Assembly: GCA_021801125.1 (NCBI GenBank) | Contig: JAJYYI010000017.1 | Location: forward strand, 97,095 to 161,094 | Origin: Deltaproteobacteria bacterium | GTDB lineage: Bacteria > Desulfobacterota > Binatia > Binatales > Binataceae | Reading direction: 5' to 3' | Length of the DNA stretch: 64,000 bases | Notes under the pieces: generated by a model | The model's input: only the letters and a program-made list of their open reading frames with translations | The model's database searches: none | What the model was told of the DNA's origin: nothing | Part shown: in pieces, positions 1 through 64,000 of the stretch | Numbering within the stretch: the stretch's first letter is position 1 | Layout: the number at the start of each line of letters is the position of its first letter | Made by a program: the position numbers and the translations under genes

Positions 1-216
1 TGGCAAACAGCCGACGGCCTCGGTTCACGCATTTAAACTTCCGACGAGTCGCCGGCAAGCCTCATAGTCACCTTCGCCGGAGCGCCAAGAGGCACCGTGA
101 ACATCCGCAGCGCGAACAGCCAAGACGTCGTCGCTTAAGCGTCATTTTCTTCGCGCCGAGTCCGCGGGAGCAGTGAGGAGGGAGAAAGCGGAAAAACTGG
201 CGTGACAGGCCTAGCG

Positions 217-825
217 CTACTTCTTGGTCTCTGGCACATACTTTGAGGGACAGCTTGTAAGCACCTGGTCTGCAGCCACGGTCCGCGACGAGATGAGCTT
301 ACCCTCTACGATAACGTCGCGATTCTCAGCAAACATGTCCGGCTTAGGCTGACCGACGGATATTACCACGAATGCCGCTGGGTGCGCGCCAAAGCTCCGC
401 CGCCGGTCGGGTTCGCCGACCTGACCCTCCGGCATTGCCGCGGCTTCGGCCTCTCCCTGGCTCTTCCCGTCAGCGGCGTAGCCGTTGTCTGTGGAAACCA
501 ACGCCACTGTGGCTGACCGTCCGCCCGCCTTTCCGGCCGCGCCCGCGCCGTCAACCGACATCGCGTGCGACTTAGCGCCACCAGCGTCGGGAATCGGCAC
601 GATCGTAAAGACCAGCTTGAGAGACGAAGGATCCCAGCTAACGCTTCCCGGCTTGACGCGCCCCGCGATACGCAAAGGTTGACCCTTCAGTGTATCGGCT
701 GACGCCGCAACCTCTGACACCGTGAGATAATACTCGGCGGTGTTGCGAATCGCGGTAATGATCAAATAGACGATCGCGCCCGCGATGAGCCCACCGCCGA
801 TGAGGAAACGTGGCTTTATACGCAT
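217..825 (-). CDS. ccmE: CcmE-like cytochrome c maturation heme chaperone, CxxxY variant
   Basis: 202-aa ORF with N-terminal TM (FLIGGGLIAGAIVYLIITA), CcmE core 'YYLTVSEV...LKGQPLRIAGRVKPGSV' and C-terminal 'PDMFAENRDVIVEGKL...ADQVLTSCPSKYVPE', where canonical CcmE has HxxxY. Confidence 0.85.
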   Translation of the reverse strand: MRIKPRFLIGGGLIAGAIVYLIITAIRNTAEYYLTVSEVAASADTLKGQPLRIAGRVKPGSVSWDPSSLKLVFTIVPIPDAGGAKSHAMSVDGAGAAGKAGGRSATVALVSTDNGYAADGKSQGEAEAAAMPEGQVGEPDRRRSFGAHPAAFVVISVGQPKPDMFAENRDVIVEGKLISSRTVAADQVLTSCPSKYVPETKK

Positions 826-1192
826 CAGTCTGCCGAATAAATTCTATACTCCTATCGCCGAGGAAGGTAGCCGACTTCCGGGTTTTGCTGGGGGCCGCGG
901 AACAGCCGATCAATTTCAGCGGTTCGGCGGCAGGATCGCACTCGTATGGCGCAATTTGCCGCCCTCACCGCGTTAGCACGCGAATCCGGCGGGGGCTTTA
1001 AGGCAGTGGCAACAAACTTCGAGCGTAGGAGCGCGTAGGACGTTGCGCGCCGCGCCCACCGGCACTCAATTTTCTCGCCGGCGAGCTACACGCGCCGTCT
1101 TGACGCGCTCAGGTCAGCGCTTGCCGGACCCTTGAGAGTGGCAGCGAGACCGGATTCAAGGGTCCGACAAGCATCTCAAGCATTAGAGGTTA

Positions 1193-3433
1193 CTATCGCG
1201 GTGTCGGCGACGTTGTGTTTGCGCCCATGTTTCCGAAGAGATTGCCCAGACCAGGTGGAAAAGACGTGGGCTGTTGCTCTGGTGAAACCGATACCAAGAC
1301 GTCGCTCTGGGCGGCGTTTTTAATCGCCTGCTCCGCATCCTCGGGCAGCAGATAGCGTTCCACCACCTGCCGAGTGACATAGCTGGCTACCGCGGCGACA
1401 TAGCCGCCGTGAGTCCCGTACAAGGATTGCAGGGAAGGTCGCGGATCACCCGCCGATGCTGCGTCTTCGTCCGTGACGGGCAGCGGGAGGTACATGCCGT
1501 TGAGTCCGCAGATGTCGCCTTCCGTAAAACCAGCGCGACGCAGGTTCCATCCGGTCAACGTGGCGGTTGGCACGCCCACTAGCGGCACCCGCACACCGCC
1601 GAGGTCGATGCCCAGCTTGTCAGTCTTTGGCACTTGGACCTGGTAGGTGTTGAGGAAACTCGGATGCCAATTTGTGATGACGCCGCCGTTGTTCGCGACA
1701 CCCGAACCGAAATCCTTCTCGCCCGTTGCGTTGTAGTAGCCATCATAGCTGACCCCCGGAATTTCAGGGAAAGCAACGGCCTTCTGATCGAGAGGATCGC
1801 TCACCAAGGTGCCGTCTCTGATGGTCGGATACACGCTTGGCGGGGGCGGGATCTTCTCGGTGACCCACCGGTCGAGCGCGATGAACAGGGCGCGCACCGC
1901 CGGCCAGCGCGTTACGGGATTGCTCAACTGCTGGCATTCATTGTCCGGGCCAAGCGATGGCTGGCTGCCGGCTATCACAAAGTGTTCGGTGCCGGCGATG
2001 AAATAGACGCGAACGTTCGGCGGCAAGGGGACGTCGTGGCCGAAGCCGTCGGTTGTCACTAGGGACTGATCGCCCCACCACCATTCGCTGGAAGAATTAA
2101 CCTGGATCACGTACGGGTCCGTTTGCGGTCGCTTGAGGATTCCGTCGGATCGCGGCCCTTGAATTATCCCCTGGGCCACCAGCGGATTCTCTCGCACGCC
2201 GAAGTTAAAAGGAAAGGTCACGCTGGGATAGATTCGCGCGCGGTGTTGGTCCGACCACGGATTAAGCTGCCCAAAGCGGTAGTTCTCCCCCTGGCCTAGG
2301 AAGGCCGCGCCCACGTCTATGTCCACGCCGTCAAACACCTTGCGGCCGGACAGATCCTCGTTGAACCCCTGGTAAAGGTAATCCCGAAGATAGGCCCCGC
2401 TCTGCGAAGCGCCCCAACCCAGCGCGTATCTGACGCCGCCGGCGTCCGCCAAAGGGTTTGGGGTGCCCGCCGAGTCTTTGTCGTAGTAGCGGAAGAAAGA
2501 AACGACGTCGCGCGTGGCTGCGTAGCCGATCCCCAGCACCAAGGGGTTCTGCGCCACGTAATCGAGTTCGTAAACCTTTCCGCTTTGAAAGCCACCGGTC
2601 AAGCAAATCTCGGTCGGGCTTTTAAAAGACCACTCGCTTTGCGGAACGAGAGTGCCTACCGGAATCACCGTGGCGGGCGGGCGCGGCGAGTCGCTTTTGC
2701 GGACGTAGAGCTTAGCGGTGTTCATCTGGCTCTGGACTGCAGGGTAGCTGTAATAGCTCGACGAGCCGCTTAGCGGCATACATGTGGTGGTACCATTTGA
2801 CGAGAAATCCAGCGGTTCGGAGTAGTCGACCGCTATCTGCTGCGTAATCGGACTGCCGTCCGGCTGGGTCGCGATCGGCACCTGAATCGTGATCCGATTC
2901 GGCGCGGGCAGCGCGTCACCCTCCCATCCGGCCCAAAGCAAGGCGTAACCGCGGTTGAGCAGGAAGCCGTTGCCGAAATCCTGCAGCGTCGTTGGGTCGT
3001 TATTCACGCCGGCGTCGTTCATTGCCGCGAGGATCAGGATGCTTCCCCGGTTGTTTACCTCGTAAAGAATCTTATGGTTCCATTTGCCTGAATCCACAGG
3101 ACGCAACAAAAGAAAGTCGGTGCTGTATTCCACCATGCCACTCGCATTGCGGGGGGCGTTCTGAATATCGGTGATCACGGCATTGCGCGGATCCGTCGGG
3201 TCGAGCTGAAAATCGATCGTACCTCGTATCTTTTCGTACGCCCCGGACGGTCCGAAGGAGTGCCCCCCGGCGACTATGGAAGTCTCGGTGATATGCAATA
3301 CAGCAGTCGTGGGTGCAGACTCGTTGATAGTTGCGGCGTACAGGAGTTTAGCAGAGACGGAAAAACTAGATAGGAAAGTGATTGACGTTAACGCAGTAAG
3401 CAACGCGCGCCAACTGCAATAGGTTTCACCCAT
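1193..3433 (-). CDS. Exported alpha/beta hydrolase domain protein (large, Abhydrolase_10-like)
   Basis: Long ORF; signal-like N-terminus from MGETYCSWRALL; motifs 'FGPSGAYEKIRGTIDFQLDP', 'LYEVNNRG', 'GRKVFDGVDIDVGAA' typical of this family. Start chosen at the internal Met before the signal peptide. Confidence 0.75.
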   Translation of the reverse strand: MGETYCSWRALLTALTSITFLSSFSVSAKLLYAATINESAPTTAVLHITETSIVAGGHSFGPSGAYEKIRGTIDFQLDPTDPRNAVITDIQNAPRNASGMVEYSTDFLLLRPVDSGKWNHKILYEVNNRGSILILAAMNDAGVNNDPTTLQDFGNGFLLNRGYALLWAGWEGDALPAPNRITIQVPIATQPDGSPITQQIAVDYSEPLDFSSNGTTTCMPLSGSSSYYSYPAVQSQMNTAKLYVRKSDSPRPPATVIPVGTLVPQSEWSFKSPTEICLTGGFQSGKVYELDYVAQNPLVLGIGYAATRDVVSFFRYYDKDSAGTPNPLADAGGVRYALGWGASQSGAYLRDYLYQGFNEDLSGRKVFDGVDIDVGAAFLGQGENYRFGQLNPWSDQHRARIYPSVTFPFNFGVRENPLVAQGIIQGPRSDGILKRPQTDPYVIQVNSSSEWWWGDQSLVTTDGFGHDVPLPPNVRVYFIAGTEHFVIAGSQPSLGPDNECQQLSNPVTRWPAVRALFIALDRWVTEKIPPPPSVYPTIRDGTLVSDPLDQKAVAFPEIPGVSYDGYYNATGEKDFGSGVANNGGVITNWHPSFLNTYQVQVPKTDKLGIDLGGVRVPLVGVPTATLTGWNLRRAGFTEGDICGLNGMYLPLPVTDEDAASAGDPRPSLQSLYGTHGGYVAAVASYVTRQVVERYLLPEDAEQAIKNAAQSDVLVSVSPEQQPTSFPPGLGNLFGNMGANTTSPTPR

Positions 3434-4408
3434 ATAAATCCCCCATTTGGACGAGGAAGCCTCGCCCGCATGACTGAGCTGTTGGTCCGACCGCTTGTCG
3501 AGCTGCCTCAGGCGCCGGCAACCGCAGCGGAATCCTTGCCCGCGTATACTCAACCGGGCATGCCAACGTCATGTAAATTTTGCTCTACCTGAGACGAACG
3601 CGATCTCCCAGGACAGCATAGTTACCCCCCTAAAAAGTTTATTTTTCTAAGGCGCTGTAAACGCTCGGTTAGACGCGAGGGTCATCCGACGAAAACGTTT
3701 ACAATTCCCTACGCAAAACACTCTTTCGACCCCAGAGCGTGAATTCGACACGCAGGAATAGCGTTGCGCCAGACCTATTGCAAGTGGCTTTGTGACGTCT
3801 TCGAACTGGAGATAACCAGACCGAACATGAGCTACTTCAGCGTTGATGGTCATGTACTTCCATTGGTGGATACAAAAAACCCTCTCAACACGTGCCAAGC
3901 CATAGGTAGAGCATGCTGCTCCCCTGCGTTCAGCCTGCCTGGTAAACTGACGACGCCGGGAAAGCCGGCCATCGGCCCCAACGGCCGGCCCCATGGCTGC
4001 GTCCTTAGCGCTTTGTGTTAAATCTTTGATTCGGTTGCCGGCTGCCGCCCGCCGACCGAGCCAGCCGCGAAGCCAACCGAGCGCGCCCGAAGGCCAATCG
4101 CAGCGAACCGCTTTTTCACTGGCGCCGCCACTGCATCGCTGCCGCCGAGCGTTCTGAGCCGAGCGGCGGACGGCCGTCTGCGGGCGCCGGCAGACGCGGC
4201 TGCCCATCGCATAACGGGGCTGGCCGCTGGCGCTGTTGGCTTCAGGACCTTACGGATGGTCTGGCCTAATCCGGCTTTTTAGGCGTCGATCGTGATCGCC
4301 GCGCGCGGTAGGCGGTTTGGAACGATAGGGCAGCGAACGCGGCGGGAGAGGTCGCGCGAGCCCGCATCGCCGCCGGTGGGCGGCGTTGGAAGAGTGAGGC
4401 AAGCCTAA

Positions 4409-4774
4409 TCAGGCTTTGCGGTCGAAGATAAAAAGCCAGGGTTCGGTAAAGCCTGGCGGTGAGATGTCGAGGACGCGGCGTTTACCATCGGTTTTGAGTG
4501 GCGGGCGCTCGAAGCCGGCCGCGACGAGCGAGGCGGCAACCGCCTCGACGTCTTGCGCCTCGAGCCATAACCCGATCATCCCTTGTTTTTCCGCCCCGGG
4601 CGTATCGGGCTGCGGCGTTACGACCAGCCTGATAGCGGCGCCGGCTATGGTCAGCACAACCTCGGTATCACTGCTGACGCGATCGACCTGGAGTCCGAGA
4701 TTGCGCTGGAACGCATTCAATGCGGCCTGCATTTCGGGCACGGCTACGTCCAAACCTGAAAGTCGCTTTATCAT
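4409..4774 (-). CDS. VOC/glyoxalase family protein
   Basis: 121-aa ORF 'MIKRLSGLDVAVPEMQAALNAFQRNLGLQVDRV' with a betaalphabetabetabeta-type pattern; ATGA overlap with the upstream cupredoxin ORF. Confidence 0.7.
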   Translation of the reverse strand: MIKRLSGLDVAVPEMQAALNAFQRNLGLQVDRVSSDTEVVLTIAGAAIRLVVTPQPDTPGAEKQGMIGLWLEAQDVEAVAASLVAAGFERPPLKTDGKRRVLDISPPGFTEPWLFIFDRKA

Positions 4775-5610
4775 TCACGTTCCCCCGAACCCCGGCTCGC
4801 CAAGTTCACGACAAAGTTCACCGACGTGGTGCGGCCAGCTTCGACGGTCACAGGCTTCGAAATCGTGCCCAATACTTCTTGCCATACCTGAAGTTGATAT
4901 TTGCCCGGCGGCACTCCGCTAATCTTGAAATGCCCCGCGCGATCGCTCACTGCATAGTAGGGATTCGGCGCAACAAACCACCATCCGCTCATCCAGTTGT
5001 GCTGATCGCAGGTGACGTGGACTATCTCTGGGTGATCCAGCTTTACCCGTAGCACCTTTTTGAAACTCGGCTGCGCCAGGTTAAGCGGACGGTTCAACTT
5101 GGAATGGGTATGCACGTTATGCAAGGTGCCATCCGAATTGATGACTTCCACCGTGGTGCCCACCTGAAATGCGAGCACGTGGGGCTCGTATCGGCATCCG
5201 CGCTGATCCATCTGCACCTCCTTGCCTGGCGCAGCCTGGCCTACGGGGGCCGCACTGGGCGCGTCGGGGATGCTCACCACGGCGTTCGCGATTCCATGGT
5301 TGGGTCCAACCAATAAATCTTCTTCGTACTTCGGCGCGGAGCCGCACGTCGCGATATCCGTGGTTATCTCGATACGCTGGGGTTTCGGCGGCTCGCCTTC
5401 TAGGGTGACGACGCCCACAATAGAGCCGGTTTGCTGCGCGGACGCCGCCGGCAAGTTCCGCAGGACGTAACCTCGGAGTGAAAGCAGGGCGAGGAGCGCA
5501 ATCCCGCCCCTGGCGATAATTTTACGCCAGCTTTGCGATGGGCCCGGTAACCAGCGCCTCAGAACCTGGCTTCGCACGAAAATGCGCGCGTGCTCCTTCG
5601 GGCGGACCAA
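4771..5610 (-). CDS. Exported cupredoxin-like protein with carboxypeptidase-regulatory-like domain
   Basis: TM/signal N-terminus; 'TVEVINSDGTLHNVHTHSK...VHVTCDQHNWMSGWW' (type-1 Cu-like H, C, H, M ligands); C-terminal 'GHFKISGVPPGKYQLQVWQE'. Confidence 0.75.
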   Translation of the reverse strand: MVRPKEHARIFVRSQVLRRWLPGPSQSWRKIIARGGIALLALLSLRGYVLRNLPAASAQQTGSIVGVVTLEGEPPKPQRIEITTDIATCGSAPKYEEDLLVGPNHGIANAVVSIPDAPSAAPVGQAAPGKEVQMDQRGCRYEPHVLAFQVGTTVEVINSDGTLHNVHTHSKLNRPLNLAQPSFKKVLRVKLDHPEIVHVTCDQHNWMSGWWFVAPNPYYAVSDRAGHFKISGVPPGKYQLQVWQEVLGTISKPVTVEAGRTTSVNFVVNLASRGSGERE

Positions 5611-5632
5611 AGCGTTGCGGTCCGGAATTCAC

Positions 5633-6253
5633 CTAGCCTTCTTTGCGCAAAATCACAATCGTGTGAAAGGAAAAGCGCGACGCCCTCTCCCGCCGCTCCA
5701 CCCTAACGGAATTGTCCTGCAGCACATCGCGCAAGCGAAGCAGGGTTGTCCACCCCAGATGCTTAGTGACCGGATTGATGACCGCGGTGAGCGTGCCGAG
5801 AATCGGATTCTCGTTGCGGAAGTGATTGATGATCACGATTCGCCCGCCGACCTTGCACACCCTGCGCATCTCAGCCATCGCGCGGCGCGAGTCGGGCACC
5901 ACGCTAATGACATGGAAGGCGCAGACCACGTCGAAGCTGTCGTCGGGGAAATCGAGGCTTAGCGCGTTGCCCTGCGCCAGCTCGATGTGGCGCCAATCGT
6001 TTTCCTTGATTTTCCCTTGCGCCTGCTCAAGCATCTCGGCTGAGCTGTCTACGGCAACCACCTTGACATAGGGCGGATAAGCGCCGAGAGAAATGCCCGT
6101 GCCGACACCGACTTCCAACACCCGCTGACCGGGGCGCAAGGCGAGCGACTGGATTACCTCATACTCGTGGTCGACGAAAACCCGGCCGAAAACGTGATCG
6201 TAAAGATGTGCAAAATCGGAGTAAACGCGGCTCTCGTGCGGCTCAGCCATCAA
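5633..6253 (-). CDS. Class I SAM-dependent methyltransferase (PmtA-like)
   Basis: 'VLEVGVGTGISLGAYP' SAM motif; 'VAVDSSAEMLEQA'; 'VCAFHVISVVPD'. Confidence 0.8.
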   Translation of the reverse strand: MMAEPHESRVYSDFAHLYDHVFGRVFVDHEYEVIQSLALRPGQRVLEVGVGTGISLGAYPPYVKVVAVDSSAEMLEQAQGKIKENDWRHIELAQGNALSLDFPDDSFDVVCAFHVISVVPDSRRAMAEMRRVCKVGGRIVIINHFRNENPILGTLTAVINPVTKHLGWTTLLRLRDVLQDNSVRVERRERASRFSFHTIVILRKEG

Positions 6254-6332
6254 TCTGTCTTCCTTGCCCGGAGACTACGGGCACACTGCCCCCTGCACCC
6301 GTGCGGCGCTCGTTAGGCGAAGTAAGTGGGTC

Positions 6333-6566
6333 TCATGCGGCGGCGTTGAAGCCCCTGAACTGGCGCTTGTAGCTGATCACATCCCCCCGGCGAAAACGCC
6401 ATTGCCGACCCTTTTTGAAGGCCGGCAAGAGGCTGCGGCGAGCCAGTTCGTTAACGGCGTCCGGGCTCACGTCCAGCAATAGCGCAACTTCGCGCGAATT
6501 CAATATAACTTCGTCCTTGTCGATAGCGGCCACAAACCGCCTCTCCTCTCCCCGGCCGTCGTGCAC
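6333..6566 (-). CDS. Excisionase/MerR-type helix-turn-helix DNA-binding protein
   Basis: 'ILNSREVALLLDVSPDAVNELARRSLLPAFKKGRQWRFRRGDVISY' is the typical short HTH_17 pattern. Confidence 0.75.
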   Translation of the reverse strand: MHDGRGEERRFVAAIDKDEVILNSREVALLLDVSPDAVNELARRSLLPAFKKGRQWRFRRGDVISYKRQFRGFNAAA

Positions 6567-6885
6567 GATGCTCCACCGCGGACTCGCCCGAGGTTCATCG
6601 AAGCTTTTGACCAGTGTTTGACCTACGCAGAACTTGCCGCAACACTGGGTCGGAGGCCGTTCGTCGAGACCACGGCGACATCGTTGGAACTCAGCGCCGT
6701 GGTCCTGACGGCCGATCTCCCGCGCATACCCGACGGGCTTGACTGCTCGTTGTCGGGTTTTTCTGGCGGCCCGCAGAGGCGGACCGCACGGATATTAAGC
6801 GTGAAGAAACTGCGCTCAAGCGTCAAGCCTTGGGCCGGTTAAAGTGTTAAAAGCCGCCGCCAGCGAACCGGGTCGGAGACTATGC

Positions 6886-8544
6886 TCAAACGCTCAGCGC
6901 AGTCAATTTGCGCGCCGAGATGAGGTAATCATACCACGCTCGCGTCACGACGACGCAGGAAAACAACCCGGTCAACACGCCCACGCACAGTGTAACCGCA
7001 AACCCCTTCACCGGTCCGGTCCCAAACTGGAACAGAATGAGGCCGGCCACGAAGGTGGAAATGTTCGAGTCCCGGATCGCCGACCACGCGTGCTCGTACC
7101 CCAGCCGGACCGCCTCTCGGGGCGAGCGGCCGTTACGCAATTCCTCGCGCATTCGTTCGTTTACCAACACATTGGCGTCTACAGACATCCCAAGCGTGAG
7201 CACGATACCGGCAATACCGGGCAGGGTGAGCGTCGCCTGCATCGCCGCCATCACGCACAAGAGCAACAAAATGTTCAGCACAAGCCCGACATCGGCAACC
7301 AGACCGGCGCGGCTGTAGTACGCGGCCATGAAGATCAGGACAACCGCCGCGCCCACGACGAACGAAAGCTCGCCCTGCCGGATTGAATCGCGGCCGAGCG
7401 AGGGTCCCACGGTGCGCTCCTCAATTATTTCGACCGGAGCAGGGAGCGCACCGGAGCGCAGGACGATCGCGAGATCGTGCGCTTCGTTGATCGAGAAGCG
7501 GCCCGTGATCGACACCTTGCCGCCCGGGATACGCTCCTTGATGACCGGCGCGGAATAGACCGTACGGTCGAGGATGATCGCCAGACGCCGTCCGACGTTG
7601 TCGGCGGTCACCGCGTCGAAGATTTTGGCGCCTCGCTGATCGAGATCAACGGATACGTATGGCCCTTCCAGGCGCGAGCCGGGACGGACGCGCGCGTCCA
7701 CGACCGAGTCGCCGGTCATCAGCACGGGCGACTCAACCAGGAAGGGCTCACGCCCTTCGCCACGCGCCGGCCCGTAGACAATTTCATCACCCGCCGGCGG
7801 ACCGGTTTGCAGAGCGTCCTGTACGCTGTGCGAGTCATCGACCAGCTTGAATTCCAGCACCGCGGTCTTACCGATAAGCTCCTTGGCGTGCTCAGGATCC
7901 TGGATGCCGGGCAACTGGACGAGAATGTCATTGTCGCCTTCTCGCGCCACAGTCGTCTCGCGCACGCCCAATTGGTCGATTCGGTTGCGAATCGTCTCCA
8001 GCGCCTGGTCCATCGCGCCGCGCCGGATGCGCAGCTCCTCGGGCACGCGCAGCTTGAGGTCGAACGCCGGGCCGCTGCCTGAGCCTTCCGCGGGAGCCAT
8101 GGTGAACTCGGAAAACGACTTCTCCACCAAGGATTGGAACGCCGAGCGGTCAGAGGTGTTCTTGAGTTCCGCCGTCAATGTGCCGGAGGGTCCTACCGAG
8201 ACCTGAGCAAACGGTATTTTATTAAGCTTCAGTTCGCGCTTTAGATCGTCAGCCCGCCGCGCCACGGCGCTGCGCACTGCGGCGTCGAGCTTCACTTCCA
8301 GTAGCATGTGCGTGCCGCCTTGCAGATCAAGGCCGAGTTGGATTTTCGGTATTGGAAGATACCCTTTCCACCACTCGGGCAGGGTCACGTTAGCAGTGGG
8401 CAGCAACAGGACCACAGCCAGCGCGGCCAGGGTGGCAGCGACATAAAGCCGAACGGCGCCTCCACCGCCGGTGAAGTGAAGGTAAAGCAGCGCGCCGGCC
8501 AGGGCGAGCAAGATTAAGATCGGGGCAAAATTCTGATTCTCCAA
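6886..8544 (-). CDS. secD: Protein translocase subunit SecD
   Basis: 'KIQLGLDLQGGTHMLLEV', 'GRFSINEAHDLAIVLRSGALPAPVEIIEERTVGPSLG', 'LTLGMSVDANVLVNERMREE'. Confidence 0.95.
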   Translation of the reverse strand: MENQNFAPILILLALAGALLYLHFTGGGGAVRLYVAATLAALAVVLLLPTANVTLPEWWKGYLPIPKIQLGLDLQGGTHMLLEVKLDAAVRSAVARRADDLKRELKLNKIPFAQVSVGPSGTLTAELKNTSDRSAFQSLVEKSFSEFTMAPAEGSGSGPAFDLKLRVPEELRIRRGAMDQALETIRNRIDQLGVRETTVAREGDNDILVQLPGIQDPEHAKELIGKTAVLEFKLVDDSHSVQDALQTGPPAGDEIVYGPARGEGREPFLVESPVLMTGDSVVDARVRPGSRLEGPYVSVDLDQRGAKIFDAVTADNVGRRLAIILDRTVYSAPVIKERIPGGKVSITGRFSINEAHDLAIVLRSGALPAPVEIIEERTVGPSLGRDSIRQGELSFVVGAAVVLIFMAAYYSRAGLVADVGLVLNILLLLCVMAAMQATLTLPGIAGIVLTLGMSVDANVLVNERMREELRNGRSPREAVRLGYEHAWSAIRDSNISTFVAGLILFQFGTGPVKGFAVTLCVGVLTGLFSCVVVTRAWYDYLISARKLTALSV

Positions 8545-8590
8545 GAGCTAAACCGGTTCTCAGCCGAAGCTGGTTAAAAGTCAAGCCGAT

Positions 8591-8974
8591 TCAAGCGCTG
8601 CCCTTGCTATGGGCCGCTTCATCCTTGTCCTTGCCGCCTTTGGACGTTTTGCCGTAGGTCGACAATGCAGCTATCTGCGCCCTTTCGACGCGAACCGTCA
8701 CGTTGGGCGCGATCTCCAAGGTCACTAATTTATCGCCGAGCTGCACCACCCGGCCAAGCAAGCCGCCAGTCATGACGACCTCGTCGTTGCGTTTAAGCGC
8801 GCTCAACATCTTTTGATGGTCGCGCGTTTTTTTGACCTGCGGCCGAACCTGGACAAAGTACAAGATGGCAAATAGCAGCACCATCGGCACGAGGTACGCG
8901 AAGATGACCTCGCCACCCTGATTCGGCGACCCGGGACCGGCTGCTTGGGCCCATGCGATTGTTTGCCATATCAT
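8591..8974 (-). CDS. yajC: Preprotein translocase subunit YajC
   Basis: 'VPMVLLFAILYFVQVRPQVKKTRDHQKMLSALKRNDEVVMTGGLLGRV'; adjacent to secD and tgt. Confidence 0.93.
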   Translation of the reverse strand: MIWQTIAWAQAAGPGSPNQGGEVIFAYLVPMVLLFAILYFVQVRPQVKKTRDHQKMLSALKRNDEVVMTGGLLGRVVQLGDKLVTLEIAPNVTVRVERAQIAALSTYGKTSKGGKDKDEAAHSKGSA

Positions 8975-8989
8975 GCTTTTGTATGCCTG

Positions 8990-10120
8990 TCAGTGCTCTT
9001 TCACGCCCTCAACCAGGCGCTCCGCCAAAGTGCGCCGGAAGATTTCATAGGTGCCGGACGCGATTGCGATCCGTGCTTGAGACATCAATGTACAGTAAAA
9101 AGAGAGATTGTGCTCTGTAAGCGCGCGCGCCGCAAGAATTTCCCCCGACAAATAGAGGTGGCGCAGGTAGGCGCGGCTAAAAGTCCGGCATGTCCGGCAG
9201 GCGCACGATTCATCCAGTGGCATCGGATCGCGCGCGTAACGAGCCTGCTTCACTGAGACCACGCCGCTGCTGGTAAATGCGCTGCCATTGCGCGCGTTGC
9301 GCGTGGGCAGCACACAGTCGAAAAGGTCGTAGCCCAACGCGATCGCCGCCAGCAAATCCTGCGGTGTCCCGACGCCCATCAGATAGCGTGGCTGCCCTGC
9401 CGGGAGAAGCTCGGAGACTAAAGCCGCCGTCTCTAGCATCTGCGGCTTCGGTTCCCCAACCGAAAGGCCGCCAACGGCGAAGCCGTCGAACGGCAGCGCC
9501 GTCAACTGGGCCGCGCTGCGCTTGCGTAGTTCAGGGTAGACGCCCCCTTGCACAATCGCGAACATCAACTGATCACTTTGCCGTTTCGCTTGGAGCGAGC
9601 GCTCGGCCCAGCGCGCGGTCAAATCCACCGAGCGCGCCACCCGGTCGACACTGGCCGGATACGGCGGGCATTCATCGAGCACCATCATGATATCCACGCC
9701 TAGCGCGCGCTGACCAGAAATCACGCTCTCGGGCGTCATCTCGACCTTGCGTCCGTCGATATGCGAACGCAGGCGCACGCCGTTCTCGTCAACCGAGGCC
9801 AGCTTGGAAAGGCTTAAGGTCTGATAGCCTCCGGAATCGGTGAGCAGCGCACCGCGCCAACCCATGAACCGATGCAGCCCGCCAAGTTTGCGCACCAATT
9901 CCTCGCCGGGCCGCAACGTTAAGTGATAAGCATTGGCGAGTAGCAGGCGATAGCCAAGTGCCCAGAGTTCATCCGGCGCCATCGCCTTGACGCTCGCCTT
10001 GCTTCCCACCGGCAGGAAGGCGGGCGTGTCGACGATCGAGTGCCGGGTGGTCAACCGGCCGCATCGGGCTGGCCCGTCGCGCGCGACCACCGCAAACATT
10101 TCCTTCCCGCTCGGCTCCAT
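8990..10120 (-). CDS. tgt: tRNA-guanine transglycosylase
   Basis: 'TPAFLPVGSKASVKAMAPDEL', 'LTDSGGYQ', 'LPFDGFAVGGLSVGEP', Zn-site 'CACRTC...H'. Confidence 0.97.
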   Translation of the reverse strand: MEPSGKEMFAVVARDGPARCGRLTTRHSIVDTPAFLPVGSKASVKAMAPDELWALGYRLLLANAYHLTLRPGEELVRKLGGLHRFMGWRGALLTDSGGYQTLSLSKLASVDENGVRLRSHIDGRKVEMTPESVISGQRALGVDIMMVLDECPPYPASVDRVARSVDLTARWAERSLQAKRQSDQLMFAIVQGGVYPELRKRSAAQLTALPFDGFAVGGLSVGEPKPQMLETAALVSELLPAGQPRYLMGVGTPQDLLAAIALGYDLFDCVLPTRNARNGSAFTSSGVVSVKQARYARDPMPLDESCACRTCRTFSRAYLRHLYLSGEILAARALTEHNLSFYCTLMSQARIAIASGTYEIFRRTLAERLVEGVKEH

Positions 10121-10133
10121 CCGCCCCGTGACC

Positions 10134-11153
10134 TTATACGATCAGCATCGCGTCGCCGTAGCTGAGGAATCGGTAACGGCGGCGTATCGCCTCTTGATAA
10201 GCCGCAAGCGTCAGCTCGCGCCCGCCGAAGGCCATCACGAGCGCCAGAACTGTGCTGCGTGGCATATGAAAATTCGTGATCATGCCCTCGACGAGTTTGA
10301 AACGAAAACCGGGCAAGATAAACAGACCCGTGTCGCCCTGTTCGCGACCGGTAATCGCGTACGACTCCAGCGCTCGCACGGTGCTGGTGCCGGTTGCGAT
10401 CACACGCCCGCCGACACGTCGCGCATGTTCTATCGCCGCAATCGTCGCCGCCGGAATGACGTACCTTTCCGCTTCCATCGAATGGCATTCGACGTTGTCG
10501 TGGCGAATCGGAGCAAAGGTTCCAGGACCGATATGAAGCGTCAGTCCCACGGCTTTGATCCCGTGATCGGCAAGCTGCGTCAGCAGTTCCTGAGTAAAGT
10601 GGAGCCCCGCCGTTGGCGCTGCGATCGCGCCCGGATAGGCGGCGTAAACCGTCTGGTATTGCTCGGCGTCAGCCCCTGCAACCGGCCGCCGGATGTAGTG
10701 CGGCAAGGCGAGTTCGCCATGCTCCGCAAGCATTTGCTCCAAGGGCTGCGAATCGCCCGCACAAACGATCACCCGCCCGGGCCGCACATAACCTGCCACC
10801 CGTAGCCGCGCGCCGCCATCCAAGAACAACTCGCTGTCGGGCTTGAGCGGGCGATGCCCGCGCGTGAGCGCAAGCCACCCTCCGGCGGGCTCGTCTACGG
10901 GACGCACCAGCAGAAGCTCGACCCTACCGCCCGAGGCTTTGCGCGCGCGTATTCTGGCCGCAAGCACTTTCGTCTCGTTTAAGACCAGCACGTCGCCGTC
11001 GCGCACATGGCGCTCGAGTTTGTAAAAATGGGAGTGTTCGATTTTCTTGGTATGGCGGTTAACCACCAACAGCCGCGCCTCGTCGCGCCTCGCCAGCGGC
11101 TGTTGCGCGACAAGCCCGGGTGGAAGCGAATAGTCCAAATCGGCTAGGCGCAT
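10134..11153 (-). CDS. queA: S-adenosylmethionine:tRNA ribosyltransferase-isomerase
   Basis: 'MRLADLDYSLPPGLVAQQPLARRDEARLLV'; 'AAPTAGLHFT'; 'GTFAPIRHDNVECHSMEAE'. Start set at the internal MRLADLDY. Confidence 0.95.
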   Translation of the reverse strand: MRLADLDYSLPPGLVAQQPLARRDEARLLVVNRHTKKIEHSHFYKLERHVRDGDVLVLNETKVLAARIRARKASGGRVELLLVRPVDEPAGGWLALTRGHRPLKPDSELFLDGGARLRVAGYVRPGRVIVCAGDSQPLEQMLAEHGELALPHYIRRPVAGADAEQYQTVYAAYPGAIAAPTAGLHFTQELLTQLADHGIKAVGLTLHIGPGTFAPIRHDNVECHSMEAERYVIPAATIAAIEHARRVGGRVIATGTSTVRALESYAITGREQGDTGLFILPGFRFKLVEGMITNFHMPRSTVLALVMAFGGRELTLAAYQEAIRRRYRFLSYGDAMLIV

Positions 11154-11528
11154 CAGACCAAGGCCCTGTGCGACGCAACCGACAACGCAGTCACGGCACT
11201 GCGTTTTGCCTCTCTGCTCCAGGCGCAATCAAGGCGGAACGAAACTGCACGGGAGAGAAGGCGCGGCAATGACATCGTAGAATAAAACGACGCGTCAGAT
11301 GTTGCGAAGCCTCGCGCGACTCCCTGTTAGATCGCCGGCTCGGGCCGCAATCGCAATACGCGAGCGCCCGCAACGACACAACGACACGCCACTCTGACGC
11401 AGTTTACATTTGGCTAGGGGCTGGCAGCAGCCAACAGATGCCGCCAGCCCGCCTCCAACTTGCCCGCTACCGCAATTGGAGCCGCTTGGCCGAATCAGCC
11501 AGCGATGGATGAGCAGCTTGGAAGCACC

Positions 11529-12509
11529 CTAATCAATACGCAAAACGATCTTACCAAAGTGCTCGCTCTGGCGCATTATCCGGTGAGCGCGTGCCGCATC
11601 CGCAAAAGACACGACGGCGTGAACCGGCGGCTTTAGGCGGCCCGCGTTCAGTTCCGCGCCAAAGCGACCAAGGAAAGCCTCAACGATCCGCCCCTTATCC
11701 TCGGGCGAGCGGCTACGCAGGGTCGAGCCGATCAGCCGCAGGTGGCGGCGCAAGACGGCGGCGAGGTCGATTTCGGCGCGCGCTCCTTGCATAAGCCCTA
11801 TCAAAACCATCCGTCCACCATGCCCAAGCGCCTCAATATTCTGCGCCAGGTAGGCGGCCCCGATGCTGTCCAAAATCACGTCAACGCCCCTGCCCCGGGT
11901 CGCTTCCTTCACGCGCGGGGCGAACGGGCCTTCTTTGTAGTCAATCGCCAGGCTGGCGCCGAGTTGGACGCACCGGTCGCATTTGGCTCGGTCTCCCGCG
12001 GTCACGATTGAGCGAGCGCCGGCCAAAGCCAGAAGCTGGATTGCAGCCGTTCCGACGCCGCTTCCACCGCCATGAATCAGCGCCGTTTCGCCCGGCTTAA
12101 TTTCGGCGAGCATAAACAGGTTCAGGAAGGCCGTCAGGAAGACCTCGGGGAAAGCAGCCGCTTCCTCGTCGCGCAGCGCCTGCGGCGTATGGATTGCCGA
12201 GCGATAATCCACGACCGCTTGCTCGGCATACCCGCCACCGGGCAGGAGCGCCATCGCGCGGTCGGCCACGCGCCATCCGCTGGTCTGGGCGCCGACCGCC
12301 AACACCTCGCCCGCGCATTCGAGGCCCAGCACCGGCGACGCCCCGGGCGGCGGGGGATAGTTGCCTTGGCGTTGCATCAGGTCGGCGCGGTTGACGCCCG
12401 CATAACGCACCCTTATCAGCAGATCCTTCGGTCCGACCGCAGGCTCCGCCACGTCCCCTATCTTGAGAACTTCTTCACCGCCAGGTTGATCGAACACGAC
12501 CGCTTTCAT
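11529..12509 (-). CDS. NAD(P)H quinone oxidoreductase (zinc-independent MDR/PIG3-like)
   Basis: 'MKAVVFDQPGGEEVLKIGDVAEPAVGPKDLLIRVRYAGVNRADLMQRQGNYPPPPGASPVLGLECAGEV'. Confidence 0.9.
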   Translation of the reverse strand: MKAVVFDQPGGEEVLKIGDVAEPAVGPKDLLIRVRYAGVNRADLMQRQGNYPPPPGASPVLGLECAGEVLAVGAQTSGWRVADRAMALLPGGGYAEQAVVDYRSAIHTPQALRDEEAAAFPEVFLTAFLNLFMLAEIKPGETALIHGGGSGVGTAAIQLLALAGARSIVTAGDRAKCDRCVQLGASLAIDYKEGPFAPRVKEATRGRGVDVILDSIGAAYLAQNIEALGHGGRMVLIGLMQGARAEIDLAAVLRRHLRLIGSTLRSRSPEDKGRIVEAFLGRFGAELNAGRLKPPVHAVVSFADAARAHRIMRQSEHFGKIVLRID

Positions 12510-12622
12510 CTAACGCTTTCCTTCGAGCCCCTACACAAGTTGCTCGCGCCAAAGGGGCGGCGGTTCGGTGAACTGTCGCCCGCTCGCCCGCGCCGGGTCG
12601 GCCTGCCGCACGCCGGACGCGT

Positions 12623-12964
12623 TCATCCGTTGGAAGCCGGGGCCCCCGGGCATCGGTCATACACTGACCGCGTGTTGATCGGCTCGGGCAAAGGTTGGCC
12701 GTCCTCGTTGACGGCGATTATCTGCCCGGCATGGTCTAAAACGAATCTGCGCGCACAGTCGACGCACTTCCCGCACTCGATTCCCTTGCCGTCTCTGGCG
12801 GTCTCAAGCCGATGGGTATAAAGCGCTTTGGCAAGTGAAATCCTTATAGATCCAGAGCCCATACCATGAAGACCGGCGGTCAACAGCCGGGCAAAAAAGG
12901 AGCCGGTCCGGCTAACCGGGTTCAGCTCGTTTGGGAATTGACTTGATACACCTCCAAGGCGCAC
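12623..12964 (-). CDS. Small hypothetical protein with CxxCxxC cluster
   Basis: ORF containing 'IECGKCVDCARRFVLDHAGQIIAVNEDGQPLPEP'; follows in the same orientation upstream of the quinone oxidoreductase; no family recognised. Confidence 0.4.
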   Translation of the reverse strand: MRLGGVSSQFPNELNPVSRTGSFFARLLTAGLHGMGSGSIRISLAKALYTHRLETARDGKGIECGKCVDCARRFVLDHAGQIIAVNEDGQPLPEPINTRSVYDRCPGAPASNG

Positions 12965-13263
12965 GACGACTACCTGTGAAAATAGCGGAGATAGATATCC
13001 GTCCGCGCTGCCCGTTTAACAGACAACCGATTGCTGTCACGGACGACGTCGTGGCAACAAGCGCTTATCCGCGCCCACATTTCAGCGTCAGATGCTAATA
13101 TAAACGGACCTTGAAGAGAGTTAAAGCGAGGCTCGTGCTGCCACGATCGAATCCGGCTCGGGGCACCCCGAAACCTGTTTTTGCCCCGATAAGGGCTTAA
13201 AGCCCTCGCCCCAGCTCTAGGGCACGATCGTCTAAGCGACAAGGCGAGGCCAAGACATACGGT

Positions 13264-13292
13264 TTGCTAGACTCCGACCGCCGCCCTATACT
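13264..13292 (+). promoter_or_regulatory. Putative sigma70-type promoter (TTGCTA-N17-TATACT)
   Basis: -35-like TTGCTA at 13264-13269, 17-nt spacer, -10-like TATACT at 13287-13292, upstream of the Cys-rich ORF and the efflux gene. Confidence 0.4.
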
Positions 13293-13329
13293 GGCGACAT
13301 GGCGCGCTGTCGCAACAGCGAACGAGCGC

Positions 13330-13797
13330 GTGTCCGACCGAATGAGAGCTAGGTTCGACAGAGGCCTAAACATTGCTTCCGCTATCGCAGCCGCCGCCCT
13401 CTCGCGTCGTGATAACGGAGTTCTGCGCCAGGCCGTCTCGTACCTTGTCTGCACCCCTCCTGTCCTCGTAAAAGTGCTGGTTATTCTTGCGGTTGTCGCG
13501 CTTTGTTTTCAGAGCCCAGTTGCCTGCGCCGCACCGCTTGGGAAAGCCCGGACATTCGACTGCTGTGCCAGCCAGTGCCGCGCGACAGTCGAGCACGCTG
13601 CGCAGCAATGCTGCGGCGTGGCACCGCTCGCTGAGAACGGCGGAGTTCGGCTACCCGCCGGGGGCTCGGCTTTGATTCCGGTGCTGGCGCCCGCGACGGG
13701 GCTGATCCAGCATCTCGTGCAGGACAGTCTTCCCATCCTTACGAAGCCCCCGAGTGTCATTCACCGTTCACTGATCTTCTGTTCGCTCCAGCTTTGA
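13330..13797 (+). CDS. Small exported Cys-rich protein upstream of an outer-membrane efflux gene
   Basis: In-frame GTG/ATG starts after the promoter-like element; hydrophobic signal 'VLVKVLVILAVVALCFQSPVACA' then 'CCASQCRATVEHAAQQCC'; ends 'SLIFCSLQL'. Confidence 0.55.
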   Translation: MSDRMRARFDRGLNIASAIAAAALSRRDNGVLRQAVSYLVCTPPVLVKVLVILAVVALCFQSPVACAAPLGKARTFDCCASQCRATVEHAAQQCCGVAPLAENGGVRLPAGGSALIPVLAPATGLIQHLVQDSLPILTKPPSVIHRSLIFCSLQL

Positions 13798-13906
13798 GCT
13801 GAGAGATCTCCCCAACCGGCCCGCTTGCGGGCGTCCGCCGACAGCTAATTTCGGCGTTCGATTTTTCACTTTTGACAGCCAGCCAGGTCCGCTCGGCTGG
13901 GCCTGG

Positions 13907-15271
13907 GTGAGGCAGCGAGGGTTTTGGACGATGGCCCGACTTCGACGCTTTTACGTATCGCGAGCAATCGTGCCGGAACGGCTTTTCGCGACCGCCCGAA
14001 TATCATTCCTAGCGGCTGTCGCGGTGTTCTTTGGCGGTTTCTTTCCTGCTTCAGAGGCGGCGCAGGATCTGCCCGCACAGGCGCCAGAACGACTGGAAGA
14101 TCTTATCGCCGAGGGTCTGCGAAACAGCCCCTATCTTGCGCAGTTGCGCAGCCGATGGCTCGCGCAGGGCGAGGTTCCGTCACAGGTAAGCACGCTGCCG
14201 GACCCTCTAATAGGGTTCCAAAACCTCGCGGTCGGCAAACCGATTCCCGGTCACGGCCTTGAGACGAGTGATTTCGCCTACTGGGGCTACGGCTTTTCGC
14301 AAGACATACCGTTTCCGGGAAAACTGAGCCTCAATGCCAAGATCGCCAGGGCGGATCAGGAATATCTTCAGCACGTGCTCAAGGCCGGCGAAAGCGCAGT
14401 GGGCCAGAAGATAAGCGAGGCCTATTACGAGCTTTTTTACAGGAACAGTGAACGGCGCATCCTCTTGGGCAAGCGCGAGGAACTCAAGCGCATCGAGCAG
14501 ATCACGGAAACAAGATATCGCGTGGGCGAAGCCAGCCAACAAGACGTGCTCAAGGCTCAGCTTCAGATGAGCGCGATTCTCAAAGACTTGGTGGACAACG
14601 ACCAGCAGGTCGAGCAAAAGCAGGCCGAGCTCAAGGCAGCCCTGGGCCGTCCGGTGGACTCAGCGCTGGTACGAATCGGCGACGTCGCGCCCACCGAGCT
14701 TAAGCTGCGGGGGTCCGACTTACAGGCGCAGGCCTCGCGAAGCTCTCCGGCGATCAACGCTCAGCGCGCCCTCGAACAGCGAGCTTCGCGCAAGGTCGCC
14801 AGGGTGCGCAAAGATCTTCTCCCTGATTTCTCGTTTCAGTACATGTACCAAAATACCGGCAAGCCGTTTCCCGATTACTACATGGCGACGATAGGTGTCA
14901 AAGCGCCGCTCTATTTCTGGCGCAAGCAGGTGCCGGCGCTCAAGCAGGCCTCGTTGGAGCTGGAAGCAGCGCGCGCTCAACTCCATGCCACCGAGTTGAG
15001 CGTCTTCGCGGACCTCGGCGTTCAAGAGGCCGCCCGCAACGCGAGCGCTCGCCTGATGACGGTTTATAAGGAAGGGCTCCTACCGCAGGCTGAGGCTACG
15101 TACGAGTCGGCTATGGCCTCCTATCGTGTCGGCCGGGTCGATTTCCAAACCTTGCTCTCGGCCTTCAACGACGTACTAGAGCTTCAGCGCGGTTACTACC
15201 GAGCCCTATCCAACCACGAAATCGCCATCTCGAAGATCAAAGAGATCCTGGGCGAGTTTAGCTTACGCTGA
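13907..15271 (+). CDS. TolC/CzcC-type outer-membrane efflux protein
   Basis: 'LEDLIAEGLRNSPYLAQLRSRW', two OEP-like coiled-coil repeats, 'YESAMASYRVGRVDFQTLLSAFNDVLELQRGYYRAL'. Confidence 0.85.
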   Translation: MRQRGFWTMARLRRFYVSRAIVPERLFATARISFLAAVAVFFGGFFPASEAAQDLPAQAPERLEDLIAEGLRNSPYLAQLRSRWLAQGEVPSQVSTLPDPLIGFQNLAVGKPIPGHGLETSDFAYWGYGFSQDIPFPGKLSLNAKIARADQEYLQHVLKAGESAVGQKISEAYYELFYRNSERRILLGKREELKRIEQITETRYRVGEASQQDVLKAQLQMSAILKDLVDNDQQVEQKQAELKAALGRPVDSALVRIGDVAPTELKLRGSDLQAQASRSSPAINAQRALEQRASRKVARVRKDLLPDFSFQYMYQNTGKPFPDYYMATIGVKAPLYFWRKQVPALKQASLELEAARAQLHATELSVFADLGVQEAARNASARLMTVYKEGLLPQAEATYESAMASYRVGRVDFQTLLSAFNDVLELQRGYYRALSNHEIAISKIKEILGEFSLR

Positions 15272-15300
15272 GCCTACAAGCTCGTTTCGGTTATCGCGCC

Positions 15301-16161
15301 TCACCGACTCAGGTAGCTAAGGCCCGGCGCAGCGGCGGCGAACTCCGCGTCAAGGGCCTCGTAGCTATCCAGGTCGTCAACCGTGCGGAAATAGCCGTCG
15401 AATGCGTAACCGTATATCGGCTCGCCTTGGGCGACCATCGGCGCGAGCAAATCGCTGACGATACCGAAGGCCGGCCGCTTCGGCGCAAAGCGAATTATCG
15501 CCGGTTCGCATAGAGTAAGCCCGCAAAAAACGTAACCATCAGCTTTCACGCCGTCGCGCGCATCCGTTGGCGCCCCGCTGACGGCGCCGGACGCAACGCT
15601 CATCGGATACCCCGGCTGGACTCCTTCATCCGTTTCGGCAGAGCCGCTCAAACCGTTAGCCGTCAGGCGAACGTTGTGGACTCGGCCTTCGGGGTCCGTC
15701 TCGATCGCGCTATATCGCGACCCATGCGCGCGAGGACGCAGGGCCAGCGTCGCTAACGCCCGATGACGGCGGTGAAACTCGACCATCGCGCCGAGGTCGA
15801 AATCGAGAATCGTGTCGGAATTCGCCACCCAGAAGGTCCGGTCCCCGAAAAATTCGCGCTGCGCCACCAACGGACCTCCGGTGTTCAGCAGGACAGGTTC
15901 CGGCGCGTAGGTTATCTCGAGCCCCAGAGCGGAGCCGTTGCCTAAGGCACGTTCGATTTGCGAGCCCAGATGATGCAGGTTAATTACAACTCGCCGCACT
16001 CCGGCGCTCCTGAGCATCCTGAGCGGATAATGGACCAGCGGGATACCGCCCAACGGGAGCAGCGGCTTGGGCTTGGTGTAGGTCAGGGGACGCAGGCGCT
16101 CGCCTAACCCTGCGGCAAGCACCAACGCTGTCTCGACAGGCCCGCTGCGGCCTAGCGACAT
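15301..16161 (-). CDS. Nucleotidyltransferase, MurU-like (sugar-1-P uridylyl/guanylyltransferase)
   Basis: 'ALVLAAGLGERLRPLTYTKPKPLLPLGGIPLVHYPL', 'FWVANSDTILDFDL'; overlaps the adjacent AmgK-like kinase ORF. Confidence 0.8.
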   Translation of the reverse strand: MSLGRSGPVETALVLAAGLGERLRPLTYTKPKPLLPLGGIPLVHYPLRMLRSAGVRRVVINLHHLGSQIERALGNGSALGLEITYAPEPVLLNTGGPLVAQREFFGDRTFWVANSDTILDFDLGAMVEFHRRHRALATLALRPRAHGSRYSAIETDPEGRVHNVRLTANGLSGSAETDEGVQPGYPMSVASGAVSGAPTDARDGVKADGYVFCGLTLCEPAIIRFAPKRPAFGIVSDLLAPMVAQGEPIYGYAFDGYFRTVDDLDSYEALDAEFAAAAPGLSYLSR

Positions 16162-17384
16162 AGCGCCTCGCGAAGCGCGGGGAAATCGTCGCTCTCGTTG
16201 AGCATGCGCCGCGCCTGCTTAAGACAGAAGGGCAGGTACGAGCGGTAGCGCTCCCGTCCCATGCGGACCAACTGGGCGAAGCGCCCGATAGCTTTGAGAG
16301 CATGTTGCAGCACTGCCAGCCGATACTCCTCCAGGAAGGTCACAGGGTCCGGCAAATTACCACCGTCAGAACCGCCGCGACGACGCGTTTGGTCTACGTA
16401 ATAGGCGAGAAGCTCCGCCTCGAGCAACGGCCCGACCACGGTCGAGGTGTCCCGCGTGGTCAACATCACAGCCAGATCCTGCGCGGCGGGCGCCAGCAGT
16501 GCATCCTGAAAGTCGAGCACGCGCAAGCGCGAACCTTGTTGCACAAATATATTGTAACCGTGGTAGTCGCGATGGGAGAACACGCGCGAACAACCGCCCA
16601 GCCTGGCTGCGAGCCCGGTCACGTCGGCCGCTATCGCCGTGCGGTCGGCTTGCGCGTTTACCGCGCCCAGTCCTTCCTCTAGAAATTCTTTCATCTCCCA
16701 GGCGAATAAGCGTTCGTCGTAAGTGATTGAAAAGGCCAGACAGTGCGAGTCGGGCCTCGCGGTTCCGTCGACATGAAAACGGATCAGCTCGTCGATCGCC
16801 GCTTGAAACAACTCGGGCGCGCGCGCCGGATGGGTCTTCGCAGCGTCGATTAGACTGACTTCTCCCACGTCTTCGATTAGGATCAGCCGGCCTTTGTCGA
16901 TGCTCAGCGTGCAAGCCTCACCGGCCACCTCGTTGCCCGGGTCAGCAGGCTGGACGCCTGTGGCGCAGTACACCTCCGGCACGCTCACGCCCAGCGCCTT
17001 GAGATAACGCCCCACATTGAGGTATAGCGGTTCGGCCAACGGCTCCGTCAGAAGCTTCAGCGCGCGCGCGTACCTCGGCAAATCGTGCGGCCCCAGATGG
17101 GCAGCGATTACCGAAGCCGGGGCTTTGCTGTCGCCAGCCTCGATTAACACCCGCCAATAGCGGCGCGCCGAAGCGTCGCCCGCAAGCTGGCGCAGCGCCT
17201 TTGGGCGGGCGCCAGGCCAGCATGCGGACACCGCCGTCTGAAGCCAACACTGCAAGGCGTCTGAGGCGGTACCCAACACAACCGGCGATTCTAGCGATAG
17301 GCCGGTTGTGTTGCACGCGATCTCTACAAGACATTCTCCCGCAAATTCGTTTTTCGCCGACGGCAAGGGTCGGAGAGGCCTCAT
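16152..17384 (-). CDS. AmgK-like aminoglycoside phosphotransferase-family sugar kinase
   Basis: 'LAGDASARRYWRVLI', 'RVFSHRDYHGYNIFVQQGSRLRVLDFQDALLAPAAQDLA'; start uncertain and may lie inside the inverted repeat at 17274-17313. Confidence 0.8.
   Translation of the reverse strand: MRPLRPLPSAKNEFAGECLVEIACNTTGLSLESPVVLGTASDALQCWLQTAVSACWPGARPKALRQLAGDASARRYWRVLIEAGDSKAPASVIAAHLGPHDLPRYARALKLLTEPLAEPLYLNVGRYLKALGVSVPEVYCATGVQPADPGNEVAGEACTLSIDKGRLILIEDVGEVSLIDAAKTHPARAPELFQAAIDELIRFHVDGTARPDSHCLAFSITYDERLFAWEMKEFLEEGLGAVNAQADRTAIAADVTGLAARLGGCSRVFSHRDYHGYNIFVQQGSRLRVLDFQDALLAPAAQDLAVMLTTRDTSTVVGPLLEAELLAYYVDQTRRRGGSDGGNLPDPVTFLEEYRLAVLQHALKAIGRFAQLVRMGRERYRSYLPFCLKQARRMLNESDDFPALREALCR
17274..17313. 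repeat. Perfect 13-bp inverted repeat in the 5' region of the AmgK-like gene
   Basis: CAACACAACCGGC (17274-17286) and GCCGGTTGTGTTG (17301-17313), 14-nt loop. Confidence 0.85.
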
Positions 17385-17594
17385 CTCGCGACCCGCGCCC
17401 GTCCCGTTTTTGCCCTCTTGAGTGCCGGCGAAAATCGCCCAATTCGCGGTCCGCTACGCCGCAGGAGCGGTCCAGAGCCGCCTGGCAGGGGAGGTAATTT
17501 TTTCCTTCCGGCGCCCGACCATGGGCGTATCGCACCGGCGAAAATTTCGGCTAAGATTAGGCAAGCTGTCATGCGTGTCCGGTGATAGGTGCTT

Positions 17595-17948
17595 ATGACA
17601 ACTTGGTTTCCACTCGCCGTGATAATAGGCTTTGCGGCCCTGGTTGTGGGCCTCATGGTTTCCGCGAACCGGATTCTCGGTCCGCGCCGGCCCGATCCGA
17701 TAAAAGGCGAGTCGTTCGAATGCGGGAATCCCTCAAGCGGAAGCGCCTGGGCGCGCTTTTCCGTCCGGTTCTATCTCACAGCGATCCTATTTCTCGTGTT
17801 CGATGTTGAGGTGGTTTTGCTTTATCCCTGGGCGGTTTCGATTCGCCGGTTTGGCGTGGTGGGACTGGTTGAGGCGGCGATTTTCGTCGCCATTCTGGTA
17901 TTGGCCCTTATTTACGCCGTCCGGCGCGGCGCTCTCGATTGGGACTAG
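17595..17948 (+). CDS. nuoA: NADH-quinone oxidoreductase subunit A
   Basis: 'KGESFECGNPSSGSAWARFSVRFYLTAILFLVFDVEVVLLYPWAV'. Confidence 0.93.
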   Translation: MTTWFPLAVIIGFAALVVGLMVSANRILGPRRPDPIKGESFECGNPSSGSAWARFSVRFYLTAILFLVFDVEVVLLYPWAVSIRRFGVVGLVEAAIFVAILVLALIYAVRRGALDWD

Positions 17949-18124
17949 CGCGCTTGCTGGATACCCTGGCGATGTCGCGCGACGGAAGCTCCGCGAAACG
18001 CTACTTGGCGTCGCCGCGTTAGACGCGCGCTATATGGATGTTTGCGTTATCTCATGATCACGACTGCGCCGGCAGCGGAAAGATCAACGCGGGAAGAAAC
18101 GGGATTTAAGGGAGGCCCATTCAG

Positions 18125-18625
18125 GTGCTGGTAGAACACCTAAAAGAGGCCTATGCCGCCGACATAATCTCCGCGGAAGTGACGAACGGGGACGATGTGG
18201 TGGTGGTCGATCGCGAGCGCGCCCCCGCGCTGATGCGGCGCTGGCGCGAGGATGAGAAGCTTAAGCTTGACTTCTTGGTTGATATAACCGCCGTTGACTG
18301 GATCGGGCGTAAGCCACGCTTCGACGTCGTCTACCATTTACGTTCGTTCTCGTTGCTGCATCGACTCAGGGTTAAAATTCCGGTCGAGGAGAGCGACCCC
18401 TGGGTGCATAGCGTGACGCCGCTATGGAAAGCGGCAGACTGGCTTGAGCGCGAGTGTTTCGACATGTTCGGAATTCGCTTTGAAGGCCATCCGGACCTTC
18501 GTCGGATACTCCTTTACGATTCTTTCGTCGGTCATCCCCTGCGTAAAGACTACCCGGTCAACAAACGCCAGCCGATCGTCGAGGAAGTGGACCCGGTAAT
18601 CAATCCGCGACCACCGTCGCGATGA
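18125..18625 (+). CDS. nuoC: NADH-quinone oxidoreductase subunit C
   Basis: 'FDVVYHLRSFSLLHRLRVKIPVEESDPWVHSVTPLWKAADWLERECFDMFGIRFEGHPDLRRILLYDSFVGHPLRKDYP'. Confidence 0.95.
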   Translation: MLVEHLKEAYAADIISAEVTNGDDVVVVDRERAPALMRRWREDEKLKLDFLVDITAVDWIGRKPRFDVVYHLRSFSLLHRLRVKIPVEESDPWVHSVTPLWKAADWLERECFDMFGIRFEGHPDLRRILLYDSFVGHPLRKDYPVNKRQPIVEEVDPVINPRPPSR

Positions 18626-18997
18626 CGGCCGGCTGCTGTCGGCTTGTTCATTTCTTCATAGTATTGGCGATCTCGCCAGCGGCAGCGGTGCCCTCAAATC
18701 GATTGCGCCTTGATCGCTTTATTTTGATGGCTTTATAAGGCTCCGATCCTTGCGAAAAACGACCTTCAGAAAATCGACTTCGGCAGCCGAACGCGGGTTG
18801 CGCAGCCACCGCGCGGCTCCGTATCGTGGAGTTAAGGGCTCGCGCCCCATCGGACGACGAACGAGCAGGTTTCGAGCGGTGCGATGTAGGTGGTCCCAGC
18901 CTTTCGCGCAGACGTCTGTGGATGAGGCTTCACTGCTCGCGCGAGGCAAGAGCAAGAGCGTCTGGACGAAATTTATCTCTGGCAGCGGAACGAGGCG

Positions 18998-20212
18998 ATG
19001 AGCTTACCCCAGCGATGGACAAAACCAACCGAGCTTGAAGACTCGGCCGAAGAGATAATGGAGATCCAGATGGGGCCGTCGCATCCCGCGACGCACGGCA
19101 CCATCAAGTTCAATCTCAAGCTCGACGGCGAGCGTATCGTCGACTGCGATGTTGAGATAGGCTACCTCCATCGCGCTTTCGAAAAGATGTGCGAGCAGGG
19201 GACCTGGACGCAGGCGTTTCCTTACACCGATCGACTCAATTACGCCTCGCCGATGATCAACAACGTGGCGTTCGCGCTCGCCGCGGAAAAGCTGCTCGGG
19301 TTGGAAACGCCGGAGCGCTGTAAGTACGCGCGCACGATCATGAGCGAGATCGCCCGGATCGCCGACCACCTTACCTGCTTGGGCATGTCGGCGGTCGAAT
19401 TGGGCGCGCAAACCGCCGGTTTTTACACTATCGAGGCGCGCGAACTTCTGTACGATCTGATCGAGGCGGTGAGCGGCGCCAGAGTGACGGTGACTTGGTG
19501 TCGTTTGGGGGGCGTTGCGCACGATCTGCCGTCAGACTTCGGGCAGCGGCTCAAGGCGGCCTTCAAGCATCTCGACGCAATACTTGCCGACTGCGACCAT
19601 CTGCTCTCGCGCAACCGCGTGTTCCTAGACCGGATGGTCGGGGTGGGCAAGCTTTCAATTGAGGACGCGCTTTCCTTTAGCCTCACCGGACCGCTGCTGC
19701 GCGCGTGCGGCATTCCTTACGACGTTCGCAAGGCCGCGCCTTACCTTGTCTACGACCGGCTCGACTTCGAGGTGCCGGTAGGCAGCCATGGCGACAACTA
19801 CGACCGCTTCATGGTGCGCTTCGAAGAGATTCGCCAGTCGATGAGGATTCTCGAGCAGGCCGTCGCGCAACTGCCCGAAGGCCCGATTATGGTGGAGGAT
19901 CCGCGCGTGGCGCTGCCGCCCAAAGAGCGCGTCTACAACTCGATAGAAGGCCTAATGAACCACTTCAAGCTGATCATGGAGGGCGTCAAGGTGCCCGCCG
20001 GCGAAGCCTACCATGCGGTTGAAGGCGCCAACGGAGAGTTGGGTTTTTACCTGGTAAGCGACGGCAGCGGACGACCGTATCGTGTCCGCGTCCGTCCGCC
20101 CTGCTTTTTCGGCATGGCCGGGTTAGGGCGAATGCTGATCGGGCACATGATTCCCGATATCATCACGACCTTCGGAATGATCAACATGATCGGCGGAGAG
20201 TGCGACCGCTAA
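18998..20212 (+). CDS. nuoD: NADH-quinone oxidoreductase subunit D
   Basis: 'MGPSHPATHGTIKFNLKLDGERIVDCDVEIGYLHRAFEKMCEQGTWTQAFPYTDRLNYASPM'; C-terminal 'ECDR'. Confidence 0.97.
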   Translation: MSLPQRWTKPTELEDSAEEIMEIQMGPSHPATHGTIKFNLKLDGERIVDCDVEIGYLHRAFEKMCEQGTWTQAFPYTDRLNYASPMINNVAFALAAEKLLGLETPERCKYARTIMSEIARIADHLTCLGMSAVELGAQTAGFYTIEARELLYDLIEAVSGARVTVTWCRLGGVAHDLPSDFGQRLKAAFKHLDAILADCDHLLSRNRVFLDRMVGVGKLSIEDALSFSLTGPLLRACGIPYDVRKAAPYLVYDRLDFEVPVGSHGDNYDRFMVRFEEIRQSMRILEQAVAQLPEGPIMVEDPRVALPPKERVYNSIEGLMNHFKLIMEGVKVPAGEAYHAVEGANGELGFYLVSDGSGRPYRVRVRPPCFFGMAGLGRMLIGHMIPDIITTFGMINMIGGECDR

Positions 20213-20663
20213 GTTCCGCTGGACCGCCAGTCGTTGCGCTGGAAAACCCGGCCGAATCATCCCCGTTGAATCCTCCTCAAGGTCGAGGCCTCAAGAATCG
20301 TCACGTTTCCCGCGGCAACGCCGATGAGCTATGGTCCGTATCACGGCGTACTTTCCTCGGGTAATTAAGTAACGGCCGGACTTCTTGCAGTTAGCACTGC
20401 GCGCCGCGCGGCGACTTTGTAGCCATAGGCAGCGCGTCATGGCTACGTGTCAGGGACGCTGGCGTTGCGGGCGCGCGACTGTCGACGATGGTTCGTTCGG
20501 CTTGCTCTGTGACAGTGCAGGCCGAGCTTATGCTACGCTGTCTCACCTAGGAGCGGGCGAAACGCGAGCGGAGACAGATGGTCCGTGTCGCGTTCAGGGC
20601 GACCTTTATTCTTTGATATGGCCGCGGTTGCGGAGCACCCGCCCAGCTTGATACGTCCAAGCG

Positions 20664-21752
20664 ATGGTTTGCAGCAATTGGTCTGAAGCCCGGAGCGCGC
20701 CGCCGCCGCGACGGATCCTGATCGTGCTGTTGGGGTCAATCGGCGACGTCGTGCGCGCTTTGCCGCTGCTTGGAAGGCTCAGGCGGGCCTATCCGAACGC
20801 GCATATTGCCTGGGCGGTCGAGCCCAAGTCGAAGTCGCTCCTGGAAGCCCATCACTGGCTCGACGAGTTGATAATCTTTGACCGCGAGCGCGCGCCTTGG
20901 TCGTTTCTAAGCCTCCTAGGCCGGGTGCGCAATGGACGATTCGATCTCGTAATCGACCTCCAGCGCCATCTCAAAAGCGGTCTTGTGACCTGGGCGTCAG
21001 GGGCGCCCGACAGAATCGGCTTCGCGAAGGAAAACGCCAAAGAGTTCAATTACCTATTCTCGACCCGGCATATCGCACCGCAACCCAGGATGCGGCTTAA
21101 GTTGCTTCAATATCAGGCTTTTGGCGACGCTCTTGAGTTAGCACCAGCGCCGATCGAGTTCGGGCTTCGACCGGCAGCCGAGGAACTGGCGCACGCGCGC
21201 GAGCTTTTGGCGAGCGCTCCTGCGCCAAGGTTAGGGATAATTCTGGGCTCGTCATGGCCAAGCAGGCTTTATTTTCCGGATGCGATCGCGGCCGTGGCTC
21301 GGCAGGTGGCGGAATCTGCCAACGGCCTGCCCGGCTTGCGACCGGTTTTGCTTGGAGGGGCCGCTGAAGTCGGCTTAGCTGCTGAGGTCGAAGCCTGCGC
21401 GAACGGGTTGCCGCTGCTCAATCTGGTCGGCAAGACCAGCCTGCGCGAGCTTAGCGCGGTCTTCACGCAATGTGCGGCGGCCTTCGGCCCGGATAGCGGA
21501 CCGATGCATATCGCGGCGGCCGTCGGCTGCCCGATCGTCTCGCTGTGGGGTGCGACCGCCCCTGAGCGTTCGGCGCCTTGGGGATTTGCCGAGTTCGCGC
21601 TCAAGGCCGCCATTCCGTGCCACCCCTGCTACCTGCGCCGCTGCCCGATTGAGCGGGAATGCATGCGACGAATCGAGCCGGAGGCCGTCGCCGAGGCGGT
21701 GCGCCGGGCACTCAAGGCAAACTTAGGGAGCGTTTGCGCTCCTACTGGCTAG
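20664..21752 (+). CDS. Glycosyltransferase family 9 (heptosyltransferase-like)
   Basis: 'RILIVLLGSIGDVVRALPLLGRLRRAYPNAHIAWAVEPKSKSLLE', 'GPDSGPMHIAAAVGCPIVSLWG'. Confidence 0.9.
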   Translation: MVCSNWSEARSAPPPRRILIVLLGSIGDVVRALPLLGRLRRAYPNAHIAWAVEPKSKSLLEAHHWLDELIIFDRERAPWSFLSLLGRVRNGRFDLVIDLQRHLKSGLVTWASGAPDRIGFAKENAKEFNYLFSTRHIAPQPRMRLKLLQYQAFGDALELAPAPIEFGLRPAAEELAHARELLASAPAPRLGIILGSSWPSRLYFPDAIAAVARQVAESANGLPGLRPVLLGGAAEVGLAAEVEACANGLPLLNLVGKTSLRELSAVFTQCAAAFGPDSGPMHIAAAVGCPIVSLWGATAPERSAPWGFAEFALKAAIPCHPCYLRRCPIERECMRRIEPEAVAEAVRRALKANLGSVCAPTG

Positions 21753-21861
21753 GGCGACCTCAATTTCCTCGAACGTATCCATCGAAGAGATCGAGCGCGC
21801 CGGCTGGCGCCTGAGCCTGCTCGCGGACACGCTCGCGCTGAATCCCGAAACACGGGAGCAG

Positions 21862-22683
21862 TTGGTCGACGCGGCTTTGCGCGCGGCGCAGCGCGTCGAG
21901 GTGAAGCCCCTGCGGCGTTCGCGTCACGCCACCACTTATTTCGTTCGACTCCCCATCGGATCCGGGGCGCATGGCAACGCCATCACACAGGCGCGCACCG
22001 ACGCGGAGCCGACGTTTGCGCGCGACTGCAAAGTTGACCCGCAACATCGCGCGGCCCAACTCGACCTGTTCATAAAGCTGTTCAATCCGCCTAAAGGACC
22101 GAGCCGTCTGCTCAAGCCTGGGCGCTGGATACGCGCGTCGAAAGTGGCCCGCATCACCGAACGGCTACGGGCGCACGCTTTTTCAACCCCAAGCCTGTTG
22201 CTGCTGGGTGAGGAGAGTCGGTCCCGGCGTTCGATGCTCATCGCGCGGCGCGCCGAGGGTGAACTCCTGCCGATCGCCGTTTCACGCGCTGCCGCCGACC
22301 GCCCGGCCCGCAAATGGGAGCTGCTTAGCGCTCTCGCACGCGAGGTCGCCCGACTCCACAATGCGGGTTTCGTCCACGGCGACCTCACGCCCTATAATGT
22401 GCTCGTGATCGAAGGACCTCCGCGCCGTTTCGTGCTGCTGGACCACGACCGCACCTCGCTGCCCGTCTTTCTGCGCCGGCGCCGCGAGCTGCGCAACCTG
22501 GTTCAACTCGGGTGCCGCGAGTTTGATTTCTTAAGTAAGGCCGACCGGCTGCGGTTTTTTTACGCCTACGCCGAGGCCCGGGGCCTGCGCGCGTTCGATT
22601 CGGCGTTGCGGCGGGCAAACGCGATGCTTTCAGCCCGCCGGCGCCGGGACCTGCGCAAGGTGGCCGCCCACGGCGGCGGCTGA
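21862..22683 (+). CDS. WaaP/Kdo-kinase-like lipopolysaccharide core kinase family protein
   Basis: 'FVHGDLTPYNVLVIEGPPRRFVLLDHDRTSLPVFLRRRRELRNLVQL'; the open frame continues upstream to ~21775 (VSIEEIERAGWRLSLLADTLALNPETREQ), so the N-terminus is probably longer. Confidence 0.75.
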   Translation: MVDAALRAAQRVEVKPLRRSRHATTYFVRLPIGSGAHGNAITQARTDAEPTFARDCKVDPQHRAAQLDLFIKLFNPPKGPSRLLKPGRWIRASKVARITERLRAHAFSTPSLLLLGEESRSRRSMLIARRAEGELLPIAVSRAAADRPARKWELLSALAREVARLHNAGFVHGDLTPYNVLVIEGPPRRFVLLDHDRTSLPVFLRRRRELRNLVQLGCREFDFLSKADRLRFFYAYAEARGLRAFDSALRRANAMLSARRRRDLRKVAAHGGG

Positions 22684-23002
22684 CGCCTCAGAGCACGCTG
22701 CGCGCGGCCGCCTTGGCTCGACGCGAACGCGGAAGTGCCAATGGCGCATGGGGCTGCTCGGCGTGGCGGCAACGGCTGGCAAAGGCTAAAAGGATAGCGG
22801 CCAGAGTCGCGACGCGTCCAGAAAAAGCGGAGACTTGGCTTGCCCGTTAAAGCCGGTTTGCCGCGCGGGCGCGATATCGTTTCAATGTTTAGTGCAAAAC
22901 GAACACCCCGAGCGAAACTGAGCGCCTGTTTCCCAAAACAACGTAAGGCGCGCAGGACCGTGGCGCCCGGTACCTTGCGCCCATACCGCCGCTCGAAAGC
23001 CC

Positions 23003-24103
23003 ATGCCGCTGCGTATCGTATTCGTCGACCCCGAGCTTAAGTTCGCCGGCGGTGAAGCCCAGGTTTTGGGCCTCGCGTTGGCGCTTCGCGCGGCTGGTCA
23101 CGAGATCATCCTCGCCTGCGACTCGCGCGGAGTCCTTTGGAACCGCGCGAGCGCCGCGGGTTTCCCGTGCCATCCGCTGACCGTTCGCAATGCCGTTGAT
23201 CTTCGCGCCGGGCTCAAGCTGCGAGCGATGCTCAAGCGGCTGGCCTGCGACGTGGTTCATTTCCATACCGCCCGCGCCCACGCATTGGCGCCCTTCGCGC
23301 GAGGGCTCGGCTGCGCCGCGGTCGCGACCCGAAGAATGGATTATCCGCCCAATCGCTGGTTTGCCCCGTGGCTATACAATCGCGCCGTCGACCGGGTGAT
23401 CGCGATCTCCAGCGCTGTAGCGCAGGCCCTTGCCGCTGCCGGGGTGAATCCGGAGCGGATCACGGTGATTCCAAGCGCGGTGGACTGCGATCGTTTCGCC
23501 CCCGCGCCAACCGAGGAGCGTGAACGGGCGCGGCGAGCGCTAGCGCTCGCCGCGGACGAAGTCGTGGTCGGCGCGGTCGGCGCACTGGAGACCCGCAAGG
23601 GGCATCGTTTCTTGATCGAAGCGATCGGCCAGGCGCGCGCCGCGGGCGCCGCCTTAAGCTGTCTCATAGCCGGCGAGGGTTCGCAGCGGGCGACGCTGGC
23701 GGGTATTATCAGCAGCTTGGGTCTTGACCCCTGGGTGCGACTGCTCGGCGCTTTGGAAGACCCTCGCCGCTTGCTGGCGGCGCTCGACGTATTTGCGATG
23801 CCGTCGCTGAGCGAGGGCATGGGTGTGGCGTTACTTGAGGCGATGGCGTGCGGGTTGCCGGCGGTTGGCAGCGCCGCGGGCGGAATAGTCGATTCGATTG
23901 AACACGAGAAGACGGGGTTTCTTGTCCCACCCGGCGACGCGCCCGCCCTAGCGCGGGCGCTGACGCGCCTGGGTGCGGACGCGGAGTTGCGCCGCTGGCT
24001 GGGGGCGGCCGCGCGCGAGCGCGTGACAAGCCGGTTCACATTCGCGCGAATGGCCGTCCGCACGCTGGAACTTTACCGTTCTTGCCGGGAGCATACGCGA
24101 TGA
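23003..24103 (+). CDS. Glycosyltransferase family 4
   Basis: 'EFAGGEAQV'-type N-terminus (KFAGGEAQVLGLALAL), 'VIPSAVDCDRFAP', 'MPSLSEGMGVALLEAMACGLPAVGSAAGGIVD'. Confidence 0.93.
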   Translation: MPLRIVFVDPELKFAGGEAQVLGLALALRAAGHEIILACDSRGVLWNRASAAGFPCHPLTVRNAVDLRAGLKLRAMLKRLACDVVHFHTARAHALAPFARGLGCAAVATRRMDYPPNRWFAPWLYNRAVDRVIAISSAVAQALAAAGVNPERITVIPSAVDCDRFAPAPTEERERARRALALAADEVVVGAVGALETRKGHRFLIEAIGQARAAGAALSCLIAGEGSQRATLAGIISSLGLDPWVRLLGALEDPRRLLAALDVFAMPSLSEGMGVALLEAMACGLPAVGSAAGGIVDSIEHEKTGFLVPPGDAPALARALTRLGADAELRRWLGAAARERVTSRFTFARMAVRTLELYRSCREHTR

Positions 24104-24975
24104 AGAGTATGACGGGCTTTGGACGCGCCGAAGTTGAAGAACACGGATGGCGCGTCAGCGTTGAGGCGCGCGCCTTGAATCAGCGCTTTCTGGAGATTAG
24201 GCTGGCGCTGCCTCGTGGATGGAACGAGTACGAGCGCCAGCTACGCAAGCTTGTGCAGCGCGTGGCCAGCCGCGGGCGCGTGGAGGTGTTGGTCCGCGCC
24301 CAGGAGATCGACGCTCAAGCGGCGCGGGTGATCGTCAATTTCGACTTGGCTCGCCGGTATGTCGCCGAGATACGGCGCCTCGGTCGAGCGCTGGGCCTGG
24401 ACGGCTCGGTCAGCATCGAAGCGCTTCTGCAACGCCCGGAGATCGTCCAGATGCAGGAGCAGGACGCCCACGTGCGAACACAAGTCCGTTGCGCCAGCAA
24501 AGCGATCGCCTTGGCGGTCGGAGCGTTGGACGCGGAGCGCAAGCGCGAAGGCGAGGCGCTGCGGCTCGACTTCGCCGCCAGGATACGGCGAATCACGGCG
24601 GCAACGGCACGCATCGAGAGCCGGGCGCAAGTGGTGCGCAAATCAGCCATCGCGGCGTTTCAAGCACGGGTCCGCGAGCTTCTGCGCGAAGCGCCCTTGG
24701 ATGAAAAGCGGCTCTACGAGGACGCCGCCGCAGTTGCGCAACGCGCCGACATCAGCGAGGAACTGATAAGGCTCCGCGCCCATCTCGACGCACTCACGGA
24801 TTTGCTCGGGCGCAATGCTCCGGTGGGCAAGGAAATGGAGTTCGTGTTGCAGGAGATCAACCGCGAGGCCAACACTATCGGCGCCAAGTGCCAGGACGTT
24901 CAGTTGTCGCAACTCGTGATCCGAATAAAGAGCGAGATCGAGAAGATGCGTGAGCAGGTGCAAAACGTGGAATAA
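24100..24975 (+). CDS. yicC: YicC family endoribonuclease/stress protein
   Basis: 'MKSMTGFGRAEVEEHGWRVSVEARALNQRFLEIRLALPR', 'GKEMEFVLQEINREANTIGAKCQD'; ATGA overlap with upstream GT4. Confidence 0.95.
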   Translation: MKSMTGFGRAEVEEHGWRVSVEARALNQRFLEIRLALPRGWNEYERQLRKLVQRVASRGRVEVLVRAQEIDAQAARVIVNFDLARRYVAEIRRLGRALGLDGSVSIEALLQRPEIVQMQEQDAHVRTQVRCASKAIALAVGALDAERKREGEALRLDFAARIRRITAATARIESRAQVVRKSAIAAFQARVRELLREAPLDEKRLYEDAAAVAQRADISEELIRLRAHLDALTDLLGRNAPVGKEMEFVLQEINREANTIGAKCQDVQLSQLVIRIKSEIEKMREQVQNVE

Positions 24976-25240
24976 GTTGAATGCGCTCAGGTTTGCTCGA
25001 CTCTGGTAGCGCCACTCAGGTAACTCTCAAGACGCTCGGAACAGGCCGCCTTGATGCCGAGCTTCGCGCGGCCGAGCGAGACTAGCCAGCGCAATCCGTT
25101 ACAGCACCGCACTCCGTGACCCGAGCAATGGTGATGAATACGTCGCCAGCTCGAGCGCAACCGGCAATCAGGACTGTCCGGACGCCCGAATCGGAGGCTC
25201 GCTTCCGCATTGGCATTGTCCACCTCTTGCGTCGCAGCCG

Positions 25241-25690
25241 ATGAACTACCGGAGAATGTTAGAAGCCTGGCTCATCGCAGCACGCGTCGCGCTCTTGCCA
25301 TCGCCGCGCAGCGCTCTGCCCCTGCTTTTCCTGCTCGCTGTCGGATGCTCGACGCAGAAGCCGCCACCCACGGTATTGCCTTCGTGCGGCATTCTTCATC
25401 GCGGCCAACACATCAGCCCGGCCTGTACCCAGGAGGCCAAGCGCGCGCTTGAAGACCCTAATACGTCCGAGCTTGATCAATGGCGCGCGAAGGCGGTCCT
25501 CGAATGTCCGGTCAAAGGCGTCATCTCGACGAACAACGAGCGAGTTTCGTTCGAGTGTCTGTACGACCTGCAAAGGGTCAGTGCGCTCAGCCCGCCCCCA
25601 TGGTGGGCGTTGGTGCTCAAGCCACTGTCAATTACGTTAAATTGGACTTTGAAGGAGGCCTTCCAGTTAATCTCTCCGTTTCTCTCCTAG
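25241..25690 (+). CDS. Hypothetical lipoprotein
   Basis: 149-aa ORF with lipobox-like 'LLFLLAVGC' and conserved-looking Cys; no recognised family. Confidence 0.5.
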   Translation: MNYRRMLEAWLIAARVALLPSPRSALPLLFLLAVGCSTQKPPPTVLPSCGILHRGQHISPACTQEAKRALEDPNTSELDQWRAKAVLECPVKGVISTNNERVSFECLYDLQRVSALSPPPWWALVLKPLSITLNWTLKEAFQLISPFLS

Positions 25691-25975
25691 CCGAGGGACG
25701 TCAGGCGGAGCAATATTTGCCGGTCGGTCGCCCACAGCATCGTAAAGTAGCCCCCCACCAGCAACGTGTTAGATTATCTCAGGTCTGGAGGAACGCGGCT
25801 TGTTAAATTGCGCGCGCGGCGCGAGAGCGTTTCGGCGTGCGCGCGGGACGCGATAACGTCGTAGCTAGGATAGGAATGGAAGGATTGGGCGCCGGCCTGA
25901 CTTTTGCCGTTGAGTAGCCTTTAGCGCGGCAGCGCTTAGCTTTTGCGTGCGTCGGTGCTCCTATAGGTAGTAGTT

Positions 25976-26590
25976 TTGTTTATGGGGATGCGACGCGGTA
26001 TACTATTTGTACTGTCCGCACCGTCAGGCGCGGGGAAGACCACGCTGTCGCGTGAAGCGGTCGAGCGAATAGCAGGTCTTGAAGCCTCGGTTTCGGCAAC
26101 CACCCGGGCTCCGCGCAGGGGTGAAACTAACGGAGTGGATTACCATTTCGTGACCGACGAGGAGTTCAGGCGTTCGATGGAAAACAACGAGCTGGTCGAG
26201 ACCGCGCGAGTTTTCGACGCCTGGTACGGAACGCCGCGCGCGCCATTGGAGCGGGCGTTGCTCGAGGGTCGCGACGTTTTGCTCGATATCGACGTTAACG
26301 GCGCCCGTGCTATCGCGCAGCTTTACGGAAGCGATGTCGTGCGCGTCTTCGTGATTCCGCCCAGCTTTGCCGACCTGGAAGCGCGGCTGCGCAAGCGCGG
26401 GACCGAGGAAGAGGCGGCGGTCACGCGCCGACTCAAGCAGGCTCGCGAAGAGTACTCCGCTTATCCGGAATACGACTACCTGATAATCAACTCCGACCAG
26501 GAGGTGGCAGTTGAAAAGCTCAGGGCCGTGGTGGAAGCCGAACGGCTGAAGGTGAGCCGTTTGAAACAGGGGTTCACACCATGGACCTAG
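25976..26590 (+). CDS. gmk: Guanylate kinase
   Basis: 'GILFVLSAPSGAGKTTLSREAVERI', 'SATTRAPRRGETNGVDYHFV'. Confidence 0.97.
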   Translation: MFMGMRRGILFVLSAPSGAGKTTLSREAVERIAGLEASVSATTRAPRRGETNGVDYHFVTDEEFRRSMENNELVETARVFDAWYGTPRAPLERALLEGRDVLLDIDVNGARAIAQLYGSDVVRVFVIPPSFADLEARLRKRGTEEEAAVTRRLKQAREEYSAYPEYDYLIINSDQEVAVEKLRAVVEAERLKVSRLKQGFTPWT

Positions 26591-28815
26591 GCGAGCCTGA
26601 GTATCCGCAAGAGTTCGAGCAGCTGCTGGCCGATATACGCGCGTACAACCCGCAGGCCGAGGCACAGCTTATACGGCGCGCCTACGAGTACGCGGCGCGC
26701 AGCCATCGGGGCCAGATGCGCGTCTCGGGCGAGCCTTTCGTCACCCATCCCCTCAACGTAGCGCTCATCATTGCGCGCCTGCACCTTGACGTGCCGTCCA
26801 TCGTCACCTCGCTTCTGCACGACGTGGTCGAGGACACCAGCACCTCGTTGGAGGAGATCGAACGGCTGTTCGGCGCCGAGGTCGCTCAATTAGTCGACGG
26901 CGTTACCAAGGTCTCCAAGATAACCTTTCAGAGCAAAGCGGAGAAACAGGCCGAGAATTTCCGCAAGATGATTATCGCGATGGCGCGCGATATCCGCGTC
27001 GTGCTGGTCAAGCTCGCGGATCGGCTGCACAACATGCGTACACTGGGCGCGCTTCCTCCCGAACGTCGGGTGGATATCGCCCGCGAGACGCATGAAATTT
27101 ACGCTCCACTGGCTCACCGCTTAGGAATCCATTGGCTTAAATCCGAGTTGGACGACGCCGCCTTTCGTTATCTTAACCCGGAAGCGTACGCGGCGATCGA
27201 GGAACTGGTCGCGAAAACCAAGACCGCCCGCGAAGAGTACGTCAAAGCTGTCATCGATGTTATCAGGCAGCGCTTGGACGAGGCCGGCCTTAAGGCCGAG
27301 GTCACGGGACGGCTCAAAGACTACTACTCGATCCATCATAAGATGGAGGAAGAAGAGCTGCCCTTCGACCAGATCCACGACCTCGTGGCTTTCCGTATCA
27401 TCGTCGACTCGCTGCGCGAATGTTATTCGGCACTCGGCGTGGTTCACGCCAGTTGGAAGCCGGTGCCTGGGCGCTTCAAGGACTACGTGGCGCTACCCAA
27501 GCCCAACAACTACCAATCGCTTCATACCACGGTCATCGGACCCGGCGGCCAGAAGATGGAAGTGCAGATACGCTCGCGCGACATGCATCGCGTGGCCGAG
27601 GAGGGAATCGCCGCTCACTGGAGCTATAAAGAAGGAAAGATCGAGGGATTACGTGAAAGCCAGCGCTTCGCCTGGCTCAGGCGGATCGTTGAGTGGCAGC
27701 AGCATCTCAATGATCCCCACGAATTCCTTTCCAACCTGAAAGAAGACCTCTTCGCCGAAGAGGTCTTCGTCTTTAGCCCCAAGGGCGACGTCTTCGATTT
27801 CCCCCGCGGCGCGACGGCGATCGATTTCGCCTACCGCATCCACTCCGAGGTCGGCAACCATCTGGCAGGCGTGCGCATCAACGGGAGAATCGCGCCGCTG
27901 CGTTACCGGCTCCGTTCAGGCGACACGGTCGAGGTGCTTACCTCCGAGCGCCAAAGGCCAAGCAAGGACTGGCTCGGGCACGTCGTTACCGCTCGTGCCA
28001 AGAGCCGCATCAGAAGCTGGCTGCGTTCTCAACAGGCCGAACGCTCACGCGAGTTGGGTGCCGCTTTAATCCAGCAGGAGCTGGAGCCTTCGGGCCTGAC
28101 CGTTCCGCAGCTCGAGCGCACCGGGCGACTTGATGCCGCCGCCAAGGAACTCTCTTACAAAGGGGCCCAGGCGCTGCTTGCTGCAGTGGGCTACGGGCTG
28201 ATTACCTCCGCCCAGGTGCTGACCAGGCTGCTGACGCCGGAGGAGCTAAAGCGCACGCGCCTGGACAAGACCCAGGCCGCCACCGCGGCGCAGCAGGACG
28301 GGCAGCCGCCGATCAAGGAGGCACGCCGGCCGGCTGGGGAAAAACCGGCCGCAAGCGGCGTCCTGGTTTCGGGTTTGTCGGACGTCCTGGTGAGGTTCGC
28401 CGGATGCTGCAACGCGCTTCCGGGCGAGCCGATTTGCGGCTTTATCACTCGCGGCCGCGGAGTTACCGTTCATCTGATTAATTGCCCGGTGGTGCCGCGC
28501 AACGATCCTCAACGGCGCGTCTCCGTGGTCTGGGAAGCGGGCGCTGACAGTCTGCGCGCGATCCGGCTCGAGGTGCTCTCGGTCGACCATCCCGGCCTCC
28601 TCGCCGCGATGTCCAAGGCTATCGCCACGGCAGGCGTCAACATCAGCAGCGCCGAGGTCCGGACTTCCGAGGCTGCTGGCCGCGCCAATTGCCGCTTCGA
28701 GGTCGCGGTCAGCAACGCGCGCCAGTTGAACGCCGTGATGCGGTCGTTGGCGGAGATCAACGGTGTGCTGAAAGTAGTGCGGCTCGATCAACACAACGGC
28801 GCCCACGCGGCGTGA
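26581..28815 (+). CDS. spoT: Bifunctional (p)ppGpp synthetase/hydrolase RelA/SpoT
   Basis: HD domain ('SLLHDVVEDT'), synthetase ('GRLKDYYSIHHKM'), TGS ('EVFVFSPKGDVFDFPRGATAIDFAY'), C-terminal ACT region. Confidence 0.97.
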   Translation: MDLGEPEYPQEFEQLLADIRAYNPQAEAQLIRRAYEYAARSHRGQMRVSGEPFVTHPLNVALIIARLHLDVPSIVTSLLHDVVEDTSTSLEEIERLFGAEVAQLVDGVTKVSKITFQSKAEKQAENFRKMIIAMARDIRVVLVKLADRLHNMRTLGALPPERRVDIARETHEIYAPLAHRLGIHWLKSELDDAAFRYLNPEAYAAIEELVAKTKTAREEYVKAVIDVIRQRLDEAGLKAEVTGRLKDYYSIHHKMEEEELPFDQIHDLVAFRIIVDSLRECYSALGVVHASWKPVPGRFKDYVALPKPNNYQSLHTTVIGPGGQKMEVQIRSRDMHRVAEEGIAAHWSYKEGKIEGLRESQRFAWLRRIVEWQQHLNDPHEFLSNLKEDLFAEEVFVFSPKGDVFDFPRGATAIDFAYRIHSEVGNHLAGVRINGRIAPLRYRLRSGDTVEVLTSERQRPSKDWLGHVVTARAKSRIRSWLRSQQAERSRELGAALIQQELEPSGLTVPQLERTGRLDAAAKELSYKGAQALLAAVGYGLITSAQVLTRLLTPEELKRTRLDKTQAATAAQQDGQPPIKEARRPAGEKPAASGVLVSGLSDVLVRFAGCCNALPGEPICGFITRGRGVTVHLINCPVVPRNDPQRRVSVVWEAGADSLRAIRLEVLSVDHPGLLAAMSKAIATAGVNISSAEVRTSEAAGRANCRFEVAVSNARQLNAVMRSLAEINGVLKVVRLDQHNGAHAA

Positions 28816-28972
28816 CGGAGCTTCCCGTTTGACGGTTGGGGCTTCTGGCCTGCCGGCCAACCAATCGGGGAGTATTAGGGCCGCCTGACGGGTCGAGAGG
28901 CGCGCTTCCAACACCAACGTAAGGAGCGCTCTCACACCCAGGCGCGATTGGCGATCAAACTATGGGGCTCTC

Positions 28973-29368
28973 ATGACACGTAGGCGCATTCATACTGACT
29001 TGGCTCCGGCCGCGATCGGGCCGTATTCGCAAGCTATAATCTACGGCAACACGCTTTTCTGTTCGGGGCAACTCGGCCTTGATAAAAGCGGCGCGAAAAT
29101 CGTCGCCGGCGGCGCCGAGGCAGAGGCGCGCCAAGCGCTCGACAATTTGCGCGCCGTGCTCGCGCAAGCCGCGATGACTCTCGACGACGTGGTGAAGACA
29201 ACGATCTTCCTAACGGACTTGGCGGATTTCGAAACCGTCAATCGGACCTATAGCGAGTACTTCAAGTCGCCTTACCCGGCGCGCTCAACCGTGCAGGTCG
29301 CGGCGCTGCCGCGCGGCGCGCGGGTCGAGATCGAAGCGATCGCGATCAAAGGCGACGCCGAAGCCTGA
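28973..29368 (+). CDS. ridA: RidA/YjgF family deaminase
   Basis: 'APAAIGPYSQAIIYGNTLFCSGQLGLD', 'YPARSTVQVAALPRGARVEIEAIAI'. Confidence 0.95.
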   Translation: MTRRRIHTDLAPAAIGPYSQAIIYGNTLFCSGQLGLDKSGAKIVAGGAEAEARQALDNLRAVLAQAAMTLDDVVKTTIFLTDLADFETVNRTYSEYFKSPYPARSTVQVAALPRGARVEIEAIAIKGDAEA

Positions 29369-29944
29369 CCGGCTTTTTGCGCGATTAGCGCGCCGCACTG
29401 CGTTTCGCCTCGCAGTTTTTTGCTCCACCGAGGCCAGCCAGCAGGGCGAAGCGAATCCTCGCTCGCGTTTATCCCACAAAAGCGAGACTTCCCGCAGCCC
29501 TCGCGGAAGGATGCGCCACTCTTCTAATCTTGCAGCCACCGTGGCTAGCCTGCCGGCATAAACCGCCCAAAACCCCCATTTTCAGGGGCGCACCGAGCGC
29601 CTCGTAAGCGGTGCGACGATGCTTGGGGCGTTTCGCGCAGCTTTCCAGTCAACAGGCGACCCAGGCCGCAGTCTAACGGCAGGAGACAAGCCGCTGAAGA
29701 ACATGGATACGCACGCAAACCGCGGTATCGATGCCCGAGCGACATTGCCCTGACGCGCGCAAAGCTATCTTCTGCGGCGGCGAAGACACCAACGCACGAG
29801 TCGCACTTCTTCGCACTAGCCCGAGCCAGGATTTAGTTGCGGGCGGGTTAAATCATAAACAAGTATTAGCGGAGAGCTATTTTTGCTTGCTCGCTTTTTC
29901 CTGTTGCGCTTAACAAGATCTTTTGCGTATTTTTATGTCGTTCA

Positions 29945-29970
29945 TGTTCATCAATCTGGATTGATGAACA
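29945..29970. promoter_or_regulatory. Perfect interrupted palindrome TGTTCATCAAT-CTGG-ATTGATGAACA
   Basis: 11-bp perfect inverted arms with a 4-nt spacer in an AT-richer intergenic stretch ~200 bp upstream of the VGGN-repeat gene pair. Confidence 0.6.
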
Positions 29971-30168
29971 CCGTCATTACCACTGGTAATTCTGGGTTGT
30001 GTTTGGGGGTTGGCTAGAACATGGATTGCCGGCATACCAACCAACATAGAGCGAGCTTGTTTTCGCGAACTCGCGACTCGCCAGGCACCGCCTCGGCGAA
30101 ACGCACGGAAGAACTGACCCGGGCGTGCTCTGGGTCTTAGCGATGCAGCTTTGGGAACGGAGAAAAGC

Positions 30169-31050
30169 ATGATGCGTAGGCAATATTTAAAATCAACCGC
30201 GTGTGCAGCGCTCATGTTTAGCGCTGTCTTTCTCGCCGGGACGGGGAGTGCGCAGGAGATCTGCGACGAAGCGCACCCCATAGCGGCAAATACCACTGTC
30301 CAGTGCAGCTTGCTCGTACCGCCGGACCAGACCTGCGAACTAACGGGCGTTCAAGTCACCGGGAACATTATCGTCCAGGCCGGCGCGACGCTTATTGCAG
30401 GTCCCGGGACTCAACCCAGCTCGGTCGGCGGAAACGTATCCGCTTCGGCGGCGGCGTGCGTATCGCTAAACGTGAGTTCTGTGGGTGGAAACGTGATTGC
30501 AAGCGGCACGGGCAGTTGCTCTGGTAGCTCGCAGTTCGATTTTCTCTGCACACCTCGCGTAGGCGGGAACGTTGAAATTCTCGGAAGCAGCCAAGCCTGG
30601 TGTGTTGCTGGAAATCCGAATTGCGGTTGTTCGTACTCCTCAATGACGGTTGGCGGAAATTTCGAGTTCGAAGGCAACGCTATAGCCGAATATATCGAAA
30701 ACGACGTGATTCGCGGCAACCTAACGTTTAACAGCAACCATGGGGGCGGACTCATCTCAAAGGACACCATCGGCGGAAACCTTTACTACAACAGCAACTC
30801 TGGCGGATCGAATTCGGTCTCGAATAACGGCATTGGCGGGAATCTGCAGTTCAACAGCAACACGACAGGTCCGAACACGGTTAGCGATAATCACGCCGGC
30901 GGAAATATTCAGTGCTTCAGCAATAACCCCACACCGAACGCGACGGGGAACACGGCGGGTGGCGTGATTTCGGGCCAGTGCAAGCCCGCTGATCCGTCTA
31001 GCACCTCCGGTGTCAACACCACGCAGCCGTGGTGGCAAAACCGCTGGTAA
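30169..31050 (+). CDS. Secreted Cys-rich VGGN-repeat protein (beta-solenoid-like), copy 1
   Basis: Signal peptide 'MMRRQYLKSTACAALMFSAVFLAGTGSAQ'; eight repeats around VGGN/IRGN/IGGN/AGGN followed by alternating small/hydrophobic residues; GGAG ahead of ATG. Confidence 0.75.
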   Translation: MMRRQYLKSTACAALMFSAVFLAGTGSAQEICDEAHPIAANTTVQCSLLVPPDQTCELTGVQVTGNIIVQAGATLIAGPGTQPSSVGGNVSASAAACVSLNVSSVGGNVIASGTGSCSGSSQFDFLCTPRVGGNVEILGSSQAWCVAGNPNCGCSYSSMTVGGNFEFEGNAIAEYIENDVIRGNLTFNSNHGGGLISKDTIGGNLYYNSNSGGSNSVSNNGIGGNLQFNSNTTGPNTVSDNHAGGNIQCFSNNPTPNATGNTAGGVISGQCKPADPSSTSGVNTTQPWWQNRW

Positions 31051-31121
31051 AGGCGCGCAAAGCAGCAATTGCTGAGACGACCGACGTAAGCTTTGCGTTT
31101 CAAGTGAGGGAGAACAAGAAG

Positions 31122-31811
31122 ATGCTTATGCGATGCCTTAAAAAAACTATCTATGCTGCGTTGGTGCCCGCTGCCGTCTTTTGCCTGAGCGTCACCACGT
31201 ATGCTCAGACCATTTGTAACGACGCTGGTTCCTCGCCCGCCGATTGCAACACGATCGGCTGCCCGGTACCGCCGGGAACGACCGTCCCATGCGACCTAAT
31301 CGTACCTCCGAACGCGACTTGTACTCTGGATAACGTCATAGTGACCGGCAGCGTGTCCGTCGAGCAAGGCGGATGCCTCAACCCTACGGGTAAACTGATG
31401 GTCGGCGGAAATGTCAATGCGTATCAGGCAGCGTGCCTTTCTCTGGGCTTCGGCAGCGAAGTCGTTGGCAATTTGAGCGCAAGTGGCACAACAGGAAACA
31501 CCCCGGCTCACTCGTTTAACTTTTTGTGCAACTCGAAGGTTGATGGGAGTGTCAACATCGAGAACAGCGGAGCAGGCGCAAAATGGTGTATTGGGTACCA
31601 GGGCTCGCCCTGTGACTGCGCGGTGGGCGTCACCGTGGGCGGCAGCCTCACGTTCGACGGCAATGATGGCGGAGGGATTATAGGAAACAACACCATCACG
31701 GGATCCTTGAGTTGCGCAAACAACAGCCCGCCGCCAACATGCAACGGCTCTAGCACAAGCTGCAACAACAACACGGCAAGCTCCAAGATTGGGCAGTGCA
31801 GTAGTTTTTAA
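31122..31811 (+). CDS. Secreted Cys-rich VGGN-repeat protein, copy 2 (paralogue)
   Basis: Signal 'MLMRCLKKTIYAALVPAAVFCLSVTTYAQ'; shares 'CxLIVPPxxTCxLxxVxVTGxxxV' and 'VGGNV/VGGSL' repeats with the upstream ORF. Confidence 0.75.
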   Translation: MLMRCLKKTIYAALVPAAVFCLSVTTYAQTICNDAGSSPADCNTIGCPVPPGTTVPCDLIVPPNATCTLDNVIVTGSVSVEQGGCLNPTGKLMVGGNVNAYQAACLSLGFGSEVVGNLSASGTTGNTPAHSFNFLCNSKVDGSVNIENSGAGAKWCIGYQGSPCDCAVGVTVGGSLTFDGNDGGGIIGNNTITGSLSCANNSPPPTCNGSSTSCNNNTASSKIGQCSSF

Positions 31812-31895
31812 ACGTTGGCGTGTCTGCGACCTAAGGCCGGCGGTACACGCAGACTCACGATGGGCTAGACGCCGGACGCTCCATGCTTGAAAGAC

Positions 31896-31932
31896 AGCAG
31901 CCGCGACGGGCTTCCCGTCGCGGCTGCTTTTT
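31896..31932 (+). terminator. Rho-independent terminator
   Basis: Perfect 15-bp stem AGCAGCCGCGACGGG / CCCGTCGCGGCTGCT, 3-nt loop CTT, followed by TTTT. Confidence 0.92.
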
Positions 31933-32044
31933 ATCGCGAAGAGGATTGATTGCGGTCGGCTTGGCTGACTTATCCGTCAAGCCAGTGGAACGTCAGGGCG
32001 AACGCGACGCGGGGAACAATGCACTCACAACTAAGCGGCGCGGA

Positions 32045-32884
32045 TCACTGGTCCTGGATGTGCTCTTTTTGCATTTTGGCTTCCATCTCGCGGAACTTGG
32101 CCAAGCGCTGGTCGGTTGTCTCCAGGGCGCGGGGGGCCTGAGCGGCCTGAGCGCTGGCCCGTGGCAACTCGCCGTCGATTTTGGCCAACGCCTCTTGAGC
32201 GAGGCGGCGCACCTTGGCGCTCCGATCCTCGCTGGCGACTTTAAGCAGCAAGTCCCGCGCGCGCGGGTCGCCGAGTTCCCCTAGGGCGAACGCCGCAGTT
32301 CCGCGGCCTTCTTCGTCGTGCGCCTTTTCTAGAAAGTGAATTACAGCTATTGTGCCGCGCGGATCACCGATAGACCCCAGCGCGCTCACCAAGTGAAGCC
32401 GCTCAGCCTCCGGCGTGGTGCGCATGAAGAGGTATTGGCCCATCAGCGGCACGGCCTCAGCCATGTGGCGCTCAGCCATTATATCGGTAGCCTTGACCTG
32501 GACCCTTACGTCCGAGTCGGTCATCGCTTTGATCAGAAGATCATCAACCTGCGGATCGGAGATCGGTATGATCTTGTCGAGGCCCTCGAGTCTGACCACG
32601 GGATCGTCGCTTTTCTGGGCGCTCTGCGCGTCGGCTATCTTTGAGTCTTTGTCAGCGACGTCCTGATTGAACCCGCCGCTGGCAGGTAGCGAGCTCATTG
32701 CGCCCATCACCCCTGGCATGCTGTTGTTCGGCGACACACCCGGCTGCGGCGTCTGTGATTGCTGCATCTGAGGTCCGGGCAGCGGAATGCCCATCTGGGC
32801 GTGGGCTGGATGCGCGAAGAGCACGCAAGCGCACGCCAGGAGCACCAAGCCACCAGCCAACGTTCTTGCGCTGAAAGACCACAT
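32045..32884 (-). CDS. Exported HEAT-repeat domain protein
   Basis: Signal peptide plus 'DSDVRVQVKATDIMAERH', 'SALGSIGDPRGTIAVIHFLEKA', 'AFALGELGDPRARDLLLKVASEDRSAKVRRLAQEAL'. Confidence 0.8.
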   Translation of the reverse strand: MWSFSARTLAGGLVLLACACVLFAHPAHAQMGIPLPGPQMQQSQTPQPGVSPNNSMPGVMGAMSSLPASGGFNQDVADKDSKIADAQSAQKSDDPVVRLEGLDKIIPISDPQVDDLLIKAMTDSDVRVQVKATDIMAERHMAEAVPLMGQYLFMRTTPEAERLHLVSALGSIGDPRGTIAVIHFLEKAHDEEGRGTAAFALGELGDPRARDLLLKVASEDRSAKVRRLAQEALAKIDGELPRASAQAAQAPRALETTDQRLAKFREMEAKMQKEHIQDQ

Positions 32885-33169
32885 CGTACAACTCCTTGTT
32901 CCCTGCCAGATGCCCTGAGGCGATCGGTCGTTCGGGCCTTTTAGAGCTCAACGCGGTGCGGGGGAGCAGTAAGCGCTTCGTCCGCATCGTCGGCTTGCTT
33001 CCTACCCTCCTTCGTTTCTGTACCAATCGAACCTGGCCGAGGTTAGCTCGGTTGCGTTTTTCACCAGCAAAGCGCACCCGGACGCCGGCGTGGGCGTAGT
33101 TTCACTCGGCGCATTACGCGGGATTTCCTCAACCGCTTTTCTTCCATCTGCTGCTCCTTATAGCATTAG

Positions 33170-34114
33170 TTGAGGTACCGTTTGAACTGCCTAAGGCCGA
33201 TTACAATCTTTTTGGCGAGTGGTGCGCTGCTTGCGACGATGCTGTGCGAGCAAACGGCGCTGCTCGCGCGAAATTCCTGGGCCGGCGAGCCTGATGGAGC
33301 CCTTCCCGCGGCGACCTCTCCGGTCAAGCCGGGGCAGGAACTGATCTATCGTGCGTCCTGGATGGGGGTGCCGGTCGGGATCGCACGGCTGACCTTCGGC
33401 TCGGACGACAAGAGCACTAGCCTTTCGCGCGGAGTTGCGTTGGTTCAGACAAACCGCGCGGCCGACGCGTTATACAAGATGCACGACCAGTTGTGCGAGG
33501 ATTTTGACGCAGATTCATTTGCGCCCCGCCTGATGGAGATTTTCCAGCACGAAAATCACACCTTTAACCAGTATACGGTCACGTTCAGCGAGGTTTCCGG
33601 ACGCATCGAGACGCTGCGGCGAACCCGGCGCGGCGCGCAGCACCATGATTTTCAGCTGAAGAATGCCTTCGGACCGATCTCGGCGGCACTTAAAATTTTG
33701 TCGCAACCGCTGGAGGTAGGCCGCAGTCGCTCGGTGCTGGTCTTTACCGGAACGAGCTATTATCTGGTAGAGCTTTCCGTGGTCAGGCGCGAGCGGATAG
33801 CCTCGGCGATGGGTAACGCCGACACTTTTTTGACCGGCGCACGCGTAGTGAGATCGAGCGACGGTTCCGCCGCCGAGTCGGTGCACAACGTGGCGTTATG
33901 GATTTCCGCTGGAGAAAACCATCTGCCGCTGCGCGCCGAGGCGATGACCTTTGTCGGCCCGGTCAGGGCGGATCTGGTCTCCGTGGCCGCGCAGGCATCT
34001 CCCCGTGCTACGCACTGCCGCCGAATGATCCAGGCCAACGAGAGCGCGCCGCTTGGCCTTCCCAACGGGAAGCGAAACGGCTCTGACGGCCTGCTCGCGG
34101 CGCCTAGTCCTTGA
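33170..34114 (+). CDS. DUF3108-like exported protein
   Basis: 'PVKPGQELIYRASWMGVPVGIARLTF', 'LCEDFDADSFAPRLMEIFQHENH', late 'ISAGENHLPLRAEAMTFVGPVRADLV'. Confidence 0.65.
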   Translation: MRYRLNCLRPITIFLASGALLATMLCEQTALLARNSWAGEPDGALPAATSPVKPGQELIYRASWMGVPVGIARLTFGSDDKSTSLSRGVALVQTNRAADALYKMHDQLCEDFDADSFAPRLMEIFQHENHTFNQYTVTFSEVSGRIETLRRTRRGAQHHDFQLKNAFGPISAALKILSQPLEVGRSRSVLVFTGTSYYLVELSVVRRERIASAMGNADTFLTGARVVRSSDGSAAESVHNVALWISAGENHLPLRAEAMTFVGPVRADLVSVAAQASPRATHCRRMIQANESAPLGLPNGKRNGSDGLLAAPSP

Positions 34115-34192
34115 ATAGATGTTGGAACGCGGAACTCCATGCTAGCTTTAGCAGCGCCCGCGATCGGGGCCTTGTAACGGATGGTCGGGTGA

Positions 34193-34810
34193 ATGGGCTC
34201 ACCGCTTGAAAATCTTCCCGCCACAGTGAGAGCCTTTGTGGCCGTGCGCCCCAATCACGAGACGCTATCGGCGGTAGCCGGCTTTATCGAGGAACTACGC
34301 CCGCTCAAGGCGGATGTCCGCTGGGTCAAACCGGCAAACCTGCATCTGACGCTGCGCTTTCTGGGCGACCAAGCGCAGTCATCTCGGCTGGCCACGCTGT
34401 CGCAATGCTTGCTCGAAGTGGCCGCTCGGTACGAGCCCTTCTCGGTAACGGCGTGCGGCATCGGAGGTTTCCCGGAAATCAGTCGTCCGCGAGTTATATG
34501 GGTGGGTTTCGAGGGCCGAGCGCTACTCCAGCTTGCGCAAGAGGCGGAGCAATGCGCCCTGTCAGCGGGCTTCGCGCCATGTGGCCGGCCCTTTGCACCT
34601 CATTTGACCGTCGGACGCGTGCGCAGCTTGCGCGGGTTCGCGCCGACGGCGCGCGCCCTCGCTCAAGCGCAGGAGCGTGAGTTCGGTGTTTCCGTGATCG
34701 ATGGCGTTACGCTTTATTGCAGCGAACGCTCGGCCTGCGGGCCGACTTACTACGAAGTAATGACGATGAAGCTTGGCGCCGCCCGCCGACGGCCGCCAAT
34801 GAGCGCCTAA
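34193..34810 (+). CDS. thpR: RNA 2',3'-cyclic phosphodiesterase
   Basis: 'RAFVAVRPNHETL', HxTx motifs 'LHLTLRFLGD' and 'APHLTVGRVRS'. Confidence 0.9.
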   Translation: MGSPLENLPATVRAFVAVRPNHETLSAVAGFIEELRPLKADVRWVKPANLHLTLRFLGDQAQSSRLATLSQCLLEVAARYEPFSVTACGIGGFPEISRPRVIWVGFEGRALLQLAQEAEQCALSAGFAPCGRPFAPHLTVGRVRSLRGFAPTARALAQAQEREFGVSVIDGVTLYCSERSACGPTYYEVMTMKLGAARRRPPMSA

Positions 34811-34976
34811 GCGAGCTTTCTGCCGAGATGGGGGAGGCGTGCGTTGTCGAGATACCACCGAGAGAAAACAACACCTGCCGCTTCGCGTCGGATGGGACCG
34901 GAACGCGGCTTCGTGCGTTGAAATAAACCAAGGAATCCCCGCGAATCGAAAGATCGCCAATTCCACAGGAGTGCTG

Positions 34977-35705
34977 ATGAAGCATTGGAGCAAACCCTTG
35001 GTTATGGTTGCGCTGTGCGCGTTGGGTTTGACGATAACTAGCGCGCGGCCCGCCGCCGCGCAGGCCGACCGAGCGAAGCCCATTCGGAAGCTTTCCGTCA
35101 CAGGACACGGTGAGACTCAGGTCAAACCAGACGTGGCAACGCTCGACGTCGCCGTTGAGACCACCGGCGCTACCGCGCAAGAGGCAGCGCAACGTAATGC
35201 GGAGCTTTCGCAGAAGGTTGTTTCCGCAGTCAAAGCGGACGTCGGTGCGAGCGGCTCGGTATGGACCGGCAGCTACGCGCTGTTTCCGGACTATCAGCCG
35301 ATACCTGGAGGCGGAGGCAGTAAACTCGTAGGTTATCGTTCCGAAAATTCCATCAAGGTGCGCACCGACGCGCTCGACAAGGTCGGTTCCCTGATTGACA
35401 AGGCGATCGAGGCGGGCGCCAATCGAATCAATTCGCTCGCCTTTACGGTGAGCGACGATTCGCAGGCGCGCAATCAAGCAATTTCCCTGGCGGCCAAAGA
35501 CGCGGAAAACGAGGCGCAAGCGTTAGCCGGAGCGCTCGGCGTGAAGCTCAAGCGAATCGTGGATACTTCGGTCGAGGGCAAGGTGAGACCCTCGCCGCTC
35601 ATGATGGGCGCCCGAATGGCCACGATGGCCGGCGCGCCTACGCCTATCGAGATCGACCGTGTCAGCGTGCCGGCGACGGTCTCGCTGGTATACGAAATTG
35701 AATGA
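34977..35705 (+). CDS. SIMPL (DUF541) domain exported protein
   Basis: Signal peptide; 'RKLSVTGHGETQVKPDVATLDVAVETTGATAQEAAQRNAELSQKVVSAVKA'. Confidence 0.9.
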   Translation: MKHWSKPLVMVALCALGLTITSARPAAAQADRAKPIRKLSVTGHGETQVKPDVATLDVAVETTGATAQEAAQRNAELSQKVVSAVKADVGASGSVWTGSYALFPDYQPIPGGGGSKLVGYRSENSIKVRTDALDKVGSLIDKAIEAGANRINSLAFTVSDDSQARNQAISLAAKDAENEAQALAGALGVKLKRIVDTSVEGKVRPSPLMMGARMATMAGAPTPIEIDRVSVPATVSLVYEIE

Positions 35706-35796
35706 AGTCGCCCGCTGCGTTGACCGTTTTCGGCCTTCGGGTTCTTGGAGCCCGCCGGGAGCAAATCCGCGCCTTCTTAGGCCGTAATGTGATCGG

Positions 35797-36717
35797 ATGC
35801 TGCACTACCTAATAAAACGGATTGCCTTCGGGGCGTTGGTTCTACTCGGGGCCTCGCTGATTACGTTTTGCATCGCCTTCGTGATTCCGGCCGACCCGGC
35901 GGTTGCGATTGCCGGGGTCAAAGCGGACCCGCACACGTTAGCGACGATCCGGACCCAACTCGGACTCGATCGGCCGCTGTACATTCAATATGTCCGCTAT
36001 GTATGGCGCGCGCTCCATGGCGACCTGGGTCGTTCGTACGCGCGCCGTCAGAGCGTGACCGGCCTTATCGTGGCGCGTTTTCCCGCCACGGCAGCGCTCG
36101 CGGTATCCGCGATGGCGCTGTCGCTGATTCTCGGCACGCTCGGCGGGCTCGTGGCAGGTGCATATCGAGGACGAGCGCTCGACAATTTATTGTTGATAGC
36201 CTCGTTAATCCTCGTGTCGATTCCCGTGTTTTGGTTGGGCACGATGTTCCTGGTCGGCGCCGCAGCTCACTTTCGCTGGCTTCCATTGGGCGGATTTGAC
36301 GGCATGCGAAGTCTCTTGATGCCGAGCCTTGCGCTGGCGCTCGGCTCCGCCGGCTACTATTCGCGGATCCTGCAGGCCAACCTGGCAGAGGTCGTCGGTC
36401 AAGATTACATCAGGGCGGCGCGCGCCAAGGGTTTGTCGCCGGTGCGAGTGATGCTCCGGCACGCGCTGGCTAACGCTATCTTGCCTCTGGTGACGCTGGC
36501 CGGGCTCGATTTCGCCGGACTCCTTTCCGGCGTAGTGCTGACTGAGACGGTGTTCAATTGGCCGGGCCTTGGGCGACTGGCGTTCGAGGCGGTATTCAAC
36601 CTCGACATCCCTCTAATTATGGGAACGGTGCTGTTCTCCGCCTTCCTTATTGTGGCGGCGAATCTGGTAGTCGACCTGCTGTACGCCTGGCTCGATCCCC
36701 GCACCCACCTGGCTTAG
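35797..36717 (+). CDS. Peptide/opine ABC transporter permease (DppB-type)
   Basis: 'MLHYLIKRIAFGALVLLGASLITF', 'QDYIRAARAKGLSPVRVMLRHALANAILPLVT'. Confidence 0.93.
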   Translation: MLHYLIKRIAFGALVLLGASLITFCIAFVIPADPAVAIAGVKADPHTLATIRTQLGLDRPLYIQYVRYVWRALHGDLGRSYARRQSVTGLIVARFPATAALAVSAMALSLILGTLGGLVAGAYRGRALDNLLLIASLILVSIPVFWLGTMFLVGAAAHFRWLPLGGFDGMRSLLMPSLALALGSAGYYSRILQANLAEVVGQDYIRAARAKGLSPVRVMLRHALANAILPLVTLAGLDFAGLLSGVVLTETVFNWPGLGRLAFEAVFNLDIPLIMGTVLFSAFLIVAANLVVDLLYAWLDPRTHLA

Positions 36718-36720
36718 ACG

Positions 36721-37539
36721 ATGATAAGAGCGGGGCGTCTTAACTGGCTCGAGATAGTTGGCGGCACGATCGCGCTGAGCCTGGTCGTGGTCGCCCTGTT
36801 CGCGCCGGTGATAGCACCTCACGACCCGACGCGCGCCGTGGCGCAAACCTTCGGCGACCCAGGGCCGCCCAGCCTCGCCTTTCCATGCGGCACTGATCAG
36901 CTCGGGCGCGACGTTCTATCGCGCCTGATCTATGGTGCGCGCGTCTCGCTCATCGTGGGGCTGAGCGCGATGGCCGTGGCGATGACCGTTGGCGTGGCCG
37001 CCGGGCTCTGCGCCGGGTTCTTCGGCGGATGGACCGAAATGGTCCTGATGCGCCTGACCGACGTGATGCTCACACTGCCGGGGTTGCTTTTGGCGATGGC
37101 CTTCGTGGCCATTTTGCGGCCGAGCCTGTTGACTATCCTGCTCGTCATTAGTCTGGTGTCGTGGACGGGAGTGGCGCGCGTGGTCAGAGCTGAGACGCTG
37201 TCGATGACCAACCGCGACTTCGTCCTAGCCGCGCGCGCGCTCGGCGCCTCGGCTGGACGTTTGATGATTCGCCATGTGATGCCCAACATCATGCCCACTG
37301 TGGTGGTGATGGCGGCGCTGAGCACGTCGGGAACGTTGCTCCTCGACGCGGGTCTCAGCTTCCTAGGTCTGGGCGTTCCGCCGCCCACACCGAGCTGGGG
37401 CCGAATGGTCGAGGAATCACAGATCTACTTTCGCACCGCTCCGTGGCTCGCCTTTTTTCCAGGACTGGCGATTCTGTACGCGGTCCTCGGCTTCAACCTC
37501 CTCGGCTACGGCTTCTTGCGCAGGCGAAACCCCCAATGA
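36721..37539 (+). CDS. Peptide/opine ABC transporter permease (DppC-type)
   Basis: 'FPCGTDQLGRDVLSRLIYGARVSLIVGLSAM', 'NRDFVLAARALGASAGRLMIRHVMPNIMP'. Confidence 0.93.
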   Translation: MIRAGRLNWLEIVGGTIALSLVVVALFAPVIAPHDPTRAVAQTFGDPGPPSLAFPCGTDQLGRDVLSRLIYGARVSLIVGLSAMAVAMTVGVAAGLCAGFFGGWTEMVLMRLTDVMLTLPGLLLAMAFVAILRPSLLTILLVISLVSWTGVARVVRAETLSMTNRDFVLAARALGASAGRLMIRHVMPNIMPTVVVMAALSTSGTLLLDAGLSFLGLGVPPPTPSWGRMVEESQIYFRTAPWLAFFPGLAILYAVLGFNLLGYGFLRRRNPQ

Positions 37540-39182
37540 GAGGCGCATTGCGCACTGTTTTGTTCGCCGCTTTTGCCGGCGCGTTGGCGCTGACCATCGG
37601 CGGATGTCGAGCGGACCTTCCGGCAGACTCGTTCCCATCCGGCGCCGCCGTGCTTCGTCTGGCCCTGGCCGATGACGTACCGACGCTTGATCCCGCGGCG
37701 GGCTATGACGCCGCCTCCTGGGAGTTCGAGCAGGTGTTGTACGACACATTGGTGCGTTATGCGGCCGACTCCAATGAGCTTCGGCCTGACCTCGCCCTGT
37801 CATGGGGGATATCACCCGACGCGACGGTATTTACTTTTCATTTGCGGCACGACGCGAGCTTCACCAACGGGCGACAGGTGACCAGTGCCGACGTTCGATA
37901 CTCCATCGAACGGGTGATCAACCCCAAAACCCGTTCTCAGGGAGTCCAGTACTTTTTGCCGCTTCTTGGTGCCGCCGACTTCGCGGCCGGGCGCACCCCC
38001 CATGCGCGCGGGATCGAGACGCCCGACCCTTACACGATAATTTTCCGCCTTGACAAGCCTGACCCGATCTTCTTGCATAAGCTCGCGATGCCCTTCGCGG
38101 CGGCCGTTCCGAAGGAAGTGGTGGAGCGTTGGGGCGAAGACTTTGCCCGCCACGCGGTCGGCAGCGGCCCCTTCATGCTCAAGCAGTGGCTTAGCGGCCA
38201 GCGGCTTATTTTGGTCAAGAATCCTCATTACTTCCTTTCAGGCTTACCCAAACTGGACGCGGTCGTCGCTCTGATCGGGGTGAACGAGGAGCTGCAGTGG
38301 CTTAAGTTTGAAGCGGGCGAAATCGACATCTCGTCAATCCCGCCTGCCGAGTTCACCTACGTGATGAAGACGCCGCGGCTCAAGGCGCTGACCATCCATC
38401 ACGTGACGGCGGTCACAAGCTACCTCGGGATGAATTGTCAGATGCCGCCGTTTAACGACGTGCGGGTGCGCCAAGCCTTCAACTACGCAGTCAACAAGCC
38501 GAAGCTCGTCGCTATCTTGAACGGGCGCGGCGTCGTGGCGCGCGGAGTGTTGCCCCCCGGCATGCCGGGCTACGACCCGGACATCAGCGGCTATGCTTAT
38601 GACCCGGCCAAAGCGCGCCGCTTGCTGGAAGAAGCCGGAGTGCGCGCCGGCTTTGCGCCGGTGGTCTGGCTCACGTCTGATCCGACGATGCTGGTCCTCG
38701 GGCAATCAATCCAACAAGATCTGGCCTTGGTCGGCATCAACCTGGTCCTAAAACCGGTAGCCTGGGGTCCGCTCCTCGACGCCGTGCGTGAGCCGCACAC
38801 TGCGGAGCTTTTCCTGCTTGGCTGGGGCGCCGACTTTCCAGACCCGCAGAATTTCCTCGAAGTGCTCTTCTCAAAGGAGCAGTGGGGCGCGAATAACGAC
38901 ACCTTCTATTATGACCCCAAGGTGCAGGAACTGCTGACGGAGGCCAGCGTAGTCGCCGATCCGAAACGTCGTTACGAACTGTATCAGCAAATCCAACAGA
39001 TCATCGTGAACGACGCCCCATGGGTCTTTCTATACCATCCGGTGGCCTACGTCATTCGCCAGCCTTGGGTGCACGGCATCCGCCTCCATCCCCTTCGTCC
39101 CGCTCGTCTTGACTACATCTACGTCACCGCGCGCGGGGCGGAGGGTGAACAAACGTCAGGCGAAACCAACCAAACGCGGTAG
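37536..39182 (+). CDS. ABC transporter substrate-binding lipoprotein (SBP family 5)
   Basis: 'ALTIGGC' lipobox; 'LRLALADDVPTLDPAAGYDAASWEFEQVLYDTLVRYAADSNELRPDLA'; ATGA overlap with the permease. Confidence 0.92.
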   Translation: MRGALRTVLFAAFAGALALTIGGCRADLPADSFPSGAAVLRLALADDVPTLDPAAGYDAASWEFEQVLYDTLVRYAADSNELRPDLALSWGISPDATVFTFHLRHDASFTNGRQVTSADVRYSIERVINPKTRSQGVQYFLPLLGAADFAAGRTPHARGIETPDPYTIIFRLDKPDPIFLHKLAMPFAAAVPKEVVERWGEDFARHAVGSGPFMLKQWLSGQRLILVKNPHYFLSGLPKLDAVVALIGVNEELQWLKFEAGEIDISSIPPAEFTYVMKTPRLKALTIHHVTAVTSYLGMNCQMPPFNDVRVRQAFNYAVNKPKLVAILNGRGVVARGVLPPGMPGYDPDISGYAYDPAKARRLLEEAGVRAGFAPVVWLTSDPTMLVLGQSIQQDLALVGINLVLKPVAWGPLLDAVREPHTAELFLLGWGADFPDPQNFLEVLFSKEQWGANNDTFYYDPKVQELLTEASVVADPKRRYELYQQIQQIIVNDAPWVFLYHPVAYVIRQPWVHGIRLHPLRPARLDYIYVTARGAEGEQTSGETNQTR

Positions 39183-39785
39183 CGCAGATCAGCTACCGTT
39201 CAATCTATTGACCGGGCTCGCCGCGCTTGATTAATCTTCCCTTGCGATGCGGCTTTTAAGCTCATCCAGGAAGGTCGCAGGCGGCCTTGCCCTCTTGGCG
39301 CTAGTTGCCGTTCTTCTCGAACGATGGTACCCGTCTTCAGCTGCTATCGGAGGACCCGAGGCGGTAAAAGGCAGCCGAGTCTGGCGCCTGACCGAGCGTA
39401 GAGGCGTGGCCGTCGCGGTCCGGCCACATTCCCCCGGCCAATCCTCTTTTTTCTCGCAGCCCCACCTGATCGCCCCCCGTTTGGTCAGCTCGGCACTCCG
39501 CCTTGTCTTGCGACCCGCAAAATCGCAGTCTGAGGGCCGGTTTTCGACCCGCTGTAGTCACTCCGCGTCCTTCGCTCGACCGCCGCCCCTTAATTTCGAC
39601 CTTTAAGGCCCACAGGCTCAGCTCCTGGGCCGCGAAACTACACCATTAAGGACTCAAAACCGGACAACGCATAATTCGCCCTGCTGCGGCTTTATGCAAC
39701 GCTTCGATGCCCGTACGACACGCCACCGGCGTCGTCTAGGGATGGAGCGCCGTAACTCTGCGCACCTGGCCCAAGGGAGCTGAAG

Positions 39786-40868
39786 GTGAGAGATAACGAT
39801 TGTGACAACGACGATTCGCGCCTCGCGCGGCGGCGCGGGAATAATCGCGGTAAACAGCGGCCGCGAAGCGGGCGGGGTGAAAACACCCAACGCTCGCAGC
39901 CTCGTCGAGAAGCGCAGACCCTACTCGCGATGGCTGCGGCCGCATGCGCAGCGATTCTGGGTCTGGCATCACCCGGCCGACCTGCCCCGATCACGTTTAT
40001 CACCGCATTGCCGGTGGCGCAGGACCAAGCGGTTACCCGCTTCTATATGGACCCCCATCACGTCTCCGACGAGAACGAGCCTTTCGACGAGAACCTCTGG
40101 AATCTTTCCTTTCCAGCAACTTTGGCGTGGGGGCCGACGGCGCGCCTCGCTATCTTCGTGACCGGTACCCCTGAGTACGATTTTATCCACCAAAACCTTT
40201 CGTCCGGCCAACGGGTTTACAGAAGCGCGAGCGGGTTTGGCGACACGGTGGGTTTCGCTCGCTACACCTTGTATTCCAAGGACTGGATCGGCGGCACCTT
40301 TCGCGAAGATCCTCTAATCGGCCTCTATCTACCAACCGGCTGGTACAACAAGTCTGACATCTACGGGCGGCTGCCTGAGGTGATGCAGAACGGATCGGGC
40401 TCAGTTGCGCCGTACATCGGAAACGTTATTTTGTGGAAGAACTTCGATTACGAATTTGACCATGATATTACTTTTCGATCCAATCCCGCAGCCTCTTCCG
40501 GGTATCAGGAAGGTGACGCTTTCCGCACCGACGCGGCGCTCTACGTGCGAGTGTACCCCTGGGTATTGCCCGACACCGGCTTAAACGATCAGCTCTGGGT
40601 GGGTGTGGAAACCAACCTTGCCTGGAACGGCAAAAGCGAGATTTCAGGCAATATCGATAATGCAACCGGCGGCTGGGAATGGGATATCGATCCTGGCATC
40701 TTTTTGGGCACTCCATTTTGGACGACTGGAGCGGCGCTTCAGTTGCCTGCGTGGCAGGACCTGTATGGGCCGTCACGGTTGTACGGGGGATGGCGGCTTT
40801 ATCTGTACTTCGAGTACTATTGGATAATGCCGTCGCTGCCGGAATCGGTTAGAAGATGGCTGCCATAA
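39786..40868 (+). CDS. Outer-membrane barrel protein (Phenol_MetA_deg/transporter-like), module copy 1
   Basis: Exported; 'APITFITALPVAQDQAV...LIGLYLPTGWYNKSDIYGRLP...NPAASSGYQEG...LYLYFEYYWIMPSLP'; ~50% identical by eye to 42101..43171. Confidence 0.75.
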   Translation: MRDNDCDNDDSRLARRRGNNRGKQRPRSGRGENTQRSQPRREAQTLLAMAAAACAAILGLASPGRPAPITFITALPVAQDQAVTRFYMDPHHVSDENEPFDENLWNLSFPATLAWGPTARLAIFVTGTPEYDFIHQNLSSGQRVYRSASGFGDTVGFARYTLYSKDWIGGTFREDPLIGLYLPTGWYNKSDIYGRLPEVMQNGSGSVAPYIGNVILWKNFDYEFDHDITFRSNPAASSGYQEGDAFRTDAALYVRVYPWVLPDTGLNDQLWVGVETNLAWNGKSEISGNIDNATGGWEWDIDPGIFLGTPFWTTGAALQLPAWQDLYGPSRLYGGWRLYLYFEYYWIMPSLPESVRRWLP

Positions 40869-41671
40869 AACCGGTCGAGTCAGCGTGGTTGGCACCATGG
40901 AGCTGGTCGCAGTTTAGCCGCAGCCAGAGGCAACAAGCGATGTCAATTAGGGCGTTCTTAGTACTCACTGCTTTTGTAGTTGCGCCGCCGCTGCTTGCTT
41001 CCGGTATTCCAGGCATGGCCCTGGCGGATGACAACCGACCACTGTTGAGCAGCTCGATGCTCCCCATGAGCAATCAGGATGGCGCGGGCCGAACCCACGG
41101 CTTTGGGTTGGATAGGTGGCGCACCGCGCGCGCGTTTCAACTCGCTACCGAAGGCACGGACGATTCTGCCTCGCCTGACGAACAGCGCCTGTCAGCCCCA
41201 CGCTCTAACCACGGCGCCTCCGAGGCGCCTTCCGCAAGAGACGGCGTCGAAAGCCGTTGCTCGCCGCCGACCGTCTTGCGAGCCAGTGTGAATGTACGCG
41301 GCTTGATGTCGCCGCGCGCCGCCCAGAACGTGTTCATACGTCTGATGAAGATGAAGGGAGTCCAGGCCTTCAAGTGCGATCTGCGGCCGAACATCATCAC
41401 GGTCGATTTTCAACCAGGGGTCGACATGACGGCGATACAGGTCAGAGACGAGGTGATTCGGGCCGGCTGGACCCCTGGGGGCGTTGAGCTCCATAAAGTG
41501 CCGCTTTACCAAGCGACCAAAGACGAAATGGGAAGTGATTGGTACATTCTCCCCGAGTTCGGAACGGGGTCAGCATTTATGCGTTGGGTGTATCTGAATC
41601 TCACGCCTTGGAACATCAGAAAGAGCGCGTACGTCGACCCACCTGGCCGAAGTCAGGCAGACTGCAGGTAA
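40856..41671 (+). CDS. Exported HMA-fold-like protein lacking CxxC, module copy 1
   Basis: 'VNVRGLMSPRAAQNVFIRLMKMKGVQAFKCDLRPNIITVDFQPGVDMTAIQVRDEVIRAGWTP' follows the HMA betaalphabeta-betaalphabeta pattern; the signal suggests the true start could be 40940. Confidence 0.65.
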   Translation: MAAIKPVESAWLAPWSWSQFSRSQRQQAMSIRAFLVLTAFVVAPPLLASGIPGMALADDNRPLLSSSMLPMSNQDGAGRTHGFGLDRWRTARAFQLATEGTDDSASPDEQRLSAPRSNHGASEAPSARDGVESRCSPPTVLRASVNVRGLMSPRAAQNVFIRLMKMKGVQAFKCDLRPNIITVDFQPGVDMTAIQVRDEVIRAGWTPGGVELHKVPLYQATKDEMGSDWYILPEFGTGSAFMRWVYLNLTPWNIRKSAYVDPPGRSQADCR

Positions 41672-42100
41672 GAGGCTTCGCTGGTGCATGATCGAGAGGA
41701 CGCATCGCTGCGCCGGCGTCAAAGATCGCGGCTTTCGGCAGTCGCGCGGGATCGTGCTGATGGTTCAGAGGCGCAGAGAGCAGATTCGTGAAAATCGAAC
41801 CGAGTGGAGGTCGATTGCCCGCGGCTGAGCGAGGCTTACGCCGCCCAAGACCGCAATCTGAAGCCCGTTTCTAACACTCTCCAGCAACCTCCGTCCTCCG
41901 CTCGACCATACGCCTGTAAGCCTGACGATCTGCGCCGTCGGACCTCTATATCACCTGACGACACCCGCTAACCCCGGCGACCGGGGGACAAAACTGGCGC
42001 ATTGGTGCCACCGTGTTAGGTGTGTTATGGTCACACAACGCACGGTTTTGTAGGCAAGTGTGCAGAGCGATGCGCAGTCGCCCTCCAAAAAGCGTAAATC

Positions 42101-43171
42101 GTGGAAGACGAAATTTGTTCAAAGCACGAGATGATTGCCTCACATAGGCGCAGCGGCCGCCAAACTCGGGCGTTGGCGCAGTACATACGCCGTCGAGGTT
42201 GTGCAGTCATTCGGCATCGCTCAAGAATTCACGCGCTGCTGGCTGCAGTTGGGGTGATGTCGATAATGATTCTTGTAGCCGCGCCGCCGGTCTACAGCGC
42301 GCCGATCACTTTCGTAACCGCACTGCCGGTGGCTCAGGATCAACTTGTCTGGCGGAACTACTTTGACCCGGGGTATGCAGGCGACGATCCTACCTCGCGA
42401 GATCGCGACCTTTGGAATCTCTTGTATAACCCGGTCTTCGCATGGGGTCCCACCGCCGATCTGGCGATCTTCGCAAGCCTAACGCCCCAGTACAGCTTTT
42501 TAAGCGAGAACACAGCTCAGGGACGCCTCTCCAGCAGCGCCGGAGGTCTCGGGGACAGTCTGATTTTCGCCCGCTACACTGCCTATTTCAAAGACTGGCT
42601 GGGCGAGACCCTCAGGATTGATCCGCTGGCCGGAATCTACATTCCCACCGGTTGGTACAACAAATCGAACGCCTACGGCCGCCTTCCCCAGGACATGCAA
42701 GTAGGCTCCGGCTCGGTCGACCCGTATTTCGGTCTTACCGCCATGTGGAAGACCCAGCTTAACGAGTTTGACTGGGACATAACCTATCGTTACAACCCGG
42801 CCGCCTCGAGCGGCTATCAGTTGGGCAACTCGTTTCACACCGATTTCGCCTACTACCGGCGTATTGTGCCGTGGATTTTGCCTGACGAGGGTCTCGACAA
42901 TCAGATTTGGATAGGGCTTGAAACCAACCTGATTCGTAACGGAACCAGCCAAGTTTCGGGCTTCAACGATCCCGCTACCGGAGGCTTCGTCTGGTACCTC
43001 GACCCTGGAATCTTTTACGCGACCCCTTTCTGGACTACTGGGATGGCGGTTCAAGTTCCAGTCATTCAGCAACTTAACGGACCCGATCGGCTTTACGGCA
43101 GCTTCCGCCTCTACCTATACTTTGAGTACTATTTCATGATGCCGTCGCTACCCAAGTGGGCTCAATTTTGA
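42101..43171 (+). CDS. Outer-membrane barrel protein, module copy 2
   Basis: Paralogue of 39786..40868: 'APITFVTALPVAQDQLV...LAGIYIPTGWYNKSNAYGRLP...NPAASSGYQLG...LYLYFEYYFMMPSLP'. Confidence 0.75.
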   Translation: MEDEICSKHEMIASHRRSGRQTRALAQYIRRRGCAVIRHRSRIHALLAAVGVMSIMILVAAPPVYSAPITFVTALPVAQDQLVWRNYFDPGYAGDDPTSRDRDLWNLLYNPVFAWGPTADLAIFASLTPQYSFLSENTAQGRLSSSAGGLGDSLIFARYTAYFKDWLGETLRIDPLAGIYIPTGWYNKSNAYGRLPQDMQVGSGSVDPYFGLTAMWKTQLNEFDWDITYRYNPAASSGYQLGNSFHTDFAYYRRIVPWILPDEGLDNQIWIGLETNLIRNGTSQVSGFNDPATGGFVWYLDPGIFYATPFWTTGMAVQVPVIQQLNGPDRLYGSFRLYLYFEYYFMMPSLPKWAQF

Positions 43172-43253
43172 TCATCGCTAATCGGTGCCTTCGCCACGGC
43201 CACTGGTCACAGACGCCGGTGGAGCGCTCGCTGAGGACAGACTTAGGAGCATC

Positions 43254-43802
43254 ATGAGGCCAAAAAAGGCAAGAGTTCTCGGGCTTGTTCCGGCTCTTCT
43301 GCTGGCGTGTCTCTTTCTCGGGGCCGGACTGTCCGTAGCCGACGACCGCGGTGCGAGCCAAGGCCAAGGGGAACCGACGCTCACTCGGGTTCATATGCAG
43401 GTGCGGGGCCTCGTCTCGCCACGCGCAGCACAAAACGTCTTTATCCGACTTGATAAACAGAAAGGGGTCAGGGCCTTCAGATGTAACCTGGGCTCCAATG
43501 TTATCCTCGTGGACTTCCAGCCGAACCAGCAGGTCTCGAAGGAGGAGGCTGAACGGGTGATCAGGTCGGCAGGATGGACGCCAGGATGGATCAAGAGTGA
43601 ACAGGTGCCGGTACGGCAAGCCGTGGCCGACGAAGCCGGCGAATACTGGTACGTCCTGCCGCAGCTTGAGGGAGCTTCTGGTCTCAAGCGATGGCTGGTC
43701 ATAAACTTTGCCCTGTGGACGCGGAATAAGGACCTGAGCATACCCCCCTCCGATCCTGCGCCAAAGGCGCCGAACCAGGGAAGAGGTAGCAATCATGAAT
43801 GA
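43254..43802 (+). CDS. Exported HMA-fold-like protein lacking CxxC, module copy 2
   Basis: AGGAG RBS ahead of ATG at 43254; signal 'VLGLVPALLLACLFLGAGLSVAD'; 'VRGLVSPRAAQNVFIRLDKQKGVRAFRCNLGSNVILVDFQPNQQVSKEEAERVIRSAGWTP'. Confidence 0.7.
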   Translation: MRPKKARVLGLVPALLLACLFLGAGLSVADDRGASQGQGEPTLTRVHMQVRGLVSPRAAQNVFIRLDKQKGVRAFRCNLGSNVILVDFQPNQQVSKEEAERVIRSAGWTPGWIKSEQVPVRQAVADEAGEYWYVLPQLEGASGLKRWLVINFALWTRNKDLSIPPSDPAPKAPNQGRGSNHE

Positions 43803-43932
43803 TCGCTATATAGCCCAACCATCCGGCGCCCGAAGAAGTTCCTTGCTCGGTGTTTTGAACGACTTGCGAAGCTGGATCAGAAAACGCGCGACAGAAGCTA
43901 AATCCGAATGGGTTTGGGTCAGCGGGGTTTGA
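43795..43932 (+). CDS. Candidate 45-aa small ORF translationally coupled to HMA-like copy 2
   Basis: ATGAATGA overlap with the stop of 43254..43802; encodes MNDRYIAQPSGARRSSLLGVLNDLRSWIRKRATEAKSEWVWVSGV; below the supplied ORF track cutoff. Confidence 0.35.
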   Translation: MNDRYIAQPSGARRSSLLGVLNDLRSWIRKRATEAKSEWVWVSGV

Positions 43933-43960
43933 AGCGGCTACGCGGTTCCGTCGAAACCGC

Positions 43961-44566
43961 GTGAGTCAGGCGAAGCGAAGCGTGCGAATCCTCCACTCAC
44001 AAGGTGTTCAACCAGGGAGTAGAGCCGCGCGAAGGAAGCTGAGGCGATCCCCAACGGCAACGCATAAGAGCGACTTTACCGGACGTGCCGCGAGGCACGA
44101 GCCTGCCGCAAGAGTCGCCTTGATTTCATTCGCGATCTTCGGGCTCTTGCTTTTATACGCGACGAGCATACGCGACAAGCTCGCGTTCGCAGACCCCGCA
44201 ACCTTTATTACGACGATTCCCGCCAACGGCAGCGTCGCCGACACCAAGGGATGCGTCGCGGAAAGAGTCCGAACGGAGGATCCGACCGCCATTTACCGCG
44301 CTACCGTAACCGTCCTTGGCGTGGTCTGGCCGGAGCAAGTTCGCGTGGTGGAACTTAGCCTTAAGGCGATACCAGGGGCCCGGGCGGTAAAGTTCGACAT
44401 GGGAGACGGTATAGCCGTGGTTGACTTCGCGCCGGGCGTTAAGGTCAGCGAGGCGTGTATCCGCCATGTGATCAGCGCCGATTCCTTGAGCGCCGGACAA
44501 ATAAAATTCAGCGCGCTTTCTTTCGCCGGCGCGCCGTACGTGGCACCCCCCGCAGGGTCCAAGTAA
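43961..44566 (+). CDS. HMA-fold-like protein, divergent third copy with N-terminal TM
   Basis: TM 'VALISFAIFGLLLLYATSI' then 'ATVTVLGVVWPEQVRVVELSLKAIPGARAVKFDMGDGIAVVDFAPGVKVSEACIRHVISADSL'. Confidence 0.6.
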   Translation: MSQAKRSVRILHSQGVQPGSRAARRKLRRSPTATHKSDFTGRAARHEPAARVALISFAIFGLLLLYATSIRDKLAFADPATFITTIPANGSVADTKGCVAERVRTEDPTAIYRATVTVLGVVWPEQVRVVELSLKAIPGARAVKFDMGDGIAVVDFAPGVKVSEACIRHVISADSLSAGQIKFSALSFAGAPYVAPPAGSK

Positions 44567-44597
44567 CGTTAGTAATCGCGGTTTTATACGCGACGAG
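44151..44597 (+). repeat. 16-bp exact direct repeat TTTTATACGCGACGAG
   Basis: Copies at 44151-44166 and 44582-44597, bracketing most of the third HMA-like ORF and its 3' end. Confidence 0.8.
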
Positions 44598-44673
44598 ACT
44601 TATGCCCTCCTCGCGCACGGTTGACTGCGCGTCGTAAACAGAGCTAGGCGACTACGGCCTTTCGCATATACGA

Positions 44674-46068
44674 GTGCTCGAGACGATTCGCCCAATGATC
44701 GAGCTTCAGCGTCCATCCCAGGAAAGACCAAAAGCGCGAGGCTGGCTCGCTCGCATCCCTAAGGCAAGCGCGCTTGCATTTCTCGGGCTCCTTTTCGGCG
44801 TCGCGGCCGGAGAGCTTCTGTTGCGGCTTGCGGGCTTCGTCGAGCCGCATCTGATCACCTACGACAGCGTCAGAGGATGGGCCCTGATGCCGGGTGGGCA
44901 TGGTTGGCAGCGCGAAGAGGGCAACGCATACGTCGAGATAAACCGCCAAGGTTTTCGCGGCCCCGAGCGTTCGCTCAAAAAACCCAAGGGTGTTTTCCGC
45001 GTCGCGATCCTGGGAGACTCGTTCACTGAGGCTCAACAGGTTCCCTATGAGCAGACTTTCAGCGCGGTTATCGAACGGGAGCTGGGGCGATGCCCGCTGC
45101 TATCGGGCCGCAAGGTCGAAGTTCTGAACCTCGGCGTCGATAGCTACGGCACGGCGCAAGAACTGCTGACCCTGAGCCAACAAGCGCTGGCGTTTTCGCC
45201 CGACGTGGTGGTTGTGGCGGTGTTCGCCGGCAACGACATTCGCAACAACTCGCTCGACCTCGAAGGCGACAAATGCCGGCCGTTTTTCGACAACCGCGAC
45301 GGCACGTTGGTGCCCGTCGGTCCGTTTATGCAATCGCCCACGTTTAAGTTCTCCTGCATGGCGCGCTTCCTGTCGCGCTACTCGCAGGTGCTCAACCTGC
45401 TCGGCGAGGCGAAAAGCAGGGTGCGCGAGGCGCTTCGCCGCAATGCCGTCGAACACGCGCACGCCGGCCACCCCGATGCGGGCGGCGGGGCGGCCGCCGC
45501 TCGGGCCGCCACCGACGGAGCTTCGGAGCAGCAGCAAGCAACCGGCGCCGCGCCAGCCAAAACCGGGTTATCCACGCCCCCGCCGGAGCGCGGGCACCAC
45601 GAAGCCGGGTTGAACGACAAGATCTACTTGCCGGTGACCGACCGGACCTGGGAACGCGCATGGAGCGCGACCGAGGGAGATTTAAACGCGATAGCCCGCG
45701 GCGCGCGCGCACATGGGGCGCGGGTTTTGGTCGTCACTCTATCGATCGCCATCCAGGTCTACCCTGACCCGCGCGTTCCTGCGGCCTTCGCGCATGACCT
45801 AGGCGTGCCGGATCTCTTCGCCCCTGAGCGCCGCTTAGCCGCGGCCGCCGAGCGCGACGGCTATCCGGAGCTTAATCTGGCGCCGTTGATGGCGGAGTAC
45901 GCACAGACGCATGACGTGTTCCTTCACGGCTTTGCCAACACCACGCTCGGTTGGGGCCATTGGAACGCACTGGGCCATCGGATCGGAGGCGAGCTTATCG
46001 CGCATCGGATTTGCGCCGATCTGCGCAAAACGCCACCGCCCCCCGAGGGCCAACCATCCAAACGCTGA
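44674..46068 (+). CDS. Membrane-anchored SGNH/GDSL-hydrolase family protein
   Basis: N-terminal TM; 'FRVAILGDSFTEAQQVPYEQTFSAVIERELG', 'VEVLNLGVDSYGTAQELLTL', 'FAGNDIRNNS', late 'GHWNALGHRIGGELIA'. Confidence 0.8.
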   Translation: MLETIRPMIELQRPSQERPKARGWLARIPKASALAFLGLLFGVAAGELLLRLAGFVEPHLITYDSVRGWALMPGGHGWQREEGNAYVEINRQGFRGPERSLKKPKGVFRVAILGDSFTEAQQVPYEQTFSAVIERELGRCPLLSGRKVEVLNLGVDSYGTAQELLTLSQQALAFSPDVVVVAVFAGNDIRNNSLDLEGDKCRPFFDNRDGTLVPVGPFMQSPTFKFSCMARFLSRYSQVLNLLGEAKSRVREALRRNAVEHAHAGHPDAGGGAAAARAATDGASEQQQATGAAPAKTGLSTPPPERGHHEAGLNDKIYLPVTDRTWERAWSATEGDLNAIARGARAHGARVLVVTLSIAIQVYPDPRVPAAFAHDLGVPDLFAPERRLAAAAERDGYPELNLAPLMAEYAQTHDVFLHGFANTTLGWGHWNALGHRIGGELIAHRICADLRKTPPPPEGQPSKR

Positions 46069-46165
46069 GGCTTCTGGCGCGCCGCGCACTTGGCCAGCAG
46101 GCGGCGCCTGGACGGTCGGTCTTCGCGAGGCCTTGACCAATCGAACAGACCTGCATCCGCGCGGT

Positions 46166-47047
46166 TTATAACCTTGAAGCGGGACCAATCCATTTCTCGC
46201 TGAGTCGCTCGACCCACGCGATGACCTGGGCTTCATCTTGCGGCGGCGTGGTCACGATCACGATCTCGTTCACGCCCGCGTCGCGGTATCGCTTCAGATC
46301 ATCCGGCGTGATTCTCTTTGTGTACGGGCTTATCGAGATCTCGATCTCTTTCGGATCGCGCCCATTGTCGCGCAACAACGCGTGGAGTTCATCGATCTTC
46401 GCTTTCGCCTCAACCGGGTCAAGATTGAAGCCATGCCATCCGTTCCCGTGCTTCGCGACGCGTTTGAGCGCCGCAGGGCTCTCACCGCCGAAAAACACCG
46501 GCAGCCTGTCCCCCTGTAAAGGCTTGGGGAAGCTCCGCACTCCATCAAATTTCACGAATTCCCCGTCAAAGCTCGTGACCTCTTCGGTCCACAGCTTTCG
46601 CATCACCTTAAGGTATTCCACCGTGCGTTGCGCGCGGCGGGGAAAGGCAATGCCGAGCGCGGCGAATTCTTCTGCCAGCCATCCGATGCCCACGCCGAAG
46701 GTGAAGCGACCGCCGGAGAGCCGGTCGAGCGTAGCTATTTCCTTGGCCACCACCAGCGGATTGTGCTCGGGCAAAAGGCAGATGCCCGTCGCTAGGCGGA
46801 TTTTGCTGGTGAAAGCCGCCGCGTAAGTAAGCGTGACGAACGGATCGAGAAAATCCGAATCACTGGAAACCGCGAATTGGCCGCTCTGAGAGTACGGGTA
46901 GCGCGACGCATGCCGGTCAAACAGCACCACGTGCTCCCCCACCCAGAGCGTAGAAAACCCGGTGCGCTCGGCCGCCTCGGCGGTCTGCCGGATAGTTTGC
47001 GGACGCGCCCCAGTGCCGATACCCAATGCGAACAAGCCAATCTTCAT
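46166..47047 (-). CDS. LLM-class (F420-dependent-type) oxidoreductase
   Basis: 'MKIGLFALGIGTGARPQTIRQTAEAAERTGFSTLWVGEHVVLFD', 'GRFTFGVGIGWLAEEFAALGI'. Confidence 0.92.
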   Translation of the reverse strand: MKIGLFALGIGTGARPQTIRQTAEAAERTGFSTLWVGEHVVLFDRHASRYPYSQSGQFAVSSDSDFLDPFVTLTYAAAFTSKIRLATGICLLPEHNPLVVAKEIATLDRLSGGRFTFGVGIGWLAEEFAALGIAFPRRAQRTVEYLKVMRKLWTEEVTSFDGEFVKFDGVRSFPKPLQGDRLPVFFGGESPAALKRVAKHGNGWHGFNLDPVEAKAKIDELHALLRDNGRDPKEIEISISPYTKRITPDDLKRYRDAGVNEIVIVTTPPQDEAQVIAWVERLSEKWIGPASRL

Positions 47048-47372
47048 CCCTTGCCCTCCCTGAAAATTTTCGCTCGATACGCGCCCCAGCCGCCCCTCAC
47101 CGCATCGCTCGCGCAAGACCGCTGACGAGTTTACCGCCGCGATTCACTTTAGCGCGCAACTCGCCGGCAGCGCAGCCTTTTCTAGCCGCACCCGAAGCGA
47201 ATCTACGGACCGGCCGCGCGCTTTCCATTCCACCCCTCAGACCGAGCTTCGAGCGGCTGTTCCGACGCTCGCGCAACGCGGCTAGACTAGCCTTGACAAC
47301 TGGGGGAAGCCGGCGCCTGAGCTCACGCGGCGCCGCGGGTTATCACTCAAAGGCTCGGAGGCTACGTTCCCG

Positions 47373-47825
47373 ATGGCAGGCAAATTCTATGAAGAGCTAA
47401 CAGTCGGTGATGTTTTCGAGCATCGGCCCGGCCGCACCGTCACCGAAACCGACAACCTTCTCTTCAGCGCTCTCACGATGAACCCGCAGCCGCTCCATCT
47501 GGACGCGGAGTTCTCGAAAAAAGCCGAGTTCGGCCAGAGACTGGTCAACAGCATCTTCACGCTAGGGCTCATCGTAGGCCTCTCGGTGGGAGAAACGACG
47601 CTCGGCACCACGGTTGGCAACCTGGGCTTCGAAAAGGTCGAGTTCCCGAAGCCGGTGTTCCTGGGCGATACGATTTACGCTGAGACGGAAGTGGTGGACA
47701 AACGCGCGTCGCGATCGCGGCCGGAATGGGGAATCGTGATATTCGAGCATCGCGGCAAGAACCAGCACGGCGACCTAGTCATGCGATGCCGGCGGGCAGC
47801 CATGATGCGCCGAAAAGGTCGCTGA
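47373..47825 (+). CDS. MaoC-family (R)-enoyl-CoA hydratase/dehydratase
   Basis: '[68 protein letters not shown]'. Confidence 0.92.
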
Positions 47826-47975
47826 GGTTTTTCATCGACGGCGGAGATCAGCGCGCAACGCTTGGCGGCCTATCCCGTGCTTCTTTCGACGTCGGATGAG
47901 AGCCACCGCAGCCCATGCGCCCCGACCGAACCGATCGGGCGAAGGGTCGCCGTTCCTTCGTTGCTGCAGCTTCAG

Positions 47976-48875
47976 TTACGCGACGCCAAGGCGTCGTGCC
48001 CATTCCAGCATCTGTTGCGCCAGCTTGGCGTGCGCAGCGTCGACCATAGTTCCCTCGTAAACCGCAACCGCACCGCCGGCACGCGCGCCTTGCTCGACAG
48101 CGGCCAGCAGTCCTTTCCAGCGCTCAATTTCCGTCGCGGAAGGCGAAAAGACCTCGTTGACGATCGGAATATGGGACGGATGGATCAGCAACATTCCGGT
48201 GTATCCCAGTTGCCTGGTGCGAAGCGCTTCGGCGCGAAGCCCGTCCAGATTGCCGATCTCCCACCATCCGCGCCCGCCCAGCGGGAACGGGACCCCGGCC
48301 GCGCGAGCGTCGAGCAGCACCTTGGACAATAGGTAAAGCGCCTCGTGCCCTTCGTCGGTCCAGCCGAAGCCCACCGCCGTTGCAATGTCTCCGCCCTTGC
48401 CGGTGATCGCGCCCATATGCGCGACGCGCGCCGACGCTATGGCCACCTCGTAGGCCAGCCGCAGGCCCTGCGCGGTTTCAAGAAGAGGATCAATCAGAAC
48501 CGTGCCTGGCTCCAAACCGCGGCGCTTTTCGAAAAATCTCAGCAAAATGTCGGCCTCGCGCACCTCGTCGGGCCCGCTGACCTTCGGCATCATCACCGCG
48601 TACAGGCCGGGCACCACGATCTCTTCCAGGTCCTCGTCGGCGAGACCCGAATCGAACCCGTTGATACGCACGAAAAGCGCCGGCCCGCTGCCGCCTAGTC
48701 GCTCGAGCACCGCGCGCACGGTACGCCGCGCTTCTTTCTTTCCGTCAGTCGGGACGGCATCTTCAAGGTCGAAGATCAGTGCGTCGGCGCCATACTTCGG
48801 CGCCTTGAGCATCCGGTCCTCGCGATTCCCGGGCACGAACAGTGCGGACCGTATCGGCCGTGCGCGTGTGTTCAC
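47976..48875 (-). CDS. CitE-like CoA ester lyase (HpcH/HpaI family)
   Basis: 'RSALFVPGNREDRMLKAPKYGADALIFDLEDAVPTDGKKEARRTV', 'GAITGKGGDIATAVGFGWTDEG', 'LLIHPSHIPIVNEVFSPS'. Confidence 0.92.
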   Translation of the reverse strand: MNTRARPIRSALFVPGNREDRMLKAPKYGADALIFDLEDAVPTDGKKEARRTVRAVLERLGGSGPALFVRINGFDSGLADEDLEEIVVPGLYAVMMPKVSGPDEVREADILLRFFEKRRGLEPGTVLIDPLLETAQGLRLAYEVAIASARVAHMGAITGKGGDIATAVGFGWTDEGHEALYLLSKVLLDARAAGVPFPLGGRGWWEIGNLDGLRAEALRTRQLGYTGMLLIHPSHIPIVNEVFSPSATEIERWKGLLAAVEQGARAGGAVAVYEGTMVDAAHAKLAQQMLEWARRLGVA

Positions 48876-49119
48876 AAAAGCAGCCCTCCCTTGCAGCGCG
48901 TAGAGCCCAAAGGCTCAATCGTTAGGTGGCGACTGGCATCCTCAAAGTCAGTCCGTTGCGTTCCATTAGCCAGTTCCGGGTTCGCCCTTCTCCACAGCCA
49001 GCCTGCGCCGGTCCCATCGACCCGCATCTCTCACCCGTTCCCGCAACCGCGTTCGCCCGGCCGGCCCCCTACCCACGTTTAATTATGACTGCTCAGGGAA
49101 GGCAATCCACGAGGCTCGA

Positions 49120-49149
49120 TTGACAAGCCAAAAAAACGCGCCCTAGCAT
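49120..49149 (+). promoter_or_regulatory. Putative sigma70-type promoter (TTGACA-N18-TAGCAT)
   Basis: Consensus -35 TTGACA at 49120-49125 and -10-like TAGCAT at 49144-49149, upstream of the CoA-transferase at 49252. Confidence 0.4.
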
Positions 49150-49251
49150 TAGGGAACGATTCGTCCGTGGCTCGATCGCGCAGCCGCTGGCGCCATGCGC
49201 GACCCGCGCGGGACCGTCAAAAACCGCTTTGTTTTGAGGGAGCACGAACCT

Positions 49252-50511
49252 ATGTCCGAACCACCGTTGCGCGGTCTTAGAGTGGTCGACCTGAGCGACG
49301 ACAAGGGCGCCCTGTGCGGCAAGATATTTGCCGACCTCGGCGCGGATGTGATCAAGCTGGAGCCGCGTGATGGAGCCTCAACCCGGCGGATTCCGCCGTT
49401 TCTCGACGATTCTCCCGGGCCTGATTCAAGCCTGTACTTCCTCGCTTACGAGGCGGGCAAGCGCTCGGCGACGATTGATCTGGAGCGGACGGAAGCGCGG
49501 AAGCTTTTGCGCGCTTTGGCAGCGAAGTCCGATTTCCTGATCGAGTCATTCTCGCCGGGGTACATGGACGCTCTCGGCCTTGGGTTCGAGCAACTAGCCG
49601 CGCTCAATCCGCGTCTGATTTACGTGTCGATCACTCCGTTCGGCGACCTTGGCCCTGGAAGGAATTATCAGAGCGCCGATATCGTGGTCTGGGCCGCGGG
49701 CGGAGCGATGTACATGATGGGCGAGCCGGGACGCGCGCCGTTGCAGATGAGCCTGCCTCAGGCCGGGATCCTGGCCGGCACGGAGGCCACGGTCGCGGCG
49801 CTGCTGGCTTATCACGCGCGGGCGGCTGATGGCCTCGGACAGCGGGTCGTGGTCAATATGCAAGCTTGCGTGGCCTGGATGCTCATGAACGAGCAGGCGA
49901 TGCCGGTCTTTCACGGGGCGCATCTGGAGCGTTCCGGCCGCCGTTACCAGTTCGGCTTTATCAACCGCAGGCTGCTGTTTCGCTGTGCCGACGGGTTTGT
50001 CTCTGCCTTGGTCATCGGTGGGCCGTTAGGAGCACCTTCGACGCGGGCGCTCATCGAGTGGATGGCGGAAAAGGGCTCGGCCAGCGGCTGGATGGTCAGC
50101 GTCGATTGGTCTGCGTGGGTGCCGGGTTACTTCATGGAAGCGACCGATGACGAACTGGCCCGCGTAGCGGAGCTTGAAGATTCCATCGAGCGCTTCTTTA
50201 TGGGAATGACCAAGCAGGAGATCTATGCCGAGGGGGTTAAACGGCGCATTCTGCTCGCGCCGGTCTACAACGTCGCTGAAATTGCGGCCGATGAGCAACT
50301 TGAAGCGCGCCAGTTCTTCGCTAAAGTCGTCAACGGCGTGTTGAATCGAACCCTGGTCTTGCCCGGCCCGTTCGCGCGTTTTTCGCTGACGCCGCTAGAT
50401 CCCGCTGCCAGACCACCGACGCTTGGAGAGCATAATGCTCAAATATATGGCGAGTTGCTGGGGCTGAACGCCGCGGAGATCGCGCGCCTGCGCGCGCGCA
50501 AAGCCATTTAA
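49252..50511 (+). CDS. CaiB/BaiF family-III CoA-transferase
   Basis: 'LRGLRVVDLSDDKGALCGKIFADLGADVIKLEPRDG', 'YEAGKRSATIDLERTEARKLL'. Confidence 0.93.
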   Translation: MSEPPLRGLRVVDLSDDKGALCGKIFADLGADVIKLEPRDGASTRRIPPFLDDSPGPDSSLYFLAYEAGKRSATIDLERTEARKLLRALAAKSDFLIESFSPGYMDALGLGFEQLAALNPRLIYVSITPFGDLGPGRNYQSADIVVWAAGGAMYMMGEPGRAPLQMSLPQAGILAGTEATVAALLAYHARAADGLGQRVVVNMQACVAWMLMNEQAMPVFHGAHLERSGRRYQFGFINRRLLFRCADGFVSALVIGGPLGAPSTRALIEWMAEKGSASGWMVSVDWSAWVPGYFMEATDDELARVAELEDSIERFFMGMTKQEIYAEGVKRRILLAPVYNVAEIAADEQLEARQFFAKVVNGVLNRTLVLPGPFARFSLTPLDPAARPPTLGEHNAQIYGELLGLNAAEIARLRARKAI

Positions 50512-50635
50512 TTTTTCGATGGCAGATAGGACCGGGCGCGGACAAAGAGCGCGCTGCCCAACGGACTCTCGTTGGGCACCACGTAACCGATAGCCGCGCG
50601 ACACGCCCGGCTGCAAAGGACCATCCGGAGAGTCG

Positions 50636-51853
50636 ATGAGACGTTACGCGCTAGAAGGCCTCAAGGTCTGTGACTTTAGCTGGGTCGGCGTCGGCCCTGT
50701 ATCAACGAAGTACTTGGCGGACAACGGCGCCGATGTCATCCGGATCGAATCGGCGACCCATCCAGATGTGCTGCGCATGGCGCCGCCGTGGAAAGACGGT
50801 GTCCCAGGCGTGAATCGCAGTCAGTTCTTCGCCAGCTACAACACCTCGAAAAGGAGTTTGGCGCTGGATCTGAGCCGGCCGCAGGCAAGGGAGATAGCGC
50901 TTAAGCTTGTCGGCTGGGCGGACGTGGTGGTCGAGAGCTTTACTCCTCGCGTGCTTCGCCGGTACGGCCTTGACTACGAGTCTTTGCGTAAATTCAAACC
51001 GGATTTGGTGATGCTCTCGACATGCCTTCAGGGGCAGACCGGCCCGCGTGCCGAGTTCCCGGGCTTCGGCCAGCTGATGTCAGGACTGTCCGGCTTCTAT
51101 TACATCAGCGGTTATTCCGAAGACTCGCCGTGTCCACCATACGGTGCATATACGGATTTCGTCGCCACGCGCTTTGTCGCAATTTCTCTGCTCGCGGCCC
51201 TGGCTAATCGCCAGCGCACCGGTCGCGGCCAGTACATCGATGTGTCGCAGTACGAAGCGTCGCTGCATAACCTCGCGCCGGCGATTATTGATTACTTCGC
51301 GACCGGCCGTGTTCTAAAAGCCCAGGCCAACCGCTCAGGGCGCTACGCCCCGCATGGAGCCTATCGATGCGCCGACGAATCCGGCCACGAGCGCTGGATA
51401 GCCCTCGCGGTCGCCAACGACGCCCAATGGCAAGGCCTGATGAAAGTGCTCGGCGTCTCCGAAGGAGAACCACGCTTCGCCACGATGAGCGGCAGGTTGG
51501 AAGCTGCCGACGAGTTGGATCGTTTCATCGGCGCTCTCACGCGCGGATGGCACACCGAGGACCTGGTTGCCGCGCTTCAATCTCATGGCGTACCGGCCTA
51601 TCAGGTGCAAAGCTGCACGGACCTGCATGCCGATCCGAACCTGGAAGCCTTCGGCTTTTGGTACTGGCTGGACCATAAGGAGATGGGGCCGTCACCGTAC
51701 GAAGGATTGCAACATCGCCTGAGCCGAACGCCGGGCGAACTCAAAAGCCCGGCCCCGCTCTTAGGAGAGCACACCGATGACGTGCTGCGCGGCGTGTTGG
51801 GGCTTAGTCCTGACGAGATCGAGGAGTTGAAGCGAGAGCAGGTCTTGCTTTAA
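50636..51853 (+). CDS. CaiB/BaiF family-III CoA-transferase
   Basis: 'LEGLKVCDFSWVGVGPVSTKYLADNGADVIRIES', 'NTSKRSLALDLSRPQAREIALKLVGWADVVVESFTPRVL'. Confidence 0.93.
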   Translation: MRRYALEGLKVCDFSWVGVGPVSTKYLADNGADVIRIESATHPDVLRMAPPWKDGVPGVNRSQFFASYNTSKRSLALDLSRPQAREIALKLVGWADVVVESFTPRVLRRYGLDYESLRKFKPDLVMLSTCLQGQTGPRAEFPGFGQLMSGLSGFYYISGYSEDSPCPPYGAYTDFVATRFVAISLLAALANRQRTGRGQYIDVSQYEASLHNLAPAIIDYFATGRVLKAQANRSGRYAPHGAYRCADESGHERWIALAVANDAQWQGLMKVLGVSEGEPRFATMSGRLEAADELDRFIGALTRGWHTEDLVAALQSHGVPAYQVQSCTDLHADPNLEAFGFWYWLDHKEMGPSPYEGLQHRLSRTPGELKSPAPLLGEHTDDVLRGVLGLSPDEIEELKREQVLL

Positions 51854-51866
51854 CAACGCGGCGCGA

Positions 51867-53111
51867 TTAGCGCCGAACATCCTTCGAGCCAGCCGCACGG
51901 CGCGCTTCCGCCGGCGTGAGAATCAGCCTTGGAACTTCCTGGCCCCGTCTGGCCGCGTCCGCCGCTACCGCGCTCACACCGGCCTGAACCCATCGCTGGA
52001 AAAGCGGCACGCGCCTAACGTCGGCTCCTTGCGCGAGCATCTCGGCCGCCGCGACGGCCCATTGCGCCGCCTCGCTGCGGTTGGCGCGTATCAGATAGTA
52101 CGCGCTGTCTTCGAGGTAGCGCCTGGCGGCGGCTCTCCTTTCGTCTCTTAGGAGGTGCTCCAGCGCGCGTTCAAGGATTTGCGCTATCCGATCCTGTTGC
52201 TGCACGCCGCTCAGGACGAGCGGGCTTTGCCGCACCCGCTCGATTTCCTCGGCAAAGGACTCAAGCTCGTCCTTGGGAGGGATGAAGGCCGCCATCACCG
52301 GTTCGTCCAGAAGCGCTGGCGCTGGTGTTACGTCAAGCGCGCCGGCCAACTCTTGATACACCGGATGTTCGATATGAGGGGGCACAGCTCCGGCAACGAA
52401 CTCCGCGCGCACCTGCAGGAACTTTCCCACTGCGGCGCGCTCGGTCTCCGCAGTTCGTCGATAGGCCTCGCAAAGGATGAAATCGGCGAGCTTCGCGGCC
52501 GCGTCAACCAACCGCATGCCCGACTCCCGTTCAACCTCGGCGCGCTCTTCACGAAGCTGGCGGCGCGAAAGTCTGCTCGACATCATCGCGCGCAGGCCGC
52601 GTCTTTCGGAGACGATGCCCCAAAGCCGGCGCACCCCGCCTTCTGGCTGCTCTTTTAACAGCCACACGATGCGCTCGCCGTTGGCATCAAAGGGCGAAAG
52701 CATCGCGGAAAGCCCTGAATATTCGTCAGAGCGTACCGCCCGTGCCAGCTGGCCTTCAATTGTCGCAACCGGTTGCGCCGGGCCGGGGCGATCAGGTGAC
52801 GGCGTCCCCGCGCCAAACGGCGACGTTTCGTGCCGCACACCGTGCTGGCGCAGCTTGAACAAGGCGCGCTTGGCGGCGCGGCGGGTCGCACCGTGAGCCG
52901 CCCCAGCGATCTCGTTTAGCAATTTCGCTGCGCTATCTGACGGTATATCGCCCAGGACTGTGGCCACCACCAAGTCCGAGGCTTTGCCGGTTTCGCGGAT
53001 CTCACGAAGTCGCGCGACCGCCGCTTCGGGCGCAGCGCCGGGGTCGGCTCCTTGCCGCTTGAGCTCGGCCGCAAGAGCAACTGCTTTCTGGTCGGGCTCT
53101 ATCGGATCCAC
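51867..53111 (-). CDS. Hypothetical alpha-helical protein (HEAT-like)
   Basis: 414-aa ORF running the length of the gap; helical Ala/Arg/Glu-rich; no family recognised. Confidence 0.6.
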   Translation of the reverse strand: MDPIEPDQKAVALAAELKRQGADPGAAPEAAVARLREIRETGKASDLVVATVLGDIPSDSAAKLLNEIAGAAHGATRRAAKRALFKLRQHGVRHETSPFGAGTPSPDRPGPAQPVATIEGQLARAVRSDEYSGLSAMLSPFDANGERIVWLLKEQPEGGVRRLWGIVSERRGLRAMMSSRLSRRQLREERAEVERESGMRLVDAAAKLADFILCEAYRRTAETERAAVGKFLQVRAEFVAGAVPPHIEHPVYQELAGALDVTPAPALLDEPVMAAFIPPKDELESFAEEIERVRQSPLVLSGVQQQDRIAQILERALEHLLRDERRAAARRYLEDSAYYLIRANRSEAAQWAVAAAEMLAQGADVRRVPLFQRWVQAGVSAVAADAARRGQEVPRLILTPAEARRAAGSKDVRR

Positions 53112-53418
53112 TTAAATTAAATCTCGCTAGTTGGCATGGTCATAAAGGCTCGCGCATGCGAAAAATCCTAAGCATATTTCGCCCGCTCGGCTGGCGGGCG
53201 GCTCGCGAGCGCCAACGAACGCAACCTAAACTACCCGCTCCCGCGCTGATTTTAGCGAATCGGCGAAGCGAATCGCGCTACGAGGACAACGCCGTTCACG
53301 GCCTCGCCGCTGTCTGATTGTCAACTTTTTTGCCTCGCGCCGCAATCGCTATTAGACGAAGCACCGGTCATTTTTTAAGAAGTAACCACGCCCGCGGGCG
53401 CGGCAAAAAAGGGCAAGG

Positions 53419-54426
53419 CTAATAGCCGAGGGCGATATTCACCTGATTCAACAGGGGCTCGCCGGCGACGAAGCGGCGTAGATTTTCTGCCAAAAGCTCG
53501 CACGCCCGCTCAACGTAGCCGCGGAATGAACCGGCGATATGCGGCGTCAGGATGGCGTGCTCGAATTCCCAAAGCGGACTCTCCGGTTCTAACGGTTCGC
53601 GCTCAAAGACGTCGAGGCCGACGCCACCTAAACGCCCTTCGCGCAGCGCCGCGATCATCGCCTCTTGGTCGATCACGTCGCCGCGTCCAACGTTGACCAG
53701 ATAGGCGCCCGCTTTTATAGCTGTGAATTCGCGTGCGCCGATAAAATGCCGCGTATGGGGAGTTTGCGGCAGCGTCACCACAACGAAATCGCTCCGCGCG
53801 AGCATCTCAGCCCGTTCTTCGGGGCCGAAAAATTGCTCGGGTAGCAACCCCTGCGGGTCTCCCGTCCCGGCTAGAGACCAACCCGTGTCGGTATGCTGTT
53901 GGGGCACCCGCTTGAGCGCGAGAACCCTCATTCCAAAAGCCTGCGCCAACCGAGCGATCTCGCGACCGAGCGAGCCGTATCCCACGATTCCAATCGTCGC
54001 CCCGCGCAGCTCGCGAACGTTGTCCATGAACGGCTGACGCCTAAGCCAGGTGCGGTTTGACTGAGCGCGGGCGGTCAGGTGAAACCGATGAACGTACGTC
54101 AGAATTGAGCCGAGCGTGTACTGAGCGATCGCCGCGGAGTGGATGCCGCTGCTCGTGGTAACCAGCAGGGACCGATACTCAGACGGCTCCTTCATAACCT
54201 GGTCGGCGCCGGCGGTCAACAGATGAATCCATCGAAGGCGCGGCGATAGCCTGCCGACGTTTTCAGGGACGCGAAACGTCATCAGCACCTCGCATCCGGC
54301 GCGCACCATCGCGGTCATCTCCTCCACCGAGCCGCATTGCCGGTCGGCAACCTCGGCGCCGGGCGCGGCGGCGAGCAGGAGCTTCCGTTGAGCGGGCGTG
54401 AGCGCCACCGTTGAGACGATTTTCAT
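53419..54426 (-). CDS. D-2-hydroxyacid dehydrogenase
   Basis: 'LRGATIGIVGYGSLGREIARLAQAFGM', 'LVNVGRGDVIDQEAMIAALREGRLGGVGLDVFEREPL'. Confidence 0.93.
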   Translation of the reverse strand: MKIVSTVALTPAQRKLLLAAAPGAEVADRQCGSVEEMTAMVRAGCEVLMTFRVPENVGRLSPRLRWIHLLTAGADQVMKEPSEYRSLLVTTSSGIHSAAIAQYTLGSILTYVHRFHLTARAQSNRTWLRRQPFMDNVRELRGATIGIVGYGSLGREIARLAQAFGMRVLALKRVPQQHTDTGWSLAGTGDPQGLLPEQFFGPEERAEMLARSDFVVVTLPQTPHTRHFIGAREFTAIKAGAYLVNVGRGDVIDQEAMIAALREGRLGGVGLDVFEREPLEPESPLWEFEHAILTPHIAGSFRGYVERACELLAENLRRFVAGEPLLNQVNIALGY

Positions 54427-54829
54427 ACCGCACTCCTGACGCCCTGGATGTGCATCCGCTAGCCCTTCGCCCGACCGCAAGCGAGCCTCCTTGCGCGCGC
54501 CTTGTCGGGCATCAGGGGCAATGTTTATACTGATAGCGACGCACTTCGCTGGCAAGACGGAGGGTACGAGCTAGGATCGCCGGCAAAGGTGATTTCGATT
54601 TGGCACGTAAAGTTTTTGCAAAACAGGACGCTTTTTTATTGGCCTCCAAATGCTCGGGTCAAACCAGGCGCTCGCAATGCACTGGCGTGAATCAGCGATG
54701 GCCTTGACCTATCCGCGCCGGACATTTCCCGGCTAAACTTACCGACGATCTTTCGCGACTTCGGGCGATCTTTGAATCGCACCGGTCGGAGTTCGACGTC
54801 TGCTGCGGGAAGCGGCACCACGTATAAAA

Positions 54830-57800
54830 TTGCGCAGAAGTATCAGAGAAGCGGTAGAAGAGCTTAAGGCTCGGCTGGAACGGGCCGAAACGCGGCGTTT
54901 TTCGATAAGCGGCCTCAAGGGAGCGGCTTTCGCCCTGCTGGCACGTGAGGCGGTGCTCGCGCTCGAGCGGCCGATTCTCGCCGTCACCCCGAGCGTGCGC
55001 GAGGCCGAGACCCTGGCCGGCGAAATCGCTCTATTCATGGGCGAGAGTCCGGAAACCGAGGCCCTGCAGCGCACGATACATCTTCTGCCCGGTTGGGAGA
55101 CCGCCCCGCTCGCACAGGTTTCCCCTTCGGTGGATACCCAGGCCACGCAGTTCGCCGTGCTTCTCGCGCTGTTGCGCGGACGTCGTCCGCTGGTAGTCAC
55201 TTCCGTCGAAGCGGTGATGACCAAGACGCTGCCGCGGTCGAATTTCACGGCCTCGCTGATGCGGATTTCATCGGGCGACCGGATTGACCTGGAAGTGCTG
55301 CTAGAGGCTCTGGCGGAGGCCGGATATCAACGCGCGCCGCAGGTTGAGGAGCTTGGCGACCTCAGCGTGCGCGGCGGTATCGTCGACGTCTTCTCGCCGG
55401 CGCATACGCGGCCCTTCCGACTCGAACTCGACGGCGAAACGGTGGCCTCGCTGCGCAGCTTCGACCTCGCCACCCAACGCTCGCAGGCGCGGATCGAGGA
55501 AGTTCTCGTAACGCCGGCGCGCTACGTTCCCGCCAAAGCTCTTAAGCAGCGCAAACTTCATGACCGCGTCGGGATGCGCGCGGCCGAGATCGGCATGCTC
55601 AGGAAAGAGCTTGCGGAAATCAACGAAGCCCTGGAGAACGGCCTGCTGTTCCCCGGCGCGGAGCTTCTGCTGCCGTACGTTTACCCGGCCGGACTGGATT
55701 CGCTTTTCGCTTACCTGCCCGAGGATACCTTGGTCTGGATGCATGAGGCGGGGCGCGTGATGGCCGAGGCGCAAAAATTTGCCGAGCGCGTCGCGCAGGA
55801 GGCGCAGCGCTGCCAAGGTGTGCCGGCCTTTTATCCCAAACCGGAGTTGTTGTACCTCTCCCCCGCCGAGTTAGAGCAGGCGCTGGACCGCCTACCGACG
55901 GTCCAGGTTAACTCGTTGATCACGGTCGCGGCGCCGCGCGAGGGCTACGCCACGCCGGTCGAGGTTGCATGCAAACCCAGCCTCAAGCTCACCGATGCAA
56001 CCGAGGAGAGCCGCAAAGTACCGTCGTTCGCGCCGCTGGTCGCCGAACTGCAGCAGATTCAGCGAGCGCAGGGTCGCGCGGTAATGGTGGTCGAAGGGCA
56101 AAACCAAGCCGCGCGGCTGCGCCGCCATCTTGAGGCTTACGATATAAATGTCAACACCAATCTTCTACGCTTCAGCGACCTTTTCGACCTTGCCGACTGC
56201 CGCCCGGTAATTTTGTGCGGCGAGATCGGCGCCGGCTGCGCCCTAGAGCTGGACGGCATCTATATTTATAGTGAGGAGGATCTTTTCGGCGAACCGCGAG
56301 TTCGTCGGCGCGCTCGCCCTTCCACAAAGGGGCTTCTCACCAGCCTGACCGAGCTGACGCCCGGCACTCACGTGGTTCATCTGGATCACGGGATCGGGAT
56401 CTACCGCGGTTTGACCCATCTGAAGGTCAGCGACGCCGAGGGCGATTTCTTGAACATTGCGTACGCCGACGACAACACGCTCTACGTGCCCGTTGAGCGA
56501 ATCAACCTGGTGCAGCGTTATGTCGGGGGCGACGGCAATCAGCCCAAGCTCGACCGCCTCGGCAGCGGCTCATGGGAAAAGGTCAAGCGCCGAACCAAGC
56601 AGGCGCTGCTCGCGATGGCGGCCGAGCTGTTGGAGGTGCACGCTGCGCGCGAGGTCGAGGAGGGCTATACCTTCGCGCCACCGTCGGGCAACGAGTACGA
56701 AGCCTTCGTGAACCGGTTCGAGTTCGAGGAAACGCCCGATCAGCAGGCGGCGATCGACGACGTGATTGCCGATTTGACCAGAGCCAAGCCGATGGACCGC
56801 CTGATTTGCGGCGACGCGGGCTTTGGCAAGACCGAGGTTGCGCTGCGGGCGGCCTTTATTGCCGCGATGGAGGGCTTGCAGGTCGCGATGCTTGCGCCGA
56901 CCACGGTGCTTGCTCAGCAGCATTTCAACAACTTCGTCAAGCGGTTCAAAGGCTTCCCAGTGCAAATCGGGATGTTGTCGCGATTCGTCAGTCCCAAGGA
57001 AACCAAGGCCGTGCTCGAAGACCTCAAGAGCGGGCGACTCGATATCGTGGTGGGAACTCATCGCCTGCTGCAAAGCGACGTTCAGTTCAAGCGACTGGGT
57101 CTGCTGATCATCGATGAAGAACAGCGTTTCGGCGTGCGGCACAAAGAGCGAATCAAGAAGATGCGCAAGCTGGTCGACGTGCTGACCCTGGCCGCCACGC
57201 CAATTCCGCGCACGCTGCAAATGGCGATGATCGGGATCCGCGACCTTTCGGTGATACAGACGCCGCCGATCGACCGCCAGGCCGTGCGCACGTTCGTCGC
57301 TCACTTCGACGACGGCCTGATTCGCGAAGCGGTGCTGCGAGAATTGAACCGCGGCGGGCAGGTGTTCTTCGTTCACAACCGCGTGGAGAACATACACTTT
57401 ATCGCGCGCCATCTGCGCTCCTTGCTGCCCGAAGCGAAGATCGCTGTGGCCCACGGACAGATGGCCGAGGATGAACTCGAGCAGATAATGAGCGACTTCG
57501 TGGCCAATAAGGTCAATCTGCTCGTGTGCTCCGCGATAATTGAATCCGGCCTCGATATTCCGAACGCAAATACGATCATCATTAACCGCGCTGATCATTT
57601 CGGCCTGTCCCAACTTTACCAATTGCGCGGGCGCGTCGGCCGGTCGCGCAACAAGGCTTATGCTTATCTCTTGATCCCCGGCGAGCATCTGATCACGCGC
57701 GAAGCCAAACGCAGAATCGAGCTTTTTTGCGATCTGGACGAACTCGGCAGCGGCTTCAAGGTTGCCCTGCACGACCTCGAATTGCGCGGAGCCGGCAATT

Positions 57801-58405
57801 TGCTCGGCAGCGAGCAGTCTGGAAATGTCGCGGCGGTTGGGTTCGAATTGTACATGGAGATGCTCGAGCAGGCGGTCAACGAATTGCGCGGGAGGCCGTC
57901 GCGCGCCGAAGTCGAGCCGGAGCTTCAACTTGGCGTGCCCGCTTATATCCCGCAGGCCTTTGTCGCGAATGAAAGCGAACGCCTAGTGATCTACCGGCGC
58001 CTGGCCCGCGCCGAGTCCGCTGAGGAACTGGACGAGTTGCGCGCGGAAATGCGCGACCGTTTCGGTCCGCTGCCGACGCTGGTCGAAAATCTGGTGCGCG
58101 TAATGAATCTGCGCCGGCGCATGCGGGTGCTGATGATCGTGAGCGCCCACACGCGACGGGGTACAATCGAATTCAGGTTTCATCAGCTGGCGCCCGTCGA
58201 TGGCGAGCGCTTGGCGGCCTTCGTGAACAGCAACCGGCGCCGCCTGCGGCTGACACCGGATTTGAAGCTAAGCGCGCAGGTCGAAAATCGGAGCTATGAA
58301 GGGCTCTTCGACGAGCTGGAAACGCTGCTCGACGCGGTTGAGCGCTGCACTACCGCCTCGACTGTCGAGAAGCCGGCCAACGGAGACCGCGGCTATTTAC
58401 ACTAG
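54830..58405 (+). CDS. mfd: Transcription-repair coupling factor Mfd
   Basis: CarD-like/RID 'PGTHVVHLDHGIGIYRGL'; helicase motifs 'RLICGDAGFGKTEVALRAAF', 'IIDEEQRFGVRHKERIKKM', 'QLYQLRGRVGRSRNKAYAYLL'. Confidence 0.98.
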   Translation: MRRSIREAVEELKARLERAETRRFSISGLKGAAFALLAREAVLALERPILAVTPSVREAETLAGEIALFMGESPETEALQRTIHLLPGWETAPLAQVSPSVDTQATQFAVLLALLRGRRPLVVTSVEAVMTKTLPRSNFTASLMRISSGDRIDLEVLLEALAEAGYQRAPQVEELGDLSVRGGIVDVFSPAHTRPFRLELDGETVASLRSFDLATQRSQARIEEVLVTPARYVPAKALKQRKLHDRVGMRAAEIGMLRKELAEINEALENGLLFPGAELLLPYVYPAGLDSLFAYLPEDTLVWMHEAGRVMAEAQKFAERVAQEAQRCQGVPAFYPKPELLYLSPAELEQALDRLPTVQVNSLITVAAPREGYATPVEVACKPSLKLTDATEESRKVPSFAPLVAELQQIQRAQGRAVMVVEGQNQAARLRRHLEAYDINVNTNLLRFSDLFDLADCRPVILCGEIGAGCALELDGIYIYSEEDLFGEPRVRRRARPSTKGLLTSLTELTPGTHVVHLDHGIGIYRGLTHLKVSDAEGDFLNIAYADDNTLYVPVERINLVQRYVGGDGNQPKLDRLGSGSWEKVKRRTKQALLAMAAELLEVHAAREVEEGYTFAPPSGNEYEAFVNRFEFEETPDQQAAIDDVIADLTRAKPMDRLICGDAGFGKTEVALRAAFIAAMEGLQVAMLAPTTVLAQQHFNNFVKRFKGFPVQIGMLSRFVSPKETKAVLEDLKSGRLDIVVGTHRLLQSDVQFKRLGLLIIDEEQRFGVRHKERIKKMRKLVDVLTLAATPIPRTLQMAMIGIRDLSVIQTPPIDRQAVRTFVAHFDDGLIREAVLRELNRGGQVFFVHNRVENIHFIARHLRSLLPEAKIAVAHGQMAEDELEQIMSDFVANKVNLLVCSAIIESGLDIPNANTIIINRADHFGLSQLYQLRGRVGRSRNKAYAYLLIPGEHLITREAKRRIELFCDLDELGSGFKVALHDLELRGAGNLLGSEQSGNVAAVGFELYMEMLEQAVNELRGRPSRAEVEPELQLGVPAYIPQAFVANESERLVIYRRLARAESAEELDELRAEMRDRFGPLPTLVENLVRVMNLRRRMRVLMIVSAHTRRGTIEFRFHQLAPVDGERLAAFVNSNRRRLRLTPDLKLSAQVENRSYEGLFDELETLLDAVERCTTASTVEKPANGDRGYLH

Positions 58406-58433
58406 CGCGCGCATACTCGCAGGAGGACACGCA

Positions 58434-59531
58434 GTGAAAGCATGCCTGTCGGGCGCCTGCCACGAAGCGTGGCGACGGCTCGCCGCCATCGCGGAAAGCG
58501 CTGGTAAAACCAGTCCGCGCCTGCCACATTCGACACGCGGCGCCTGTGCTCAAATCAGGCGCGACGCTGCGCGAAGTTTCCTGTTCGCAGTCATCGCGAG
58601 TGCGTTGCCGCTTTGGTGCGGCCCGCTGCCAGCGCGGGCCCAGGAGGTAGTGGACCGCGTGGTCGCCAGCGTGGACGGTGAACCGATTACCACGCAGGAC
58701 GTCCGAGAATACGCGCGCAGACGCGGGGTCAATCTGCCGCCCAATGTCGACGAAAAGTCGGCGGCCTTTCAGCAAGCGCTGCACGGGACGATCGATGAGC
58801 GATTGTTCGAGGAAGAGCTTAAAAGCGTAAGCGGCGAAGTCGATGACGCCATGGTCGATCGCTACATAAAAAACGTCAACATGCAGAATCACGTCAGCGA
58901 CAAAGAGCTGCAGGACGCGCTGCGCGCCAACAAGGTCAGCTACGAAGAATTTCGCAGACGAGCGCGGGAGCAGGTCGAGCGGATGGTGTTAATCCAGCGT
59001 GAGGTGCGCCAAAAGATAACCATTCCTCAAGACCAGATTGAGGCGTACTACAAAAGCCACCAGCCGGAATTCATGGTCAAAGAGGAACGCTATCGAATCG
59101 CGCAGATCCTAATCGCTACCGATGACCGCAGCTCGCAGGACCAGATCTCCCGCGCCCGCAGCCGGGCGCTCCTGATACGCAAACGCCTGTTGGAGGGACA
59201 GAACTTCGCCGATCTCGCACAGAAGTTTTCGGACGATCCCTCCAAAAACAGCGGCGGCGATCTCGGTTGGTTTAAACCTAACGAGCTGCTCGACGAGGTA
59301 AGACAGGCGGTCATTAACCTCAAGGTCGGCGAAGTTTCTCAAGTCGTGCAAACCTCGCACGGTTTTCACATTCTCAAGCTTGAGGACCATGAAAAACCCG
59401 GCCTGCGCTCGCTTATCGAGGTCAAGGACGAGATAGAGAACAAGTTGATCATGGACCGACTCGAGTCCGAATTCAGACGCTGGCTGCGCGACGACTTGGC
59501 TAAGAAGCATGTGGTGGAATCGAACCTCTGA
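58434..59531 (+). CDS. SurA-like periplasmic peptidylprolyl isomerase/chaperone
   Basis: GTG start after AGGAGG; 'VVDRVVASVDGEPITTQDV', parvulin 'RIAQILIA...LAQKFSDDPSKNSGGDLGWFKPNELLDEV'. Confidence 0.9.
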   Translation: MKACLSGACHEAWRRLAAIAESAGKTSPRLPHSTRGACAQIRRDAARSFLFAVIASALPLWCGPLPARAQEVVDRVVASVDGEPITTQDVREYARRRGVNLPPNVDEKSAAFQQALHGTIDERLFEEELKSVSGEVDDAMVDRYIKNVNMQNHVSDKELQDALRANKVSYEEFRRRAREQVERMVLIQREVRQKITIPQDQIEAYYKSHQPEFMVKEERYRIAQILIATDDRSSQDQISRARSRALLIRKRLLEGQNFADLAQKFSDDPSKNSGGDLGWFKPNELLDEVRQAVINLKVGEVSQVVQTSHGFHILKLEDHEKPGLRSLIEVKDEIENKLIMDRLESEFRRWLRDDLAKKHVVESNL

Positions 59532-59543
59532 AGGTGGCGCAAG

Positions 59544-60608
59544 GTGAACAAGACTCGGTCTGTTGCGCTCGGAAGCGGCGGCGCTCCTCTCGTCATCAGC
59601 ATGGGCGATCCGGCCGGCATCGGGCCCGAGATAATTCTTAAGGCGTGCGCGGTCCTGGCACGCCGGGAAGCTTGCCCAAACCTCTTGGTGGTCGGCGACT
59701 TCGGCACGATACGCGCGGCGGCGGCAAAATTGAGCGGCGTTCCCGAGCCATTTCGCTGGCGCAAGGGCGAGCCGTTTTGCGCGCCGCGCCGAGGCCTGGC
59801 TGTCTTGGAAGCAAGCGAGCTTCCCGAGGCTGCAAGGCGGCCCGGAGAACCGACGGTCGAGGGCGGACAGGCTGCTTACGACTATATCCTGACGGCGGCG
59901 AGGATGGTCCTTGAGCACGAGGCAAGCGGATTGATAACGGCTCCCATCAGCAAGCACTGGCTCAACCTCGCCGGACATCACTTCGCGGGCCACTCGGAAC
60001 TCTTGGCCGAGCTTGGCGGCGTGAAAACATGGCGCATGATGTTCGTCGGTGAACAGCTCAAGGTCGCCCTCGTGACAGTTCACATCGGGCTTGCCAAGGT
60101 TCCGGCGGCTCTAACGTGTGACGGCGTCTTCCATACCATCGCGCTTCTGTCCGAACATCTGCGCCTGCATTTGGGAATCACGACGCCGCGGGTGGTCGTG
60201 CTCGGTTTGAATCCGCATGCCGGCGAGGACGGGCTTTTCGGCGACGAAGAGATTCGCGTTATCGCGCCGGCCGTCGAGCGCGCAAGACGCGCCGGATTCA
60301 ACGTTCGAGGTCCCGTTCCCCCGGACAGCGCGTTCGCCCGGCCGACCGGAACATTTGAATTCGACGGTGCGGTCGCGATGTACCACGATCAGGGATTGCT
60401 GCCCATAAAGACGTTGGAATTTGATCGCGCCATCAACGTCACCTTGGGCTTACCCTTTGTGCGCACCTCACCCGACCACGGAACCGCTTTCGACATCGCC
60501 GGTCGCAACCAGGCCAATCCGACGAGCATCATTGCCGCCATTGATTACGCCTGGCGCGCCAGCGCCGCCACAAGCACGCCCGAAGGGCGGCGCACCCCTA
60601 CCGGCTAG
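59544..60608 (+). CDS. pdxA: 4-hydroxythreonine-4-phosphate dehydrogenase
   Basis: '[21 protein letters not shown]', '[44 protein letters not shown]'. Confidence 0.96.
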
Positions 60609-60618
60609 GACGCGCAAC

Positions 60619-63444
<2,826 letters not shown>

Positions 63445-63482
63445 GGCCCGCCGTCAACGGCGGTCTGCGCCAAGCGCCGCGC

Positions 63483-63524
63483 CGCCGGTTCAGCGCGCGC
63501 CGAACAACGCGCGCTGAACCGGCG
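63483..63524. repeat. Perfect 17-bp inverted repeat at the 3' end of the DUF488 gene
   Basis: CGCCGGTTCAGCGCGCG-type arms at 63483-63499 and 63508-63524 with an 8-nt loop, between convergent uvrA and DUF488. Confidence 0.85.
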
Positions 63525-64000
63525 CCGGATAGGTCAATCGGCCGTCGCGAACCACAGCAAACGGCGTCAAAACGTGCTCGACCAACAGCCCGTCGGGCAT
63601 GATATGCCTGACCGTATGCCCCAGCACCAGAAGCTGATCCGCGATCAGCCGGCGATGGCATTGCCACCACAAGCCCTCCGCGCATATCACGGCCGGACGT
63701 TTATCGCCTACTGACGCGATGAATCCGGTCAACGCGGACTGGAACTCCGGGCTGCTCATGTGCGCCGCGTAGGCGCGGAATCCCGGCTGCTCCCAGCCGG
63801 CATAGGTCGGGGCGTCGGTGCGCAGATGCCGTCGTCCGCCCAGCGCCGGAAGCCACAAGTAGCCGATTCCGGCGGCGTTCAGATGGGCTTGAAGTTGGTC
63901 CTGGTTGAACTGTGGCCAGCGCCTTGATTGAGGAAAGCGTCGCACGTCGGCAACGAGGTTCACACCCGCGGCCGAAAGCAATTCGATCAGGCGATCGGCG
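63490..64000 (-). CDS. DUF488 family protein (truncated by window edge)
   Basis: 'LIELLSAAGVNLVADVRRFPQSRRWPQFN...AVICAEGLWWQCHRRLIAD'; frame open to the window end. Confidence 0.9.
   Translation of the reverse strand, partial: ADRLIELLSAAGVNLVADVRRFPQSRRWPQFNQDQLQAHLNAAGIGYLWLPALGGRRHLRTDAPTYAGWEQPGFRAYAAHMSSPEFQSALTGFIASVGDKRPAVICAEGLWWQCHRRLIADQLLVLGHTVRHIMPDGLLVEHVLTPFAVVRDGRLTYPAPVQRALFGAR

What the first reader, a model, noticed from the sequence alone, without database searches (positions are those of the whole stretch)
39786..44566. Duplicated outer-membrane-barrel plus degenerate-HMA module: candidate undescribed envelope system
Seen directly: the order is barrel1 (39786-40868), HMA-like1 (40856-41671), barrel2 (42101-43171), HMA-like2 (43254-43802), HMA-like3 (43961-44566), all on +. 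The two barrels share long motifs (PITF[IV]TALPVAQDQ, YxPTGWYNKS[DN][IA]YGRLP, NPAASSGYQ, RLYLYFEYY[WF]MPSLP-like). The two following proteins share RGL[MV]SPRAAQNVFIRL and a C-terminal W-Y-[IV]-L-P...RW segment. Both partners were therefore duplicated together, implying co-function. Inference: a two-component envelope system (barrel plus periplasmic HMA-like partner), perhaps for ligand or metal-complex transfer. I do not recognise a described system with this composition.
Basis: partly seen in the sequence, partly recalled or inferred. Interest (0 to 1): 0.78.

Follow-up and report, generated by a model that had tools for sequence, protein, structure and literature searches.

The report
Outer-membrane channel with Cys-less metallochaperone-fold partner
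Two neighbouring gene pairs each encode an outer-membrane channel and a small periplasmic protein with a heavy-metal-chaperone fold that has lost its metal-gripping cysteines; the same pairing recurs in distant bacteria, so it looks like a real two-part envelope system that has not been described in the open literature searched, derived from a metal-handling one.

Summary
The window carries two tandem barrel + HMA-like pairs and a third HMA-like gene. Barrels are 53% identical; partners share RGL[MV]SPRAAQNVFIRL and a W/RW tail. AlphaFold gives a ~12-stranded barrel matching FapF and COG4313 (4RL8), and a confident beta-alpha-beta-beta-alpha-beta domain matching MerP/CopZ/CCS. In the window's class and phylum, 21 of 23 barrels of this subfamily have the HMA partner beside them (one with an ORF between), against 1 of 36 weaker PF13557-type barrels. 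A reciprocal search from the HMA alone returns mostly the same loci. Pair distances correlate (r = 0.73). Genes are under purifying selection. New here: the partner's metal site shows a gradient, CPFCAYG (canonical), selenocysteine versions (UPIU, CSLU, PPCU, all TGA), then Cys-less (NPFSSFG, SPRAAQN). Cys/Sec versions sit near MerT, MerP, MerR, P-type ATPases or DsbD. A Cys-less pair also occurs on an alphaproteobacterial mine-water plasmid. Best reading: a soft-metal outer-membrane channel/chaperone module whose partner, in this lineage, became a metal-free channel accessory. Substrate unknown. Known folds, undescribed pairing: new variant of a known kind.

The parts
39786..40868 (+). Barrel 1: outer-membrane channel of the PF13557/COG4313/FapF superfamily (signal-peptide start probably ~39930)
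   Evidence: ORF; 53% identical to barrel 2; superfamily through relatives; structure of its paralogue
40856..41671 (+). Partner 1: secreted HMA-fold protein, Cys-less site SPRAAQN (likely start ~40940; HMA region 41270-41599)
42101..43171 (+). Barrel 2: same family; AlphaFold pLDDT 83, about 12 strands, best PDB matches FapF and COG4313 4RL8
43254..43802 (+). Partner 2: signal peptide plus HMA fold with Cys-less site SPRAAQN (ORF opens at 43185; HMA region 43377-43706)
43961..44566 (+). Partner 3: diverged HMA-like protein without its own barrel (site WPEQVRV; HMA region 44291-44512)

Best explanation
Each pair is one functional unit in the cell envelope: a small ~12-stranded outer-membrane channel plus a periplasmic HMA-fold subunit that works at the channel's inner face. 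In the Cys/Sec forms found in relatives the partner most likely takes a soft metal (Hg- or Cu-like) from the channel, or hands it over, and the pair works as an outer-membrane metal-passage module. In the window's lineage both metal-ligating positions are gone while the fold, the linkage and the selection remain, so the partner now most likely acts through protein contact, as a plug, gate or docking subunit of the channel, with a ligand that is not held by thiolates. Shown: pairing, folds, loss of Cys/Sec, purifying selection, metal-gene context of Cys/Sec forms. Inferred: physical contact, direction of transport, the plug/gate role. Unknown: the substrate.
For: Pairing: 21 of 23 strong barrels have an HMA neighbour against 1 of 36 weaker PF13557-type barrels. 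The five strong hits outside the class were not in the profile and all five are paired. Reciprocal HMA searches: class, 15 of 19 hits beside a strong barrel, plus partner 3 in the window cluster and one beside a distant barrel; phylum, 12 of 15 in barrel clusters. The gene order flips between lineages, and an HMA-barrel pair lies on the Acidibrevibacterium plasmid. Fold. Gradient of the metal site. Metal context of Cys/Sec forms: MerT and MerP in L119, MerR plus an untyped MerT-like membrane protein in L123, a MerA-like flavoprotein in L120, DsbD in L121, P-type ATPase and CcdA in the Marinobacter plasmid. Selection: pN 0.11-0.17 against pS 0.61-0.71. Correlated divergence. Envelope placement: signal peptides, and lipoboxes with Ala at +2 in four relatives.
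Against: No complex was modelled and no physical contact shown. No metal gene lies beside the Cys-less pairs themselves. Two strong barrels (G024, G085) have no neighbouring partner, and in G064 an ORF of about 1 kb lies between. Partner 3 has no barrel of its own. The distance correlation partly reflects shared phylogeny.
Confidence: 0.5

Rival explanations
1. The Cys-less partner still carries a ligand: a hard or intermediate metal, or a metal complex, bound by new residues, and passes it from the channel to an inner-membrane importer such as the peptide/nickel-type ABC transporter encoded just upstream (35797-39182).
For: The ABC permeases and solute-binding protein (PF00496) lie directly upstream in the window and in the sister species, and related ones lie near the pair of G249 from another class. 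HMA ancestry is that of metal carriers.
Against: The loop positions are occupied by N/I/V/S/A/R/W and S/T/A/G/L/Q, which form no consistent ligand set. The ABC link appears in only two independent neighbourhoods out of about twenty, and such transporters are common.
Confidence: 0.25
2. The barrel is an ordinary COG4313 channel for hydrophobic molecules and the HMA-fold protein is a periplasmic carrier or chaperone for that molecule.
For: COG4313 channels are thought to take up hydrophobic compounds (PMC4493636), and 4RL8 is among the best structural matches.
Against: Cys/Sec relatives of the same pair sit beside mercury or copper genes rather than catabolic genes. HMA domains have no known hydrophobic-carrier role (general knowledge).
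Confidence: 0.15
3. A secretion channel like FapF, with the HMA-fold protein as its passenger or export chaperone.
For: FapF is the top structural match, and L041's barrel weakly matches the FapF model.
Against: Barrel 2 shows no long N-terminal coiled coil, and no amyloid-like repeat gene was seen nearby. Partners in four relatives are lipoproteins, which fits anchoring better than release.
Confidence: 0.06
4. Chance neighbours, or a decaying remnant.
For: Loss of Cys could be decay; one locus (G046:C24) is a truncated barrel fused to the partner.
Against: recurrence; purifying selection; a Cys-less pair is also kept in Alphaproteobacteria.
Confidence: 0.03

Closest known systems
COG4313 / PF13557 (Phenol_MetA_deg) outer-membrane channels, e.g. 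Pput2725 (4RL8)
   Same: Twelve-stranded small barrel; five of 15 relatives hit PF13557; PTG and QxGSG-like motifs shared across the aligned subfamily
   Different: Window barrels are below Pfam detection and belong to a subfamily defined by an HMA partner gene; no HMA partner is mentioned in the passages of the 4RL8 paper that were read
FapF amyloid secretion channel (5O65, 5O67, 5O68)
   Same: Best structural match of the barrel (E 5e-10, TM about 0.6)
   Different: No long coiled-coil N-terminus and no Fap operon
MerP / CopZ / Atx1 HMA metallochaperones
   Same: Fold and profile; signal peptide as in MerP
   Different: No CxxC in the window; extra C-terminal W/RW segment; linked to an outer-membrane barrel rather than only to an inner-membrane transporter
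UxxU metal-binding (seleno)protein NF041115
   Same: HMA domain with Sec at both metal positions, as in L040
   Different: 42 bits against a cut-off of 95; not a member. The window copies have neither Cys nor Sec

Membership tests
PF13557 / COG4313 outer-membrane channels | About 12-stranded beta-barrel | tested here: met
   AlphaFold model of barrel 2, pLDDT 83; FapF and 4RL8 are the top PDB matches
PF13557 / COG4313 outer-membrane channels | Pfam PF13557 match at the curated cut-off | tested here: not met
   Window barrels do not match; 5 of 15 aligned relatives do
PF13557 / COG4313 outer-membrane channels | N-terminus inserted in the barrel lumen | tested here: inconclusive
   The N-terminal segment of the model is low confidence (residues 21-31 below 50)
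FapF | Long periplasmic coiled coil, helical plug and Fap operon | tested here: not met
   No long N-terminal domain in the ORFs or model; no Fap-like genes seen among the ORFs nearby
HMA domain proteins (PF00403) | Beta-alpha-beta-beta-alpha-beta fold | tested here: met
   Model residues 65-142, pLDDT about 90-97; matches to CCS, CopA, MerP, CopZ; profile search
HMA domain proteins (PF00403) | CxxC metal site | tested here: not met
   SPRAAQN, SPRAAQN and WPEQVRV in the window; canonical or Sec in relatives
HMA domain proteins (PF00403) | Pfam gathering score | tested here: not met
   Partner 3 at 13.2 bits against 24.8; partners 1 and 2 no match
MerP equivalog TIGR02052 and CopZ equivalogs | Curated score | tested here: not met
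   All tested relatives are below the cut-offs
UxxU metal-binding selenoprotein NF041115 | Curated score | tested here: not met
   L040 42 bits and L041 36.5 bits against 95

The most novel reading that the evidence does not exclude
A dedicated two-component outer-membrane channel whose HMA-fold subunit descends from a thiol/selenol metallochaperone and has been re-used, without metal, as the gate or docking piece of the channel.
Probability: 0.4. Interest if true: 0.75.

Novelty: new variant of a known kind. Interest (0 to 1): 0.58.

Why it matters
How soft metals cross the outer membrane is poorly known compared with the inner-membrane Mer and Cop steps (general knowledge). A recurrent, reciprocally linked barrel plus HMA pair, in Cys, Sec and Cys-less versions, gives a directly testable candidate. 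The natural series from CxxC through UxxU to no ligand would separate the metal-binding role of an HMA domain from its protein-contact role. It also gives a likely role to a slice of the PF13557 'transporter' family, whose name (phenol degradation) misleads here.

Tried and rejected
1. Pfam and NCBIfam on the window proteins alone: no useful match. 2. Genome-contig scan with the two-row alignment: only the sister species; whole-genome searches did the work instead. 3. Viral contigs: none. 4. Sequence search of solved structures with the barrel profile: none; fold search succeeded. 5. A regular expression for the HMA motif was too noisy and was replaced by a profile search with TGA read through. 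6. The upstream ABC transporter as a constant part of the system: rejected as general, found only in the genus and near G249's pair. 7. Promoters and terminators: promoter-like sites at the level of shuffles (2 against 1.6), terminator-like sites slightly above (10 against 5.9); not informative. 8. SECIS hairpins: one stretch folds better than shuffles (z -2.6), one marginal, one not; not decisive. 9. PQQ genes on the Acidibrevibacterium plasmid lie about 6 kb away on the other strand; not taken as linked. 10. Papers: none holds PF13557 with PF00403, or COG4313 with the HMA domain name.
Full report
OBSERVATION. The barrels align end to end at 53% identity, with long shared blocks (PITFxTALPVAQDQ, PTGWYNKS, NPAASSGYQ, RLYLYFEYY). 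Partners 1 and 2 share RGL[MV]SPRAAQNVFIRL and the WY[IV]LP...RW tail; partner 3 is shorter and more distant but is found by the partner profile. Pfam and NCBIfam give nothing reliable for the window copies, so the case rests on relatives and on structure.

FOLDS. From a 15-sequence alignment AlphaFold2 models barrel 2 at mean pLDDT 83, pTM 0.77, with about twelve long strands. Foldseek against the PDB ranks FapF (5O67, 5O65, 5O68) and the COG4313 channel 4RL8 first, E about 1e-9, TM about 0.6, then autotransporter barrels. More distant relatives hit PF13557 above its cut-off. From 17 partners the model of partner 2 has a domain of pLDDT about 90-97 with the order beta-alpha-beta-beta-alpha-beta (residues 65-142), after a hydrophobic N-terminal helix. 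Foldseek finds CCS, CopA, MerP and Atx1/CopZ domains (E 1e-3 to 1e-2 only, the domain being a third of the query), and a profile search of PDB sequences finds copper-ATPase HMA domains, CopZ and MerP. So 'degenerate HMA' is right.

RECURRENCE. A profile of the two window barrels, run on the 148 genomes of the class, found loci in 12 genomes, and the partner profile lit up an ORF beside nearly every strong hit. With the 15-row profile the class and phylum searches gave a two-group picture, scored. 23 barrels score at or above about 165 bits (or are split or partial members of the same set), and 21 have an HMA domain next to them. In G064 an ORF of about 1 kb lies between; G024 and G085 lack a neighbour. 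G085's barrel reading frame is broken, and G024 keeps a lone partner at the end of another contig. Of 36 weaker PF13557-type barrels (140 bits or less), one has an HMA neighbour (L099). Fifteen of the strong loci were used to build the profile, so the cleaner test is the five new strong hits in other classes (G249, G296, G235, G511, G206): all five are paired. The reciprocal search from the degenerate HMA profile gave 19 class hits, 15 beside a strong barrel, plus partner 3 inside the window cluster and G044:C52 beside a distant barrel. In 395 genomes of the phylum it gave 15 hits, 12 of them in barrel clusters; one of the other three begins 415 bases from a contig start. The order differs: barrel-HMA in the window's class, HMA-barrel in several others. 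On plasmids the pair appears in Acidibrevibacterium fodinaquatile (Alphaproteobacteria; annotated 'heavy-metal-associated domain-containing protein' then 'transporter') and, with a barrel fragment, in Marinobacter salarius.

DUPLICATION AND SELECTION. In both the barrel and the partner, pair 2 is closest to the single pair of the sister species (84% and 74%), pair 1 is next (59% and 48%), and G044:C3 follows. The pair therefore duplicated as a unit. Over 20 pairs the barrel and partner distances correlate at r = 0.73 (10,000 permutations, none as high), and r = 0.88 within the SPR group; shared ancestry inflates both. Nonsynonymous change is far below synonymous: barrel2 pN 0.11 against pS 0.71, partner2 0.14 against 0.67, third pair 0.11 and 0.17 against about 0.61. 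Synonymous sites are near saturation, so only the direction is firm. The genes are not decaying.

THE METAL SITE. Aligned partners form a series. G064, G143, G249, G296, G235 and G511 have CPFCA[YF]G. G132 has U-P-I-U and G138 C-S-L-U, with TGA exactly at the Cys positions; so do the lone G024 partner (PPC-U-AYN), G044:C52 (D-U-AVC), G066 (G-U-GFC) and G181 (CVL-U). tRNA-Sec and SelB are above cut-off in G024, G044, G132, G066 and in the window's own genome, but not in G138, so the G138 reading is doubtful and the others are good selenoprotein candidates by sequence (G181 was not tested for the machinery). The third pair and its orthologue have NPFSSFG, G033 IPFTAFG, and the Acidibrevibacterium plasmid VPFSVFG. 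The window group has SPR[AG]xxN, and partner 3 WPEQVRV. G024 carries the N of the SPR group together with Sec at the second ligand position, so the SPR group probably descends from a ligand-bearing form. The replacements are not a consistent set of metal ligands.

CONTEXT. Cys/Sec pairs sit beside MerT and MerP (L119), a MerA-like flavoprotein (L120; only the general Pyr_redox families were matched, so this is a likeness), MerR with a membrane protein that resembles MerT but has no Pfam match (L123, where the barrel is a distant one), DsbD (L121), and P-type ATPase plus CcdA on pSMR5 with a merR about 4 kb further on. Cys-less pairs have no metal gene beside them. In the window and its sister species a peptide/nickel-type ABC importer lies upstream, and a related one lies near G249's pair; this is too few to count as part of the system. 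Partners in G044:C59, G044:C27, G040:C29 and G046:C24 have lipoboxes with Ala at +2, which in E. coli-type sorting fits the outer membrane.

MECHANISM. Shown: a conserved, reciprocally linked pair of an outer-membrane channel and a periplasmic HMA-fold protein; loss of the ligands in this lineage; continued selection. That last step is the one I hold at about 0.5. That the pair is a functional unit I hold at about 0.9. Import is assumed because COG4313 channels are viewed as uptake channels (PMC4493636), but export is not excluded.

NOVELTY. Both folds are known, and NCBI annotation already names single members ('transporter', 'heavy-metal-associated domain-containing protein'). I found no paper in the open library that treats the pair; subscription papers were not searched. 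Hence: new variant of a known kind.

LIMITS. MAG contigs break near some loci. Selenocysteine is read from sequence only. The survey covers the window's phylum and the plasmid collection, not all bacteria.

Noticed in passing
L040:1188-1685; L041:9391-9888; L122:~8155; L123:~8103; L128 minus strand upstream of 9486; L138: Candidate HMA selenoproteins with in-frame TGA exactly at the CxxC positions (UPIU, CSLU, PPCU, DUAVC, GUGFC, CVLU), two of them in the window's own family; tRNA-Sec and SelB are present in most of these genomes.
   Followed up: partly
G000:C18:20369-21728 (L005:8289-9729): Third, diverged barrel + Cys-less HMA pair (NPFSSFG) in the same genome; an assembly gap (NNN) breaks the barrel frame. 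Orthologous intact pair in the sister species (L028).
   Followed up: yes
L029:7920-9002 (G046:C24): One ORF joins the N-terminal half of a barrel to a lipoprotein-type HMA partner: an in-frame deletion or an assembly join.
   Followed up: no
L123:6169-8959 (G044:C52): MerR regulator, distant barrel, HMA with Sec, MerT-like membrane protein in a row: looks like a mercury-type operon with its own outer-membrane barrel.
   Followed up: partly
window 39247-39606: Small ORF with an N-terminal hydrophobic segment just upstream of barrel 1; a similar ORF lies at the same place in the sister species (L027:8118-8474).
   Followed up: no
window 35797-39182: Peptide/nickel-type ABC permeases and solute-binding protein (PF00496, 299 bits) directly upstream of the pairs, conserved in the sister species.
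   Followed up: partly
L117:7517-8536 and L120:9479-10003: NHL-repeat (beta-propeller) protein gene directly after the HMA-barrel pair in two genomes of other classes.
   Followed up: no
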